Under the pieces are notes generated by a model that worked only from the letters and a program-made list of their open reading frames with translations, had not been told where the DNA came from and ran no database searches. From positions 1-64,000 of the forward strand of contig NZ_BBJR01000037.1 in NCBI RefSeq assembly GCF_000739875.1: 64,000 nucleotides of DNA, read 5' to 3'. The position numbers and the translations under genes are program-made. Origin of the DNA: Comamonas aquatica NBRC 14918 (GTDB lineage Bacteria > Pseudomonadota > Gammaproteobacteria > Burkholderiales > Burkholderiaceae_C). Below, one piece after another: positions 1 to 64,000 of this stretch (its first letter is position 1; each line of letters starts with the position of its first letter).

Positions 1-1597
1 TGTCATTCACTGCCACAGGCACGTCGTCCACGATCTCGATCGTCAGCGCAGCATTGGCCGTGCTACCGTCGCTGTCGGTCACCACCACCGTGAAGTCGTC
101 GGTTTCCGCCACGTTGTCCACATCGGTGGCCGTGCCGGTCAGGGTGTAGATGTAGCTGTACACGCCGTTGGCAACCGTCACCACCAAGCTGCCGTGTGCG
201 CCGGTGACTGTGCCGCCAGCGGTCACATCCACGCCATTGATCTTGACGGTGCCCAGTGTGTCGTTGCCCAAGCTGATGCTCAACGTGCCGCTGGTGGTTG
301 TGCCTGTGCCTTCGGCAGAGCCGCCCACCAAACCAGATTCCAGTACTTGGCCGCTATCGCCTTCTGCACGAACGATGTTCACCGTAGGCTCGGAGTCCGC
401 CACCAAGGTAATGGTGACAGTGGCCGTGCTGCTGTCGCCGTCCGCGTCGGTGATGGTGTAGTCGAAGGTGACCGTGCCTTCCTCGCCGTCACCAGGTTGA
501 TAGGTGAAGGTGCCGTCTTCGTTGTAGACCAGCGTGCCGGTGGCCGCCGTGTCGCCGTTTTGCGGCTGGGTATGCGTGACACCCGTCACAAGATTGACGC
601 CGTCAGCGCCCTGGGTGTCGTTGCCCAGCGCATTGATCGTTACGGAGGTGTTTTCTGCTTGCTGCGCGAAAGCGTCGTCTTCAGCCTGTGGCACGTCGTC
701 CTCGATGGTGATCGTGACGTTGCCGCTGCCTGTGCTGCCGCCCGCACCAGTCACCACCACATCGATGATGTCGGTGACCTGCGTGTCTTGGTTCAAGGCT
801 TGGTCGTGTGTTTGCGCTTCGCTGAGCGTGTATTCGTAGCTGACCGTACCTGCCTGGTTATTGACGCCGGGGATATAGCCCGTGATTTTGAGGATTCCCC
901 TGCCGGTGTCGACCACCGGCAGCAGGGTCACATCACCCTGGAGTTGCGCCAGGGTAAAAGTGACACCGCCAATCGTGATGGAGCTGATGCCATCATTGGC
1001 ACTCACGGCAATGTTGCCGGTGGCGGTTTCCGTGGTGGCGGCATTGCCCAAACCTGTTTCATAGACGGACTGTGCATCCGATACCACGCCGGCCTGGGGC
1101 GCGGGTTCTTCATCTTCAGCCGCAATGGCGCCACCAGAAATGAAGTCTTGGGTCGTACCGCCAATAGAACGCGGATATTCCAGCGCCAAGGGCGTAGTGT
1201 TTTCAATCACGTTGGCCAGGCGCACATAAGTGCTACCGGCACCGTCACCACCAGCCAGGATGGCGGCGGTGGGGTCCAGCTCTGCCAAGGGGTCTTGCCC
1301 TTGGTTCAAGGCGGTGATCAGAGCGTTGACGTCGGCGTCTGCCAGATTGGTGATGGCGGCTTCGCCGGCATCTGCGGTTTGGAACAAGTCGTCTGTCAGC
1401 TTGAGTTGCTGGCCTTCTGCAATTTGCAGGCTGCCGGCTTCATTGCCTTGCAAGGCAAGCTGGCTGCCAGCGGCCGTGATGATTTCTGCGTCAACCGGTA
1501 CGCGCATGCCCACGCGCAGGGGCTGCAGGCTGCCGTCAGCGTTACGAATCCAAGCCTGTCCTTCCAGCTTGGTGACCAATGCAGAAGTATTTGCCAT
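1..1597 (-). CDS. LapA-like giant adhesin, N-terminal part (runs off the window edge)
   Basis: This reading frame is open from the ATG at 1597 to base 1 (532 codons, no stop), so only the N-terminus is present. Residues 1-140 look like a LapA-type retention module, the plug that holds such adhesins in the outer-membrane TolC pore until the periplasmic protease LapG cuts it. A dialanine in TAAI lies at residues 110-113, close to where LapA has its TAAG cut site. Residues about 200-300 resemble the T1SS-143 repeat (SSITIGG then TLAQLQG), followed by tandem-95/cadherin-like modules from about 303 with D-G-D-rich calcium-type loops. A GGAG ribosome site lies 7 bases before the ATG. The neighbouring minus-strand operon encodes the matching type I exporter. 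The C-terminal RTX and secretion signal would lie outside the window. Family assignment is from motif recall. Confidence 0.85.
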   Translation of the reverse strand, partial: MANTSALVTKLEGQAWIRNADGSLQPLRVGMRVPVDAEIITAAGSQLALQGNEAGSLQIAEGQQLKLTDDLFQTADAGEAAITNLADADVNALITALNQGQDPLAELDPTAAILAGGDGAGSTYVRLANVIENTTPLALEYPRSIGGTTQDFISGGAIAAEDEEPAPQAGVVSDAQSVYETGLGNAATTETATGNIAVSANDGISSITIGGVTFTLAQLQGDVTLLPVVDTGRGILKITGYIPGVNNQAGTVSYEYTLSEAQTHDQALNQDTQVTDIIDVVVTGAGGSTGSGNVTITIEDDVPQAEDDAFAQQAENTSVTINALGNDTQGADGVNLVTGVTHTQPQNGDTAATGTLVYNEDGTFTYQPGDGEEGTVTFDYTITDADGDSSTATVTITLVADSEPTVNIVRAEGDSGQVLESGLVGGSAEGTGTTTSGTLSISLGNDTLGTVKINGVDVTAGGTVTGAHGSLVVTVANGVYSYIYTLTGTATDVDNVAETDDFTVVVTDSDGSTANAALTIEIVDDVPVAVND

Positions 1598-1765
1598 GAC
1601 ATGACTCCAAGAAATTATCTATCGACACTACAGACGCCATTGCGCCGCTCTTGGAGGCAATACTAAAAAGCAAATACGGGCAAGGCTATTGGCCGCCAAG
1701 CCAATATGCGCAATCTCTTGATGCAAGCGAATGTGTGGGCATTTACCTGGGCAGGCGATCCCAAC
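1598..1765. promoter_or_regulatory. Leader and promoter region of the adhesin gene
   Basis: This non-coding stretch lies between a terminator (1766-1795) that closes the secretion operon and the adhesin start. The adhesin therefore probably has its own promoter here. A dyad with arms ATTGGC and GCCAAT (1688-1693 and 1700-1705) is present. I could not assign convincing -35/-10 boxes. Confidence 0.4.
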
Positions 1766-1795
1766 AAAAAGGGGCTGCCCGGCCATGGCAGCCCC
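1766..1795 (-). terminator. Rho-independent terminator after the LuxR gene
   Basis: Perfect 9-bp arms GGGGCTGCC and GGCAGCCCC enclose a 7-base loop. Read on the minus strand the hairpin is followed by TTTTTGTT. It separates the secretion operon from the adhesin gene. Confidence 0.85.
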
Positions 1796-1839
1796 TGCAA
1801 CAGGCACAAAGTTTGACAGTGTGTTCAACGTCTCGCTGT

Positions 1840-1859
1840 ATGCCCGCCTTCGCGGGCAT
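1840..1859. other. Short hairpin in the gap between the LuxR and adhesin genes
   Basis: Arms ATGCCCGC and GCGGGCAT (8 bp, perfect) enclose the loop CTTC. There is no T-run on its 3' side in either direction, so it is not a standard terminator. The rest of the gap 1796-1922 shows nothing recognisable. Confidence 0.5.
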
Positions 1860-1922
1860 GGCGGAGAAAAAAGACGTTGAATACGTTCTGAGGCATAGCC
1901 CCCAAAAGCAATGACTGGGATG

Positions 1923-2570
1923 TCAGGTTTTTGAGCCCATGCTTTCCCGACGAATGCCATGCACTTTGAGCGCCAGTTGCAGGCGGTCATCCACCTGCAG
2001 TTTGTCAAACACGGCGGACATATGGGCCCGCACGGTGCGTTCGGTGATTTGCAGTTTTTGTGCAATTTCTGCGTTGCTGTGGCCCACAGCAGCAAGGCGT
2101 GCCACTTCTTGCTCGCGTGCAGACAGCGGTTGCGTCCAATCATTGTCAGCCGCTGCGGGCAAGCGCTGGTCAATGTCTTGCAACATTTTTTGTAGCAAGC
2201 TGCGCCCGAGCCATATGGCCCCAGACTCCAAACTGCTGACAATCAGCGCCAACGACTCGGCAGGCAAATGGCTGTGCGCATAACCATTGGCACCTTGGGC
2301 CAGTACCAGTTGGCCCTCGGCGTCGCTCATATGGGTGCTGAGCACGAGCACACACAGCCCGTCAAAGTACGCAGACCATGTTTCTTGCGCGGCCACTTGG
2401 TTGAGCAGTGCCATATCAACAATCACCAGGCGATGGCCTTGGCGCTTCCAGTGCAATACGTCTTGCAAACTCACGCCGCGGTGCGGCACTTTGCCAGGTT
2501 GCACCAAGGACTGCCAGCTCTGCCATAAACCGGCGTCCTGAGTCACCACCAAAATAGGCTGTACTTGCAT
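1923..2570 (-). CDS. LuxR/NarL-type transcriptional regulator with degenerate receiver domain
   Basis: About 215 residues. The C-terminal 65 residues are a standard LuxR HTH: PLSAREQEVARL opens it and ITERTVRAHMSAVFDKL holds the recognition helix. The N-terminal 120 residues look like a receiver fold. The acidic pair after the first strand is reduced to TQD, while an Asp sits in VIVDM where the phospho-acceptor would be, so it may be a pseudo-receiver. I place the start at 2570 because GAGGAAAAG stands directly before that ATG; an ATG at 2618 in the same frame would overlap the adaptor gene. As the last gene of the exporter operon it is a likely local regulator of adhesin or exporter expression; this is inference. 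Confidence 0.85.
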   Translation of the reverse strand: MQVQPILVVTQDAGLWQSWQSLVQPGKVPHRGVSLQDVLHWKRQGHRLVIVDMALLNQVAAQETWSAYFDGLCVLVLSTHMSDAEGQLVLAQGANGYAHSHLPAESLALIVSSLESGAIWLGRSLLQKMLQDIDQRLPAAADNDWTQPLSAREQEVARLAAVGHSNAEIAQKLQITERTVRAHMSAVFDKLQVDDRLQLALKVHGIRRESMGSKT

Positions 2571-2598
2571 CTTTTCCTCGCGTGCTTGAAGAGCAAGC

Positions 2599-3984
2599 TC
2601 AACGCTCTGTGAAAGCATTTGCTTTGGCCCGCAAAATAGGTTTAAGCAGGTACTGCATCAGGGTGCGCTGCCCCGTCAGGATATGCACCTCCGCCTGCAT
2701 GCCCGGAATGATCGGCCGCGAGTCGTCTCCCACATGGGCACGGTCGGTCCGAACCTTCACGATATAAAAGGAATTACCTTTCTCGTCGGTGATTGTGTTG
2801 GCGGCAATTTGCTCCACCTTGCCCGCCAGCCCCCCGTAAATTGCGAAGTCATATGCGGTGAACTTGACTTCGGCCTTCTGACCAAAATGCAGAAAACCGA
2901 TGTCCTTCGGGTTGATCTGCACTTCCAGCAGCAAGGTGTCATCCATGGGAACGATATCCAGGATGTCCTTGCCCGGCTGCACCACCCCACCGACGGTGTT
3001 GGCCATCAGGTTGTTGACCGTGCCCCGTACGGGCGAGCGCACTTCTGCCAGTTTGACTCGATCCTGCAGCGCCAGCTGTCCTTGCTCCAAGGACGAAAGC
3101 TTACCCCGGGTCTCAGACAGTTCCACCCGAGCCAGGTTGCGAGCGTTCAGCTCCGATTCCTGGACCTTGCGTTCAGCCTCCTGGATGGCCGCCTGGATGC
3201 GACCAATCTGCGCACCGGCGGCCTTGGCCTCGCCACAGAAACGGGCCACATCACGCTGCAAGCGCAGCAGATCCACTTCCGACACAGCGCCACTGCTCAG
3301 CAGAGGCTTGGTGACCCGCAACTCCTCTGAAGTCAAACTGCAGCTGGATGCAGCCTGATCGCGGTTGGCCATGGTCTCGCGCAGCTCCTGCTGCCGCTGA
3401 TTGAATTGGTCACGCGCAATACTGATGGCGGTCTGCAATTCCTGGGTTTTGCTTTCCCACACTCGCCGCTCCATCTCGACCACATTCGGCGCCTGTTTGA
3501 GCACATCATCGGGGGCCTTAAAAGGCTCACCCGTGGCCAGTGCCTCCAAACGCGCGGCCTTGGCTTTCAACGCCAAGGTCTCGGCCTTGTTCTCTCCGAG
3601 CGAAGCTGTGGAACGCGTAGGATCCAGCCGCAGCAAGACCTGTCCGGCATCCACCCGTTGACCGGGCCGCACCAAAATCTCCTCCACGACCCCGCCATCG
3701 AGGCTTTGCACCACCTGCACCTGTCGCGATGGCACGACCTTGCCCTGGCCACGCACCACTTCGTCGATATAGCCCAGACTGGCCCAGATCAAAAGCACCA
3801 GCACGCACAGCAGGGAACTCCACAGCAAGATGCGTGACCCCTTGGCCTGCTGCTGGCTGGCAGCCCATTGGGCATCAGCGGCCAGGTCGGCGGCCGCCAA
3901 TGTGTCCTTCTTGGCATCCCCCTCGACCAGCCAGTTCTCCCAGCGCTGCTTCCAGCTGCTGGGTTTGCTCTCAGGCCGCTTCAT
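2599..3984 (-). CDS. lapC: HlyD-family membrane fusion protein of the adhesin type I secretion system (LapC-like)
   Basis: 461 residues. It has a cytoplasmic N-tail, one membrane helix near residues 50-72 (ILLWSSLLCVLVLLIWAS), a first lipoyl half (EILVRPGQRVDAGQVLLRLD), a long coiled-coil hairpin (about 130-310), the second lipoyl half and a C-terminal beta barrel (VKFTAYDFAIYGGLAGKVE), as in HlyD/LapC. Such proteins link the inner-membrane ABC exporter to the TolC-like channel. The start overlaps the end of the ABC gene by 4 bases, which implies translational coupling. The family is certain; the name lapC is by analogy with the LapBCE system. Confidence 0.92.
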   Translation of the reverse strand: MKRPESKPSSWKQRWENWLVEGDAKKDTLAAADLAADAQWAASQQQAKGSRILLWSSLLCVLVLLIWASLGYIDEVVRGQGKVVPSRQVQVVQSLDGGVVEEILVRPGQRVDAGQVLLRLDPTRSTASLGENKAETLALKAKAARLEALATGEPFKAPDDVLKQAPNVVEMERRVWESKTQELQTAISIARDQFNQRQQELRETMANRDQAASSCSLTSEELRVTKPLLSSGAVSEVDLLRLQRDVARFCGEAKAAGAQIGRIQAAIQEAERKVQESELNARNLARVELSETRGKLSSLEQGQLALQDRVKLAEVRSPVRGTVNNLMANTVGGVVQPGKDILDIVPMDDTLLLEVQINPKDIGFLHFGQKAEVKFTAYDFAIYGGLAGKVEQIAANTITDEKGNSFYIVKVRTDRAHVGDDSRPIIPGMQAEVHILTGQRTLMQYLLKPILRAKANAFTER

Positions 3985-6173
3985 GTGCGCCCTCCCGCCC
4001 GTGCGATCCGGCCCGATTTGAGCGCTTGGATCACCTGTTCCTTGGCACCATCAGCCACGATTTTTCCGCAATCAATCACGATCAAACGATCGACCAGTTC
4101 CAGTAACGCGGTTCTGTGCGTGACCAAGATGATCGTCTTGTCGGCACTGGCGCGCTGCAAACGCTGTCTTAGCAAGGCTTCGCTTTGGTTGTCCAAATTG
4201 CTGCTGGGCTCATCCAGCAACAGGATTGGAGGGTCCTGGATCAAGGCGCGGGCGACGGCGATCGACTGGCGCTGCCCCCCTGACAGAGATTCGCCACGTT
4301 CGCCAATCGCCATGTCGTAGCCTTTCGGATGCTCGGCAGCGAATTCATCCACGCCGGCGATCTGCGCAGCATGCAGCATGTCGCCTTCAGAAGCGTACGG
4401 AGCCCCCACCAGCAGGTTGTGCTTGAGGCTGCCGTAAAAGAGCATCGGGTCCTGAGGCACATGGCCAATGGAACGCCGCAAATCGATTGGATCCATCTGG
4501 CGCACATCCACACCATCGACCAGGATCACGCCCTCCGTGGGCTGGTACAGGCCCAGAATGAGCTTTTCCAGGGTGGTCTTGCCGGAGCCGATACGGCCGA
4601 TCACCCCGACCTTCTCACCCGGCCGCACCTGAAAGCTCACGCCCGTCAGCGCAGGCTGTTCCTGACCAGGATAGGTAAAGCTGACCTGCCGAAACTCCAC
4701 GCCGCCCTTGATAACGGGCCGCGCCACAAACTCTTTATCGGCGCCATGTTCCACAGGCATCTTCATGTAATTGTCGATAGAAGCCAGTGAAGTGCGCGCA
4801 TTGTGGTACTGCATCATCAAGCCAGCCACCTGACCGAGCGGAGAAATGCAGCGCCCAGCAATCATCGAGGCAGCAATGATCCCCCCCATCGACAGCTGGG
4901 CGCCTTGCACCAGGTACACGCCGATGACCACGACCGCCACCGTCACCAATTGCTGCATCACCTGCACGAAATTCACATTGGCAGATGAAATCAGCTTGAT
5001 CTTGCCCCCGATCAGGGCGATGTACTGCGATGCACTCTCCCACAGGCGCTGCACGCCGCCTTGGGCATTCAAGGTCTTGACGGCATCCAGATTGGTCAGC
5101 GCCTCCACCAACAGCGCATTGCGTTGTGACGTGGCCTGGAAGGTCTTGACCGTCAAGCTTTCCAGGCTGGATTGCGCAAAGAACGAAACCAGCAAAACCA
5201 ATCCGATCGCCACGACCGGCGGCAGCACCATCCAGGGTGAAATCCAGGCCAACACCACCAGGAACAGCAGCACAAACGGCAGGTCGACCAAGGTGGTGAG
5301 GCTGGCCGAGGCGATGAAGTCGCGCACGGATTCAAACGACCGCAGGTTGGCAGCAAACGAGCCCACCGATGCTGGACGGCTTTCCATCCGCAAATCCAGG
5401 ACACGCTCCATGATCTGTGCCGAAAGCTGCACGTCGATGCGCTTGCTCGCGGTGTCGACCACATAGGCCCGCGCCGTCGCAAGTACAAAGTTGAAGAACA
5501 GGATCAAGCCCACGCCGATGGCCAGCACCCACAGCGTCTCCACCGCATTGTTGGGCACCACGCGGTCATACACATTCATGCTGAACAAGGGAATCGCCAA
5601 CGCAAACAGGTTGATGAGCACCGCCGCGAGCAGCGCATCCCGGTACAGACGCTTGTTGTCCAGCACTGCAGACCAGAACCAGTGCCCCTGCTTCCCCACC
5701 ACGCCCTGCGACGCACGCTTTTCAAAGCGGAACTGAGGCCGGACAAAGCAAAGATAGCCGGTGTAGACAGCTTGCAGCTCTGCCGCTGTCATCTCGACCG
5801 TGCTGCTGACTTCGGGGAATTGCAGCAGGAACGAGCCGTCTTCGCGCTCCTCCAGCAAGATGGCGGCGCGGCTGTCATGCAACAACACAATTGCGGGCAG
5901 CAATCCGCTCGGTATGCCCTGCAACGCGCGCCGCAGAATGCGGGAGCTGAACTTGGCGCGGGCTGCGGCACGCTCCAGCAGCGACGGCGTCAGGCGATTG
6001 TTTTCCAATGGCAAGCCATTGCTCAACGCCTGCGCGGTGTAGGGCGTGCCATGCATGCGGGTGATTTCCACCAGGCAATCCAGCAAAGGATCATCCTGTG
6101 TGCTGTGCGGAGGCAGTCGATCTGCGACAGGCATCGCAGCAGGGGCCGACAGGGTCTCTTGGGAAGTATCCAT
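3981..6173 (-). CDS. lapB: Type I secretion ABC exporter with C39-like domain (LapB-like)
   Basis: 730 residues. An N-terminal C39-peptidase-like domain (about 25-150) is probably inactive: a Cys is present in DPLLDCL, but I see no clear catalytic His-Asp pair, as in exporters that do not cut a leader. Six transmembrane segments span about 170-460. The ATPase domain follows with Walker A GRIGSGKTT, signature LSGGQRQ, Walker B ILLLDEP and an H-loop VTHRT. It powers export of the adjacent adhesin in one step across both membranes. It lies between the adaptor gene (4-base overlap) and a small unknown gene. Length and layout match the LapB/HlyB class. Confidence 0.94.
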   Translation of the reverse strand: MDTSQETLSAPAAMPVADRLPPHSTQDDPLLDCLVEITRMHGTPYTAQALSNGLPLENNRLTPSLLERAAARAKFSSRILRRALQGIPSGLLPAIVLLHDSRAAILLEEREDGSFLLQFPEVSSTVEMTAAELQAVYTGYLCFVRPQFRFEKRASQGVVGKQGHWFWSAVLDNKRLYRDALLAAVLINLFALAIPLFSMNVYDRVVPNNAVETLWVLAIGVGLILFFNFVLATARAYVVDTASKRIDVQLSAQIMERVLDLRMESRPASVGSFAANLRSFESVRDFIASASLTTLVDLPFVLLFLVVLAWISPWMVLPPVVAIGLVLLVSFFAQSSLESLTVKTFQATSQRNALLVEALTNLDAVKTLNAQGGVQRLWESASQYIALIGGKIKLISSANVNFVQVMQQLVTVAVVVIGVYLVQGAQLSMGGIIAASMIAGRCISPLGQVAGLMMQYHNARTSLASIDNYMKMPVEHGADKEFVARPVIKGGVEFRQVSFTYPGQEQPALTGVSFQVRPGEKVGVIGRIGSGKTTLEKLILGLYQPTEGVILVDGVDVRQMDPIDLRRSIGHVPQDPMLFYGSLKHNLLVGAPYASEGDMLHAAQIAGVDEFAAEHPKGYDMAIGERGESLSGGQRQSIAVARALIQDPPILLLDEPSSNLDNQSEALLRQRLQRASADKTIILVTHRTALLELVDRLIVIDCGKIVADGAKEQVIQALKSGRIARAGGRT

Positions 6174-6191
6174 AGGAGTTGCTCTGTCGTG

Positions 6192-6428
6192 TTAGATCAG
6201 ACCGTCGTCATCGGGCAGCAAGTCCAGCGAGTTGCGCAAACGCTCGCGCACCTGCTTGCGGCGATTGAGCTTTTCCAGCGCCTGGGGCGGCAGATCGGTC
6301 AATCGCAGCGTGCCATTGCTCAGCAAAGCATCAATCAAATCCTCCAGCACCCGGATGAAATCATCATCCAGGGCGGAGAAGTCTTGCTGGCCTTTACGCG
6401 GTCCATCGTTTGCATCTTTTGTTGCCAT
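6192..6428 (-). CDS. Small hydrophilic protein of unknown function in the secretion operon
   Basis: 78 residues, rich in Asp, Leu and Arg, predicted mostly helical, with no signal peptide or membrane segment. I use the ATG at 6428 because GGAGGG stands 4 bases before it; an in-frame GTG at 6443 is less likely. It sits 18 bp before the ABC exporter start and 52 bp after the TolC-like gene, so it is co-transcribed with the exporter. I do not recognise the family. A cytosolic partner of the exporter or adhesin is possible, but that rests only on position. Confidence 0.7.
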   Translation of the reverse strand: MATKDANDGPRKGQQDFSALDDDFIRVLEDLIDALLSNGTLRLTDLPPQALEKLNRRKQVRERLRNSLDLLPDDDGLI

Positions 6429-6480
6429 ACTGCCCTCCCTCACAAGGGCGCTGCATATCCCCTGCAGCCGGGGGACGTGA

Positions 6481-7974
6481 TCAGTTAGGGGTGCGCGGCG
6501 TGGATGAACCGGTCTGCTGCAGGGCCACAGGTGTCAAGTTGCTGGTGTCTGGCAGCGCATCGGAGCAAGCCATGACGGGATCGTCAGGCAAGACCAGGTT
6601 TTGCTGCTCTTCCGGCTGGTTGTCGTTGTAAGGCTGTGCCAGACCCAGGGTCTGCAGCACCTGGCTGGACAGTGTCAGCCAGTAGTACTCGGCCTTCTTC
6701 AGGTCGTACTCGGCATTCAGCAGCGCGCGACGGGCATCGAACAGCTCGTTCTCGGTATCCAGCAAGTCCAGCAACGACCGCTGGCCAATGCTGAATTGCT
6801 GCTGGTAAGCCACTCGGACTTTGGATGTCGACAGCTCGTGCTCGCGCAGGAAGGGCAGTTGCTGGCGCAAACGCTGGATGTTGTTCCAGGCAATCGACAG
6901 CTCTTGCTGCACGTTGCGGCAGGTGTAGTCACGCACATCCCGGGCGGCATAGTTTTGCGCAGCGGTCTGGCGGATGCGTGCGGAATCGGCACCACCACGG
7001 TACAGGGGATATGTCAGCATCAGCTGCACGCGAGAGCTTTGCACGTCGCGGTACAAGGCGCCGGGCTGCTCGCGATCACGGCCGGTGGAAGCGCGCAGGT
7101 CCACGGTGGGGGCGAACGCAGCCTTGGCGACCTTTTCGCCGGCCTCGGCGGCCTGGACCAAGGCCTGCTTGGACAAGATGGTCGGATTGGCGCGCAGGGC
7201 ATCCTCGAAGTTCTTGGTCTGACCGACCACGGGCAGACCGGTCACGGCAGCTGGCACGGGTTCCATCTGTGCTGGAGGGTACTCACCGACCAGACGGCGG
7301 TAGCGCTGGGTGACATCGTTGAGGTTGTTGCTCTCAGTCATCAGGTTGGTCTGTGCCAGCGACAGGCGACCACTGGCCTGTTCCATATCGACGCCACGTC
7401 CGACACCCGACTGTTGGCGCTCACGCAACTGGTTGAGCGTGGTCTGGTGCATAGAGAAGTTGTCCTGCGCCAGGGTCTGCATGGTGCGATAACGCTGCAC
7501 GTCCAGGTAGGCCCCTACGGCCTCGTTGGCCAGGGCATTGGTCGTGGCACGCAGGTCGTAGTACTTGGACAGCTTCTCGAAGCCGAACTGGCGGATGCGG
7601 TTGGTCGTGGCGCCCGCATCAAAAATCAGCTGGCGCAACTCCAGGTTCCAGCCGGGTCGGCTCCAGTTGTAGGAGGGGACGTTTTCAATGTTGCTGCGCC
7701 ATTCCTTGCCCACCCAGCCCGAAGCAGTCACCTGGGGGCGCCAGCCGGCACGGGCGATGTTCTGGTCTTCCAGCGACGAGACAAAGTCATGGTAGCGGGC
7801 CATGATTTCAGGGTGGGACGTGATGGCACGATCCACAACCTGGTTGAGCTGTGGCTGGGCCACAACCGGGGCCTGCGCTGCAGGCGCGGGGGCCGCCTGT
7901 TGGGCCCAGGCACCCACGGCAAGGGACGTGAAGCCCAGGGAGGCCATCAGGCGAGGGAGTTGACGCATTTTCAT
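6481..7974 (-). CDS. lapE: TolC-family outer membrane channel of the type I system (LapE-like)
   Basis: 497 residues. A signal peptide ends at VGAWA before QQAAPAP. Two long helical repeats of the outer-membrane efflux family follow (about 45-240 and 250-450), including the typical QARVQLMLTYPLYRGG-like strand and LLDLLDTENELFDAR near the end. It provides the outer-membrane channel for export and, in LapA systems, for anchoring of the adhesin by its retention module. It is the first gene of the minus-strand operon channel, small protein, ABC exporter, adaptor, LuxR. The AT-rich region upstream should hold the operon promoter. Confidence 0.92.
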   Translation of the reverse strand: MKMRQLPRLMASLGFTSLAVGAWAQQAAPAPAAQAPVVAQPQLNQVVDRAITSHPEIMARYHDFVSSLEDQNIARAGWRPQVTASGWVGKEWRSNIENVPSYNWSRPGWNLELRQLIFDAGATTNRIRQFGFEKLSKYYDLRATTNALANEAVGAYLDVQRYRTMQTLAQDNFSMHQTTLNQLRERQQSGVGRGVDMEQASGRLSLAQTNLMTESNNLNDVTQRYRRLVGEYPPAQMEPVPAAVTGLPVVGQTKNFEDALRANPTILSKQALVQAAEAGEKVAKAAFAPTVDLRASTGRDREQPGALYRDVQSSRVQLMLTYPLYRGGADSARIRQTAAQNYAARDVRDYTCRNVQQELSIAWNNIQRLRQQLPFLREHELSTSKVRVAYQQQFSIGQRSLLDLLDTENELFDARRALLNAEYDLKKAEYYWLTLSSQVLQTLGLAQPYNDNQPEEQQNLVLPDDPVMACSDALPDTSNLTPVALQQTGSSTPRTPN

Positions 7975-8381
7975 AAGAGGTTCTCTCAGTGAGTTGCAAC
8001 TGGCCCCGACTGATTGAAAAAACTAATCAGCAGAAGGCAAAGATTTAAATTTGCATAAACTTTAATTTACTTACGCAAAAAAATACAACCATCACCAAGC
8101 CGTTTATCTACGTCACATCCTTTGTCCCGCATGGATGCAGGAAAAATCCTACAAGAACAAAAAAACTATCACCACACAAACTCAATAGCAAAAAAACCAA
8201 GGAAAACATTGTCTTTCTGTTTCCAATAATCTTTTGCACTTCGTTTTTTATAGCAAAAAGCGCTTGCATCAAAAGGAGTTCAACACAAAATATTGTTGAA
8301 AAACTTTAAAAACAAGCGCTTGAAGCTATCATTTTAGGAGTTTGTCGCTAATCAACTTTTTGGGCGACTGTATACAAAAAA
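7975..8381. promoter_or_regulatory. AT-rich 407-bp upstream region of the secretion operon
   Basis: This gap is much more AT-rich than its surroundings, with many A-tracts, unlike the GC-rich genes on both sides. Such DNA is typical of H-NS-like silencer targets and of regulated promoters. It contains a dyad AGGA-AAAA-TCCT (8139-8150) and one copy of the dispersed palindromic repeat (8250-8329). No complete sigma-70 promoter could be assigned with confidence. Confidence 0.5.
8250..8329. repeat. Dispersed palindromic repeat, copy 1
   Basis: The outer arms are ATAGC-AAAA-AGCGCTTG at 8250-8266 and CAAGCGCT-TGA-AGCTAT at 8313-8329, mutual reverse complements apart from spacer bases. It is related to the copies at 11269, 24216, 47093, 48776 and 61410. 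Confidence 0.65.
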
Positions 8382-9311
8382 CTACACTTCGCCCGCATCC
8401 CCACTCTTCGGCAACGCCACTTTGAAGCGCTGCTGTGCCAGGGTTTCCAGCCCGAACTCGGCCAGCAGCTGTTGCAGGCGCTCGGCCGCGCTGCGTTTCT
8501 TGTGCCCGGTGTAGCGCGCCACGATCAGCTCGTTCTTCATGCTGTGTTCCCAGCCCACCAGCTCGGTCACGGTCACCTGGTAGCCGCTGGCCTCCAGGTA
8601 CAGGCAGCGCAGGACGTTGGTGATCTGGCTGCCCATTTCCCGCGTGTGGATGGGGTGGCGCCACAGCTCCGCCAGTGGGGTACGCGACAGGCTCAGCGCC
8701 TTGGTCTGGCGCAGGCAGGCAGCCACTTCGGCCTGGCAGCAGGGCACCAGGACCATGGCCTTGGCCTTCTTTTCCAGCCCAAACGCGATGGCGTCGTCGG
8801 TGGCGGTGTCGCAGGCGTGCAGCGCCGTGACCACGTCAAAACGCTCGGGCATGGCATCGGCACGCGTGGATTCGGCCACCGACATGTTCAGGAAATGCAT
8901 GCGCGCAAAGCCCAGCTCGGCCGCCAGCTTCTGCGAGGCCTCGACCAGGGGGGCACGGGTTTCGATGCCGTAGATGTGGCCCTGCGCCTGGGCCTTGAAG
9001 TACAGGTCGTACAGGATGAAGCCCAGGTAGGACTTGCCGGCGCCATGGTCGGCCAGCGTGAGGGCCTGGCCGCCCTGCCCCAGCTCCTGCAGGATGGGTT
9101 CGATGAACTGGTAGAGGTGGTAGACCTGCTTGAGCTTACGGCGCGAGTCCTGGTTGAGCTTGCCGTCTCGCGTCAGGATGTGCAGCGCCTTGAGCAGCTC
9201 GATGCTCTGGCCGGGTTTCAGCTCCAGCTGCGTGGCGATGTCTTGGGGGGCGGGCTTGCCGCCCGCGGTTTTGGCCGGGGTCTTGCCGGCCTTGTCGTGT
9301 CTGCTCATCAA
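8382..9311 (-). CDS. SAM-dependent methyltransferase-like protein
   Basis: 309 residues. The central domain carries a glycine-rich SAM-binding loop (LADHGAGKSYLGF, about residues 87-99), an acidic residue after the next strand (YGIETR) and the motif TALHACDTATDDAI followed by LVPCCQAEV. That arrangement resembles the Methyltransf_32 group found in uncharacterised bacterial and METTL25-like proteins. The substrate is unknown. The N-terminal 25 residues are Lys/Pro-rich and probably disordered. The ATGA at 9308-9311 overlaps the stop of the DUF1415 gene, so the two are coupled. Confidence 0.8.
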   Translation of the reverse strand: MMSRHDKAGKTPAKTAGGKPAPQDIATQLELKPGQSIELLKALHILTRDGKLNQDSRRKLKQVYHLYQFIEPILQELGQGGQALTLADHGAGKSYLGFILYDLYFKAQAQGHIYGIETRAPLVEASQKLAAELGFARMHFLNMSVAESTRADAMPERFDVVTALHACDTATDDAIAFGLEKKAKAMVLVPCCQAEVAACLRQTKALSLSRTPLAELWRHPIHTREMGSQITNVLRCLYLEASGYQVTVTELVGWEHSMKNELIVARYTGHKKRSAAERLQQLLAEFGLETLAQQRFKVALPKSGDAGEV

Positions 9312-9925
9312 TCTTTCTCGGTTGGGGGCGTGGCATCGCGGCCGGTGAACGGGCAGCGTGCCGCCAGGTCCAGGTCCAGCCAGCCTTCGATGCCCATCTG
9401 CTCCAGCACTTCCATGTTGCGCTCGTAGATGGTCTCGGCTTCGGGGAAGGCCTCCACGGCTTTGTCGATGCTGTCTTCACGCAGCAGGTGCAGCGTGGGA
9501 TAGGGGGCACGGTTGGTGCAGTTGGTGACGTCGTCCACGTCCGTGCCTTCGAACTGGAAACGCGGGTGAAAGGACGCCACCTGCAGGATACCGCCCAGCT
9601 CCAGCTCTTCCACCATGGCGTCGGCCACCTCCAGGAAGTCGTTGAAGTCCAGGAACTCCTGCAGCGCCTGCGGCAGGATCAGCAAGGTGGTGTCGCGCTT
9701 GTCGGGCGAGATTTCGGCCAGCGCCTCCAGCTCCCGGTGCAGGTCCATGACCACGCCTTCCGCGTCCGTGGCCTGGCTGACCACGTAGTGGATCTGCCCT
9801 TTGACATGCACGCTCTTGGCGAACGGGCACAGGTTCAGGCCGATCACGGCCTTTTCCAGCCAGCGCACCGTGTCGGCGATCACGATGTCTTCAGGAAAGG
9901 AGCGTTCGGTGGAGGTGTCGGTCAT
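9308..9925 (-). CDS. DUF1415 family protein
   Basis: 205 residues, soluble, no signal peptide. The opening WLEKAVIGLNLCPFAK and the later FHPRFQFEGTD and NRAPYPTLHLLRE are the conserved blocks of DUF1415, a family of unknown function that is common in proteobacteria. A conserved Cys stands in NLCPF. It is coupled to the methyltransferase-like gene by a 4-base overlap. A terminator just upstream (9935-9963) closes the dgt transcript, so this pair probably has its own promoter. Confidence 0.85.
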   Translation of the reverse strand: MTDTSTERSFPEDIVIADTVRWLEKAVIGLNLCPFAKSVHVKGQIHYVVSQATDAEGVVMDLHRELEALAEISPDKRDTTLLILPQALQEFLDFNDFLEVADAMVEELELGGILQVASFHPRFQFEGTDVDDVTNCTNRAPYPTLHLLREDSIDKAVEAFPEAETIYERNMEVLEQMGIEGWLDLDLAARCPFTGRDATPPTEKD

Positions 9926-9934
9926 AGGTCGGCC

Positions 9935-9963
9935 TTAAAAACAAATGGGGGCACCATGCCCCC
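9935..9963 (-). terminator. Rho-independent terminator after dgt
   Basis: Arms GGGGGCA and TGCCCCC (7 bp, 3-base loop) are followed on the minus strand by ATTTGTTTTTAAGG. It lies 80-108 bp after the dgt stop. Confidence 0.75.
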
Positions 9964-10042
9964 TCTTGTGTTGTGCTGCAAATTCTAGCCAGCCGGGCTT
10001 GGCGGTGCAGACCGCTTGGGATTGCCGCCCCCCGCCCACCCG

Positions 10043-11239
10043 TCAGCCCAGCAGCTGGCGCCCCGTGATGCGTTCGTGCTCCCGGGAGGCGTAACGGTCC
10101 GTCATGCCGGCCACAAAGTCGGCCACGGCGCGGGCCTTGACCGCCTCCTGGTCCGCCTGCAGCGCGCGCTGGGCGAAGCGCGGCTTCATCATCGCCGGCT
10201 GCTGCAGGTAGGCGGCAAACAGCTCGCGCACCACCTGGCGGGCGGCGTCCATGGTCTGCATCACCTGGTCGTGGCGGTACAGCTGGTGGAACAGGAAGTG
10301 CTTGAGCGCCTGGGACTGCGCCTGCATGCCGGCGCTGAAGGCCACCAGCCGCTGCCCCTGGGCGCGCACGTCGTCCACGTGCGCCACGCCCGCCTGGGCA
10401 ATCTGGGCGCGCGTGGTGTCGATCACGTCGTACACCTGGGCGCTGAGCATGCGGCGGATGGTCTCGTACAGCAGGCGCCGCTGCTCCGACGCCTGCGCCA
10501 GCTGCGGGTAGGCCGCCAGGGTCTGGGCATGGAAATGCGCAAACAGGGGCACGGCCTGCAGCTGTTCCAGCGTGATCAGGCCAGAGCGCACGCCGTCGTC
10601 CACGTCGTGGGCGTTGTAGGCGATCGCGTCAGCCAGGTTGGCCAACTGCCCTTCCAACGAGGTCTGGCGCCCGCTGAGAAAGCGCGCCGCGACGCCGCCC
10701 GGCTCCTGGGCCTCCAGCCTGAGCGCATTCGCGCGCGAGCAGTGCTTGAGGATGCCCTCGCGCGTCTCGAACGTCAGGTTGAGGCCGTCGTACTGGGGGT
10801 AGCGCTCTTCCAGCGCATCGACCACGCGCAGGCTTTGCAGGTTGTGCTCGAACCCGCCCCAGGCCTGCATGCAGGCGTTCAGCTCATCCTGGCCGGCATG
10901 GCCAAACGGCGTGTGACCCAGGTCGTGGGCCAGGCAGATGGCCTCGACCAGGTCTTCGTTCAGGCCCAGCGGCCGGGCAATCGATCGACCAAGCTGCGCC
11001 ACCTCCAGCGAGTGGGTCAGGCGCGTGCGGAACAGGTCGCCCTCATGGTTGACGAACACCTGGGTTTTGTAGACCAGGCGGCGGAAGGCGCTGGAATGCA
11101 CGATGCGGTCGCGGTCACGCTGGTGTTCGGTGCGCGTCGGCGCGGCGTCTTCCGGATACCGGCGGCCGCGGGATTGCTCGGGCTGGCAGGCCCAGGGCGA
11201 CAAGGTTTGCAGTGCCAAACGCAGCTCCTCCCGTTTCAC
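10043..11239 (-). CDS. dgt: dGTPase-like deoxynucleotide triphosphohydrolase
   Basis: About 398 residues from a GTG at 11239. The HD-domain metal ligands are visible: RTRLTHSLEVAQ, then AHDLGHTPFGHAG, and a later Asp in LADAIAYNAHDVDD. Dgt enzymes hydrolyse dGTP or other dNTPs to the nucleoside and triphosphate. The frame stays open upstream to 11323, but that part falls in a dispersed repeat and reads as low-complexity sequence. Homologues as I recall them start about 15 residues before SRGRRY, which fits the GTG. It follows aroB on the same strand, the usual order in this group. Confidence 0.88.
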   Translation of the reverse strand: MKREELRLALQTLSPWACQPEQSRGRRYPEDAAPTRTEHQRDRDRIVHSSAFRRLVYKTQVFVNHEGDLFRTRLTHSLEVAQLGRSIARPLGLNEDLVEAICLAHDLGHTPFGHAGQDELNACMQAWGGFEHNLQSLRVVDALEERYPQYDGLNLTFETREGILKHCSRANALRLEAQEPGGVAARFLSGRQTSLEGQLANLADAIAYNAHDVDDGVRSGLITLEQLQAVPLFAHFHAQTLAAYPQLAQASEQRRLLYETIRRMLSAQVYDVIDTTRAQIAQAGVAHVDDVRAQGQRLVAFSAGMQAQSQALKHFLFHQLYRHDQVMQTMDAARQVVRELFAAYLQQPAMMKPRFAQRALQADQEAVKARAVADFVAGMTDRYASREHERITGRQLLG

Positions 11240-11268
11240 GTTCCAAGTTGGCGAGCGCACAGTGCTCG

Positions 11269-11362
11269 AAAAAAAGCATAGCGACTTGCGCCTGCCAAAC
11301 AATGGTTTTAGACCTCTGTGCAATCCAAACCTTTGTTCAGCGCACGCTGGCAGCTATCTTTT
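11269..11362. repeat. Dispersed palindromic repeat, copy 2, between dgt and aroB
   Basis: The left arm AAAAAAAGCATAGCG-ACTTGCGCCTG (11269-11294) and right arm CGCACGCTGGCAGCTATC (11341-11358) are degenerate reverse complements of each other. The arms match the copy at 24216-24302. The element fills nearly all of the dgt-aroB gap and probably forms a hairpin in the mRNA. Confidence 0.6.
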
Positions 11363-11366
11363 CCGG

Positions 11367-12500
11367 TTACGCCTGGATGCCCACACCCTGGGCGCAGCAG
11401 GTGTCGATCACGCGACGGACCAGCGCATCGGGCGCCGCGCGCACCACGGCCTTGCCCGGGCCATTGATCAGCACAAAGCGGATTTCCCCTGCCTCGGCCT
11501 TCTTGTCCACACGCATGTGCGCCAGGTAAGCGCCCGCGTTGTCCGCGGTATCCAGCACGGCGCCGCGCGTGGGCAAGCCTGCCCGTTCGATCAGGCGCGT
11601 CAGCCGCTGCACAAAGGCGGCATCCACCAGCCCCAGTGCCTGCGACAGGTGCGCGGCCATCACCATGCCGGCGCCCACGCCTTCGCCATGCAACCAGTTG
11701 CCGTAGCCCATGCCGGCCTCGATGGCGTGGCCAAAGGTGTGGCCGAAGTTGAGGACGGCGCGCAGGCCGGCTTCCTTCTCGTCCTGGCCGACCACCCAGG
11801 CCTTGATCTCCACGCTGCGGCGCACGGCGTGCAGCAGCGCCGTGCGGTCGCGCTGGCGCAAGGCATCGATGTGGGTTTCCAGCCAGTCGAAGAAGGTCAT
11901 GTCGGCGATCGGGCCATACTTGATGATTTCCGCCAGTCCGGCCGCAACTTCGCGCTGGGGCAGGCTGTCCAGCGTGGCCAGATCGCACACCACCAGCTGC
12001 GGCTGGTAGAAGGCGCCGATCATGTTCTTGCCCAGGGGGTGGTTGATGGCCGTCTTGCCGCCGACGCTGGAATCAACCTGGGACAGCAGCGTGGTCGGCA
12101 CCTGCACAAACGGCACGCCACGCATGTAGCTGGCGGCGGCGAAACCGGTCATGTCGCCCACCACCCCGCCCCCCAGCGCGAACAGCACCGTCTTGCGGTC
12201 GCAGCCTTGCTGCAGCAGGCCGTCGAAAATCAGGTTCAGCGTCTGCCAGTCCTTGTGGGCTTCGCCATCCGGCAGCACCACGGTGTGCACCTGGCGGTAC
12301 TTGCCCGCCAGCGCGGCCTGCAGTTGCGCGGCATACAGCGGCTGCACCGTGGTGTTGGTGACGATGACGGCCTGCGCCGCATCGGGGCAGGCGGCGAAGG
12401 TGGCGGCCTGCCCCAGCAGATCGGCAGCAATCACGATGGGGTAGGAGCGGTCGCCCAAATTGATGTGGACGGTGTGGCGGGTTTCGGTCACGGCAAGCAT
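11367..12500 (-). CDS. aroB: 3-dehydroquinate synthase
   Basis: About 377 residues. It converts DAHP to 3-dehydroquinate, step 2 of the shikimate pathway. Visible family marks are the NAD-binding [13 protein letters not shown], the [16 protein letters not shown] block, and the zinc ligands in [13 protein letters not shown] start at the ATG at 12500, which lies 10-15 residues before the first strand NLGDRSYPI as in homologues. In-frame ATGs at 12512 and 12566 exist and none has a strong ribosome site. It follows aroK by about 85 bp and is likely co-transcribed. Confidence 0.95.
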
Positions 12501-12584
12501 CTCGGCAAACATGGCAGGCCAGCGCGGCCTGGAAACAGCATGCAGCCCGGCTGCACGCTGTGGCATTGGGGCGTATTTATACCT

Positions 12585-13157
12585 TCAATCACCCGCAGCC
12601 CCTGGGCTGCCCGGCCCCGTCAGCAGACCTGCCAACTCGGCCTGCATGCCAATCTTGCGGCTGACCTGGCTGGCGTTTTGCCGCGCCGCATCCACCACGT
12701 AGTGGGCGGTCGCAAGGTACAGCGGCCCGCGCACCGCCAGCAGCTCCTGCAGGCGCTGCAGCGGATCGTCCCCCTGCATCAAAGGCCGGGTGGTGTCGTT
12801 GCGCAGGCGGCGGGCAATGTCCTCGGGCGTGGACTGCAGGTAAAACACGGTGCTGTGGGCCTGCAAGGCCTGGCGGTTGGCCGCGCGGAGCACCGATCCA
12901 CCACCGGTGGACAGCACACAGGGCGCCGTGGCGGCCAGCAACTCGGCCAGCACCTGCTGCTCGACGTCGCGGAACGCCGCTTCGCCATGCTCGGCAAAGT
13001 ACTGCTTGATGGTGCAGCCCAGGCGCTGCTCAATGACATGGTCGGAGTCGATGAAGGGCAGATGCCACTGGCGTGCCAATTGGCGCCCGATGGTGGATTT
13101 GCCGGAGCCCGGAAGGCCGATCAGAGAAAAGTGCACAACCGCATCCTGTTCATGCAT
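12585..13157 (-). CDS. aroK: Shikimate kinase
   Basis: 190 residues. It phosphorylates shikimate at the 3-hydroxyl using ATP. The P-loop GLPGSGKST is at residues 15-23. The substrate DSD motif (FIDSDHVIE), the TGGGSVL shikimate-binding loop and the RPLMQGDD lid with its Arg follow. The ATG at 13157 is preferred over an in-frame TTG at 13163. The start lies just after a hairpin (13163-13184) that could occlude ribosome access. The pilMNOPQ-aroK-aroB order is classical. Confidence 0.95.
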   Translation of the reverse strand: MHEQDAVVHFSLIGLPGSGKSTIGRQLARQWHLPFIDSDHVIEQRLGCTIKQYFAEHGEAAFRDVEQQVLAELLAATAPCVLSTGGGSVLRAANRQALQAHSTVFYLQSTPEDIARRLRNDTTRPLMQGDDPLQRLQELLAVRGPLYLATAHYVVDAARQNASQVSRKIGMQAELAGLLTGPGSPGAAGD

Positions 13158-13162
13158 AGACA

Positions 13163-13184
13163 AAGACCGCCTTGCGGCGGTCTT
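13163..13184 (-). terminator. Hairpin between pilQ and aroK (partial terminator or RBS-masking stem)
   Basis: Perfect 9-bp arms AAGACCGCC and GGCGGTCTT with a 4-base loop; on the minus strand it is followed by TGTCTATG, a poor T-run. It ends 5 bases before the aroK start codon and includes the only purine-rich sequence there. It may attenuate read-through from the pil operon or control aroK translation. Confidence 0.5.
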
Positions 13185-13209
13185 GGATTGTCACCGACAT
13201 TGCGCGCTG

Positions 13210-15279
13210 TCAGTTGCGGGCAATCGCATCGGTCACCATGCGCGGGGTGATGAAGACCAGCATCTCGCGCTTGGTCGACTCGCGCGTGCGGCTCTTGAAC
13301 AGGTTGCCCATCACGGGGATATCCCCCAGGACCGGCACCTTGTTGACCTGGTTGGTTTCTTCCATCTCGAAGATACCGCCAATCACCACCGTGCCGCCGT
13401 TTTCCACCAGCACCTGGGTCTTGATGTGCTTGGTATCGATGGCCACCCCCTGCAGCGTGGTTTCGCCGCGCGAGTCCTTGTTCAGGTCCAGATCCAGAAT
13501 GATGTTGCCCTCGGGCGTGATCTGCGGCACCACTTCCAGCTTCAGCACGGCCTTCTTGAAAGCCACCGTGGTGGCGCCATTCGGGGCGGTCTGGGTGTAG
13601 GGGTACTCGGTACCTTGCTCGATCACCGCCTGGGTCTGGTCGGCGGTCAGCAGACGCGGACTGGAGATCACCTTGCCTTCGCCTTCCGCCTCCATGGCGG
13701 ACAGCTCCAGCGACAGGAAACGCGTCAGCCCCGAGTTGAAGATGCTCAGCGCCAGCGACGAAGGCGTGCCCCCGGTCGACAGGCCGGCCGGCAAATTGAC
13801 AAATGGGGAGCTGGTGGTCGTGCCATACGGCGCATAGCCGGTGCCGATGCTGCCGCGGCCAGGGCTTTGGTACCCCCCGCCAAACTTGACACCCAGAGAG
13901 CGGCCGAACGTATCGCGCGCCTCGACAATCCGCGCCTCGATCAGCACCTGGCGCACTGGCACATCCAGCTTCTTCAGCAGGTTGGCGATCTCCTCCAGCT
14001 TCTTGGCGGTATCCGTCACAAACAGCTGGTTGGTGCGTGGTTCAGCAATCGCCGAGCCGCGCTGCGACAGGAAGCGCGTACTGGCTTCGCTGGAGCCACT
14101 GTTGTCCGCAATCTGCTTTTTCAGATCTTCGGCCTTGGCGTAGTTGATCTGGAAGCCCTGGGTGCGCAAAGGCTCCAGCTGCTCGATATTGCGTGCCGCC
14201 TCGAAGTCGCGCTTGGTGCGTTCATCGATCTCATCCTTGGGTGCAATCCACAGCACATTGCCGTTTTTCTTCATGCCCAGGCCCTTGGCCTCCATGATGA
14301 TGTTGAGCGCCTGGTCCCAGGGCACATCCTTGAGCCGCAGGGTCAGGGCCCCACCCACCGTGTCGGATGTCACGATGTTGAAGTTCGTGAAATCGGCGAT
14401 CACCTGCAGCAGCGACCGCACTTCGATGTTCTGGAAGTTCAGCGACAGGCGCTCGCCGGTGAAGCCAGGGCCTTTGCTCAGCTTGGTTGGATCCACGCGC
14501 TTGGGACGCACTTCCAGCACGAACTGGCTGTCACTTTGGTAGGCACTGTGCTCCCACTCCCCGGTCGCTTCGACCTGCAAGCGCACGCGATCGCCTTGCT
14601 GGCTGGATGTCACCACCTGCACCGGCGTTCCAAAATCCACGACGTCCAGACGACGGCGCAATCCTTCCGGCAAACTGGTCTTCAGCAGATCCACCACGAT
14701 CCCCTTGCCTTCAGGGCGGACATCCGCACTCACCATCGGCGAGCCCAGATCCACCACCACACGGCCAGCGCCATCGGCACTGCGGCGGAAATCGACATCC
14801 TTCAGGACCACTGCCCCATCCTGCTGAACCGGCTTGGCCACCAGACGGCGGTTGGGCGATTCCGTGGGCGCAATCGCCGAGGCCTGCTGCACCGGATCCA
14901 GGAACACCAGGACGGTGTTGCCCTTGGTTTCCGTGCGGTAGGTGGTCGCGGTCTTGAGATTCAGCACCAGCCGCGTACGGCCGGAGACCTCCACCACATT
15001 CGCGGTGTTCAGGTTGCCCTGCTGAATCTCCACCAGCGATTGCCCCAGGGCATTGCTGGTCTGCGGGAAATCCAGCGCAATGCGTGCCGGCGTCTGGATG
15101 GCAAACCCGGTGACAGGTGCACTCAGGGGCTCGGAGAGCTCGATGCGCACCACCTCACCGCCGGCCTGCAACGACCCCGTGACCGACTGGATGCTGGCCG
15201 CCCAGGCCCATGAGGAACAGAACGCAGTCATGGATACGGCCAACCAGCGCGCGGACAGCCAATTTTTCTTTTTCAGCAT
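13210..15279 (-). CDS. pilQ: Type IV pilus secretin PilQ
   Basis: 689 residues. The signal peptide ends at SSWAWA before ASIQSV. Two AMIN domains (about 28-130 and 150-250) that bind peptidoglycan are followed by the STN/N0 and N1 domains (ISLNFQNIEVRSLLQVIADFT onward) and the C-terminal secretin domain. The last includes VLIEARIVEA and the final VPVLGDIPVMGNLFK signature. It forms the outer-membrane gate for the pilus. It is the last pil gene of the operon; its start shares one base with the pilP stop. Confidence 0.97.
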   Translation of the reverse strand: MLKKKNWLSARWLAVSMTAFCSSWAWAASIQSVTGSLQAGGEVVRIELSEPLSAPVTGFAIQTPARIALDFPQTSNALGQSLVEIQQGNLNTANVVEVSGRTRLVLNLKTATTYRTETKGNTVLVFLDPVQQASAIAPTESPNRRLVAKPVQQDGAVVLKDVDFRRSADGAGRVVVDLGSPMVSADVRPEGKGIVVDLLKTSLPEGLRRRLDVVDFGTPVQVVTSSQQGDRVRLQVEATGEWEHSAYQSDSQFVLEVRPKRVDPTKLSKGPGFTGERLSLNFQNIEVRSLLQVIADFTNFNIVTSDTVGGALTLRLKDVPWDQALNIIMEAKGLGMKKNGNVLWIAPKDEIDERTKRDFEAARNIEQLEPLRTQGFQINYAKAEDLKKQIADNSGSSEASTRFLSQRGSAIAEPRTNQLFVTDTAKKLEEIANLLKKLDVPVRQVLIEARIVEARDTFGRSLGVKFGGGYQSPGRGSIGTGYAPYGTTTSSPFVNLPAGLSTGGTPSSLALSIFNSGLTRFLSLELSAMEAEGEGKVISSPRLLTADQTQAVIEQGTEYPYTQTAPNGATTVAFKKAVLKLEVVPQITPEGNIILDLDLNKDSRGETTLQGVAIDTKHIKTQVLVENGGTVVIGGIFEMEETNQVNKVPVLGDIPVMGNLFKSRTRESTKREMLVFITPRMVTDAIARN

Positions 15280-15827
15280 TATTTATTCCCCTCTTGCAGA
15301 TCCAGCGTGGTCATGCGCTCCACCCAGTCCCCCGCAGGGTCCTGAACGATTTCACGCAGCTTGATGCTGTTTTCTCCAATTTGGACGATACGCCCGTAGT
15401 TCTGCCCCAGATAGTTGCCCGCCTTGACCTGGTAAATCAACTGATTCACCTTGAGCAGCGCGGTATCCTGCCCGCCCTTGCGCAAGCTACCCACCATCAC
15501 CATGCTGTCCAGGGGATAGTTTTCCAGCTCTTCCTTGCGCCGCCCCTGCTCTGCGATCAAGAGCGCCATATTCGAGGTGTTTTGCGCCGATTCGCGGGTC
15601 AGCACCTGGGTCAGCTTGCTCATGCTGAAAGGGTCTGCACCATCGGCCGCCACATAAGCTTGCGGGGTGAAAACCGAAGGTTCCTTCAGTGGCTGAATCC
15701 TGGGCTTGGTCACCGCCCGTTGTTCGGCCACCCATTGCTGCAAGTCCCCGTGCTCATCCCCCGAGCACCCCAGCAGCAGGAGAACGCTCAGACAGCCCAC
15801 CCAACGCGCATTACGGAGGTTCATCAT
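15279..15827 (-). CDS. pilP: Type IV pilus alignment lipoprotein PilP
   Basis: 182 residues. The lipobox LLLLGC at residues 17-22 predicts an inner-membrane lipoprotein. The C-terminal half is the PilP HR domain (SMVMVGSLRKG, VYQVKAGNYLGQNYGRI-like strands), which contacts PilQ. It bridges the PilMNO platform to the secretin. An ATGA overlap with pilO couples translation. Confidence 0.95.
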   Translation of the reverse strand: MMNLRNARWVGCLSVLLLLGCSGDEHGDLQQWVAEQRAVTKPRIQPLKEPSVFTPQAYVAADGADPFSMSKLTQVLTRESAQNTSNMALLIAEQGRRKEELENYPLDSMVMVGSLRKGGQDTALLKVNQLIYQVKAGNYLGQNYGRIVQIGENSIKLREIVQDPAGDWVERMTTLDLQEGNK

Positions 15828-16504
15828 TTGCCACCCCGCTTGGTTTTTTGGGCGCCAGCCCGTCCACTGATCTCCTCGGGATCCAAGTAACGGTAGGTCT
15901 TGGCCGTCGCATCCAGCGTCAGCACACCATCCTTGCCTTTGGGCGCCACCGACAGGTCATTCAGGGTGACGATGCGCGACAAATGCGCCACATCCGACGC
16001 AAACATGCCCATGTCGTGAAACTGCCCGGACACCCTGACGGCAATCGGCAACTCTGCATAGAAGTCTTTCACGACTTCGGTACCCGGCTTGAACAGTTCA
16101 AACTGCAGACTGCGCCCCAATCCAGCCTGGTTGATATCAGACAACAAGGCCGCCATTTCCGATTTGCTGGGCAACTGTTTCTCCAGCTGGATCACATATT
16201 GCTGCACTTGCTCGCGCTGCTGCTTCAAGCCATCCAGGCTGACTGCCTTGAGCAGTTTCTTGCTGTAGTCTGCGCGCAAGCTGGTCTCTTTATCGCGCTC
16301 GCTTTGCAAATCGATTTCCAAGTCGCTGAGGTAGAAATACCATGCTGCCCCCGCCGTGAACAACGTGATGGCGATGCACAGCAGTACCCGGGGCAAGATG
16401 GGCCACAGTGAGGGATCCTTGGGATCCAGGTCCTGGAACTGTGCCTTGGCATCGGCCAGATACCCTGCGACATCCAGCTTCAACTGCACTTTGGAGGATT
16501 TCAT
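15824..16504 (-). CDS. pilO: Type IV pilus inner membrane protein PilO
   Basis: 226 residues. A short cytoplasmic N-terminus, one membrane helix (about 32-52, LPRVLLCIAITLFTAGAAWY), a periplasmic coiled coil (60-110) and a ferredoxin-like C-terminal domain match PilO. It dimerises with PilN and binds PilP. The start overlaps the pilN stop by 4 bases. Confidence 0.95.
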   Translation of the reverse strand: MKSSKVQLKLDVAGYLADAKAQFQDLDPKDPSLWPILPRVLLCIAITLFTAGAAWYFYLSDLEIDLQSERDKETSLRADYSKKLLKAVSLDGLKQQREQVQQYVIQLEKQLPSKSEMAALLSDINQAGLGRSLQFELFKPGTEVVKDFYAELPIAVRVSGQFHDMGMFASDVAHLSRIVTLNDLSVAPKGKDGVLTLDATAKTYRYLDPEEISGRAGAQKTKRGGK

Positions 16505-17112
16505 GGTTTTGTCCCTCCCGTCGCAACAGCCGCTGCACCAGACTCTGCGTCAACAGGCAGCACCAGCAAAAAGCTCAAATTGAAGTTAACCACCTTGCGT
16601 TGGTCCTTCGGGGACAACGCCACTGTCGATGCCACGATCTCTTTGAGATCAGGTTTGGCAAACCAGGCGGTATTGCCAGACAAATTGCGCAACACTTCCG
16701 AGACACGCTCGTTGGATTGCGCAACCCCCTTCATCTCGACCTGCAGACCGTTTTGCTTGATCGAGCTGATGTACACGCCTTCCGGGAGCTGGCGCACCAG
16801 CTCATTCAGCAGATGCACAGGCAAATTGCGGTTGGCCTGCAAGGCCTCCACCGCTTTCTGCCGCTCGCGCAGCGCATTGATTTCCCCTTCCAAGCCCGCA
16901 ATTTCCTTGATCTGCTTGTCCAGCACGGCAATTTGCGAGCTCAGGTAGGCGTTGCGATCTTGCTGGTTTTCAATCCGCGATTGGAACCACCAATAGACCA
17001 GGGCCGCCACCAGCAGACCCACGACCACGGCCAAGAACATGGTGACCTGAAACGCCTCTTTGCGGCGCTTGCGCGCAGCCTCTCTGTGGGGCAATAGATT
17101 GATCAAGATCAC
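16501..17112 (-). CDS. pilN: Type IV pilus inner membrane protein PilN
   Basis: 203 residues from a GTG at 17112, giving the conserved opening ILINLLPHRE that binds the PilM groove. GGAGG stands 8 bases before that GTG, and the GTGA overlaps the pilM stop by 4 bases, so an upstream in-frame start at 17142 is unlikely. A membrane helix lies at about 22-43, followed by a coiled coil and a ferredoxin-like domain. Confidence 0.95.
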   Translation of the reverse strand: MILINLLPHREAARKRRKEAFQVTMFLAVVVGLLVAALVYWWFQSRIENQQDRNAYLSSQIAVLDKQIKEIAGLEGEINALRERQKAVEALQANRNLPVHLLNELVRQLPEGVYISSIKQNGLQVEMKGVAQSNERVSEVLRNLSGNTAWFAKPDLKEIVASTVALSPKDQRKVVNFNLSFLLVLPVDAESGAAAVATGGTKP

Positions 17113-18188
17113 GACAGGAACCTCCGCATCGCCAAGCCGCAAGCCGTGAGGTACATGGAGGCATCCTGCTTCAGTCGGGACTGCAGCACGCCCGTCGACA
17201 GCTTCATGCCCTCGAAGGGGTTCAGCACATGGGCCTGCACGCCGGTTTGCGCCTGTACCGCCTCGGCCAAACCTGCCACCCCTGCTGTGCCGCCAAACAG
17301 CACCACATGCTGCACGCTGTGATAGGGCGTGCTGGTATAGAAGAACTGCAGGGCGCGCCCGATATCCTGGGCCAGGCTGCCAACAAAAGACTGAAGCACG
17401 GCCTGGGGATAATCCGCCGGCAAGTCACCCGTCCTTTTCTTCAGCTCCGCCTCTTCCACCGTCACCCCGTAGTGGCGCGCAATCATCTGGGTCAACTGCG
17501 CACCGCCAAATGCCTGCTCGCTATCGTGCAGAACCTCATCGTCACGCACGATTTGCAGGCTGACGTTACGGGCGCCAACCTTCACCAAGGCAATCAGCTC
17601 ACCGGCGCCGGCGTTCGGCAGCTTGGCAATCCAGCGCCCCGCTGCCAGACGCGAGGCATAGGACTCCACGTCCATCACCACCGGATTGAGCCCCACCAAA
17701 ACCGCCAAGTTGTTGCGCTCTTCCACCCGTTCCTTGCGTGTGGCCGCGAGCAGCACATCGACGTCGCTGGGGTTCTTCGCATTCGCGCCCACCACACAGA
17801 AATCCAGGCTCACTTCGTCCAACGGGAAAGGAATGTATTGGCTGGCCTCGGACTCGACCTGCACCTCCAGCTCCTGCTCGCTGAGGCTGCCCGGCAAAAT
17901 GATTCTTTTTGTAATAACAGCAGAATAAGGTAACGCAAGGGCCGTATTCTTGGCCCGCGTCCCGCTTTTCTTCAACAGGCGCCGCAGCGCGTCGGCCACT
18001 TCATCGAATTTTTCGATGTTGCCATCCACGATCCAGTCCACGTCCAAGGGCTCTGTCGCGCACCGCTCCAGCAACCACTCACCTTGACCGTCTTGATTCA
18101 GTTCGACCAGCTTGACAGCAGATGCACTGATGTCCAAGCCAATCAGCGGCGAGGGCTGGCGCCTAAATAGAGAACCTACAGATATCAA
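17109..18188 (-). CDS. pilM: Type IV pilus actin-like ATPase PilM
   Basis: 359 residues. The FtsA/actin-like fold shows the phosphate-1 motif LIGLDISASAVKLVEL at the N-terminus and the adenosine motif VVLFGGTAGVAGLAEAV near the C-terminus. It binds the PilN tail on the cytoplasmic side and helps couple the alignment complex to the motor. It is the first gene of pilMNOPQ and is transcribed away from the PBP1A gene across a 243-bp gap. Confidence 0.96.
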   Translation of the reverse strand: MISVGSLFRRQPSPLIGLDISASAVKLVELNQDGQGEWLLERCATEPLDVDWIVDGNIEKFDEVADALRRLLKKSGTRAKNTALALPYSAVITKRIILPGSLSEQELEVQVESEASQYIPFPLDEVSLDFCVVGANAKNPSDVDVLLAATRKERVEERNNLAVLVGLNPVVMDVESYASRLAAGRWIAKLPNAGAGELIALVKVGARNVSLQIVRDDEVLHDSEQAFGGAQLTQMIARHYGVTVEEAELKKRTGDLPADYPQAVLQSFVGSLAQDIGRALQFFYTSTPYHSVQHVVLFGGTAGVAGLAEAVQAQTGVQAHVLNPFEGMKLSTGVLQSRLKQDASMYLTACGLAMRRFLS

Positions 18189-18390
18189 GGGGCCCTCCCT
18201 TCCGGTTTCATTTTGAGATATAGAAATTAGCAGTTCGAGGCATGCTATCAGTAAGGATAGAAATCAACCAAGCCCTCCCCATAGCGGGCGGCTGCGCTAT
18301 CGTTGCCAAAAGTAGACGCTTTGGCGCTCACCGCGCCAGGAGCTCCGCAAGCTGCCTGGGCACCGTCACCGTTTCACCGCATTGAATCTT

Positions 18391-18409
18391 GACCATTTCT
18401 ATAATGGTC
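18391..18409 (+). promoter_or_regulatory. ponA -10 box inside a dyad
   Basis: A perfect TATAAT (18400-18405) lies 26 bp before the ponA ATG. It sits in an inverted repeat with arms GACCATT (18391-18397) and AATGGTC (18403-18409). No good -35 box is seen at 17 bp. The dyad could be an operator for ponA. The remainder of the 18189-18431 gap must also hold the pilM promoter, which I could not place. Confidence 0.5.
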
Positions 18410-18431
18410 TCCCCCTTTTGAGTGGAGCGTC

Positions 18432-20819
18432 ATGCCTACCTCTCCAGACTCTCGAGATAAGAGCACATCCCGTCCTCAGACCCCCCCACACGCACGCATG
18501 CACTGGCTGGTGCGTGCTTTTTTATGGCTGATTGGCCTGGCGGTCGCTGGCGCGCTGGCCTTGGCCATGGTGGTGGCCGTGGCCCTGGCGATGGCGTATC
18601 CCAACCTGCCGGACGTGTCCGAGCTGGCCGACTACCGCCCCAAGCTGCCGTTGCGCATCTACTCGGCCGAAGGTGCCCTGCTGGGAGAATTCGGCGAAGA
18701 GCGGCGCACGCTGACGCCCATCAACGACATCCCCAAGGTTATGGTGGATGCGGTCTTGGCGATTGAGGACACCCGCTTCTTCGAGCATGGCGGCGTGGAT
18801 TACAAGGGCATGCTGCGTGCGGCCCTGGCCAACCTCGGCAAGGTCAAGAGCCAGGGCGCATCGACCATCACCATGCAAGTGGCCCGCAACGTGTACCTGT
18901 CTTCCGAGAAGACGTACACGCGCAAGATCTATGAAATCCTGCTGACCTTCAAGCTGGAACACTTGCTGACCAAGGAAAAGATTCTCGAGATCTACATGAA
19001 CCAGATCTTCCTGGGTCACCGGGCCTACGGTTTTGCGGCGGCCAGCGAGGTCTACTTCGGCAAGCCCCTCAAGGATGTCTCGATCGCCGAGGCTGCAATG
19101 CTGGCCGGGCTGCCCAAAGCCCCCTCGGCTTACAACCCCATCAGCAACCCCAAGCGTGCTCGCATTCGCCAGCTCTACATCATCGACCGCATGGAAGAGA
19201 ACGGCTTCATCACGCCCGATCAGGCACGCCTGGCGCGTGAGGAGCCACTGCAACTGCGCAACGCCAACCACAACGTGGGCGTGAACGCGGACTACGTGGC
19301 CGAAATGGCCCGCCAGCTGGTCTATGCCCAGTACGGTGACGATGCCTACACACGCGGACTGAATGTCTACACCACCCTGAACGCAGGGGAGCAGGAGGTG
19401 GCCTATGCCGCACTGCGCAAGGGCATCATGGACTACGAACGGCGCCAGCGTTACCGCGGCCCCGAAAAGTTCATTGCCTTGCCCAGCGATGCCCAGGCGC
19501 TGGAAGATGTGATCGACGACACCCTGGCCCAGCACCCCGACAACGGGGATGTGCTGGCCGCCGTGGTGCTGGAGGCCTCGACCAAGTCGATGACCGTGCA
19601 ACGCCCTGACGGCGAGAAGATCGTCATCACCGGGGACGGGCTGAAGCCCGTGGAATCGGGCTTGAGTGACAAGGCGGCCCCCAACATCAAGATCCGCCCG
19701 GGTGCCGTGATCCGGGTGATCGAAACCGGCAAAGGCAAGTGGTCGGCCACACAGCTGCCTGAAGTGGAAGGCGCGTTTGTCGCGGTCGACCCTCGCACCG
19801 GCGCCATCCGCGCGCTGGTCGGTGGGTTTGACTTCCAGAAGAACAAGTTCAACCACGTCACCCAGGCATGGCGCCAGCCCGGCTCGTCCTTCAAGCCTTT
19901 CCTGTACTCGGCGGCCCTGGAGAAGGGTGTGGGCCCTGCCACCCTGGTTAATGACGCGCCCATGTTCTTCGGCGCCAACGTCACCGGCGGCCAGCCATGG
20001 GAGCCGCGCAACTACGACGGTAAGTTCGAAGGCCCGATGCCCCTGCGCACGGCCCTGGCCAAATCGCGCAATATCCCGTCGATTCGCGTGCTGGAGTTCA
20101 CCACGCCACAGTTCGGCCAACAATGGATCACCCGGTTCGGGTTCGACGCCAGCCGCCATCCTGCCTACCTGACGATGGCCCTGGGTGCCGGCTCGGTCAC
20201 CCCGATGCAGATGGCCACCGCGTTCTCGGTGTTTGCCAATGGTGGCTACCGCATCAACCCCTGGCTGATCTCCAAAATCACGGACCACAAGGGCAAGGTG
20301 CTGTCGGCCTACACCCCCAAGCCTCTGGAAGAGCAGCCACAGGCCATCGACGCACGCAATGCCTTCATCATGAACAGCATGCTGCAAACCGTGGCCAAAT
20401 CCGGCACGGCGGCGCGCGCGCAGGCCACGCTGAAGCGCCCGGACATCTATGGCAAGACCGGCACCACCAACGATGCGGTCGATGCCTGGTTTGCCGGCTT
20501 CCAGCCCACGCTGACCGCGATCACATGGATTGGCTACGACACCCCGCGCAACCTGGGTTCACGCGAAACCGGTGGCGGCCTCAGCCTGCCGATCTGGATC
20601 AGCTTCATGCAGCACGCGCTCAAGGACGTGCCGGTTGCCACCTACCCCGTGCCTCCGGGGGTGGTGAACATGGGGGGTGAATGGTTCTACGAGGAATATG
20701 CTGGCGGCACCGGCGTGACCGCGCTGGGCATGAACCCCGGGTACTTCAACCCCGATCAGCCCACGGAAGCTCCTCCGCAAGAAGAGCGCAGCCGCATCCT
20801 GGACCTGTTCCGCAACTGA
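18432..20819 (+). CDS. mrcA: Penicillin-binding protein 1A (bifunctional peptidoglycan synthase)
   Basis: 795 residues. After a cytoplasmic tail and one membrane helix (about 25-50) comes the GT51 glycosyltransferase domain (AIEDTRFFEHGGVD with the catalytic Glu, then GASTITMQVARN). An OB-like insert and the transpeptidase domain follow, with the active Ser in GSSFKPF, the SxN motif KSRNIPS and KTGTTNDAVDAWF. It polymerises and cross-links peptidoglycan at the inner membrane. Divergence from pilMNOPQ is the usual order. A strong terminator follows. Confidence 0.97.
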   Translation: MPTSPDSRDKSTSRPQTPPHARMHWLVRAFLWLIGLAVAGALALAMVVAVALAMAYPNLPDVSELADYRPKLPLRIYSAEGALLGEFGEERRTLTPINDIPKVMVDAVLAIEDTRFFEHGGVDYKGMLRAALANLGKVKSQGASTITMQVARNVYLSSEKTYTRKIYEILLTFKLEHLLTKEKILEIYMNQIFLGHRAYGFAAASEVYFGKPLKDVSIAEAAMLAGLPKAPSAYNPISNPKRARIRQLYIIDRMEENGFITPDQARLAREEPLQLRNANHNVGVNADYVAEMARQLVYAQYGDDAYTRGLNVYTTLNAGEQEVAYAALRKGIMDYERRQRYRGPEKFIALPSDAQALEDVIDDTLAQHPDNGDVLAAVVLEASTKSMTVQRPDGEKIVITGDGLKPVESGLSDKAAPNIKIRPGAVIRVIETGKGKWSATQLPEVEGAFVAVDPRTGAIRALVGGFDFQKNKFNHVTQAWRQPGSSFKPFLYSAALEKGVGPATLVNDAPMFFGANVTGGQPWEPRNYDGKFEGPMPLRTALAKSRNIPSIRVLEFTTPQFGQQWITRFGFDASRHPAYLTMALGAGSVTPMQMATAFSVFANGGYRINPWLISKITDHKGKVLSAYTPKPLEEQPQAIDARNAFIMNSMLQTVAKSGTAARAQATLKRPDIYGKTGTTNDAVDAWFAGFQPTLTAITWIGYDTPRNLGSRETGGGLSLPIWISFMQHALKDVPVATYPVPPGVVNMGGEWFYEEYAGGTGVTALGMNPGYFNPDQPTEAPPQEERSRILDLFRN

Positions 20820-20828
20820 TGCGCCCAC

Positions 20829-20862
20829 AAAAAAGCCCGGTGGTCACCCACCGGGCTTTTTT
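20829..20862. terminator. Bidirectional terminator between mrcA and cyaY
   Basis: Arms GCCCGGTGG and CCACCGGGC enclose TCAC, flanked by A6 and T6, so it works for both converging genes. Confidence 0.92.
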
Positions 20863-20894
20863 CATTCGCGGGTTTGGCGATCGCCCGCCAGCCG

Positions 20895-21233
20895 TCAGAC
20901 CGTCTTGGCGGTGAATGCCAGAGCCAGCCCCGACTGGGCGCTGGCAAAACGGCTCAGGTTGTCAAAAAACTCCCCGCCGCCCTTGGTGTCCTGCCAGTGC
21001 TGGCCATCGAACTTGTAGTGAAAGCCGCCGGCCTTGGCCGCCATCCAGATTTCATGCAACGGCTTTTGCTGGTTGATCACGATCTGCGTGCGGTTGGCAA
21101 ACACCAAGGTCACCATCCCCCCCACGCGCTGGGCATCAATGTCCGCGTCGGTCTCATCGTTGAGCCGATCGCACGACTGCTCCACGGCCAGCAGCAACTG
21201 CTCGGCTCTGTCTAAATATTCAAGGTCGGTCAT
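20895..21233 (-). CDS. cyaY: Iron-sulfur cluster assembly protein CyaY (frataxin)
   Basis: 112 residues. The opening [14 protein letters not shown] and its acidic first helix, the [17 protein letters not shown] strand and the tryptophan-containing [13 protein letters not shown] are frataxin marks. It binds iron and modulates IscS-driven Fe-S cluster synthesis in the cytosol. The frame extends to 21263, but the ATG at 21233 gives the family start. Only 12 bases separate its start codon from that of the divergent lptM gene. Confidence 0.93.
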
Positions 21234-21245
21234 TACAATCCACTC

Positions 21246-21443
21246 ATGTTGAATGCTCCCCAAATTCTAGTCAGGTGCATTGCCCTTGCCGTTTGTACGG
21301 CGGCCTTGGCAGCCTGCGGCCAGCGCGGACCTTTATACCTGCCCACCGACCCCGCGGCCCAAGGGCGTGCCTCCCTGCCAGATACGGTGCTGCCGAACAC
21401 CCCGGCGCCGGGCACCACCCCGCCACCTGCCCCGGCCCGCTGA
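21246..21443 (+). CDS. lptM: LptM-like small lipoprotein (YifL family)
   Basis: 65 residues. A short signal sequence ends in the lipobox LAAC at residues 21-24, followed directly by the diagnostic [10 protein letters not shown], then a Pro-rich tail. LptM helps the LptDE LPS translocon mature by mimicking LPS binding. In many proteobacteria lptM lies between cyaY and lysA; here lysA is absent downstream and an unrelated gene follows. Confidence 0.88.
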
Positions 21444-21572
21444 ACCTGCGGCGGCTGGGCGAGGGTCTGCACCCACCGGCCGGGTGCGCAGCACACGGTG
21501 GATTGCGCTTGATCAAGCGCTGGCCGGGCCACGTCTCCTACAGTGGGCCCTTTTTCCGCATCGACCCTGCAG

Positions 21573-22403
21573 ATGGCCATCGAACTCTACCGTGACAAGA
21601 CCCACGCTTGCCTGATGTTCACCGACCTCATGGAGGAAGATGGGCAGGCCGTGCAGTGCAACCAGTTCCTGATCGTCGACCATGGCACTGGCGCCATCAT
21701 CGACCCCGGCGGCAACCTGGCCTTCAACGAACTGTTCATGGGCATGACACGGCACTTTGCGCCGCAAAAGCTCTCCTACGTCATCGCCTCCCACGCCGAC
21801 CCCGACATCATCGCGTCGCTGGACCGCTGGATGAGCAGCACCAAGGCCGCCCTGGTCATCTCGCGCGTCTGGGAACGCTTCGCGCCGCACTTCACCAAAG
21901 TGGGCAAGACCGAAGACCGCGTGATCGGGGTGCCGGACAGCGGCGGCCGCCTGCCGCTGGGGCGCACCGAACTGCTGCTGCTGCCGGCGCACTTCATGCA
22001 CTCCGAGGGCAACTTCCACTTCTACGACCCGATCAGCCGCATCCTCTTCACCGGCGACCTGGCGGTGTCCATGACCACCGGGGCCGAGGCACGCAAACCC
22101 GTGGTTCACATGCCCAGCCACATCCCGCGCATGGAAGCCTTCCACCGCCGCTACATGGTGTCCAACAAGATCCTGCGCCTGTGGGCCCAGATGGCCCGCC
22201 AACTGGACGTGCAGATGCTGGTGCCCCAGCACGGTGCCCCCATCATCGGCAAGCGGGCGATCGATGACTTTTACTGCTGGATTGAAAACCTGGAGTGCGG
22301 CATCGACCTGTTCGGTGCGCAGCACTACCAGATCCCCTCGGCCCAGATCGATCCCGTCACCCGGCAGATGCGCACGGGCCAGCCGGCTGTGACCACGCCC
22401 TGA
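21573..22403 (+). CDS. Metallo-beta-lactamase-fold protein of the oxygen-binding di-iron (ODP/FDP-like) type
   Basis: 276 residues from the ATG at 21573; an in-frame GTG at 21543 is also possible. The metal ligands follow the flavodiiron order: SHADPDI (H-x-D-x-D), then the His in LPAHFMHSEGN, the Asp in LFTGDLAVS and the His in VPQHGAPI. There is no fused flavodoxin domain. Related ODP proteins bind O2 at a di-iron site and act as sensors or reductases. The function here is not known. Confidence 0.82.
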   Translation: MAIELYRDKTHACLMFTDLMEEDGQAVQCNQFLIVDHGTGAIIDPGGNLAFNELFMGMTRHFAPQKLSYVIASHADPDIIASLDRWMSSTKAALVISRVWERFAPHFTKVGKTEDRVIGVPDSGGRLPLGRTELLLLPAHFMHSEGNFHFYDPISRILFTGDLAVSMTTGAEARKPVVHMPSHIPRMEAFHRRYMVSNKILRLWAQMARQLDVQMLVPQHGAPIIGKRAIDDFYCWIENLECGIDLFGAQHYQIPSAQIDPVTRQMRTGQPAVTTP

Positions 22404-22461
22404 GCTCCGCCGCCGGCGCATGGTGGCTGACCGGTATCCCCCACCGGCGCCGATAGGGATA

Positions 22462-23001
22462 ATGCAGCACATGGCACTCTTGGCTGAAGGCATCCTCAAG
22501 CTGCACTGGGACCAGACGGTCCCGGTCAACATTGCGCACATCGTCAAAAGCATGGGCGTGCGCCTGTCGCTGGAAGACAGCGTGCCCTGCAGTGCCCGCC
22601 TGTCCATCACCGCGGGCAACCAGGCCCAGTTGCAGCTGTCACGCCAGCTGCCCCACCTACACCAGCGCTATGTGGTGGCCCACGCCCTGGCGCACGTGGC
22701 CCTGCACCACCTGCGCCCCGGCATGCAGCGCGAGCTGCACCTGTCCGAGGATTTCCGGCTGGATTTCGGTGTGCCCCACAACCTGGAAGCCAACGACTTT
22801 GCCCTGCGCCTGCTGATGCCCGAGCCGGCGTTGCGCTACGCCGTCGAGCAGATGCAGGCGCGCAGCATGGGCGAGCTGGAGCATGTGTTCGCCGTACCGG
22901 CCCTGTTCATCAAGCAGCGCCTGAGCGAGCTGGGCATGGAGCTGCCACGCGCCCAGCCGCGTGCGCGCCGCAGCACCCGCCCGCTGGTACAAGACGTCTG
23001 A
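22462..23001 (+). CDS. ImmA/IrrE-like protein with an altered HExxH motif (HALAH)
   Basis: 180 residues. The fold-defining blocks of the ImmA/IrrE (DUF955) peptidase family are visible: the recognisable RYVVAHALAHVALHH and the downstream EANDFALRLLMP, which normally supplies the third zinc ligand. The catalytic Glu of HExxH is replaced by Ala (GCC codon at about 22684), so peptidase activity is doubtful although both His remain. The C-terminal tail is basic. It follows the MBL-fold gene by 58 bp on the same strand. The ATG at 22462 is chosen for its AGGGATA context; ATG 22471 is also possible. It could be a regulator or an inactive relative. Confidence 0.75.
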   Translation: MQHMALLAEGILKLHWDQTVPVNIAHIVKSMGVRLSLEDSVPCSARLSITAGNQAQLQLSRQLPHLHQRYVVAHALAHVALHHLRPGMQRELHLSEDFRLDFGVPHNLEANDFALRLLMPEPALRYAVEQMQARSMGELEHVFAVPALFIKQRLSELGMELPRAQPRARRSTRPLVQDV

Positions 23002-23057
23002 ACGGCGGTGGCCCCCTGGCCGCGCAGCGCCCAGGGCGGTACCCCACCCGACGCACA

Positions 23058-24188
23058 TCAGGCCAGCGCGCGCTGGATCAGGATCTTCTGCACATCGCTG
23101 GTGCCTTCGTAGATCTGGCACACGCGCACATCGCGGTAGATGCGCTCGACCGGGAAGTCGCTGACCACGCCGTAGCCGCCCAGGGTCTGGATGGCGGCGC
23201 TGCACACGCGCTCGGCCATCTCGCTGGCGAACAGTTTGGCCATCGCCGCCTCCTTCAGGCAGGGCAGGCCGGCATCGCGCAGGCTGGCCGCATGCCAGAT
23301 CAGCTGGCGTGCCGCCTCGATCTGCGTGGCGCAGTCGGCCAGCCGGAATCCCACGGCCTGGTGGTTGAAGATGGGCTGGCCAAAGCTCTCGCGCTCCTTG
23401 GCGTACTGCAGCGCGCACTCGAAGGCGGCGCGCGCCATGCCCACGCTTTGGGCGGCGATGCCGATGCGCCCGCCTTCCAGCGCGCTCAGCGCAATCTTGT
23501 AGCCCTCGCCTTCGGCGCCGATCAGGTTGGTGGCGGGGATGCGGCACTGGTCAAAATTGATCTGCGCCGTGTCGCTGCTGTGCTGGCCCAGCTTGTCCTC
23601 CAGCCGCGCCACCACATAGCCAGGGGTGTGGGTGGGCACCAGGAAGGCGCTCATGCCCTTCTTGCCCGCAGCCTTGTCGGTCACGGCGATCACGATCGCC
23701 ACATCGCCGTTCTTGCCACTGGTGATGAACTGCTTGACGCCCTGGATGACGTAATCGCCGCCATCGCGGGTGGCCGTGGTGCGCAGCGCCGAGGCGTCCG
23801 AGCCGACATGCGGCTCCGTCAGGCAGAAGGCGCCCAGCATGTCGCCCTGCGCCAGCGGCTTGAGCCATTGCTGCTTTTGCGCCTCGCTGCCATAGCGCAT
23901 CAGGATGGCGTTGACCGGGCAGTTGGTCACGCTGATCACGGTGCTGGTGCCGCCATCACCGGCGGCGATCTCTTCCAGCACCACGGCCAGGCTCACATAG
24001 TCCAGGCCGGCGCCGCCGTACGACTCGGGCACGCAGATGCCGTAGCAGCCCAGCGCCGCCAGGCCGCGGTGCACGTCCTGGGGGAAATGGTGTTCCTTGT
24101 CCCAGCGCGCGGCGTGGGGGGTGATCTGCTCCTGCACAAAGCTGCGCAGGGCCTCGCGGATCATTTGCTGGTCTTCGGTCAGCAGCAT
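23058..24188 (-). CDS. Acyl-CoA dehydrogenase (short/branched-chain type)
   Basis: 376 residues, full length. The FAD-binding stretch FCLTEPHVGSDA, the substrate-loop region GGRIGIAAQSVGMARAAFE and the catalytic Glu in CQIYEGTSDVQKILI are present. It oxidises a short or branched acyl-CoA to the enoyl-CoA and passes electrons to ETF. The exact substrate is not readable from sequence. A dispersed repeat lies between it and the SDR gene upstream. Confidence 0.93.
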   Translation of the reverse strand: MLLTEDQQMIREALRSFVQEQITPHAARWDKEHHFPQDVHRGLAALGCYGICVPESYGGAGLDYVSLAVVLEEIAAGDGGTSTVISVTNCPVNAILMRYGSEAQKQQWLKPLAQGDMLGAFCLTEPHVGSDASALRTTATRDGGDYVIQGVKQFITSGKNGDVAIVIAVTDKAAGKKGMSAFLVPTHTPGYVVARLEDKLGQHSSDTAQINFDQCRIPATNLIGAEGEGYKIALSALEGGRIGIAAQSVGMARAAFECALQYAKERESFGQPIFNHQAVGFRLADCATQIEAARQLIWHAASLRDAGLPCLKEAAMAKLFASEMAERVCSAAIQTLGGYGVVSDFPVERIYRDVRVCQIYEGTSDVQKILIQRALA

Positions 24189-24215
24189 GGGGGTGTCTCC
24201 TTGGTTTTATATCAA

Positions 24216-24302
24216 TAAGAGCTGCCAGCGCAGGTGCTTGCTTGGTTTCAATACTTAAAGTATTTGAAGTGCTTGTCTATCCTGCGCTGCCAGCTATGCT
24301 TT
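24216..24302. repeat. Dispersed palindromic repeat, copy 3 (best preserved)
   Basis: Left arm AGCTGCCAGCGCAGG (24220-24234) and right arm CCTGCGCTGCCAGCT (24281-24295) are reverse complements at 14 of 15 bases. The centre holds a second dyad, AATACT-TAA-AGTATT (24250-24264). It fills the gap between the SDR stop and the acyl-CoA dehydrogenase start and probably folds in the transcript. Confidence 0.8.
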
Positions 24303-24303
24303 T

Positions 24304-24966
24304 TCAGCCCTTGCAGCGCTCGCCGTTGTAGCGCAGCAGACCGCCCCGGTCTTCCAGGGTCAGCTGGTCGACCGTGTCCAGCATGCCCTGCACGCTGGTC
24401 TCGACCGTGATCGGTGCGGCGGCGCCGCCCATCTCGGTCTGCACCCAGCCCGGGTCCATGGCGATCACCGTGGCACCGGGCCACTGCGGCTGGGCGCTGG
24501 CCACCACCATGTTCACCGCCGCCTTGCTGACGCGGTACAGCCAGGCATCCGCGTCGGCCAGCGACAGACGCGACATCTCGCTACTGATGCAAACCATGGT
24601 GCCGCCGGCGGCCTCCACACAGGGCATGACCTGGGGCAGCACCTGCATGGCGCCCAGCACATTGGTGTGCATGACGCGGTCAAACTGTTCCTGGGTGGGC
24701 GGGTGGGCGGCCGTGCCGGCATCCCACACCCCGGCCACATACCAGGCGCAGTCGATCTCCTGGCCGTCCAGCTGCCAGGCCAGGCCGCTGACGCTGGCGG
24801 GATCGGCCACGTCCACCACCAGCACCTCGGCGCCCTCGGCCCGCAGGGCCTCCCCATCCGCACGCTGGCGCACGGTGGCGATCACGCGGTCGCCGCGCGC
24901 CACACAGGCCCGCACCAGACCACGGCCAATGCCGCGCGAAGCCCCCATCACCAAAATCACTGCCAT
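24304..24966 (-). CDS. Short-chain dehydrogenase/reductase
   Basis: 220 residues. The Rossmann motif TGxxxGIG appears as MGASRGIGRG, and the downstream Ser-Tyr-Lys set reads CISSEMS then YRVSKAAVN, with NAG-type support less clear. The substrate is unknown. The start at 24966 has AAGGGAG before it; an in-frame GTG at 24990 lacks a site. It follows the PNPOx-like gene on the same strand. Confidence 0.88.
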   Translation of the reverse strand: MAVILVMGASRGIGRGLVRACVARGDRVIATVRQRADGEALRAEGAEVLVVDVADPASVSGLAWQLDGQEIDCAWYVAGVWDAGTAAHPPTQEQFDRVMHTNVLGAMQVLPQVMPCVEAAGGTMVCISSEMSRLSLADADAWLYRVSKAAVNMVVASAQPQWPGATVIAMDPGWVQTEMGGAAAPITVETSVQGMLDTVDQLTLEDRGGLLRYNGERCKG

Positions 24967-25011
24967 ACCACTCCCTTTCGCTGGGTTCACGGCCGCACAC
25001 GGCGGACCGGT

Positions 25012-25638
25012 TCAATGCTGTGTGCGCTCCGCCGCAATCTGCTGCTGGTAGCGCTGCTCCATCGCCGCCTGGCTTTCCGGCGGGGTGTCCAGCCCGATCT
25101 GCGCGTGGATCATCTGGTTCATGCTGGGCAGGGCCGAGCGCTCCACCTGCGCTTCGGCCTGCCACAGGCGCGAACGCATCAGCGCCTTGGCGCAGTGCAG
25201 ATAGGCTTCGCGCACCTGTACCTCGATCACCAGCTTGGGGGTGAAGTGCGCGCCGGCGAAATGCCCGGTCCAGGCCGGCTCATCGCGCAGCCGGGCTGTG
25301 CCATTGATGCGCAGGGTTTCGTTCACCCCGGGCACCATGAACAGCAGGCCGATGCGCGGGTCATGCAGCAGGTTGCGCAGGCTGTCCAGTCGGTTGTTGC
25401 CACCGGCATCGGGGATCCACAGGGTCTGGGCATCGTGCACGTGCACAAATCCCGGCGCGCCGCCGCGGGGCGACGCGTCCATCAGTGCCCCGGCACCGCC
25501 GCCGGTGGCCAGCACGCACAACGGCGACAGCGCGATGAAGCGCTGGCAATGCGCATCCAGCGCAGCCTGCTGCTTGCGCAGGGCCCGCTCGGCCGGCATG
25601 GCGTACAACTGGCGCAACTGGTCTTCGCCGGTGATCAT
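25012..25638 (-). CDS. Pyridoxamine 5'-phosphate oxidase-like FMN-binding protein
   Basis: 208 residues. The split-barrel blocks CVLATGGGAGALMDASPRGG, DSLRNLLHDPRIGLLFMVPG and ETLRINGTARL are typical of the MSMEG_1061-like PNPOx family, which bind FMN or F420 and are mostly uncharacterised. The start is at 25638, where GAGGAGGTCGC precedes the ATG and the ATG overlaps the stop of the upstream gene. Confidence 0.87.
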   Translation of the reverse strand: MITGEDQLRQLYAMPAERALRKQQAALDAHCQRFIALSPLCVLATGGGAGALMDASPRGGAPGFVHVHDAQTLWIPDAGGNNRLDSLRNLLHDPRIGLLFMVPGVNETLRINGTARLRDEPAWTGHFAGAHFTPKLVIEVQVREAYLHCAKALMRSRLWQAEAQVERSALPSMNQMIHAQIGLDTPPESQAAMEQRYQQQIAAERTQH

Positions 25639-26732
25639 GCGACCTCCTCGGCCGCGCGCCGGTCCTGGCGGTGGATGGCGCTGTACATGCCCAGGTACTC
25701 GCGCCAGGAGGGGGCGTACTCCAGCGCCAGTGCGGCGTCCAGACCCGGGGCGTGCTCGGCCGCCAGCTGGCGGGCCAAGGCGGCGGCGACGTCCGGGTCG
25801 TCCACATAGAAGGCCGCCACGCGGGACTGCATGCCCTCCATGCGCGTGAAGACCTGGATGCCGCGCTGCTGGCCCAGCAGGTGCGCATCCAGCGCGTCCT
25901 GGGCCGCCCGCGCGCAGTCCAGGCTCTCCTGGCTGTCCACCGGGAACCGCAGCGTCATCAGATAGCACAGGTCGGCCCGCGTGGCCAACACATGGGCGCT
26001 GTCGTGGAAGGTCAGCAGATCGGGGGCACCGTCCTCGTCGGCATCGCGGGGGCGGACTTCCAGTGAGATCCAGCGGTCCTGCTCCTCCTGCGGAAAGTCA
26101 TAGGTGCGTCCCAGGACCTCGCGCTGGAAGGCATCGAACACGGCGGGGAACTGCGACAGCGGGACTGCATCGGCCTCGGCGTCCCCAAATTCCACCGGCC
26201 CCACGCGCACGGCGAAATCCCATTCGCCCAGGGCATGGTCCAGCAGGATGAAGGCCATGTGCCGGGCCTGCTCCTGCAACTGCGGCGGCACGGCCTGGGC
26301 GAACGACAGCGCCAGCCCGATGATGCCGCCCGCGTCATAGTGGGCCACCAGCACATCGTCACAGGAGAGCTCGAAATCCTGCAGGCGCATGGCGAAGTTG
26401 CTGCCGGCGGCGCGGCTGCGGAACGCCTGCACGGCATAGCCCGCCAGCGGCGGGGCCTGGCGCACCACGGCCTGCGCCGCCTCAAAGTGTTCGATGTTGC
26501 CGTGGGCCGTGACCACCAGGCGGGCGCCGTCCTGGCCGGGCGTGCCTTCCAGCTCCAGCGACAGACCGGGGGCATGGCGCTGCAGCAGCGCGTTGGCTGC
26601 CTCGACGAAGGCCCGCCCGTCGAGCGCGGCCAGGGCCGTCAACTGGCCGGATAAATCATTCCAGAAGGCGGTCACCTGCGCGGCGCTCAAGGGCGCGGGG
26701 GGGTGGTCGTCTTCGGGCAGTTCTGCATGCAT
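25635..26732 (-). CDS. Conserved hypothetical protein, acidic, two-domain
   Basis: 365 residues, strongly acidic, no signal peptide or membrane segment. The N-terminal 200 residues (ELEGTPGQDGARLVVTAHGN onward) and the C-terminal part (TRADLCYLMTLRFP, MEGMQSRVAAFYVDD) look like two alpha/beta domains. The C-terminal part may be DUF695-like, but I am not sure. The ATG at 26732 is the first Met giving normal composition; the frame stays open further upstream by GC bias only. It overlaps the PNPOx-like gene by 4 bases. Function unknown. Confidence 0.7.
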   Translation of the reverse strand: MHAELPEDDHPPAPLSAAQVTAFWNDLSGQLTALAALDGRAFVEAANALLQRHAPGLSLELEGTPGQDGARLVVTAHGNIEHFEAAQAVVRQAPPLAGYAVQAFRSRAAGSNFAMRLQDFELSCDDVLVAHYDAGGIIGLALSFAQAVPPQLQEQARHMAFILLDHALGEWDFAVRVGPVEFGDAEADAVPLSQFPAVFDAFQREVLGRTYDFPQEEQDRWISLEVRPRDADEDGAPDLLTFHDSAHVLATRADLCYLMTLRFPVDSQESLDCARAAQDALDAHLLGQQRGIQVFTRMEGMQSRVAAFYVDDPDVAAALARQLAAEHAPGLDAALALEYAPSWREYLGMYSAIHRQDRRAAEEVA

Positions 26733-26742
26733 ACGGAAAACC

Positions 26743-26780
26743 CTGAAAAGGGCCGCGCCCCGCAAGGTGGGGGCGCGGCC
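26743..26780 (-). terminator. Rho-independent terminator after the thiolase gene
   Basis: 11-bp arms GGCCGCGCCCC and GGGGCGCGGCC are followed on the minus strand by CTTTTC and a little later GGGTTTTCC. Confidence 0.75.
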
Positions 26781-26860
26781 GGTGGCACATGGACCGACTG
26801 TAAGCCAAGCCCTGTGGCCCTGTGCCCAGCAGCGCCGGGGGACGGCGCCGCCGCGGTCGC

Positions 26861-28051
26861 TCAGACCAGTTCGATGGCCATGGCCGTGCCTTCGCCACCG
26901 CCAATGCACAACGTGGCCAGGCCGCGCTGCTTGCCATGACGCTGCAGGGCGTGGATCAGCGTCACCAGGATGCGCGCGCCGCTGGCGCCAATCGGGTGAC
27001 CCAGGGCACAGGCGCCGCCGTGGACGTTGACCTTGTCGTGGGGCACCTTCATCTCGGCCATCAGCGCCATGGGCACCACGGCAAAGGCTTCGTTGATTTC
27101 CCACAGGTCCACATCCTCGACCTTCCAGCCGGCCTTCTTCAGCGCTTTCTCGGTGGCTCCCACGGGGGCCGTGGTGAACCACTCGGGCGCCTGGGCGTGC
27201 GTGGCATGCGCCATGATGCGCGCCAGCGGCTTGCAGCCCAGTTGCTTGGCCGTGGACTCGCGCATCAGCACCATGGCGGCAGCGCCGTCGTTGATGCTGG
27301 AGCTGGAAGCGGCGGTGATGGTGCCGTCCTTCTTGAAAGCGGGCTTGAGGCTGCCGATCTTGTCCAGCTTGGCCTTGGCCGGGCCTTCGTCCACGCTGAT
27401 GGTCACATCGCCCTTGCGGGTCTTGACGGTGACGGGGGTGATCTCGGCATCGAAGGCACCGCTCTGGGCGGCTTGCTGCGCGCGCTGCACGCTGGCAATC
27501 GCAAACGCGTCCTGCGCTTCGCGCGTGAACTGGTACTTGGCGGCACAGTCCTCGCCGAAGGTGCCCATGGAGCGGCCGGCTTCGTAGGCATCTTCCAGGC
27601 CGTCCAGCATCATGTGGTCATAGACCTTGTCGTGGCCCATGCGGTAGCCGGCACGGCCCTTCTTCAGCAGGTAGGGCGCATTGGTCATGCTCTCCATGCC
27701 CCCGGCGATCATCACGTCACGGCTGCCGGCAATCAGCTGGTCGTGGGCCAGGATGGTGGCTTCCATGCCGGCGCCGCACATCTTGGACAGCGTCACGGCA
27801 CCGGTGCTTTGCGGCAGGCCGCCCTTGAAGCCAGCCTGGCGTGCCGGGGCCTGGCCCTGGCCGGCCATCAGGCAGTTGCCGAACAGCACTTCCTCGACCT
27901 GCTCGGGCTGGATGCCGGCGCGGGCCAAGGCGGCCGCGATGGCCTCACCGCCCAGGTCGTGGGCGGCCAGATCGGAAAAATCGCCCTGGAACGCGCCCAT
28001 GGGGGTGCGCGCAGCGCTGACGATGACGACGGGGTCTTGGTGTTGTGGCAT
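26861..28051 (-). CDS. Acetyl-CoA C-acetyltransferase (thiolase)
   Basis: 396 residues. The acyl-accepting Cys lies in LSKMCGAGMEA, the HEAFA-like block reads NEINEAFAVVP and the second Cys/His pair is in GGACALGHPIGASG. It makes or cleaves acetoacetyl-CoA or 3-ketoacyl-CoA. The start at 28051 has AAGGAG 6 bases before it. Its place behind liuR, ivd and aceK suggests a role in finishing leucine or fatty acid breakdown; PhaA or AtoB function cannot be told apart here. Confidence 0.94.
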   Translation of the reverse strand: MPQHQDPVVIVSAARTPMGAFQGDFSDLAAHDLGGEAIAAALARAGIQPEQVEEVLFGNCLMAGQGQAPARQAGFKGGLPQSTGAVTLSKMCGAGMEATILAHDQLIAGSRDVMIAGGMESMTNAPYLLKKGRAGYRMGHDKVYDHMMLDGLEDAYEAGRSMGTFGEDCAAKYQFTREAQDAFAIASVQRAQQAAQSGAFDAEITPVTVKTRKGDVTISVDEGPAKAKLDKIGSLKPAFKKDGTITAASSSSINDGAAAMVLMRESTAKQLGCKPLARIMAHATHAQAPEWFTTAPVGATEKALKKAGWKVEDVDLWEINEAFAVVPMALMAEMKVPHDKVNVHGGACALGHPIGASGARILVTLIHALQRHGKQRGLATLCIGGGEGTAMAIELV

Positions 28052-28090
28052 GGAAGTCTCCTTGTTGATGTCAGTTTGCAAGCCAAAGGT

Positions 28091-29899
28091 TCACGACGTC
28101 AGCGCCGGCGCATGCAGCTGGCGGCTGGGGTCGTACGGGAAAACGTCGTGCATGTGGCCCTGCTGGATGCGCGCCTGGTGCGCCTGCCAGAAGGCCGGCT
28201 CCAGCAGGTCGGCGTGGTGCTGCAGAAACACCTCGCGCACGGCAGGATGGCCCAGCAGGAACGGGCCGAAGGTCTCGGGGAACACATCGTGCGGACCGAC
28301 CCGCCACCAGATCTCCCCGCTCATTTCTTCCTCTTCGGTGCGTGCCGAGGGCACCGCCCGGAAGTGGCAGTCCGTCAGGTATTCGATCTCGTCGTAGTCA
28401 TAGAACACCACCTTGCCGCCGCGGGTGACGCCGAAGTTCTTCCACAGCATGTCGCCCGGAAAGATGTTGGCCGCCACCAGGTCCTTGATGGCATTGCCGT
28501 ACTCGATCACGCAGCGCTCCATGTTGGCGCGCGCACGGGGCTGCTCCAGCCCGGCATCGAAGCACTCCTGCAGGTACAGGTTCAGCGGCACCAGCCGGCG
28601 CTCGATGTAGAGGTGGCGGATGATGACTTCCTGCTGCCCGTCGCCATCGCTGTCGCTGACCTCGATCTGCTCGGGCGCATGGGCCAGCAGCTCGGCCAGC
28701 AGGGCATCGCTGAAGCGCTCGCGCGGGAAGGCTACCAGGCTGTACTCCATGGTGTCGGCCATGCGGCCCACCCGGTCGTGCTGTTTGACCAGCTGGTACT
28801 TGGCCTTGACCTGGGCGCGCGTGGTCTCCTTGGGCGCCGGGAAGCGGTCGCGGATCAGCTTGAACACGTAGGGAAAACTGGGCAGGTCGAACACCAGCAT
28901 CACCAGGCCCTTGATGCCCGGCGCGATGCGGAACTGGTCGCTGGAATGCTTGAGGTGGTGCAAGAATTCCCGGTAAAACAGGGTCTTGCCCTGTTTGGCC
29001 AAGCCCAGGGCGCTATAGATTTCGCCACGCGGCTTGCGCGGCATCAGGCCGTGCAGAAACTGCACGTAGGCGCTGGGCACGGCCATGTCGACCATGAAGT
29101 AGGCCCGCGCAAAGCTGAACAGCCCGTGCAGGTCATCCTCGCCGAACAAGGCCGCGTGCAGCACCAGTTGGCCCTGGGCGCCGTGCACGATGGGAATGGC
29201 CAGCGGCAGCTCGGTGTAGCCGGTGATGATCTTGCCCACCAGGTAGGCGCCCTTGTTGCGGTAGAACAGGCTGGACAGCACCTGGATCTGGAAGTTGGCC
29301 CGCAGTGTCAGGCCCGCCAAGCGCTCGCGCATGCGAGCGGCCAGCACGGCGATGTCGCGGGCAAGATCCTCGAACGGGGCTTGCAGCTGCAGCTGCTGCA
29401 CCAGGGCCTGCAGTGCCTGCGGCAAGGCGTCCAGCAATCCGGGGTAATAGGCACGGTACGTGGGCGCATCGTCCGGGTCCCGGCTCTCCAGGTACTCGGT
29501 GCTGACGGCCGGCCGCACGAAGATGAAATCGTTGTGGAAGTGGGTGCGGTGCAGGATCTTGGTGGTGACGGAGTTGAAGAAGGTCTCCGCCAGCTCCGGC
29601 TGCAGGTGCTCCACCATCAGGCCGATGTAGTGCAGCTTGACCTGCTGCCACACCGGCATGGGCAGCAGGCCGGCGTGGAACTCGGTCTCCAGCCGCTGCA
29701 CGCACTCGGTAACGCGCAGATCGTAGAACGCGATGCGCTCGCGTTGCGCGGTCTGCTGGCCGCTCCAGTCGGCCTGTTCGAAACGGCGCTTGGCGCGGGC
29801 CGATTCAGCCCGAAACAGGCGGTAATGGCGGTCAAAGCCATCCATCATCGCCTGGGCGATGCCAAAGGCCTGGGGAGCGTCCAGCTGCTGGGGAAACAT
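28091..29899 (-). CDS. aceK: Isocitrate dehydrogenase kinase/phosphatase
   Basis: 602 residues, full length. It switches isocitrate dehydrogenase on or off by phosphorylation and so directs isocitrate to the TCA cycle or glyoxylate bypass. Family blocks visible are [20 protein letters not shown] (nucleotide loop), [11 protein letters not shown], and the catalytic stretch [25 protein letters not shown]. It is in a row with thiolase (39 bp downstream); no aceA/aceB lie nearby. Confidence 0.97.
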
Positions 29900-29960
29900 G
29901 GCTCAACGCACGCTAATACGCCCCAGGCGCAGGGCCCGGGGCCGGCCACTTGCCCGCCGT

Positions 29961-30623
29961 TCAGTCACGCTGGCGCTCGGCCACCAGCTGCACAGCGCGC
30001 TGGTGGATTTCATGCAGGCCACCGACGCCGGGGACGGTCATCTCCAGGTTGGTGATGTGGCCGTTCTTCAGGCTGTAGCACCAGCCGTGCAGCGACACGC
30101 TCTGGCCGCGGGCCCAGGCGTCCTGCATCACGGTGCTCTGCGCCACGTTCATCACCTGCTCGATGGCGTTCAGCTCGCACAGCACGTCGTGGCGGTACTG
30201 CACGGGCGTGGCCTTGATCAGGTCATAGTGCTTGTCGCGCACGTCGCGCACATGGCGGGTCCAGTTGTCGGCCAGGCCCAGGCGGATGCCTTCCAGTGCC
30301 GCCAGCACGCCGCCACAGCCATAGTGGCCCACGACCATCAGGTGCTCGACCTTGAGGTGGTCGACCGAGTACTGGATGGTGGACAGGCAGTTCAGGTCGC
30401 TGGGCACCACCACGTTGGCCACGTTGCGGTGCACAAAGACTTCACCCGGCTCCAGCCCGGTAATCTGGTTGGCAGGCACGCGGCTGTCCGAGCAACCAAT
30501 CCACATGTACTTGGGTTTTTGCTGCGACATCAGCCCGGTGAAGAACCCGGGGCGGTCGCGCTCCATCTGGGCAGCCCATTCCTTGTTGTGCACAAACAGG
30601 TCATCGATGGAGGTAGTGGTCAT
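29961..30623 (-). CDS. can: Beta-carbonic anhydrase
   Basis: 220 residues. The zinc ligands are in CSDSRVPANQI (Cys, with the Asp-Arg dyad) and VVGHYGCGGVLAAL (His and Cys). It interconverts CO2 and bicarbonate in the cytosol. It lies between ivd and aceK, where it could supply bicarbonate for a biotin carboxylase in leucine breakdown; that carboxylase is not in the window. Confidence 0.95.
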   Translation of the reverse strand: MTTTSIDDLFVHNKEWAAQMERDRPGFFTGLMSQQKPKYMWIGCSDSRVPANQITGLEPGEVFVHRNVANVVVPSDLNCLSTIQYSVDHLKVEHLMVVGHYGCGGVLAALEGIRLGLADNWTRHVRDVRDKHYDLIKATPVQYRHDVLCELNAIEQVMNVAQSTVMQDAWARGQSVSLHGWCYSLKNGHITNLEMTVPGVGGLHEIHQRAVQLVAERQRD

Positions 30624-30678
30624 GTGGCCTTCCTTTTCTAGGTTGCGTGAAACATGCGCAGGCGCGCCATCCGTTCCG

Positions 30679-31860
30679 TCAGCAGGTCTCCGCGAACAGT
30701 TCGCGGCCGATCAGCATGCGGCGGATTTCGCTGGTGCCGGCGCCAATTTCGTAGAGTTTCGCATCCCGCCACAGACGGCCCAGCGGGTACTCGTTGATAT
30801 ACCCATTGCCACCATAGATTTGCACGCCTTCGCCGGCCATCCAGGTGGCCTTCTCGGCGCACCACAGGATCACGCTGGCGCAGTCCTTGCGCACCTGGCG
30901 CACGTGGTCGGTGCCCAGCATGTCCAGGTTCTTGGCCACGGTATAGGCGAAGGAACGACCCGCCTGCAGCACGGTGTACATGTCGGCCACCTTGCCCTGG
31001 ATGAGCTGGAACTCGCCAATGCTCTGGCCGAACTGCTTGCGGTCGTGGATGTAGGGCACGACGTTGTCCATCACGCTCTGCATGATGCCCAGCGGGCCAC
31101 CGGTCAGCACGGCGCGCTCGTAGTCCAGGCCGCTCATCAGCACCTTGGCGCCACCGTTGACCTGGCCCAGCACGTTCTCAGCGGGCACTTCCACGTTCTG
31201 GAACACCAGCTCGCCGGTGTGACTGCCGCGCATGCCCAGCTTGTCCAGCTTCTGTGCGATTGAGAAACCGGGCATGCCCTTCTCGATCAGGAACGCCGTC
31301 ACACCGCGCGCGCCCAGCTCGGCTTCGCTCTTGGCGTAGACCACCAGGGTGTCGGCATCGGGGCCGTTGGTGATCCACATCTTGTTGCCGTTGAGCAGGT
31401 AGTAGCCGCCCTTGTCCTCGGCCTTGAGCTTCATGCTGATTACGTCGGAGCCCGCGCCCGGCTCGCTCATGGCCAGCGCGCCCACATGCTCGCCGCTGAT
31501 CAGCTTGGGCAGGTACTTGGCCTTCTGCGCGGCGTTGCCGTTGCGGTTGATCTGGTTCACGCACAGGTTGCTGTGCGCACCATACGACAGACCCACCGAG
31601 GCGCTGGCGCGCGAGATTTCCTCCATGGCCACCATGTGCGCCAGATAGCCCATGTCGGCACCACCGTACTGCTCGGGCACGGTGATGCCCAGCACGCCCA
31701 GCTCGCCAAACTTGCGCCACAGGTCCATGGGGAACTGGTCGCTGCGATCGATCTCGGCGGCACGCGGGGCGATCTCGATTTGCGCGAACTCGCGCACCGC
31801 GTCGCGCAGCGCATTAATGTCTTCACCCAGCTGGAAGTTCAGTCCTGGCAGTTGGCTCAT
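30679..31860 (-). CDS. liuA: Isovaleryl-CoA dehydrogenase
   Basis: 393 residues. In isovaleryl-CoA dehydrogenases the catalytic Glu is on helix G and not near the C-terminus. Here that Glu is in [17 protein letters not shown] and the usual late position reads [12 protein letters not shown] with Gly, as expected for IVD. It oxidises isovaleryl-CoA to 3-methylcrotonyl-CoA. It follows a thioesterase gene (56 bp) and the LiuR-like regulator. Confidence 0.94.
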
Positions 31861-31916
31861 GGTGGTGTCTCCTTGTGTGTATCGGTGTCTGTGCCGGGGC
31901 TGGCGATCGGTGCCGC

Positions 31917-32360
31917 CTATTTGCCCGCAATCCCTGGGCGCCCCTGCACCGCCATCAGCGTGCAGTGCATGGTGGCGCAGAGTTTTTCCTGTCCGCCGTC
32001 GAGGGCAAAGGCCCGGCCTTCGGCCAGGACGATGGTGCGCCCGGGCTTGAGCACCCGGCCTTCGCAGCGAAAGCGCTGCCCCTTGGCGGGCGCCAGCAGG
32101 TTGATCTTGAATTCGATGGTCAGCACCCCGGCGTCTTCCGGCATCAGGCTGAAGCCGGCATAGCCGCAGGCGGAATCCAACGCAGCCGACAACATGCCGG
32201 CGTGGATGAAGCCGTGCTGCTGCGTCAGGCCCGGGGCCCAGTCAAAGCTGATGTCCACCGCGCCCGGCGCCAGGTGGGTGAGTTGCGCCCCCAGCGTGCT
32301 CATGGCGCCCTGCAGTGCAAAGCTGTCCCGCACACGCTGCAGGCTGTCGGTCTGGGCCAT
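31917..32360 (-). CDS. PaaI-family acyl-CoA thioesterase (hotdog fold)
   Basis: 147 residues. The hotdog core shows [19 protein letters not shown], with the catalytic acidic residue in the long helix, and a C-terminal beta strand pair ([23 protein letters not shown]). It probably hydrolyses aromatic or short acyl-CoA thioesters. It is the first gene downstream of an ACGT palindrome at 32396-32411, so likely part of the LiuR regulon with ivd. Confidence 0.88.
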
Positions 32361-32395
32361 GTTGTCTCCTTGGCTGTGCGGAATTTTCCATTCCT

Positions 32396-32411
32396 TTTAC
32401 GTTAACGTCAA
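32396..32411. promoter_or_regulatory. LiuR-type operator upstream of the thioesterase-ivd operon
   Basis: TTTACGTTAACGTCAA is a near-perfect 16-bp dyad (7 of 8 positions). It lies 36-51 bp upstream of the thioesterase ATG and touches the liuR stop codon. It matches the site at 32843-32858 in length, centre and ACGT half-sites. Confidence 0.7.
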
Positions 32412-32831
32412 TTATGACGTCTTGGCCTTGGGCAGCTTGCGCAACAGCGACTTGGCCTCTTTTTCCTGGGCGCAGACTTCGTCCAGCGTGGCCTGCAGGT
32501 CTTCCATGCGCGCCTCCAGCTGTCGGCGGTGGTTGCCCAGCACTTCCAGAAAGCGCTCTAGTTGCACATGGGTGTCGCGCGGACTGTCGTACAGATCGAT
32601 GATTTCCTTGGCCTCCACCAGCGACAGCCCGAGGCGCTTGCCACGCAGGATCAGGCGCAGGCGCGTGCGGTCGCGCGGGCTGTAGACGCGGGTGCGCCCG
32701 CCCGAACCCTGGCGCGTGGGCTGCAACAGCCCCATGTCTTCGTAGAAGCGGATGGCGCGGGTGGTCAGGTCGAATTCCTGCGCCAGATCGCTGATGGAAT
32801 AGGCCACAGGGGCCTGGGTGGTCTTGCTCAT
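32412..32831 (-). CDS. liuR: MerR-family regulator, LiuR-like
   Basis: 139 residues from the ATG at 32831 (an ATG at 32840 is also in frame). The N-terminal MerR HTH (YSISDLAQEFDLTTRAIRFYEDMGLL) is followed by the wing (RTRVYSPRDRTRL) and a C-terminal coiled coil. Few Cys are present, so it is not a metal sensor of the CueR type. Its closest type by context is LiuR, which controls branched-chain amino acid and fatty acid breakdown. Two matching palindromes flank the gene, one ahead of its own start and one ahead of the next operon. Confidence 0.88.
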   Translation of the reverse strand: MSKTTQAPVAYSISDLAQEFDLTTRAIRFYEDMGLLQPTRQGSGGRTRVYSPRDRTRLRLILRGKRLGLSLVEAKEIIDLYDSPRDTHVQLERFLEVLGNHRRQLEARMEDLQATLDEVCAQEKEAKSLLRKLPKAKTS

Positions 32832-32842
32832 GGCCTGCATTA

Positions 32843-32858
32843 TTGACGTGCACGTCAA
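32843..32858. promoter_or_regulatory. LiuR-type operator upstream of liuR
   Basis: TTGACGTGCACGTCAA is a perfect 16-bp palindrome, 12 bp upstream of the liuR start codon and between liuR and the divergent YchJ-like gene. Autoregulation is likely. Confidence 0.75.
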
Positions 32859-32955
32859 CGTCAGACACAACCATGCCCTGCGTACGCGGGGTTTTTGGCC
32901 GAAAATCACGGCCTTGCCGCCCGTGCGGCGCCTGCCCGAACCCTCGCCGTTGCCC

Positions 32956-33366
32956 ATGCCCCTGTCGCCCCACGCCGCCTGTCCCTGTGGACGCACCACC
33001 GCCCAAGGTCTGCCCGTGGCCTATGCCGATTGCTGCGCCCGCTTTGTGGAACACTTCGACACGGCCCCGGCCCCCGATGCCGAGCACCTGATGCGCTCAC
33101 GCTACAGCGCCTTCGTGACCGAAAACGCGCCCTACCTGCTGGCCACCTGGCACCCCAGCCAGCGCCCCGCGACGCTGGACTTCGAGGCTGGAGCCAAATG
33201 GCTGGGCCTGCAGGTCAAGGCCTTTCAGCCGACGGGCGCGGCCACGGCCGAGGTCGAGTTTGTCGCGCGCTTTCGCGTCGGCGGGCGGGCCGTGCGGCTG
33301 CACGAGCGCAGCCGCTTCGTCTGCGAAGACGGCCGCTGGTTCTATGTGGACGGCGACCAGTTCTGA
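32956..33366 (+). CDS. YchJ-like protein (UPF0225, SEC-C motif)
   Basis: 136 residues. An N-terminal zinc-type Cys set reads CPCGRTT then YADCCARF, followed by RSRYSAFVTENAPYLLATWHP, the conserved core of the YchJ/UPF0225 family. The C-terminal half is an NTF2-like fold (VEFVARFRVGG, ERSRFVCEDGRWFYVDGD). Function unknown. The ATG at 32956 is the last Met before the Cys motif; an earlier start would run through the liuR operator region. Confidence 0.85.
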   Translation: MPLSPHAACPCGRTTAQGLPVAYADCCARFVEHFDTAPAPDAEHLMRSRYSAFVTENAPYLLATWHPSQRPATLDFEAGAKWLGLQVKAFQPTGAATAEVEFVARFRVGGRAVRLHERSRFVCEDGRWFYVDGDQF

Positions 33367-33390
33367 TGCAAACCCCAGCCTTTTACCCTT

Positions 33391-33431
33391 TGCACGCAGG
33401 TGCTGCCTGCGCTGACAGCCATGTCTTTTGA
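33391..33431. repeat. Half copy of the dispersed repeat over the start of the HAD gene
   Basis: CCTGCGCTGACAGCCATG (33406-33423) matches the right arm of the copy at 24281 at most positions, including the following CTTTT. The ATG of the HAD gene is inside it. No clear left arm is present. Confidence 0.5.
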
Positions 33432-34113
33432 AGCCATCTTGTTCGACTGCGACGGCGTCCTGGTCGACAGCGAACTCATCACCAACCGCGTGCTGCACGC
33501 CATGCTCAACGAATCGGGCTGGACGCTGTCCGAGGACGACTGCATGCGCATCTTCATCGGCAAGACGGTGCGCAGCGAGACCGCCCGCATCGAGGCCGAA
33601 ACCGGCAAGCCCCTGACCGACGCCTGGATGGCCGCGTTCTATGAACGCCGCAACCAGCGCCTGCGCGCCGAACTGGTGGCCATCGACGGCGCCGTGGACG
33701 CCGTGCGCGGCGTGCACGCCCAGCTGCAGGGCCGCATCGCCGTGGCCAGCGGCGCGGACAAGCCCAAGGTGCTGATGCAGCTCGACAAGGTCGGCCTGCT
33801 GCCCTACTTCGGCGGCCACGTCTTCAGCGGCCACGACCTGCCACGCACCAAGCCCTGGCCCGATGTCTACCTGGCCGCCGCAGCCGCCGTGGGCGTGCCC
33901 CCCGAGCGCTGCCTGGTGATCGAGGATTCCGTGCCCGGCCTGACGGCGGGCGTGCGCGCCGGCGCCACGGTCTGGGGCTACTGCCCGCGGGTCAACGCCC
34001 ACACCACGCCCGAGGCGTTGCTGGCTGCCGGTGCCGTGCGGGTGTTCGACCACATGGCCGACCTGCCCGCCTTGCTGGCCCAGGCGCTGGCGGCCGCACA
34101 GGCACCGCAATAA
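33421..34113 (+). CDS. HAD superfamily phosphatase, beta-phosphoglucomutase-like
   Basis: 230 residues. Motif I is FDCDGVLVDSE, motif II IAVASGA, motif III TKPWPDVY and motif IV VIEDSVPGLTAG. The helical cap between motifs I and II is of the subfamily IA type. Such proteins dephosphorylate sugar phosphates or phosphoglycolate; the substrate is not readable from sequence. The start codon falls in a dispersed-repeat arm. Confidence 0.9.
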   Translation: MSFEAILFDCDGVLVDSELITNRVLHAMLNESGWTLSEDDCMRIFIGKTVRSETARIEAETGKPLTDAWMAAFYERRNQRLRAELVAIDGAVDAVRGVHAQLQGRIAVASGADKPKVLMQLDKVGLLPYFGGHVFSGHDLPRTKPWPDVYLAAAAAVGVPPERCLVIEDSVPGLTAGVRAGATVWGYCPRVNAHTTPEALLAAGAVRVFDHMADLPALLAQALAAAQAPQ

Positions 34114-34488
34114 CAAGAGCAGGCTGCGCACGCTGAATCAGCATTTCGCAGTCATTTACCATCGGAACACCGATACAGCCAGCGCCATGCGCTCACCTTT
34201 TCATGCTATGCCCTCATGCCACAGGGGCGGCTTTGCGGGTTTGCCCTGCAGAGCACAGGGCTGAAATATAGAATCTGCGCCAGATCAAGGTTTTGCCGGA
34301 TTGGCGTACCCCGGGGGGCATGCAAATCTGTGCCCCATGCTGGCAGACCGATCGCCCCCGGCCCCGCCCTGGCGACACGGCCTGGGCCCCTGGCCCCACG
34401 GCGATGCGCCGTCTGCCCGCCCTGTGGATGCGGGTCTGTGCCAATCTTCGTCGGACATGTTTCAGCCAATGCTTGTTGAGGAGTGCTG
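34114..34488. other. 375-bp gap upstream of ctaA
   Basis: I see no coding signal I trust. The stretch should hold the ctaA-ctaB promoter. A TATAGA hexamer occurs at about 34268 but lacks a well-spaced -35 box. No FNR-type dyad was found. The end of the gap has a GAGGAG ribosome site for ctaA. Confidence 0.4.
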
Positions 34489-35664
34489 ATGGGCGAACAG
34501 CCTCTTTACGATTTAGCGCCGCTGCTTGAACTCATGGCCCTGGGCGCCGTCATCGCCCTGGCCCCGCTGCTGTGGGTCTGGCACCGCAACCGCGGCGCCG
34601 GCCCTGCCCGCCGCCTGCAGGCCCTGGGCCTGCTGACCCTGTTCCTGACCTTCGACCTGGTGCTGTTCGGCGCCTTCACGCGACTGACCGATTCCGGCCT
34701 GGGCTGCCCCGACTGGCCGGGTTGCTACGGCAACACCAGCCCCCTGGGCGCGCACGCCGAGATCACCGCCGCCCAGACCGACATGCCCACCGGGCCGGTG
34801 ACCTTCAGCAAGGCCTGGATCGAGATGATCCACCGCTACCTGGCCACCACCGTGGGCGTGCTCATCATCGCCCTGGTGCTGCTGGCCTGGCGCGAGCACC
34901 GCAAGGCCCCGCTGCACGGCCCGCGCCACCCCTGGTGGGCGACGGCCACGCTGGTGTGGGTGCTGATCCAGGGCGCCTTCGGCGCGCTGACGGTGACCAT
35001 GAAGCTGTTCCCGGCCATCGTCACCTTGCACCTGCTGGGCGGCCTGCTGCTGCTGGTGCTGCTGTGCGTGCAGGCCGTGGGCCACCAGCAGGCCGTGCTG
35101 CGCCAGCCCCCCGCCCCTATTCCGGGCACGCTGCGCGCGGCGCTGTGGGCCTGTCTGGCGCTGCTGTTCGCCCAGGTGGCCCTGGGCGGCTGGGTCAGCA
35201 CCAACTACGCCGTGCTGGCCTGCTCCACCTTCCCGGACTGCAACGGCCAGTGGTGGCCGACGATGGATTTTGCCCAGGCGTTCGAGATCTGGCGCCCGCT
35301 GGGCCTGCTGTCCGACGGCAGCCACATCAGTTTCGCGGCGCTGACCGCCATCCACTACGTCCACCGTCTGGCAGCCTATGGGGTGATCGCGGCCGTGGTC
35401 GCCGTGGCCCTGGCGATGCGCAGGCAGCCGGCCCTGGCCGGCCAGGGCCGCTGGCTGCTGGGCCTGATCGGCCTGCAATTTCTGACGGGCCTGTCCAACG
35501 TGGTGCTGGACTGGCCCCTGGTGGCCGCCGTGCTGCACACCGGCGGCGCGGCCGCCTTGGTCACGGTGATGACCTGGGCCCTGGCCGCCACCCGCACCCA
35601 CAGCGCACCCGCGCTGCAAGACGATACACAGGCGCCCCACGGCGCACGGAGAGTTGTGGCATGA
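34489..35664 (+). CDS. ctaA: Haem A synthase (COX15/CtaA family)
   Basis: 391 residues with about eight membrane helices. Haem-ligand histidines lie in [22 protein letters not shown] and [11 protein letters not shown], and the paired Cys loop CPDWPGCYG is present near residue 80. It oxidises haem O to haem A. The ATG at 34489 follows GAGGAG. The stop overlaps the ctaB start by 4 bases (ATGA). Its presence next to a quinol oxidase operon suggests that oxidase may use haem A. Confidence 0.95.
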
Positions 35665-36563
35665 CTGCACAGACTTTGAGTGACACCCAAGGCTCGCGCT
35701 GGAGCCAGTTTTACGCGCTGACCAAGCCCCGCGTGGTGCAGCTGATCGTGTTCTGCGCCCTGATCGGCATGGTCCTGGCCATCCCAGGCGTGCCGACGTT
35801 CCAGCAGCTGGGCGACATGGCCGTGGCCTGCCTGGGCATCTGGCTGGTGTCGGCGGCGGCGGCGGCCTTCAACTGCCTGGTCGAGCGCCACATCGATGCG
35901 CGCATGAAGCGCACCAGCTGGCGCCCCACGGCCAAGGGCGATCTGACGCCCCAGCAGGCCCTGGCCTTCTCCGCCATCCTGTGCACGGCCGGTGCGGCCA
36001 TCCTGCTGGCCTTCACCAACACCCTGACCATGTGGCTGACGCTGGCCACCTTCATCGGCTATGCCGTGATCTACACCGTGGTGCTCAAGCCCGCCACGCC
36101 GCAGAACATCGTCATCGGCGGCGCCTCGGGCGCCATGCCCCCCGTGCTGGGCTGGGCGGCCATGACCGGCCAGGTCAACCCCGAGGCGCTGATCCTGTTC
36201 CTCATCATCTTCCTGTGGACGCCCCCGCACTTCTGGGCCCTGGCGCTGTACCGTGTGGACGACTACCGCAAGTCCGGCCTGCCCATGCTGCCTGTGACGC
36301 ACGGCGCCAAGTACACCCAGCTGCAGATCCTGCTGTACACCCTGGTGCTGTTTGCCGGCTGCCTGCTGCCGGTGATCTTCGGCATGAGCGGCTGGCTGTA
36401 CTTCACCGTGGCCTCGGCGCTGTGCCTGGGCTTCAGCTGGTATGCGCTGCGCCTGTGGATGCACTATTCGGACGCCCTGGCGCGCAAGACCTTCCGCTTC
36501 TCGCTGATCCACCTGAGCGGCGTGTTTGCCGCCCTGCTGATCGACCACTACCTGGTGACCTGA
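35661..36563 (+). CDS. ctaB: Protohaem IX farnesyltransferase (haem O synthase)
   Basis: 300 residues, eight to nine membrane helices of the UbiA family. The polyprenyl-diphosphate motif reads [15 protein letters not shown] (N-x3-D-x2-D-like) with the second in [10 protein letters not shown]. It adds a farnesyl group to haem B, making haem O for cytochrome oxidases (also named cyoE). Translationally coupled to ctaA and followed by a terminator at 36632. Confidence 0.96.
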
Positions 36564-36631
36564 GCGCCCCGCTAACGGCGCTCCACGCCTCTGTCTAGCC
36601 CACGCGGGCTGCGCGCCCAACCTGCCCCCCC

Positions 36632-36658
36632 AAGGCCGCCATTGCGGCCTTGTTTTTT
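36632..36658 (+). terminator. Rho-independent terminator after ctaB
   Basis: Perfect arms AAGGCCGC and GCGGCCTT with loop CATT, followed by GTTTTTT. Confidence 0.88.
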
Positions 36659-37071
36659 GGTGGCAGCCTCCCACCCGTGCCACGCACCACCTCCAGGCAC
36701 GGAGCTCCCTCGGCTAGGTCACACCGCCACATTTCAACCAAAAAGACCTACAACGGGCGTCCAGCCTACGCAGGTTGCTATGCAAAAAAGGCCACATGCG
36801 CGGCCTTGGAGTGGGTGGGAGTAGGACTCCCGCCGAAAGGAGCTGGGTCGGTGCAGACCGCCCCGCTCAGGACGGCCGTTTGCGCCGCTCGTGGCACACC
36901 ACCAAGCCCAGATCTCCCTAGGCCGCCATCACGGCCTTGTTGGGGGGCGACGGCCGTGCACCTGCGCCGCGACCCACTTCCGGACCAGGCACTACATCGA
37001 TGGCGTCACACCGCCCACATTTCAGCCCAAAAGGCCTGCAGCGCCCGTCCAACCTGCGCAGGCTGCTATGC

Positions 37072-37102
37072 AAAAAAAAACAAAGGCCGCATGCGCGGCC
37101 TT
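37072..37102 (-). terminator. Rho-independent terminator after surf1
   Basis: Arms AAGGCCGC and GCGGCCTT (8 bp, 4-base loop) are followed on the minus strand by TGTTTTTTTTT. It closes the cyo-surf1 operon. A weaker duplicate lies in copy A near 36783-36812. Confidence 0.9.
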
Positions 37103-37162
37103 GGAGGGAACGGGGAGCTAGGCTCCCGTCGGAAGGATCCGGGTCGTTCCAGGCCGCCCCAC

Positions 37163-37939
37163 TCAGGACGACCGTTTGCGCCGCTCGTGGCGCACCACCA
37201 GCCAGGCCGCGCCGACCACCATCAGGGCCAGGCCGTACCAGGTCAGCGCATAGACCGCATGGGTGTTGGTGAACTGGATCACCGTCATCCCCGGCCGTGG
37301 CCAGGTGGCCGCCACGGCGGCGCCAGGCAGACCCTGGTCGACAAAGAACGGAGCCACCTGCTGCAGGCCCTTGTCCTGGGCGATCGCCTGCACATCGCGC
37401 GAATGCCAGCGGTCTTCCGCAGGCACGTTGTCCCGCATGAAGCCGCCCTTGGGCTCGGAAAAGCGCAGCAGGCCTTCCACCGTCACGGTCGCGCCCGCAG
37501 CCTCCCGCGGTGCGGCGGCAACCCGGTCCGCGAAGTCCTTGCGCTGCTCCGCAGGCACAAAGCCGCGGTTCACCAGCAACTGGCTGCCGTCGGCCTGCTG
37601 CAGCGGCGTCAGCAGCCAGAAGCCGGCGCCCAGCTCGGTCACGGCCTGGGTCAGCACGCTGCGCCCTTCCATCCACTGGCCCTGGGCCTGCACGGGCAGG
37701 TATTCATGCGTGGACGGCTGCACCTGCGGCCAGGCCGCCGCGGCCGGCACCGGCACGGGGGCGCTGTGCACGCGGGTGTTGACCCGCTCGATCAGGTCCA
37801 GCTTCCAGGCGCGGCGCTGCACCTGCCAGGTGCCCAGGCTGAGGAAGGAAATAAAAAGGGCGATGCCCGCTAGCGCGAGCACCGCCTTCACGAAGGTGGA
37901 GCGAGAGCGCCGGGGCGCCCTCGTGGTGTCAACCGTCAT
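37163..37939 (-). CDS. surf1: SURF1 family oxidase assembly protein
   Basis: 258 residues. Two membrane helices (about 17-37 and 225-247) flank the SURF1 domain. The signatures SLGTWQVQRRAWK, LLVNRGFVP, and the C-terminal NTHAVYALTWYGLALM are present. SURF1 helps insert haem into subunit I of haem-copper oxidases. The start at 37939 is 2 bases after the cyoD stop, so it is the last gene of cyoABCD-surf1. In Paracoccus a dedicated surf1q sits with the ba3 quinol oxidase, a similar arrangement. Confidence 0.93.
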   Translation of the reverse strand: MTVDTTRAPRRSRSTFVKAVLALAGIALFISFLSLGTWQVQRRAWKLDLIERVNTRVHSAPVPVPAAAAWPQVQPSTHEYLPVQAQGQWMEGRSVLTQAVTELGAGFWLLTPLQQADGSQLLVNRGFVPAEQRKDFADRVAAAPREAAGATVTVEGLLRFSEPKGGFMRDNVPAEDRWHSRDVQAIAQDKGLQQVAPFFVDQGLPGAAVAATWPRPGMTVIQFTNTHAVYALTWYGLALMVVGAAWLVVRHERRKRSS

Positions 37940-37941
37940 GT

Positions 37942-38406
37942 TCAGTTGCTGCTGTGGCCACTGTGTGCGGCGGCAGGTTCTGCCGCGGGTTGCACGGCCG
38001 CAGGGGCCGGCGCCGCGACCGCGGGCTGGTCCACCGGAGGCAGGTCGGTGTGGCTGGGCATCATGTTGGTGTTCATGTGGAACATGACCCACAAGGTACC
38101 CGCCAGGGTGATGGCCACGAAGACCACCGAGAAGATGGTGGACAGCATGGTCCAGCCGCCCTGGATCTTGCCGTTCATGTGCAGGAAGAAGTACATGTGG
38201 ACCACCACCTGCACGGCGGCAAACAGGCCCAGCACCATTGCGGCGGTGGCACGGTTGTCGATCACCTTGGCCATGACCAGCCAGAAGGGGATCACGGTCA
38301 GGATGACCGCCAGGATAAAGCCGGTGACGTAGCCGCCAGTGGTGACGTGAATCTCTTCCTCACCGTGGTGGTCGTCGTGACCAGCATGCAGATCATGCGC
38401 GCTCAT
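37942..38406 (-). CDS. cyoD: Quinol oxidase subunit IV
   Basis: 154 residues, three membrane helices (YVTGFILAVILTVIPFWLVM, AMVLGLFAAVQVVVHMYFFL, and STIFSVVFVAITLAGTLWVM). The N-terminus is His-rich. Beyond the usual 110 residues there is a Pro/Ala-rich tail of about 40 residues, longer than E. coli CyoD. It stabilises the CuB site of the oxidase. The start codon directly follows the cyoC stop. Confidence 0.94.
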   Translation of the reverse strand: MSAHDLHAGHDDHHGEEEIHVTTGGYVTGFILAVILTVIPFWLVMAKVIDNRATAAMVLGLFAAVQVVVHMYFFLHMNGKIQGGWTMLSTIFSVVFVAITLAGTLWVMFHMNTNMMPSHTDLPPVDQPAVAAPAPAAVQPAAEPAAAHSGHSSN

Positions 38407-39021
38407 TTACAGCACCCCCATCAAATACACAAAGGTGAACACACCGATCCAGACCACATCCAAGAAGTGCCAGAACATCGACAGGCACATCAGGCGGCGG
38501 TTGTTTTCACGGGTCAGGCCATGCTTGCCCAGCTGGATCATCAGCACGATCAGCCAGATCAGGCCGAAGGTCACGTGCAAACCGTGGGTGCCCACCAGGG
38601 TGAAGAAGGCCGAGCCGAAGGCGCTGGACTGGGGTGTCAGGCCTTCGTGCATCAGGTGCGCGAACTCATACAGTTCCACCGCCAGGAAGGCCAGACCGAA
38701 CAGGCCGGTGATGGCCAGCCAGGTCAGGGTGCCCTTCAGGTTGCCCTTTTGCTTCTGGATCAGCGCAAAGCCGAAAGTGATCGACGAGATCAGCAGGAAG
38801 GCCGTGTTCAGGGCCACCAGCTTCAGGTCGAACAGCTCGGCGCCCGTGGGGCCGCCGGCGTAGCTGCGACCCAGCACGCCGAAGGTGGCGAACAGGGCTG
38901 CAAAGATGAGGCAGTCGCTCATCAGGTACAGCCAGAAGCCCAGCGAAGTGCCGTTCTCGGGATGGGGCTCGTGCGCGGGGTGGTACTCGCGCTGACCCGC
39001 TTGGATGGAAATATTAGACAT
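38407..39021 (-). CDS. cyoC: Quinol oxidase subunit III
   Basis: 204 residues, five membrane helices, with [17 protein letters not shown] at the start and the conserved [16 protein letters not shown] at the end. Subunit III of the haem-copper oxidase family, short quinol type. It overlaps cyoB by 8 bases. Confidence 0.96.
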
Positions 39022-41017
39022 GGCGTGCGAGCTGTTCAGTACGTGCGTCTTCCGTCGCCTGCACTTCAGCTGCAGGGATGTAGTAGTCGCGGTTGTAGTT
39101 GAAGGTGTGGATGATCGAAGCCAGGATCATGCCGGCGAAGGACACCACGGCCAGCCACCAGATGTGCCAGATCAGCGCAAAGCCCAGCACCATGGCGATC
39201 ATGGAGATCACGAAGCCGGCGCCCGTGTTCTTGGGCATGTGCAGGTCTTCGAAGCCGTTCAGCGGACGCTGATAGCCGTGCTTCTTCATGTCCCACCAGG
39301 CGTCGATGTCGTACACCACGGGGGTCTTGGCGAAGTTGTACGCGGGAGGTGGCGAGGAAGTCGCCCACTCCAGGGTACGGCCACCCCAGGGGTCGCCCGT
39401 CACGTCACGCAGCTTGTCGCGCTGGAAGTAGGACACCACCAGTTGCAGCAGGAAAGCACCGATACCGCAGGCGATGATGGCCACACCAACGGCAGCGATC
39501 ACGAACCAGATCTGCAGCGATTGGTCATCGAAATGGCTCACGCGGCGGGTCACGCCCATCAGGCCCAGGATGTACAGCGGTGTGAAGGCGACCCAGAAGC
39601 CAACCAGCCAGCACCAGAAGGACACCTTGCCCCAGAACTCGTTGAGGCGGTAGCCGAAGGCCTTGGGGAACCAGTAGTTGATACCGGCCAGCAGACCGAA
39701 CACCACGCCGCCGATGATCACGTTGTGGAAGTGGGCGATCAGGAACAGCGAGTTGTGCAGCACGAAGTCGGCAGGAGGCACAGCCAGCAGCACGCCGGTC
39801 ATACCGCCGATGGCGAAGGTGCACATGAAGCCCACCGTCCACATCATGGGCGGCTTGAAGGCAATGCGGCCCTTGTACATGGTGAACAGCCAGTTGAAGA
39901 TCTTCGCGCCCGTGGGGATCGAGATGATCATCGTGGTGATACCGAAGAAGGTATTCACCGCTGCGCCGGACCCCATGGTGAAGAAGTGGTGCAGCCACAC
40001 CAGCCAGGACAGCACGGTGATACACACGGTCGCGTACACCATGGAGGTGTAGCCGAACAGGCGCTTCTTGGAGTAGGTCGCCACGATTTCGGAGAAGATG
40101 CCGAAGACAGGCAGCACCAGGATGTAGACCTCAGGGTGGCCCCAGATCCAGATCAGGTTCACGTACAGCATGGGGTTGCCGCCCAGCTCGTTCGTGAAGA
40201 ACTGCGTGCCGAAGTAGCGGTCCATGGACATCAGCACCAGGGCTGCGGTCAGGATCGGGAACGAGGCGACGATCAGCGCGTTGGTGCACAGCGAGGTCCA
40301 CACGAACACAGGCATCTTCATCAGGTTCATGCCGGGGGCACGCATCTTGATGATGGTCACGATCAGGTTGATACCCGACAGCGTGGTGCCCACACCCGAC
40401 AGCTGCAGCGCCCAGATGTAGTAGTCCAGACCCACACCCGGATTCTGGTTGCCCAGATTGGACAGCGCCAGCCAGCCGGAGGTCGAGAACTCACCCAGGA
40501 ACAGCGACACCATCACCAGCACGGCGCCGGTGGTGGTCATCCAGAACGAGAAGTTGTTCAGGAAGGGGAACGACACGTCGCGCGCACCGATCTGCAGCGG
40601 GATCAGGTAGTTCATGAAACCCGTGACCAAGGGCATGGCCACGAAGAAGATCATGATCACGCCGTGCGCGGTGAAGATCTGGTCGTAGTGGTGTGGAGGC
40701 AGGTAGCCCAGGTTGTCACCAAAGGCCATGGCCTGCTGGATACGCATCATCACCGCGTCGGCAAAGCCGCGCAGCAGCATGACGATACCCAGGATGATGT
40801 ACATGATGCCGATCTTCTTGTGGTCGATCGAGCAGATCCAGTCGCGCCACAGGGGACCCCACAGCTTGAACTTGGTCAGTGCGGCCATCATCACGAGGCC
40901 GCCGAGCACCACGGCAATAAAGGTCCACAGCACGATGGGCTCATGCGCCATCGGTATGGAGTCCCAGCTGATCCGCCCAATCAGCGGATCGTGGGGCAGC
41001 GTTGTTTGTCCAGACAT
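39014..41017 (-). CDS. cyoB: Quinol oxidase subunit I
   Basis: 667 residues, about 15 membrane helices. The CuB ligand and cross-linked Tyr are in [11 protein letters not shown], the further CuB histidines in WLHHFFTMG and the haem histidines in [12 protein letters not shown]. It carries the binuclear centre where O2 is reduced and protons are pumped (the D-channel Glu is in HPEVY). Whether the haem set is b-o3 or b-a3 is not readable from sequence; adjacent ctaA and surf1 raise the second option. Confidence 0.97.
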
Positions 41018-41078
41018 AGTTGTGTCTCTTTCAGTGGCTGCCTGACGCGCCGGAGCGCATCAAGGCCGCCGTCCTTGC

Positions 41079-42125
41079 TTATTGCTGTGCCACAGCACCC
41101 TGGGAATCGCGCTGGTCCAGGAGGGCCACCACGCGGTCTGCGTTCTCCACCGAGCACACATCGTCAGGCAGGTTCAGGCCCACCTTCTTCATGTAGGCCG
41201 CGCCGCCAGCAGCGTCGATGGCCATCATGTGGTGCATGCACATCTTTCCCTCTTCCACGCACATGTTCAGCACGCGGTTGTAGAGCCCGTCCTGCACGGA
41301 CGAGAAGCGGGTCACAGGGTGACGCTCGCTGGGCTTGACCAGATCCAGGTAGGAGGCACGATCGAGCACCTTGCCTTCGGTCTTGGCCTGCTGCACCCAG
41401 GCGTCGAAGCCTTCGTTGCTCAGGCCGTGGAACTTGAAGGTCATGCCCGAGAAGCCCGCACCGCTGTAGTGCGAGTTCAGGCCCTTGTAGGTGCCTTCCT
41501 TGTTGATCACGGCGTTCAGCTGGGTCTCCATGCCAGGCATGGCATAGATCATGCCGGCCAGATCAGGCACGTAGAACGCGGCCATGGTCGAGGTGGCGGT
41601 CAGCTTGAAGCGGATGGGACGGTCCACCGGCGCGGCAAATTCGTTCACCGTGGCAATGCCTTGCTCGGGGTACAGGAACAGCCACTTCCAGTCCATGGAC
41701 ACCACCTGCACTTCCAGCGGCTGGACGTTAGGGTCCAGGGGCTTGGTTTCCGAGATGCGGTCCAGGGGACGGTAGGGATCCAGCTTGTGGGTGCTGATCC
41801 AGGTCAAAGCGCCCAAAGCAATAATGATGATTAATGGAACACTCCAGATGACCAGCTCCAGAGCGGTCGAGTGGTGCCATTCCGGGTCGTACTCGGCCTC
41901 GGTGTTCGACTGGCGGTACTTCCAGGCAAACAACAGGGTCAGCAGGATCACGGGAACGATGATGATCAGCATCAACAAGGTGGCAGTCACCACCAAGTCG
42001 CCTTGCTGAGCAGCAATGTCCCCTGCGGGATTGAGCACGACGGCCTTGCTGCAGCCCGTGAGGGTCGCTAGCAGAGCCGCGGCAGCGAGCCAGGCTGGCC
42101 CGCGGTTTTCCGTGGATGTAGGCAT
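41079..42125 (-). CDS. cyoA: Quinol oxidase subunit II
   Basis: 348 residues. A lipobox LTGC at residues 22-25 marks a lipoprotein. Two membrane helices (about 45-70 and 90-112) precede the cupredoxin domain. The CuA ligands of cytochrome c oxidases are missing; the place reads SHYSGAGFSGM as in ubiquinol oxidases. The C-terminal tail has CVEEGKMCMHHMM, a Cys/His/Met-rich stretch I do not recall from E. coli CyoA. It is the first gene of the operon. Confidence 0.95.
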   Translation of the reverse strand: MPTSTENRGPAWLAAAALLATLTGCSKAVVLNPAGDIAAQQGDLVVTATLLMLIIIVPVILLTLLFAWKYRQSNTEAEYDPEWHHSTALELVIWSVPLIIIIALGALTWISTHKLDPYRPLDRISETKPLDPNVQPLEVQVVSMDWKWLFLYPEQGIATVNEFAAPVDRPIRFKLTATSTMAAFYVPDLAGMIYAMPGMETQLNAVINKEGTYKGLNSHYSGAGFSGMTFKFHGLSNEGFDAWVQQAKTEGKVLDRASYLDLVKPSERHPVTRFSSVQDGLYNRVLNMCVEEGKMCMHHMMAIDAAGGAAYMKKVGLNLPDDVCSVENADRVVALLDQRDSQGAVAQQ

Positions 42126-42251
42126 GCTGTGAACGCGAAAAAACGCGCGTTGTTAGGTGTAAACGCGGATAACAAAACCTGCCGAATTTACTCCGCCTGT
42201 CCATCTTCCTGCGCCCCTTTGGTGCTCAACGCAGTGCCGTGTGTTGTCTTT

Positions 42252-42282
42252 ATGTAGGAACTTGACACCAGCCCGTGTCAAT
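42252..42282 (-). promoter_or_regulatory. Probable cyoA promoter
   Basis: On the minus strand a perfect -35 TTGACA (42277-42282) and TACATA (42252-42257) are separated by 19 bp. The FNR box lies directly upstream of the -35 box, centred near -44. The spacing is long, so this is tentative. Confidence 0.4.
42263..42282. promoter_or_regulatory. Inverted repeat TTGACAC-N6-GTGTCAA in the cyo promoter region
   Basis: Perfect 7-bp arms at 42263-42269 and 42276-42282 cover the likely -35 box. The cognate regulator is unknown to me. Confidence 0.6.
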
Positions 42283-42296
42283 TGATTTCCATCAAA
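42283..42296. promoter_or_regulatory. FNR/ANR-type box
   Basis: TTGATTTCCATCAA matches the consensus TTGAT-N4-ATCAA at all ten defined positions, 158 bp upstream of cyoA. FNR-type proteins control cyo expression by oxygen in other bacteria. Confidence 0.75.
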
Positions 42297-42317
42297 GCGT
42301 CTCTAAATCCTTGTTTT

Positions 42318-42335
42318 TTCAGGAAATCCTGAAAT
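42318..42335. promoter_or_regulatory. Perfect palindrome TTTCAGGA-AA-TCCTGAAA
   Basis: Eight-base perfect arms with a 2-base centre, in the divergent cyoA/MFS region. Operator-like; the regulator is unknown. Confidence 0.6.
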
Positions 42336-42348
42336 AAATAAAACCCAT

Positions 42349-42362
42349 TGATAAATGTCAAG
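42349..42362. promoter_or_regulatory. Second FNR-like box, one mismatch
   Basis: TTGATAAATGTCAA matches TTGAT-N4-ATCAA at nine of ten positions. It lies 224 bp from cyoA and 186 bp from the MFS gene, in the 422-bp divergent gap 42126-42547. Confidence 0.5.
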
Positions 42363-42547
42363 GGCACCCCCACATTGGGGCAAGCCAGCCACAGGGCACT
42401 CCCACTTTGTCGCCATGGTTTTTGCCACTTGCATAGCGCTTCAGCCTCCCGACAAACCCTTCTCCTACACGGTGGGCAGGCAAATCTCGCTTGTTGACGC
42501 ACATCAAGCGGCGTACAAGAGGTGCATCGTCTCGAGGAGTTGCACCT

Positions 42548-43888
42548 ATGACCAGCTTTGCACACCCTGGCTCCCCTTCTGGAACAGCACCCGTCGATCC
42601 CGGCTTGGCCCATGCCCACGGCCACCAAGACGTGACCCCCGGTGAGATTGCCGCCGGCGTCATCATCGGCCGGGCCTCCGAATACTTTGACTTCTTCGTG
42701 TTCGGCATCGCCTGCGTGCTGGTGTTCCCCTATGTGTACTTTCCCTTCCTGACCACGCTCAACGGCATGCTGGCGGCCTTTGCCGTGTTCGCGCTGGCCT
42801 TCTTCGCCCGCCCGGTCGGTACGGCCGCGGGCATGGCCGTGCAACGCCGCTGGGGCATGGCCGTCAAACTGACGATTGCCCTGTTCCTGCTGGGCAGCGC
42901 CACCGTGGGCATCGCCCTGCTGCCGGGCTATGAAAGCATCGGCGTGGCGGCCATCTGGTGGCTGGTGGGCCTGCGCGTGGCGCAGGGCCTGGCCGTGGGT
43001 GGCTCCTGGGAAGGGCTGCCGTCCTTGCTGGCGATGAATGCGCCCAAGGCCAAGCGGGGCTGGTACGCCATGATCGGGCAACTGGGGGCGCCGATCGGCT
43101 TCGTGGCGGCCGCCTCGGTGTTCGCCTACATCTACGGCCAGCTCTCGCACGAGGAGCTTCTGGCCTGGGGCTGGCGCTATCCCTTCTGCGTGGCCTTTGC
43201 CATCAACGTGGTGGCCTTGTTTGCCCGCCTGCGCCTGGTCGCGGACGAGAGCTACACCACCATGTTCCAGACCCTGGAGCTCACGCCCACGCCCACGCTT
43301 GAGTTGGCGCGCAGCGGTGAGGGCCGCAACGTGTTCCTGGGCGCGCTGGCCGCGCTGGCCAGCTTTGCGCTGTTCCACCTGGTCACCGTGTTCCCGCTGT
43401 CCTGGATGACCTTGTACGGCGAAGCTTCGCCCCCGCAGATCCTGTGGACCCAGGTGGCGGGCGCGCTGGTGGCCTGCGCGGCCATCGTGCTGTCGGGCTG
43501 GATGGCGGACCGCTTTGGCCGCCGCAACACCCTGGGCGCCATGGCGGTGCTGATCGGCCTGTTCAGCTTTGCCACGCCGATGCTGCTCAATGGCGGCACC
43601 GCCGGCCAGAACCTGTTCATCCTGATTGGTTTTGCGCTGCTGGGCCTGTCGTACGGCCAATCCTCGGGCACGGTCACGGCCAACTTCTCGCGCAAGTTCC
43701 GCTTTGTGGGGGCAGCCTACTCGGCCGACCTCGCCTGGCTGCTGGGCGCGGCCCTGGCACCCCTGGTGGCCCTGTACCTGTCCTCGCACTTCGGTCCGGT
43801 GGCGGTCGGGGGTTACCTGCTGTCGGGGGCCGTCTGCACCCTGGCCGCGCTGGGCATCAACCGGGCGCTGGAGACCTCGCGCAAATAA
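42548..43888 (+). CDS. MFS transporter, metabolite:H+ symporter-like
   Basis: 446 residues, about twelve membrane helices. The opening IIGRASEYFDFFVFGIA resembles the metabolite:proton symporter group (dicarboxylate, proline-betaine or shikimate carriers). The MFS loop motif appears as GWMADRFGRRN. The substrate cannot be named. The ATG at 42548 has GAGGAG 8 bases before it. It is transcribed divergently from cyoA and followed by a terminator. Confidence 0.88.
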   Translation: MTSFAHPGSPSGTAPVDPGLAHAHGHQDVTPGEIAAGVIIGRASEYFDFFVFGIACVLVFPYVYFPFLTTLNGMLAAFAVFALAFFARPVGTAAGMAVQRRWGMAVKLTIALFLLGSATVGIALLPGYESIGVAAIWWLVGLRVAQGLAVGGSWEGLPSLLAMNAPKAKRGWYAMIGQLGAPIGFVAAASVFAYIYGQLSHEELLAWGWRYPFCVAFAINVVALFARLRLVADESYTTMFQTLELTPTPTLELARSGEGRNVFLGALAALASFALFHLVTVFPLSWMTLYGEASPPQILWTQVAGALVACAAIVLSGWMADRFGRRNTLGAMAVLIGLFSFATPMLLNGGTAGQNLFILIGFALLGLSYGQSSGTVTANFSRKFRFVGAAYSADLAWLLGAALAPLVALYLSSHFGPVAVGGYLLSGAVCTLAALGINRALETSRK

Positions 43889-43909
43889 GACCTCCACGCC
43901 GCACACCCC

Positions 43910-43937
43910 AGGCCTGCTGTCTCCAGCAGGCCTTTTT
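43910..43937 (+). terminator. Rho-independent terminator after the MFS gene
   Basis: 10-bp perfect arms AGGCCTGCTG and CAGCAGGCCT with loop TCTC, then TTTTG. Confidence 0.88.
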
Positions 43938-44057
43938 GCTGCCCGTTTACCAGCACGGACCGCATGCGCTTTGACCAGACCGGCCGATCCACGGCGGCGG
44001 CCTGCCTAGAATGGTCGGCCGCTTTGTTTTTGACGCTTCTTCTTCGCGCAGCACACC

Positions 44058-47000
44058 ATGACCCAAGGCCAGATCCGCATCCGTGGCGCACGCCAACACA
44101 ACCTGCAGAACGTGGATGTGGACATCCGCACGGGCGAATTGACCGTCGTCACCGGCCCCAGCGGCTCGGGCAAGTCCAGCCTGGTGTTCGACACCCTGTT
44201 TGCCGAAGGCCAGCGCCGCTACGTGGAAACCTTCAGCGCCTACGCGCGCCAGTTCCTGGACCGCATGGACAAGCCGGCCGTGGACCGCGTCGAAGGCGTG
44301 CCGCCGGCGATTGCCATCGACCAGACCAACCCGGTGCGCAACTCCCGTTCCACCGTGGGCACGATGACGGAGCTCAACGACCACCTCAAGCTGCTGTTCG
44401 CGCGCGCCGCCCACCTGTTCGACCGCCAGACCACCCTGCCCGTGCAGCACGACACGGCCGAGACCATCTTCGCCGCCCTGCAGCAGCGCTGCGAACAGGC
44501 CGGCGACCCACGCATTGCACTGACCTTCCCGGTCGAGCTGCCCGCCAACACCTCGCAGCAAGAAGTGGAGCAATGGCTGTCGGCCAGCGGTTTCACCAAG
44601 GTGCAGGCCGAGCGTGACGTCGAACGTGCCGCCCACGTCGAAGAGCCCGCCAAGGGCAAGAAGGCCAAGGCCGCGCCCCCCGAAAGCATCAAGGTGCTGG
44701 ACGTGGTGGCCGACCGCTTCCGCTTCAGTCGCGTGGAGCGCGCCCGGGCCATGGAGGCCATCGAGGTCGCCCTCAAGCGCGGCAACGGCCACCTGACCGT
44801 GTACGTCATGCCCGAAGCCGGCGAGGCTGAGACGTGGAAGTTCTCGCAGGGCCTGCACTGTCCCGAGAGCAACCTCAGCTACACCGCGCCCATGCCGTCG
44901 CTGTTCTCCTTCAACTCCGCCGTGGGTGCCTGCGACGCCTGCCGGGGTTTTGGCCGCGTGATTGGCGTGGACTGGGGCCTGGTGATTCCCAACGACAAGC
45001 TCACGCTGCGCACCGGGGCCATCAAGCCCATCCAGACGCCCGGCTGGAAGGAGATCCAGGACGACCTGATGCGCCACGCCGAGGCCGAAGGCATCCCGCG
45101 CGACATCGCCTGGAGCAAGCTGACCCCGGAACAGAAGCACTGGGTCATCGAAGGCTCACCGCTGTGGAAAGGCCAGTGGAACAAGCAGTGGTACGGCATC
45201 CGCCGCTTCTTCGAGTACCTGGAAACCAAGACCTACAAGATGCACATCCGCGTGCTGCTGTCCAAGTACCGCAGCTACACGGAATGCCCCACCTGCGCCG
45301 GCGCACGCCTGAAGACCGAAAGCCTGCTGTGGCGCATCGGCAGCAAGGCGCAGGCCGATGCGGTGCTGCCCCCTGCACAACGCTTTATGCCCACCGGTGT
45401 GGCCTGGAGCCGCGCGCAGCTCGAAGCCCTGCCCGGCCTGTGCCTGCACGACCTGATGCGCCTGCCCATCACGCGGCTGCGCAGCTTCTTCGACAGCCTG
45501 CACCTGGGCAACCAGACCGGGCTGGCCGAGGGAGAGCTGCAGGCGCTGAAGCTGCTGAACGAAGAGATCGGCACGCGCCTGAAATATTTGGTGGACGTGG
45601 GCATTGGCTACCTGACGCTGGACCGGCAAAGCCGCACCTTGAGTGGTGGCGAGGTGCAGCGCATCAACCTGACCACCGCGCTGGGCACCAGCCTGGTCAA
45701 CACCCTATTTGTGCTGGACGAGCCCAGCATCGGCCTGCACCCGCGCGACATGGAGCGCATCACCCAGGCCATGCACCGCCTGCGCGATGCCGGCAACACC
45801 CTGGTGGTGGTGGAGCACGACCCGGCCGTGATGTTTGCGGCCGACCGCATGATCGACATGGGCCCGGGCCCCGGTGCCAAGGGTGGGCAGATTGTGTTTG
45901 ACGGCACGCCCGAGGAACTCAAGCGCGCCGACACCCTGACCGGCGCCTACCTGGGCGGGCGCAAGCAGGTGGGCTTTGGCGTCAAGCGCATGGTGACCGA
46001 ATCCACCCCGCGCCTGATTCTGGAAGGCGCGCGCCAGCACAACCTCCAAAATTTGAACGTGGACTTCCCGCTGCAACGCCTGGTCACCATCACCGGCGTG
46101 TCGGGGTCAGGCAAATCCTCGCTGATCCAGGACATCCTGGCCCCGGCCCTGCTGCGCCACTTTGGCAAGCCCACCGACAGCCCCGGCGCGCACGACCGCC
46201 TGCTGGGCGCCGACCACCTGGCTGACGTGGTGTTTGTCGACCAGTCACCCATCGGCAAGACCGCACGCTCCAACCCCGTCTCGTACGTGGGTGCGTGGGA
46301 CAGCATTCGCGAGCTGTTTGCGCTCGCACCGCTGTCGGCCCAGCGCGGCTACACGGCCAGCAAGTTCAGCTTCAACAGCGGCGATGGCCGCTGCCCCACC
46401 TGCGGCGGCTCGGGCTTCGAGCATGTGGAGATGCAGTTCCTGTCCGACGTCTACCTGCGCTGCCCGGACTGCAACGGCAGCCGGTACCGTGCCGAGATTC
46501 TGGAAATCACCCTGGAGCGCGATGGCCGCAGCCTGAACGTGGCCGATGTGCTGGAGCTGACGGTGGCCGAAGCCGCCCAGCTGTTCCGCCAGGATGCCGA
46601 GGTCCTGCGTGCCCTGCAGCCTATCGTCGATGTGGGGCTGGAGTACGTGAAGCTGGGCCAGCCCGTGCCCACGCTGTCGGGCGGCGAAGCCCAGCGACTG
46701 AAGCTGGCGGGCTTTCTGGCCGAGGCGGCCAAGACCGCCTCCAAATCCAAGCAAAAGATTGCGCGCAAGGGCACGCTGTTCCTGTTCGACGAGCCGACCA
46801 CCGGCCTGCACTTTGAAGACATCGCCAAGCTGATGCGCGCGCTGCGCAAGCTGCTGGAGGCGGGCCACAGCCTGATCGTCATCGAGCACAACCTGGACGT
46901 GATCCGCGCCAGCGACTGGCTGATCGACCTAGGCCCCGAAGGGGGCGACGGCGGCGGCCAGATCGTGGCCCAGGGCACGCCCGAGGACGTGCGCCACGTC

Positions 47001-49988
47001 CCCGGATCACACACCGCGCAAGCACTGCGCGAGTACGACCTGGCCATGGGCGTGGGCGGCCAGCTGGTCGAAGAAGTGGCGCCCATGCTCTACAAAAAAG
47101 AGCTGTCAGCGCCCGCCCACAAAGCGCCAGCAGGCAAAAATGCCATTGAAATCGTCAACGCCCGCGAGCACAACCTCAAGGGCCTGAGCGTGGACATTCC
47201 GCGCGGCAAGTTCAATGTGGTGACCGGCGTGTCCGGCTCGGGCAAGTCCACGCTGGCGTTTGACATCCTGTTCAACGAAGGCCAGCGCCGCTACCTGGAA
47301 TCGCTGAACGCTTATGCGCGCTCCATCGTCCAGCCCGCGGGCCGGCCCGAGGTGGATGCCGTCTGGGGCATTCCGCCCACCGTGGCCATCGAGCAGCGCC
47401 TGTCGCGCGGCGGGCGCAAGTCCACCGTGGGCACGACCACCGAGGTCTGGCACTTCCTGCGCCTGCTCTACGTCAAGCTGGGCACACAGCACTGCATCCA
47501 CGACGGCGCCGCCGTGCAGCCGCAAACGCCCGAGCGCATTGCCGCCCAGTTGCTGACCCAGTTCAAGGGCCAGCACATCGGCCTGCTGGCCCCGCTGGTG
47601 GTGCACCGCAAGGGCGTGTACACCGAACTGGCCGACTGGGCCCGCCCCAAGGGCTACACGCACCTGCGCGTGGACGGCGCCTTCCTGCCCACCACGGGCT
47701 TCCCGCGCCTGGACCGCTTCAAGGAACACACCCTCGAGCTGCCCGTGGCCAGCGTCAAGGTCACGGCGGCCAACGAAAAAGAGCTGCGCGCGCAGTTGGC
47801 CAAGACGCTGGAGATCGGCAAGGGCGTGGTCCATGTGCTGTCCGGCATCGACACCCTGGAGGCCGCCATCGCCGCCCCCGGCCAAGGCCTGGGCGTGGGC
47901 ACGCTGCAGGTGTTCTCTACCCAGCGCGCCTGCCCGGTCTGCGCCACCAGCTATGCCGAGCTGGAGCCCAGCCTGTTCAGCTACAACAGCAAGCACGGCT
48001 GGTGCCCCGACTGCGTGGGCACGGGCGTGAAGCTGACCAAGGAGCAGCGCAAGGTCTACGACGACAGCACGCTGGCCGAAGACAACCGCGGCCGCGAACT
48101 GACGCTGACCGCCAACGAAGTCGAAGACCTGGAGGAATGCACCTGCCCGACCTGCGAGGGCACACGCCTGAACGCCCGCGCCCGCGCGGTGCGCTTCCAC
48201 GGCAAAACCATCACCGAGCTGGCCCACCTGTCGGTCAGCGCGCTGCGCCAGTGGTTCCAGGAACTGACGACGACCGGCCGCGAAACCGACATCGCGCGCG
48301 ACCTGCTGCCGGAAATCCTGGGCCGCCTGGAATTCCTGGAAGAAGTCGGGCTGAACTACCTGACCCTGGACCGGGGCGCGCCCACGCTGTCCGGTGGTGA
48401 GGCGCAGCGCATCCGCCTGGCGGCGCAGCTGGGCAGCAACCTGCAGGGCGTGTGCTATGTACTGGACGAACCCACCATCGGCCTGCATGCGCGCGACAAC
48501 CACATCCTGCTCAACGCCCTGCACAAGCTGGGCGACAAGGGCAACACCCTGGTGGTGGTGGAGCACGACGAAGACACCATCCGCCGGGCCGACCATGTGA
48601 TCGACATCGGCCCCAGCGCCGGCAAGCGCGGTGGCCAGCTGGTGGCTCAGGGCACGCCGGCCGACATCATGGCCGCCGCCGATTCGCAAACCGGCCGCTA
48701 CCTGCTGCACGCCATGCGCCACCCCTACCAGGCGCGCCGTGCAGTGCATGGCGTGGCGGATGCAGCCGCTATCCAATCAGAAGCTGCCAGCGCAGATGCA
48801 GCCAGCGCAAAACCCAAAAACCGCACCAAAAAGCAGATCGCAGCCGATGCGGCCGCCGCCTTGGCTGCCGACAGCGCGGCCCTGAATGCCGAACTGGCCA
48901 ACCCCCGCAAAGCCACCGGCCCGCTGCACTGGCTGGTGGTGAATGGCGCGAACCTGCACAACCTGCAGGACATCGAGGCCAGCGTGCCCCTCCAGCGTCT
49001 GGTGGCCATCACCGGCGTGTCCGGCTCCGGCAAATCCACGCTGGCGCGCGATGTGCTGCTGACCAATGTGGCCGACCTCGTCAGCCAGCGCGCCACCAAG
49101 GCAGGCCGCGAAGCGGCACAAGCGGGCCAGACGCCAACGCTGGTCGGCTGTGAAGCCGTCTGGGGCACGGAAGCCATCGACCGCGTGCTGGAGGTGGACC
49201 AGACGCCGATCGGCAAGACCCCGCGCAGCTGCCCCGCCACCTACATCGGTTTCTGGGACACCATCCGCAAGCTGTTTGCCGATACTTTGGAGGCCAAGGC
49301 CCGTGGTTACGGCGCGGGGCGCTTCAGTTTCAATACCGGCGAAGGCCGCTGCCCGGCCTGTGAAGGCCAGGGCATGCGCACCATCGAGATGAGCTTCCTG
49401 CCCGATGTGAAGGTGCCCTGCGAAACCTGCCACGGCGCGCGCTTCAACCCCGAGACGCTGGCCGTCACCTGGCGCGGCAAGAGCATTGGCGATGTGCTGC
49501 AGATGGAGGTGGACGAGGCCGTGGAGTTCTTTGCCTCCATGCCCAGCATCGCCCACCCGCTGCAGCTGCTCAAGGACGTGGGCCTGGGCTATCTGACGCT
49601 GGGCCAGCCCTCGCCCACGCTGAGCGGCGGCGAGGCCCAGCGCATCAAGCTGGTGACCGAGCTGACCAAGGTGCGCGACGACATCACCAAGCGCGGCAAC
49701 AAGGCGCCCCACACCCTGTACGTGCTGGATGAGCCCACGTTGGGCCTGCACATGGCCGACGTGGACAAGCTGATCCGCGTGCTGCACCGCCTGGTGGACG
49801 GCGGCCACAGCGTGATCGTCATCGAGCACGACCTGGACGTCATCGCCGAGGCCGACTGGATCATCGACCTGGGCCCCGAAGGCGGCAGCGGTGGTGGCCG
49901 CATCGTGGCCGCTGGCACCCCCGAAGAGGTGGTGGCCTTGGGCACGCACACCGGGCAAGCAATACAGTCAGTGCTTGCACGCACTTAA
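44058..49988 (+). CDS. uvrA: Double-length UvrA (two UvrA copies in one protein)
   Basis: 1976 residues, about twice normal UvrA, with four ABC ATPase cassettes. Copy 1 (about 1-1010) and copy 2 (about 1028-1976) each have two Walker A loops ([27 protein letters not shown] twice), LSGGE signatures and [16 protein letters not shown]-type Walker B boxes. Copy 2 has both zinc fingers intact (CPVC/CPDC and CPAC/CETC). Copy 1 keeps the second (CPTC/CPDC) but in the first only one Cys (268) stands where CxxC is expected, before CDAC at 291-294. UvrA finds bulky DNA damage as a dimer; here one chain could act as the dimer. The linkers at 1012-1028 and about 1573-1588 match the dispersed repeat. The usual UvrA partner ssb is not adjacent, so this may be a paralogue beside a standard UvrA. 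Confidence 0.93.
47093..47142 (+). repeat. Dispersed repeat-like segment encoding the linker between the two UvrA copies
   Basis: AAAAAAGAGCTGTCAGCGCC, then a short centre and AAAGCGCCAGCAGGCAAAAA: the arms and the flanking A-runs match the layout of the intergenic copies at 61410 and 24216, but the match is degenerate. In frame it gives [16 protein letters not shown]. Confidence 0.5.
48776..48812 (+). repeat. Dispersed repeat arm inside uvrA (linker before the last ATPase domain)
   Basis: AGCTGCCAGCGCAGATGC (48782-48799) matches AGCTGCCAGCGCAGGTGC of the intergenic copy at 24220-24237 at 17 of 18 bases. It encodes an Ala/Ser-rich linker, [10 protein letters not shown]. Confidence 0.6.
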
Positions 49989-50005
49989 CCCCACCAGGAG
50001 CCAGC

Positions 50006-50584
50006 ATGAGCGAGGCCAAGTCTTACTACGTTTACGCACTCAAAGACCCTCGCTCATCGCCCGCCCAGGCTTTTTATATCGGCAAAGGTACGGGCACCCG
50101 CTCCTCTAACCACCTGCTCCAACCTGACACCACCCGCAAGGGTCTGCGCATTCAGGCCATTGTGGAAAGCGGGGCAAAGGTACTGGTCGAAGTACTGGTG
50201 CAGCACTTGACTGAAGCAGAGTCACTCAAGATTGAAGCAGAGTTGATAGCCGCGTTCGGCACCGAAGACAGTGGTGGCCCGTTGACCAACAGCGTGATGC
50301 CATCAGGCTTATCGCGCAAACAGCGCACGGCGATCACGGTACCGACGGGTGCCCAAGAACGCGCGCAGATGGGGCTGAGTTTGCTCAAAGAAGCTGTGTT
50401 GAACTTTGTGCGCGCCAATCCCCAAGGGGTGAGCAATTCAGACGTTGCCAGCTTGCTGGGTCTGCGCAGCGATTACGGCGGCGGCTCCAAAGATTACTTG
50501 TCGTACAGCATCTTGGGACTGCTGATGCGGGAAGGCAAAGTCGAGCGTGTCGCGGGCAGCAAACGCCATATCTCGCGCGTCTAA
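50006..50584 (+). CDS. GIY-YIG nuclease-domain protein with C-terminal winged-helix-like domain
   Basis: 192 residues. The N-terminal GIY-YIG pair is seen as YYVYALKD then AFYIGKGTGTR, close to the LEM-3/ANKLE1-like branch; the later Glu in KIEAELIAAFG may be the metal ligand. Residues 125-190 (NSDVASLLGL, SYSILGLLMREGKVERV) look like a winged helix. Base composition is lower in GC than in neighbours, which suggests acquisition. It starts 17 bp after uvrA with AGGAG before the ATG, so it is probably co-transcribed. Function unknown; UvrC, the classic partner in excision repair, also has a GIY-YIG domain. Confidence 0.82.
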   Translation: MSEAKSYYVYALKDPRSSPAQAFYIGKGTGTRSSNHLLQPDTTRKGLRIQAIVESGAKVLVEVLVQHLTEAESLKIEAELIAAFGTEDSGGPLTNSVMPSGLSRKQRTAITVPTGAQERAQMGLSLLKEAVLNFVRANPQGVSNSDVASLLGLRSDYGGGSKDYLSYSILGLLMREGKVERVAGSKRHISRV

Positions 50585-50743
50585 CTAAGACGGCAGACAC
50601 CTGCACGACACGGTGCAAGGGATAACCCCCTGACCGTTGATTGCCCTTCATTTCTATAGTTCAAATGTCACCTTTTTATCAAGAAGATGACATTCAGGGA
50701 GAGGCGGCACCGCTGCCCATACAACAAAGAAATGGAGACACCA

Positions 50744-51733
50744 ATGGCAAGCATTGCCCACTTCCAGCGCAGCGCATGGACCATCGTTTTGGCCTTCGGC
50801 AGCGTGGCGTTCACCACCCACAGCCAGGCCCAAGACAGCTCCGCCAACTGGCCCACCAAGGCGATCAAAGTGACGGTCCCTTACACCCCTGGTGGCTCCA
50901 CCGACATCGTCAGCCGCACCGTGTTCGAGGCCGTGGGCAAGCGCCTGGGCCAACCCGTGGTGATCGAGAACAAGCCCGGCGCCAACAGCACCATCGGCGT
51001 GACGCAGACAGCGCGCGCACCGGCCGATGGCTACAACTTCGTCAGCGTGCTGGCCGCGTACACGGTCAACATGTCGCTGTACAAGAAGCTGCCCTACCAG
51101 CCCAGCGACCTGGTGGCCGTCAGCCATGTGGCCGACCTGCCCATGTTCCTGTTCGCGGCCAACAAGCTGCCGGTGAAGAACGCCAAGGAACTGGCCGAGT
51201 ACGGCAAGAAGCAGCCGCTGAACTACGCCTCCAGCGGCACCGGCGCCAGCGCCCACATGATCGGCGCGCGCTGGGCCCAGGAAAACGGGCTGAATGCCCA
51301 GCACGTGCCCTACAACGGCAGCGCCCCCATCCTGGCCGACCTGATGAGCGGCCAGGTCGACATGCTGTTCGACCCCGCCCTGGTGCCCATGCCCCACGCC
51401 AAGAGCGGCAAGATCAAGGTGCTGGCCGTGGCGTCGAAGCAGCGCTGGCCCGGTGAGCCCGACATCCCCACCATGGAGGAAGCGGGCTTCCCCGGCTTTG
51501 TGATGAACTCCTGGGTTGGCGTGCTGGCGCCCAAGGGCACGCCCCAGCCCATCGTCGACAAGCTGTCCAAGACCATCGCCGAGGCCGTGCAGTCGCCCGA
51601 GGTCAAGGCCAAGCTGACGCAGCTGGGCTTTGGCGCCATCGGCAGCACGCCCGCGCAGTTCCAGCAGCTGATCGACCAGGACACGGCCATGTACAAGGCC
51701 GTGATCACCAAGGCCCAGGTCAGCATCGACTGA
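50744..51733 (+). CDS. Bug-family periplasmic solute-binding protein (tripartite tricarboxylate transporter type)
   Basis: 329 residues. The signal peptide ends near THSQAQ. The mature part shows VPYTPGGSTDIVSR and ENKPGANSTIG, the two ligand loops of Bug proteins, and LNYASSGTGASAHM. These bind carboxylates or other small organics. No TctAB membrane genes are adjacent, which is common for Bug orphans in Comamonadaceae. The ATG at 50744 has GGAG before it; the frame runs further upstream but without a signal peptide. Confidence 0.92.
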   Translation: MASIAHFQRSAWTIVLAFGSVAFTTHSQAQDSSANWPTKAIKVTVPYTPGGSTDIVSRTVFEAVGKRLGQPVVIENKPGANSTIGVTQTARAPADGYNFVSVLAAYTVNMSLYKKLPYQPSDLVAVSHVADLPMFLFAANKLPVKNAKELAEYGKKQPLNYASSGTGASAHMIGARWAQENGLNAQHVPYNGSAPILADLMSGQVDMLFDPALVPMPHAKSGKIKVLAVASKQRWPGEPDIPTMEEAGFPGFVMNSWVGVLAPKGTPQPIVDKLSKTIAEAVQSPEVKAKLTQLGFGAIGSTPAQFQQLIDQDTAMYKAVITKAQVSID

Positions 51734-51749
51734 GCACGGCCCCGCCGAC

Positions 51750-51790
51750 AAAAAAGCCCGCATGGCCTGTCGCCTGCGGGCTTTCTTATT
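51750..51790 (+). terminator. Rho-independent terminator after the Bug gene
   Basis: Arms AGCCCGCA and TGCGGGCT with a 12-base loop, followed by TTCTTATTTC. A second small dyad TCAGTT-GAA-AACTGA lies at 51835-51849. Confidence 0.8.
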
Positions 51791-51872
51791 TCAGGAGCAG
51801 TTACCGCTTGTCCTGGCTGAATTTCAGAAGCTTTTCAGTTGAAAACTGAGTAACAACGCGTGCCAAACGCTC

Positions 51873-52667
51873 TTATTTTGCAAGCAGGTGGTCTGCCAGC
51901 TGCACAAAGCCATCGCCGCGCTCGGCCGTGGTCACATAGCGCGGCAGGTGCTGCAACTGGGGCACGAAACGCGCGATGTTGGCCACGCCCACACTGTGGG
52001 GCATGTGCTGGAACATCAGCTGGTCGTTGGTCGAGTCGCCGATGTAGACCCACTGGCCCAGCGTCGCGTCCAGGTCGATGCCGAACAGGCTCTGCACGAT
52101 CCAGCGTGCGCCTTCCAGCTTGTTGTGGTCGCCAAACCAGCCGTTGATGTGGATGGAGCTGACGGTGGCGTTCATGCCCGCGTCGCGCATGATGGCCACG
52201 CAGGCGTCGATTTGCGCCTGCGACAAGGTGGTGAACTCGCTGTGGTCCACGGCGATGTCGCACTCGCGCCCATGCGAATCGGTGGCGCGCTGCGCGCCGG
52301 GCACCTGCTGCTCGATCTGCGCCAGCACCTCCTGCATCTTGGCAAAGTTGTGCACGCGCGTGTCGTCGTCCTGCTGGTAGAGCTTGTCCAGCCCGCCCCG
52401 GTCGTTGCGGCGCAGGGCCACGGCGCCGTTCTCGGCGACGATGGCCTCCACCGGCCAGGCGCGCGCAAACGGCACGCTCCAGCCCACGGGGCGGCCGGTG
52501 ATGGGCACCACCTTCAGGCCCGCGGCCTGCAGGCGGCCGATGGCGGCCACCACGTGCACAGGCACCACGCCCTCGGTGGTCAGCGTGTCATCGATGTCGG
52601 TCAGCACGCCCAGCAGGTTCGCGGGCACCGGCAGTTCAGACAAGGGGCGCAGAAATTCTTGGCTCAC
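51873..52667 (-). CDS. HAD superfamily IIB phosphatase
   Basis: 264 residues. Motif I reads LTDIDDTLT, motif II PITGRP, and the last acidic motif IYIGDSTND. The type IIB cap (about 90-190) resembles sucrose-phosphate and mannosyl-3-phosphoglycerate phosphatases. The substrate is not known. It lies downstream of prfC on the same strand, with a hairpin upstream (52687-52705). Confidence 0.88.
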   Translation of the reverse strand: MSQEFLRPLSELPVPANLLGVLTDIDDTLTTEGVVPVHVVAAIGRLQAAGLKVVPITGRPVGWSVPFARAWPVEAIVAENGAVALRRNDRGGLDKLYQQDDDTRVHNFAKMQEVLAQIEQQVPGAQRATDSHGRECDIAVDHSEFTTLSQAQIDACVAIMRDAGMNATVSSIHINGWFGDHNKLEGARWIVQSLFGIDLDATLGQWVYIGDSTNDQLMFQHMPHSVGVANIARFVPQLQHLPRYVTTAERGDGFVQLADHLLAK

Positions 52668-52686
52668 AGCAAACTCTCAACAACCA

Positions 52687-52705
52687 ACCCGTGCCAGGCA
52701 CGGGT
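52687..52705. other. Perfect hairpin upstream of the HAD gene
   Basis: Arms ACCCGTGCC and GGCACGGGT are separated by one base, 20 bp before the HAD start. There is no T-run, so its role (mRNA end after prfC or an operator) is open. The rest of the 166-bp gap shows nothing I recognise. Confidence 0.5.
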
Positions 52706-52833
52706 GAGATCAAACACAGCGTAGAAATCCGTAGCGGCCAGCGCAGCGGTGCAGGCGAGGCGCCGGATCGAAGACAGTCGCAGCGCTACGGCGAGATTCG
52801 GCAACGACGCATGCAGGCCGCTAGTGATTTCAA

Positions 52834-54462
<1,629 letters not shown>

Positions 54463-54688
54463 TGGTCGGGGACGGGTTCGGTCGTGGCGGCGGCCACGCG
54501 TTTGCGACAAAGGGCCGCAAGCGCAGCAGTGCGCAGCGGGCCTCTCAAGGTAAAGAGGGTCGATTTTAAGGGAAAGCACGAAACTCCACCGGCCCCGGAG
54601 AATGCGCGCCCACGGCGTCCGTGGCCCACCCCGCAAGGCGGGACAGCCCCAATGCCCAGCCGTGCGCGTGGCCCGCAGACTGGCCGGC

Positions 54689-55369
54689 ATGCACCTGCTT
54701 GCCCACCTCCATCCGCTGCAATGGGCCATGGCCCTGTGCGCCCTGCTGGCCATGCTGGCCGGCCACCTCGGGCCCTTCGCCGCCTATGCCCTGCTCAAAC
54801 CCCTGCCGCTGCTGCTGTGCCTGGCCCTGGTCTGGCGGCGCGCCGACCGCCACGGCCAGCCCGTGGCCACCCGCTGGCTGCTGGCCGGCCTGGCGCTGAG
54901 CCTGCTGGGCGATGTCTGCCTGCTGTCCGGGCAGGGCTTTCTCGCCGGCCTGGCGGCCTTCCTGCTGGCCCACGGCTGCTACATCGTGCTGTTCCACCGG
55001 GGCCTGCCGTGGCTGCCGCACCGCCCGGCCCTGCTGGCGGTGCTGGCCTGCGCCGCGCTGGTCTACGGCCACCTGGCGACACACGGCCTGCCCGCCGACA
55101 TGCGCCTGCCCGTGGCCGCCTATGTGCTGGTGATTGCCGGCATGGCGGCCCAGGCCATCGGCCGCGCCCAGGTGCTGTGCAGCCCGAGCGCACGCTGTGT
55201 GGCCTGGGGCGCACTGAGCTTCATGGTCAGCGACAGCATCCTGGCGATCGACCGCTTCGTGCAGCCCCTGCCCGCCGCCACCGTGTGGGTGCTGGGCAGC
55301 TATTACCTGGCCCAGGGGCTGATCGTGCACGGCATGCTGCAGGTGCTGCGCGTGCCACAGACAAAATAA
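54689..55369 (+). CDS. YhhN/TMEM86-like lysoplasmalogenase family membrane protein
   Basis: 226 residues, about eight membrane helices. The signatures KPLPLLLCLALVW, LSLLGDVCLL, SFMVSDSILA and YYLAQGLIV are the conserved YhhN blocks. Animal TMEM86B cleaves lysoplasmalogen; in bacteria the substrate is unsettled. The ATG at 54689 is the first Met that makes the helices start properly. It is divergent from prfC. Confidence 0.87.
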   Translation: MHLLAHLHPLQWAMALCALLAMLAGHLGPFAAYALLKPLPLLLCLALVWRRADRHGQPVATRWLLAGLALSLLGDVCLLSGQGFLAGLAAFLLAHGCYIVLFHRGLPWLPHRPALLAVLACAALVYGHLATHGLPADMRLPVAAYVLVIAGMAAQAIGRAQVLCSPSARCVAWGALSFMVSDSILAIDRFVQPLPAATVWVLGSYYLAQGLIVHGMLQVLRVPQTK

Positions 55370-55410
55370 GAGCACCCTGCGCAGGCAGGACGGGCGCTAT
55401 CGGCCAAAAA
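55362..55410. repeat. Degenerate dispersed repeat between the YhhN-like and ABC genes
   Basis: AAATAAGAGCACCCTGCGCAGG and CGGGCGCTATCGGCCAAAAA have the arm order and A-rich flanks of the other copies but low identity. It lies between converging genes. Weak call. Confidence 0.35.
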
Positions 55411-55412
55411 CA

Positions 55413-56132
<720 letters not shown>

Positions 56133-56137
56133 GGGGG

Positions 56138-57372
<1,235 letters not shown>

Positions 57373-57373
<1 letters not shown>

Positions 57374-58629
57374 CAGCGCTCCTGCTGCGGCGCGGCCGCG
57401 CGCACCCGCTGGCCGGCCTGCGCCGGGGGCAGCAGCACGGTGTCGCCGGCATGCAGGCCGTCCACAATTTCCGCGGCCTCCAGGGTGCGCAGGCCCACCT
57501 GCACCGGGCGCGGCGTGGCTTGGCCGTCCTGCAGCACCAGCACCTGGGCAGCGCTGTGGCCTTCACGCAGGCCTTGCAGGGCCTGCAGCGGCAGCACCAG
57601 GGCCTGGGCCTGGCGGCCGGTTTCGACCTGCACCGACAGGCTCATGTCCTCGCGCAGGAAGTCCGGCGGCGCGGCCTGCAGCGCCAGCTTGACTTCCACC
57701 GCGCCGCGCTGCGCGTCCACGCCCGGGGCGATCGACACCACGCGCGCCGTCAGGCGCTGGTCGGCAAAGGCATCGGCCACCACCTGGGCGCTCTGGCCAT
57801 CGCGCAGCTGGTCCAGAAAACGTTCATCCACCTGGGCCACGATCAGCGTCGGCCCCTCCAGGGCCAGCTGCAGCAGCGCCGTGCCGGCCTGCACGATCTG
57901 GCCGGGCTCCACCGTGCGCGCCAGCACCTTGGCGGCGCTGGGCGCGACGATGTGGGTCTGCTGCAGCTTGGCCTGGGCGGCCGCCAGGGCCGACTGCGCC
58001 TGCTGCACCTGGGCCTCGGCGGCCTGCAGCTCGGCCCCGCCCTCGGCCGCCGCCTGGGCCTGGGCCTGGGCGGCCTGCAGCTGCGCCTGGGCCACGCCCA
58101 GGGCCTTGCGTTTTTCGTCCAGGCTGGCCTGGCTCAGAAAACCTTGCTGCACCAGTTGCTGGTTGCGCGACCAATCGGACTGGGCCTGCTGCAGCGTCGC
58201 CAGGGCCTGGGCCACCTGCGACTGCTTGCCGATGCGCCCATTGGTGCGCACATTGGCCAGTTGGGCCCGCGCCTGGACCAGGCTGGCCTGGGCCTGCTGC
58301 ACGCTGGCCTGCAGCTCGGTGGGCTCCAGCTGCACCAGCAGCTGACCCGCCTGCACGTGGTCGCCTTCCTGCACGGCCACGCGCTCGACGCGGCCGACGA
58401 TGGTGGTGCCCACGCCCACGCGCGAGCGGGTTTCCACCCGGGCCGAAAACTGCAGGCTGCGCACCAGCGCCTGGGCCTGCACCTGCACGGCGGGCACCTG
58501 CGGGCCACGCCAGCGCTGCACGCCCCAGACGGCAGCCAGCAGCAGCACGGCGGCGCCGGCCAGCCACCACCAGCGGCGCGGGCGGCGGGCGGGTGCCGCG
58601 TGGGTGGTTTCAGATGCGTGTGGACTCAC
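57373..58629 (-). CDS. Periplasmic adaptor of a tripartite ABC efflux system (MacA/HlyD-like)
   Basis: 418 residues. A membrane anchor (about 20-38, WLAGAAVLLLAAVWGVQ) is followed by the lipoyl half-motif VQEGDHVQAGQLLVQLEP, a Gln/Ala-rich coiled coil (100-230), the second half and the beta barrel (LIVAQVDERFLDQLRDG). It is the first gene of the adaptor-permease-ATPase operon. The cargo is unknown. Confidence 0.92.
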
Positions 58630-58680
58630 AGTGCGTTCCCCTGGTCCCGGATGCCGGTGCGGCCGGCCCCGGTTGCGGCC

Positions 58681-59817
<1,137 letters not shown>

Positions 59818-59823
59818 GGCGGC

Positions 59824-60402
59824 TTACTTTGCCAAGGCCTTGAGGGCCAGCTTGATGCCCTCGCTCACGCCCACATCAGCGGGCAGGGCTTTGAGGCTGG
59901 CCGCCGCTTCCTTGTCCGAATAGCCCAGCGCCAGCAGCGCCTGCAGGATGTCGGACTGGGCATCGTTTTGGACCTGCGCCGCGGCCGTGCCCACCACGGC
60001 ATCGCCCAGCTTGCCCTTGAGCTCCAGCAGCAGGCGCTCGGCGGTCTTCTTGCCGATGCCCGGCACCTTCACCAGGCGCCCCACTTCCTGCAGGGCGATG
60101 GCCTGCACCAGGTCCTCGATGGTCATGCCCGACAGCAGGGACAGGGCCATGCGCGGTCCGATGCCGCTGACCTTGATCAGCTCGCGGAATGTCTGACGCT
60201 CCTGTGCGGTCGCAAACCCATACAGCAGCTGCGCATCCTCGCGCACGATAAAGTGCGTCAGCAGACTGACCGGCTCCCCCAGTGCGGGCAGGTTGTAGAA
60301 CGTACTCATGGGCACCTGCACCTCGTAACCCACGCCATGGCAGTCCACCAGGACTTGGGGCGGGTTCTTCTCCAGCAGGGAACCTGTCAATTTGCCTATC
60401 AT
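59824..60402 (-). CDS. ruvA: Holliday junction DNA-binding protein RuvA
   Basis: 192 residues. The OB domain ([10 protein letters not shown]), two HhH motifs ([16 protein letters not shown] and [16 protein letters not shown]) and a C-terminal RuvB-binding domain ([15 protein letters not shown]) are in order. RuvA holds the junction as a tetramer. The ATG at 60402 gives the family start; sequence further upstream in frame is unrelated. ruvC is not in the window. Confidence 0.97.
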
Positions 60403-60453
60403 TGCGATCCTTTGTTGCCGCCCGGCGCGGCCTTCCTCCAGGGAATTATCAGC

Positions 60454-61398
60454 GTGATCTTGCGCCACACCTTCACACCGCACAACAACCTGCGCCTGAC
60501 CCACCTGTGTGGCCCGGCCGACGCCCACCTGCGCACCATCGAAACCGGCCTGCAGGTCAAGATTGCCCACCGCCACGAGCAGTTCAAGGTCGACGGCCCC
60601 AAGGCCAAGGCCCAGCAGGCGCTGGAGCTGCTGCAGGCGCTGTATGAAATGGCCGACCACGCCATCCCCGAGGACACGCTGCAGCTGATGCTGGCCGGCG
60701 ATGCCGAGATGCTGGAGCCCGACGCCACCGCCATGCAGCTGACCACGCGCCGCGCCGACCTGCGCGCGCGCACGCCCAACCAGGCGCTGTACCTGCAGAA
60801 CATTGCCGAGCACGACATCACCTTCGGCATCGGCCCTGCCGGCACCGGAAAGACCTACCTGGCCGTGGCCTGCGCCGTGGACGCGCTGGAGCGCAGCGCC
60901 GTGCAGCGCATCGTGCTGACCCGCCCGGCCGTGGAGGCCGGCGAGCGCCTGGGCTTCCTGCCCGGCGACCTGACGCAGAAGGTCGACCCCTATCTGCGCC
61001 CGCTGTACGACGCGCTGTACGACCTGATGGGCTACGAGAAGGTGCAAAAGGCCTTCGAGCGCAACGTGCTGGAGATCGCCCCGCTGGCCTTCATGCGCGG
61101 GCGCACGCTGAACAACGCCTTCGTCATCCTGGACGAGGCGCAGAACACCACGCCCGAGCAGATGAAGATGTTCCTGACCCGCATCGGCTTTGGCGCCAAG
61201 GCCGTGGTCACCGGCGACGTCAGCCAGATCGACCTGCCCAAGGGCGCAATGAGCGGCCTGATCGATGCCGAGCGCGTACTTAAGCGCGTCAAGGGCATTG
61301 CCATCAACCGCTTCACCACCGCCGACGTGGTGCGCCACCCGCTCGTGGCGCGCATCGTCGACGCCTACGATGCCGGCAACGGTCGCAGCCGCGGCTGA
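60454..61398 (+). CDS. phoH: PhoH family protein (YbeZ), RNA-associated ATPase
   Basis: 314 residues from a GTG at 60454. Walker A is [12 protein letters not shown] and Walker [10 protein letters not shown]. The N-terminal half holds the small YbeZ-type domain. YbeZ works with YbeY in rRNA processing, and ybeY follows 55 bp downstream. It is divergent from ruvA across about 50 bp. Confidence 0.95.
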
Positions 61399-61409
61399 GA
61401 TTTTCAAAA

Positions 61410-61455
61410 ATCCATAGCTAACAGCGCTTGACCAGCAAGCGCCAGAGCCCAAAAT
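61410..61455. repeat. Dispersed palindromic repeat, copy between phoH and ybeY
   Basis: ATAGCTAACAGCGCTTG (61414-61430), ACCAG, then CAAGCGCCAGAGCCC (61436-61450). The inner arms AGCGCTTG and CAAGCGCC pair. The first bases of the ybeY ATG (61454) lie at its edge. Confidence 0.65.
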
Positions 61456-61915
61456 GGCACTCAACAACCTGTCCCTCTCCCTGCAATTCGGCCAGTTCGA
61501 CAACCTGGCCGCGCACCGCGCCCTGCTGACCCGCGCGCGCGTCACCAAGTGGATCAAGCACGCCCTGGCCGTGGATGCGGAGATGGCCGTGCGCATCGTC
61601 GGCGAGGACGAAGGCCGCCAGCTGAACGCCCAGTTCCGCAAGAAGGACTACGCCACCAACGTGCTGACCTTCGACTACCAGCAGGCCCCCACGGTGATGG
61701 CCGACCTGGTGATCTGCGGCCCGGTGATCGAACGCGAGGCCCAGGAGCAGAACAAGTCGCTGGAAGAGCACTACGCCCACATGCTGGTGCACGGCACCCT
61801 GCACGCCCAGGGCTGGGACCACGAGACCAGCGAGGAGGACGCCGACGAGATGGAGGCCTACGAGACCGACATCCTGGCCGAACTGGGCTACGCCGACCCC
61901 TACGCCAAGGACTGA
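61454..61915 (+). CDS. ybeY: Endoribonuclease YbeY
   Basis: 153 residues. The zinc motif H-x3-H-x5-H reads [13 protein letters not shown] near residue 115, with the usual [13 protein letters not shown] upstream. It matures 16S rRNA 3' ends and takes part in ribosome quality control. It is in an operon with phoH and ends in a strong terminator. Confidence 0.97.
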
Positions 61916-61956
61916 GGCCCGCCCGCGCGGGCACCCGCGCAACGCAGCCCCCATGC

Positions 61957-61986
61957 AAAAAGGACGCCACAGGGCGTCCTTTTTTT
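61957..61986. terminator. Rho-independent terminator after ybeY (bidirectional)
   Basis: Perfect arms AGGACGCC and GGCGTCCT with loop ACAG, flanked by AAAAA and TTTTTT, so it can serve the converging DUF599 gene too. Confidence 0.92.
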
Positions 61987-62008
61987 GTGGCCCCTGGGGG
62001 GCGGGGCT

Positions 62009-62605
62009 TCAGCGGTCGATGCCCGTGGCCAGCACCACCACCAGCAGCACGGCGCTGACCAGTCCCAGCCAGGGCTGCAGGCCCACCAGCACCATCGGCA
62101 CGCACCACATCAGCAGGCGCACCGCCAGCGCATAAAAATGCCCGGCACGGCGCAGGCTGGTCTGCCCCAGGGGCAGCCACTGCGCGCGCAGCGGGCTGTC
62201 CGTGGGCATGCCGGCCACAAAGCCGGCGTGGTGCCACTGGCGCGCCGCCAGCATGGAGCTGATGAAGGACAGGCCCAACAGCACCAGCACCGCCAGGGTG
62301 TGCAGCTGCAGCACCTCGGCACGGCCGTTGGTCGCCGCCTCGGCCCAGCTGCTGTGCAGCAGCGAGACCCCGCCCATCAGCGCCAGCGTGGCCGTGGTCG
62401 CCGTCATGGTGCAGGACATCAGGGAGTTGCGGATGGTCTGCACGCCCAGCACTTCCGTGCCCTTGCTGTCCGAGATGGCCTGCAGCCAGTCCTGGCGCAG
62501 CTGGTCGTGCACGCGCGTGGCACGCGCCGGGCGCAGCCATTGCTTGGCAAAGTAGGCCAGCGCCAGTCCCAGGGTGACCCACATGGGCCAGATGTATTCA
62601 TACAT
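62009..62605 (-). CDS. DUF599 family membrane protein
   Basis: 198 residues with about four membrane helices (near 5-22, 68-88, 100-122 and 165-195). The conserved blocks QTIRNSLMSCTM and the final helix pair match DUF599, a family of unknown function. It stands alone on the minus strand after a terminator. Confidence 0.83.
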   Translation of the reverse strand: MYEYIWPMWVTLGLALAYFAKQWLRPARATRVHDQLRQDWLQAISDSKGTEVLGVQTIRNSLMSCTMTATTATLALMGGVSLLHSSWAEAATNGRAEVLQLHTLAVLVLLGLSFISSMLAARQWHHAGFVAGMPTDSPLRAQWLPLGQTSLRRAGHFYALAVRLLMWCVPMVLVGLQPWLGLVSAVLLVVVLATGIDR

Positions 62606-62703
62606 GGCTGCTCACTCCATCGTCCGTCCCGTGCCAGACCGGGCCTCTGCACATGAAAAAGGCCTGCAGCCCAATCGCTACCTGCGCGGGCCGCTCTGGT
62701 TTT

Positions 62704-63123
62704 TTAAAAACCACCCCGCTTCGCCCAGGCGTGCTGCGCCAGCATGCCCACCAGCATCGCGGCGACGAACAGCCAGACCTCGCCATGGCCGGTGCTCAGG
62801 TTCATCAGCGCCGGACCCGGGCAAAAACCGGCCAGCCCCCAACCGATGCCGAACAGCGCCGCACCGGTCAGCAGCTTGCCGTCCAGGGCCGTGGCCGTGG
62901 GCAGCTGCATGGGCTCGCCCAGCAGCGAGGTCTTGCGCCGCTTGGCCCAGGTGAAGGCGAAGATGGCGACCGCAATCGCGCCCGCCATGACCAGGGCCAG
63001 CGACGGGTCCCAGGTGCCGAAGACATCCAGAAAATTCTGGACCTTGGCCGGGTTGTCCATGCCCGACAGGATCAGGCCCAGGCCGAACACCAGGCCTGCC
63101 AGCAATGCCACAAATGCGATCAT
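62704..63123 (-). CDS. YeeE/YedE family membrane protein (DUF6691, PmpB-like half)
   Basis: 139 residues, four membrane helices. The conserved GIGWGLAGFCPGPAL with its Cys and the opening GLVFGLGLILSGM fit the second half of split YeeE/YedE transporters. Such proteins take up thiosulfate or related sulfur compounds. It starts 3 bases after the stop of the partner half. Confidence 0.88.
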   Translation of the reverse strand: MIAFVALLAGLVFGLGLILSGMDNPAKVQNFLDVFGTWDPSLALVMAGAIAVAIFAFTWAKRRKTSLLGEPMQLPTATALDGKLLTGAALFGIGWGLAGFCPGPALMNLSTGHGEVWLFVAAMLVGMLAQHAWAKRGGF

Positions 63124-63126
63124 GGT

Positions 63127-63573
63127 TCAGCCCCCCAGCACATGGCGCACCACGAACACCGTGGCCACGCCGGTGGCGATGAACACCACCGTCGCCGACA
63201 GCGAACGCAGCGACAGACGCGAAATCCCGCAGACCCCGTGGCCGCTGGTGCAGCCCGAGCCCAGGCGGGTGCCAAAGCCCACCAGCAAGCCGGCGGCGAT
63301 GATGACCAGCGGATTGCCCGGCATCTGCATCGCCGGCAGCGGCGCAAAGCCCTGCCACAACAGGGGCGCCGCCAGCAGGCCGACCACGAAGGCCGCACGC
63401 CAGCGCCATTGGGGCGCGCTGCGCCAGGTGCCAGCCTGCAACAGCTGGCCCACGATGCCGCTGATGCCCGCGACGCGGCCCAGCAACACCACCATCAGCG
63501 CGGCGGCCGCGCCGATCAACAGCCCGCCGGCCAGCGCGGCCCCGGGCGTGAACAGGTCCCATGCAATGCTCAT
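63127..63573 (-). CDS. YeeE/YedE family membrane protein (PmpA-like half)
   Basis: 148 residues, four membrane helices, with the conserved Cys loop GFGTRLGSGCTSGHGVCGIS. The ATG at 63573 has AAGGAG before it and its ATGA overlaps the arsR-type stop. It is the first half of the split transporter; its presumed substrate is a small sulfur compound by family, not proven here. Confidence 0.9.
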   Translation of the reverse strand: MSIAWDLFTPGAALAGGLLIGAAAALMVVLLGRVAGISGIVGQLLQAGTWRSAPQWRWRAAFVVGLLAAPLLWQGFAPLPAMQMPGNPLVIIAAGLLVGFGTRLGSGCTSGHGVCGISRLSLRSLSATVVFIATGVATVFVVRHVLGG

Positions 63574-63917
63574 GCAGGTTCTCCTTGCTTGCAAAACAGC
63601 TGGTGCACCACCTGCATCAGTTGCAGGGCGCGTGCATCGGCCAGCTGGTACCAGATGAATTTGCCTTCGCGGCGCGTCGTCACCAGGCCTTCGCGCCGCA
63701 GCACGCCCAGCTGTTGCGACAGCGTGGGCTGCTGAATGCCGGTGAGCTGCTCCAGCTCGCCCACCGTGCGCTCCTGCAGCGTCAGCTGGCACAGCAGCAT
63801 CAGCCGGTCCTGGTTGCCCAGCACCTTGAGCATGGCCACGGCCTCGTCCGCATGGGCGCGCAGGGCGTCCAGGTCCAGGGTGTCAGCACGGGTGTCGGTC
63901 GAAGATGGCTGGGTCAT
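63570..63917 (-). CDS. ArsR-family repressor with BigR/SqrR-like cysteine pair
   Basis: 115 residues. The winged helix (TVGELEQLTGIQQPTLSQQLGVLRREGLV) is standard. Cys43 (LMLLCQL) and Cys109 (HQLFCKQ) are 66 residues apart, as in the persulfide sensors SqrR (Cys41/Cys107) and BigR. It heads the YeeE/YedE pair, a known BigR-type context, so it is likely a sulfide or persulfide sensor. The arsenic CVC metal site is absent. The bases 63918-64000 upstream hold its promoter; no clear palindrome was seen. Confidence 0.88.
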   Translation of the reverse strand: MTQPSSTDTRADTLDLDALRAHADEAVAMLKVLGNQDRLMLLCQLTLQERTVGELEQLTGIQQPTLSQQLGVLRREGLVTTRREGKFIWYQLADARALQLMQVVHQLFCKQGEPA

Positions 63918-64000
63918 GGCAACAAATGCGGTGGGTGGCGAAAAGGCAGGGCCCTGACCTTAGGGGAAAACGCAAAGCGCTGCCCCCGACAAGGCCAAGC

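Follow-up and report, generated by a model that had tools for sequence, protein, structure and literature searches.

Dispersed palindromic repeats lie in frame in the linkers of a double UvrA protein of Comamonas and related genera

Results

A double UvrA with repeat-like DNA in two linkers

We analysed a 64,000-nt stretch of Comamonas aquatica NBRC 14918 (contig NZ_BBJR01000037.1, positions 1 to 64,000; hereafter the window), which carries on its forward strand an open reading frame for two UvrA copies in one chain. Two linkers of this protein are encoded by DNA that resembles a palindrome also present outside uvrA. The features concerned are the following (R1 and R2, covariance models of the 76-nt and 35-nt forms of the palindrome):

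44058–49988, + strand: double UvrA, 1976 aa, two UvrA copies in one chain (open reading frame and NCBIfam profiles)
47095–47144, + strand: linker 1, a 35-nt element with flanks, in frame, between the UvrA copies (R2, 16.1 bits; weight matrix, 25.1 bits)
47101–47112, + strand: 5′ arm of linker 1, AGCTGTCAGCGC, read in the sequence
47124–47135, + strand: 3′ arm of linker 1, GCGCCAGCAGGC, at the arm offset (23) of the dispersed 35-nt form
48764–48799, + strand: linker 2, the probable remnant of a 76-nt element, consisting of the 5′ flank (with GCTATCCAATCAGA) and the 5′ arm; the original would have spanned 48782–48857 (match to 24220–24237, relatives and tree)
24220–24295, + strand: complete 76-nt copy outside uvrA (R1, 59.3 bits; one of the training copies of R1)
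8252–8327, + strand: second 76-nt copy (R1, 43.4 bits)
11280–11355, − strand: third 76-nt copy (R1, 30.4 bits)

The protein scores above the cut-offs of the NCBIfam UvrA profiles PRK00349 (1954 bits) and TIGR00630 (1927 bits). A further UvrA model, PRK00635 (1809 positions), which we take to describe a double UvrA of chlamydiae, is roughly as long as two UvrA copies joined together, but our protein reaches only 1138.9 against its cut-off of 3054. Among named records, the closest one found belongs to Comamonas avium, at 92% in the best segment with a query of 949 residues.

A uvrA region was found in all 53 genomes of the genus, with both linkers covered in 50. In a family sample of one genome per genus, our own included, the uvrA query matched 120 of 120 genomes (genomes are numbered G, the C. 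aquatica genome being G000, and loci L); the open frames are mostly about 1900–2100 aa long, and in six genomes (G109, G126, G136, G142, G145 and G154) the matches listed are weak or short only. The uvrA gene was read in 109 other genera (29 loci from the family search plus 80 fetched), 10 genera of the 120 being left out. In one draft genome (G103, L272), linker 2 contains a stop codon in the frame read.

A 76/35-nt palindrome is dispersed in the Comamonas genome

The palindrome has two forms of strict length. The 76-nt form has its second arm at offset 64 and contains an inner hairpin; in the 35-nt form, the offset of the second arm is 23. Its arm AGCTGCCAGCGC was found with at most one mismatch at 355 sites of the 3.73-Mb C. 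aquatica genome, compared with 41 for the reversed pattern. For the longer form, alignment A1 comprises 24 copies (14 from this genome and 10 from four relatives) out of 29 candidates, with the omission of L084, L087, L096 and L109, which are in long open reading frames, and of L015, which is off-centre. A1 is gapless and 83.2% of its cells pair, against at most 45% in slid controls; its covariation is 0.268 versus 0.145 when shuffled (0/500) and at most 0.109 in slid controls. The model R1 derived from it recognizes at least 85 places in the C. aquatica genome, nearly all of exactly 76 nt, a lower bound because 150 of 2197 candidates were scored. The shorter form is represented by alignment A2 and model R2, with 27 copies from 30 loci (L296, L304 and L315 omitted); its copy numbers are 40 in our genome, 43 in G013, 176 in G062, 113 in G056, 217 in G124 and 24 in G147, with controls of 0 in all six. 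The copies thus share exact length, arm spacing, palindromic structure and dispersal, and the element is an imperfect 76-nt hairpin with a 35-nt short form that encodes nothing itself.

The two bases preceding AGCTG are AT in 21 of the 27 copies of A2 and GT in one, which does not fit the GTAG REP superfamily, and by eye no CGTC motif stands out at either end of the palindrome in A1 or A2. No match to the Y1 tyrosine transposase profile PF01797 was found in our genome, so that the palindrome does not qualify there as a RAYT-mobilised REP. Rfam at the gathering threshold gave no match in the window and, in seven loci, only sub-threshold miRNA-like hairpins.

Within the window, a further, weak 76-nt copy was noted at 51796–51871 (R1, 17.1 bits), and R2 gave matches resembling the 35-nt form at 61410–61458 (21.5 bits), 62653–62701 (32.1 bits) and 37025–37073 (28.9 bits). 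Two adjacent blocks, 36727–36904 and 37015–37200 (repeat families D14 and D17), are repeats of each other at 84% identity, 288–296 nt apart.

Linker 1 resembles a diverged 35-nt copy

An initial annotation of this DNA, made without database searches, had noted arms and flanking A-runs like those of intergenic repeat copies where the two UvrA copies join (47093–47142). Both arms are present, spaced as in the 35-nt form and bordered on their outer sides by A-runs. R2 places the element at 47095–47144 with E 0.0047 in the window. An ungapped weight matrix gives 25.1 bits for 47101–47135, whereas 50 uvrA open reading frames, with 359,760 other positions, yield a maximum of 16.4 bits, and R2 and the matrix were trained on 27 copies of which none is present in the uvrA loci read. 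For the linkers 1 of our genome, G013 and G004, none of 2000 dinucleotide shuffles scored as high in each case. Note that R2 also finds a chance-like match of up to 14.6 bits at one fixed non-linker place of many uvrA genes. With these scores, linker 1 belongs to the 76/35-nt family and resembles a diverged 35-nt copy; conserved E-A-K-N codons adjoining it could be the source of part of the similarity.

In relatives, linker 1 scores 20.0 (G013), 24.5 (G124) and 36.6 bits (G062) with R2, and 36.7 (G013), 24.7 (G004), 43.2 (G062) and 28.2 bits (G124) with the weight matrix. Named relatives with the 35-nt form at this place include Diaphorobacter nitroreducens (36.6 bits) and Acidovorax defluvii (33.1 bits). 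The arms are retained differently, the 5′ arm being better preserved in our genome and the 3′ arm in G013. Linker 1 of G137 (17.8 bits) is barely above background and was not counted.

Linker 2 is most simply read as the eroded remnant of a 76-nt element

The match of 48782–48799 to the intergenic copy at 24220–24237, which the same annotation had reported at 17 of 18 bases, is confirmed, and these two segments are the only mismatch-free fits to the pattern in the window. When three mismatches are allowed, the pattern occurs five times in the window against a mean of 4.09, with 43 of 100 shuffles as high, i.e. with no enrichment. R1 finds neither of the two linkers in the window even at E 10, and the best 76-nt matrix score within this uvrA reading frame is 6.2, linker 2 having one arm only. 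The proposed profile scan of uvrA thus succeeds for linker 1 with the short form and fails for both linkers with R1; taken alone, the 76-nt model would count against the finding, since it has no match in these linkers. Linker 2 of C. aquatica is not a complete copy of the family and is recognized as a remnant by orthology only.

In the genus, a complete 76-nt element (E < 1e-3; up to 56.2 bits) lies exactly at linker 2 and in frame in 17 of 50 uvrA loci. It measures 76 nt, or 73 on some reverse strands, and other matches in those loci do not exceed 16.7 bits. At least 17 of the 24 arm bases are found at linker 2 in 23 of 50 loci, all in one codon phase, compared with 16 in our genome and at most 15 in the other 26. 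In G047, G030 and others, the complete element occupies the same flank, frame and position as our remnant; the flank GCTATNNAANNNGAAGCT is common to C. aquatica, G034 and G047, and the linkers 2 of relatives contain both arms and the inner hairpin in the exact 76-nt register. The idea that the repeat had entered the linkers with the frame kept open is borne out by relatives whose linker 2 holds a whole 76-nt element or whose linker 1 holds the 35-nt form. The element is also missing from some relatives, a check that had been proposed, and the complete form is absent from whole clades.

In a quick tree of 58 UvrA cores (without G124 and G070, whose cores were not cut by the pattern), the complete element needs three changes within the genus, and the clade of C. 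aquatica is sister (SH-aLRT 94) to G030, G037, G039 and G008, which bear it. Over the middle 52 nt, copies of separate clades agree at up to 0.73, compared with a mean of 0.51 and a 99th percentile of 0.67 for non-coding pairs. Together, the tree and this agreement suggest, as the simplest reading, that linker 2 of C. aquatica is the eroded remnant of an insertion older than its own clade; alternatively, insertion may have been repeated at this one place.

Outside the genus, the 76-nt element is found in linker 2 of G147 (65.1 bits) and G124 (39.7 bits); with a middle identity of 0.44–0.69, these copies are compatible with orthologous or independent origin. Linker 2 of G062 contains the 35-nt form (R2, 41.4 bits). 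Two candidates were not counted: G056, where the 35-nt form had been seen by eye (no R2 match; matrix 12.4 bits, within background), and G067 (18.4 bits, barely above background).

The 76-nt element lies in the same frame in four other proteins

In C. aquatica, none of the 62 R1 copies examined (of at least 85) is in a coding frame, and insertions in genes are therefore rare. In G030, at least 3 of the 58 R1 copies examined are in coding frames, among the matches listed, which do not contain the uvrA copy of this genome. The element lies between the lipoyl and E3-binding domains of the E2 acyltransferase, where it is common to four of five close orthologues, between the Hpt and dimerisation domains of CheA, and inside DUF3418 of an HrpA-like protein (L109/L551, L542 and L547 for E2, CheA and HrpA-like). 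It is also found between the two domains of a fused protein, presumably PxpB-PxpC, as we named it from its two carboxyltransferase domains (L414 and others), in 18 of 30 Comamonas loci with up to 23 of 24 arm bases. Of 16 further such loci, one has 17 arm bases and the rest fewer, and a fused PxpB-PxpC that lacks the element is found in G001, G002, G031, G032, G051, G052 and G000. L096 (G047) was rejected as a coding copy, its upstream flank not being coding-like.

The 76-nt copies in all five proteins (UvrA, E2, PxpB-PxpC, CheA and HrpA-like) use the A|GCT GCT AGC frame. Among 117 non-coding 76-nt copies, the next frame is open in 64 and the A|GCT GCT AGC frame in 50. Only the 76-nt form is tied to one frame in this way, because the short copy in linker 1 of C. 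aquatica is read in the AG CTG TCA frame. Hairpin pairing amounts to 67.4% of cells in coding copies, versus 83.2% in non-coding ones. Pairing in coding copies exceeds that of shuffles (0/500) by 3 points only, with relatedness uncontrolled, and we make no claim of selection at the RNA level.

Unrelated repeats occupy the same UvrA loops in other genera

An identified dispersed palindrome lies in at least one UvrA linker in 20 of the 110 genera read: type B in 10, type C in 6, and the 76/35-nt family in G124, G147, G062 and our own genus. Linker 1 could be delimited in 94 of the 109 other genera and contains an identified repeat in 10 of these, to which G058, not delimited in that count, is added.

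Type B (AATTGGGGTC..) gave 33 half-site matches, 32 of them in linker 1 or 2 of 10 genera (with the linkers of G116 and G058 re-delimited), and 0 in the reversed control. It is dispersed in the five of its genomes counted (5 to 26 sites, controls 0); elsewhere, G000 and G166 have one site each and G068 none. In G139, G161, G113 and G122 it flanks Y1_Tnp genes on both sides; being dispersed and flanking such genes, type B is a RAYT-type REP. In G102, G122, G116 and G087, two inverted type-B units 60 nt apart make up 81 nt, i.e. 27 codons. Linker 1 of G058 (L275) shows four type-B half-site matches, consistent with two dimers in a row, and in G081 (L270) a type-B half site lies in a UvrA loop outside both linkers.

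Type C (CCCTCACCCC..CCCTCTCCC) is found in linkers of six genera and is dispersed in their genomes, with 16 to 84 sites against 0 to 5 in controls (two mismatches; 0 to 3 per strand and genome). Linker 1 of G152 carries it with 24-bp arms; in G068 it is dispersed (8 sites), yet none lies in the linkers. A count of CCCTCACCCC at three mismatches was discarded in favour of the two-mismatch count and the reading of linkers, as its reversed control also matched in five of these genera, the tract being similar to itself when reversed. Likewise, a loose 35-nt pattern (six mismatches) was kept out of the counts because it matched 24 places outside linkers, and 14 in the reversed control.

The 79 named UvrA loci, i.e. 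those reaching the first UvrA copy (L413 has no anchor), contain 68 type-B or type-C sites, 24 of them in linkers, or 26 with two just before linker 1. Since most of the others cluster in loops near residues 240, 480 and 820, the landing places are several UvrA loops, not the junction alone.

Discussion

The coding copies described here lie in frame, mostly between domains, and show erosion. We consider it likely, with a probability of about 0.85, that both linkers of the C. aquatica UvrA contain old in-frame insertions of the dispersed palindrome, kept where linker loops tolerate them; we infer that the copies arrived by insertion and have persisted because they are tolerated, not because they are selected. 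In such a scheme, palindrome copies would strike genes as well as spacers and nearly all insertions in genes would be lost. The survivors would be those whose net insert keeps the frame and reads stop-free as an Ala/Ser/Lys-rich peptide, and would fall in loops between folded domains, where length and sequence may be of little matter. With several loops that would be tolerant, UvrA could have let unrelated repeats (the RAYT-associated REP and the CCCTCACCCC/CCCTCTCCC REP) settle there in other genera. An inserted copy would then drift as coding sequence and lose its hairpin.

Selection on the inserts, with UvrA and other repair genes as preferred targets and inserts that tune repair, is an unlikely explanation, although a tuning of repair by intragenic REPs has been speculated (PMC3733652). 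Three unrelated families do share the same UvrA loops, and REPs have been placed in uvrA elsewhere too: Thioalkalivibrio uvrA has two REP dimers, and each of the two uvrA genes of Opitutus terrae has double REP insertions (PMC3733652, 2013). However, the Comamonas element is also present in metabolic and signalling proteins, its complete form is missing in whole clades, and hairpin pairing decays in coding copies. For this last reason the word "domesticated", used in the initial annotation, finds no support if it is meant as a selected function.

It is very improbable that the resemblance is fortuitous, i.e. that Ala/Ser/Lys-rich linkers of high GC content simply use GCT GCC AGC GC-like codons in which arms were found post hoc. 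The lack of enrichment of the loose pattern in the window, the 14.6-bit R2 match at a fixed non-linker place and the single arm of linker 2 would fit such an account, but linker 1 is unmatched by its 2000 shuffles and by 359,760 positions, and the linkers 2 of relatives keep both arms and the inner hairpin in register. The suggestion that the two uvrA genes were fused by or through the repeat is unsupported and very improbable: linker 1 with its short copy does lie exactly at the junction of the UvrA copies, as the 76-nt element does at that of PxpB-PxpC, but the double UvrA runs throughout the family sample, no identified repeat lies at the junction in 84 of the 94 genera whose linker 1 was delimited, and PxpB-PxpC is fused whether or not the element is there.

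The most likely role of the inserts is that of a neutral, harmless spacer peptide. A broader proposal is possible, and we offer it tentatively: in Comamonas, the 76-nt palindrome might be a linker-seeding element, fixed several times between folded domains of multidomain proteins and always in the frame whose peptide is rich in Ala and Ser and probably disordered. Elements of this sort, unrelated in origin, might in UvrA rank among the main sources of new linker sequence between domains throughout a bacterial family.

Palindromic elements of Rickettsia were reportedly described by Ogata in 2000 and 2002. These elements are reported to be inserted in frame in unrelated proteins and also to lie between genes (PMC10969869, PMC2229807, PMC3733652), like the Comamonas palindrome; they belong to another bacterial class and are longer (105–146 or ~150 bp versus 76 and 35 nt), a comparison made by description only. 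The intragenic REPs of PMC3733652 are likewise dispersed palindromes in genes including uvrA, argued to be in flexible linkers or loops, and are tagged by GTAG/CGTC, whereas the main family here, the 76/35-nt palindrome, lacks the GTAG tag. In addition, we trace orthologous copies across a genus, and in 20 of the 110 genera read, members of three unrelated families share these loops. RAYT-associated REPs resemble type B of related genera, which flanks Y1_Tnp genes (G139, G161, G113, G122), and differ from the 76/35-nt family, to which no Y1_Tnp gene is tied, our genome being without a Y1_Tnp match. In-frame palindromic insertions are thus already known, from the Rickettsia elements and the uvrA REPs of Opitutus and Thioalkalivibrio, and the UvrA linkers are a variant of that kind, recurring in one protein across many genera. 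Searches of one open-access library and of Rfam returned no description of the 76/35-nt family, and those of the library neither its orthologous coding copies through a genus nor a case in which unrelated families repeatedly use the same loops of UvrA.

Across dozens of species, one and the same linker site is found complete, eroded or empty, a dense natural series that lets the fate of selfish DNA within a protein be traced stepwise and opens the question of whether repair proteins are preferred targets or merely have roomy loops. When peptides like EAASA..AQAA, LGSDPNF and PHPNPLP turn up as linkers of predicted proteins, they may be translated repeat DNA, and call for caution. As a separate observation, linker 1 of G138 (L258) contains a different repeat-like tract, GCGTTGGGCGTTG, in inverted copies and in frame.
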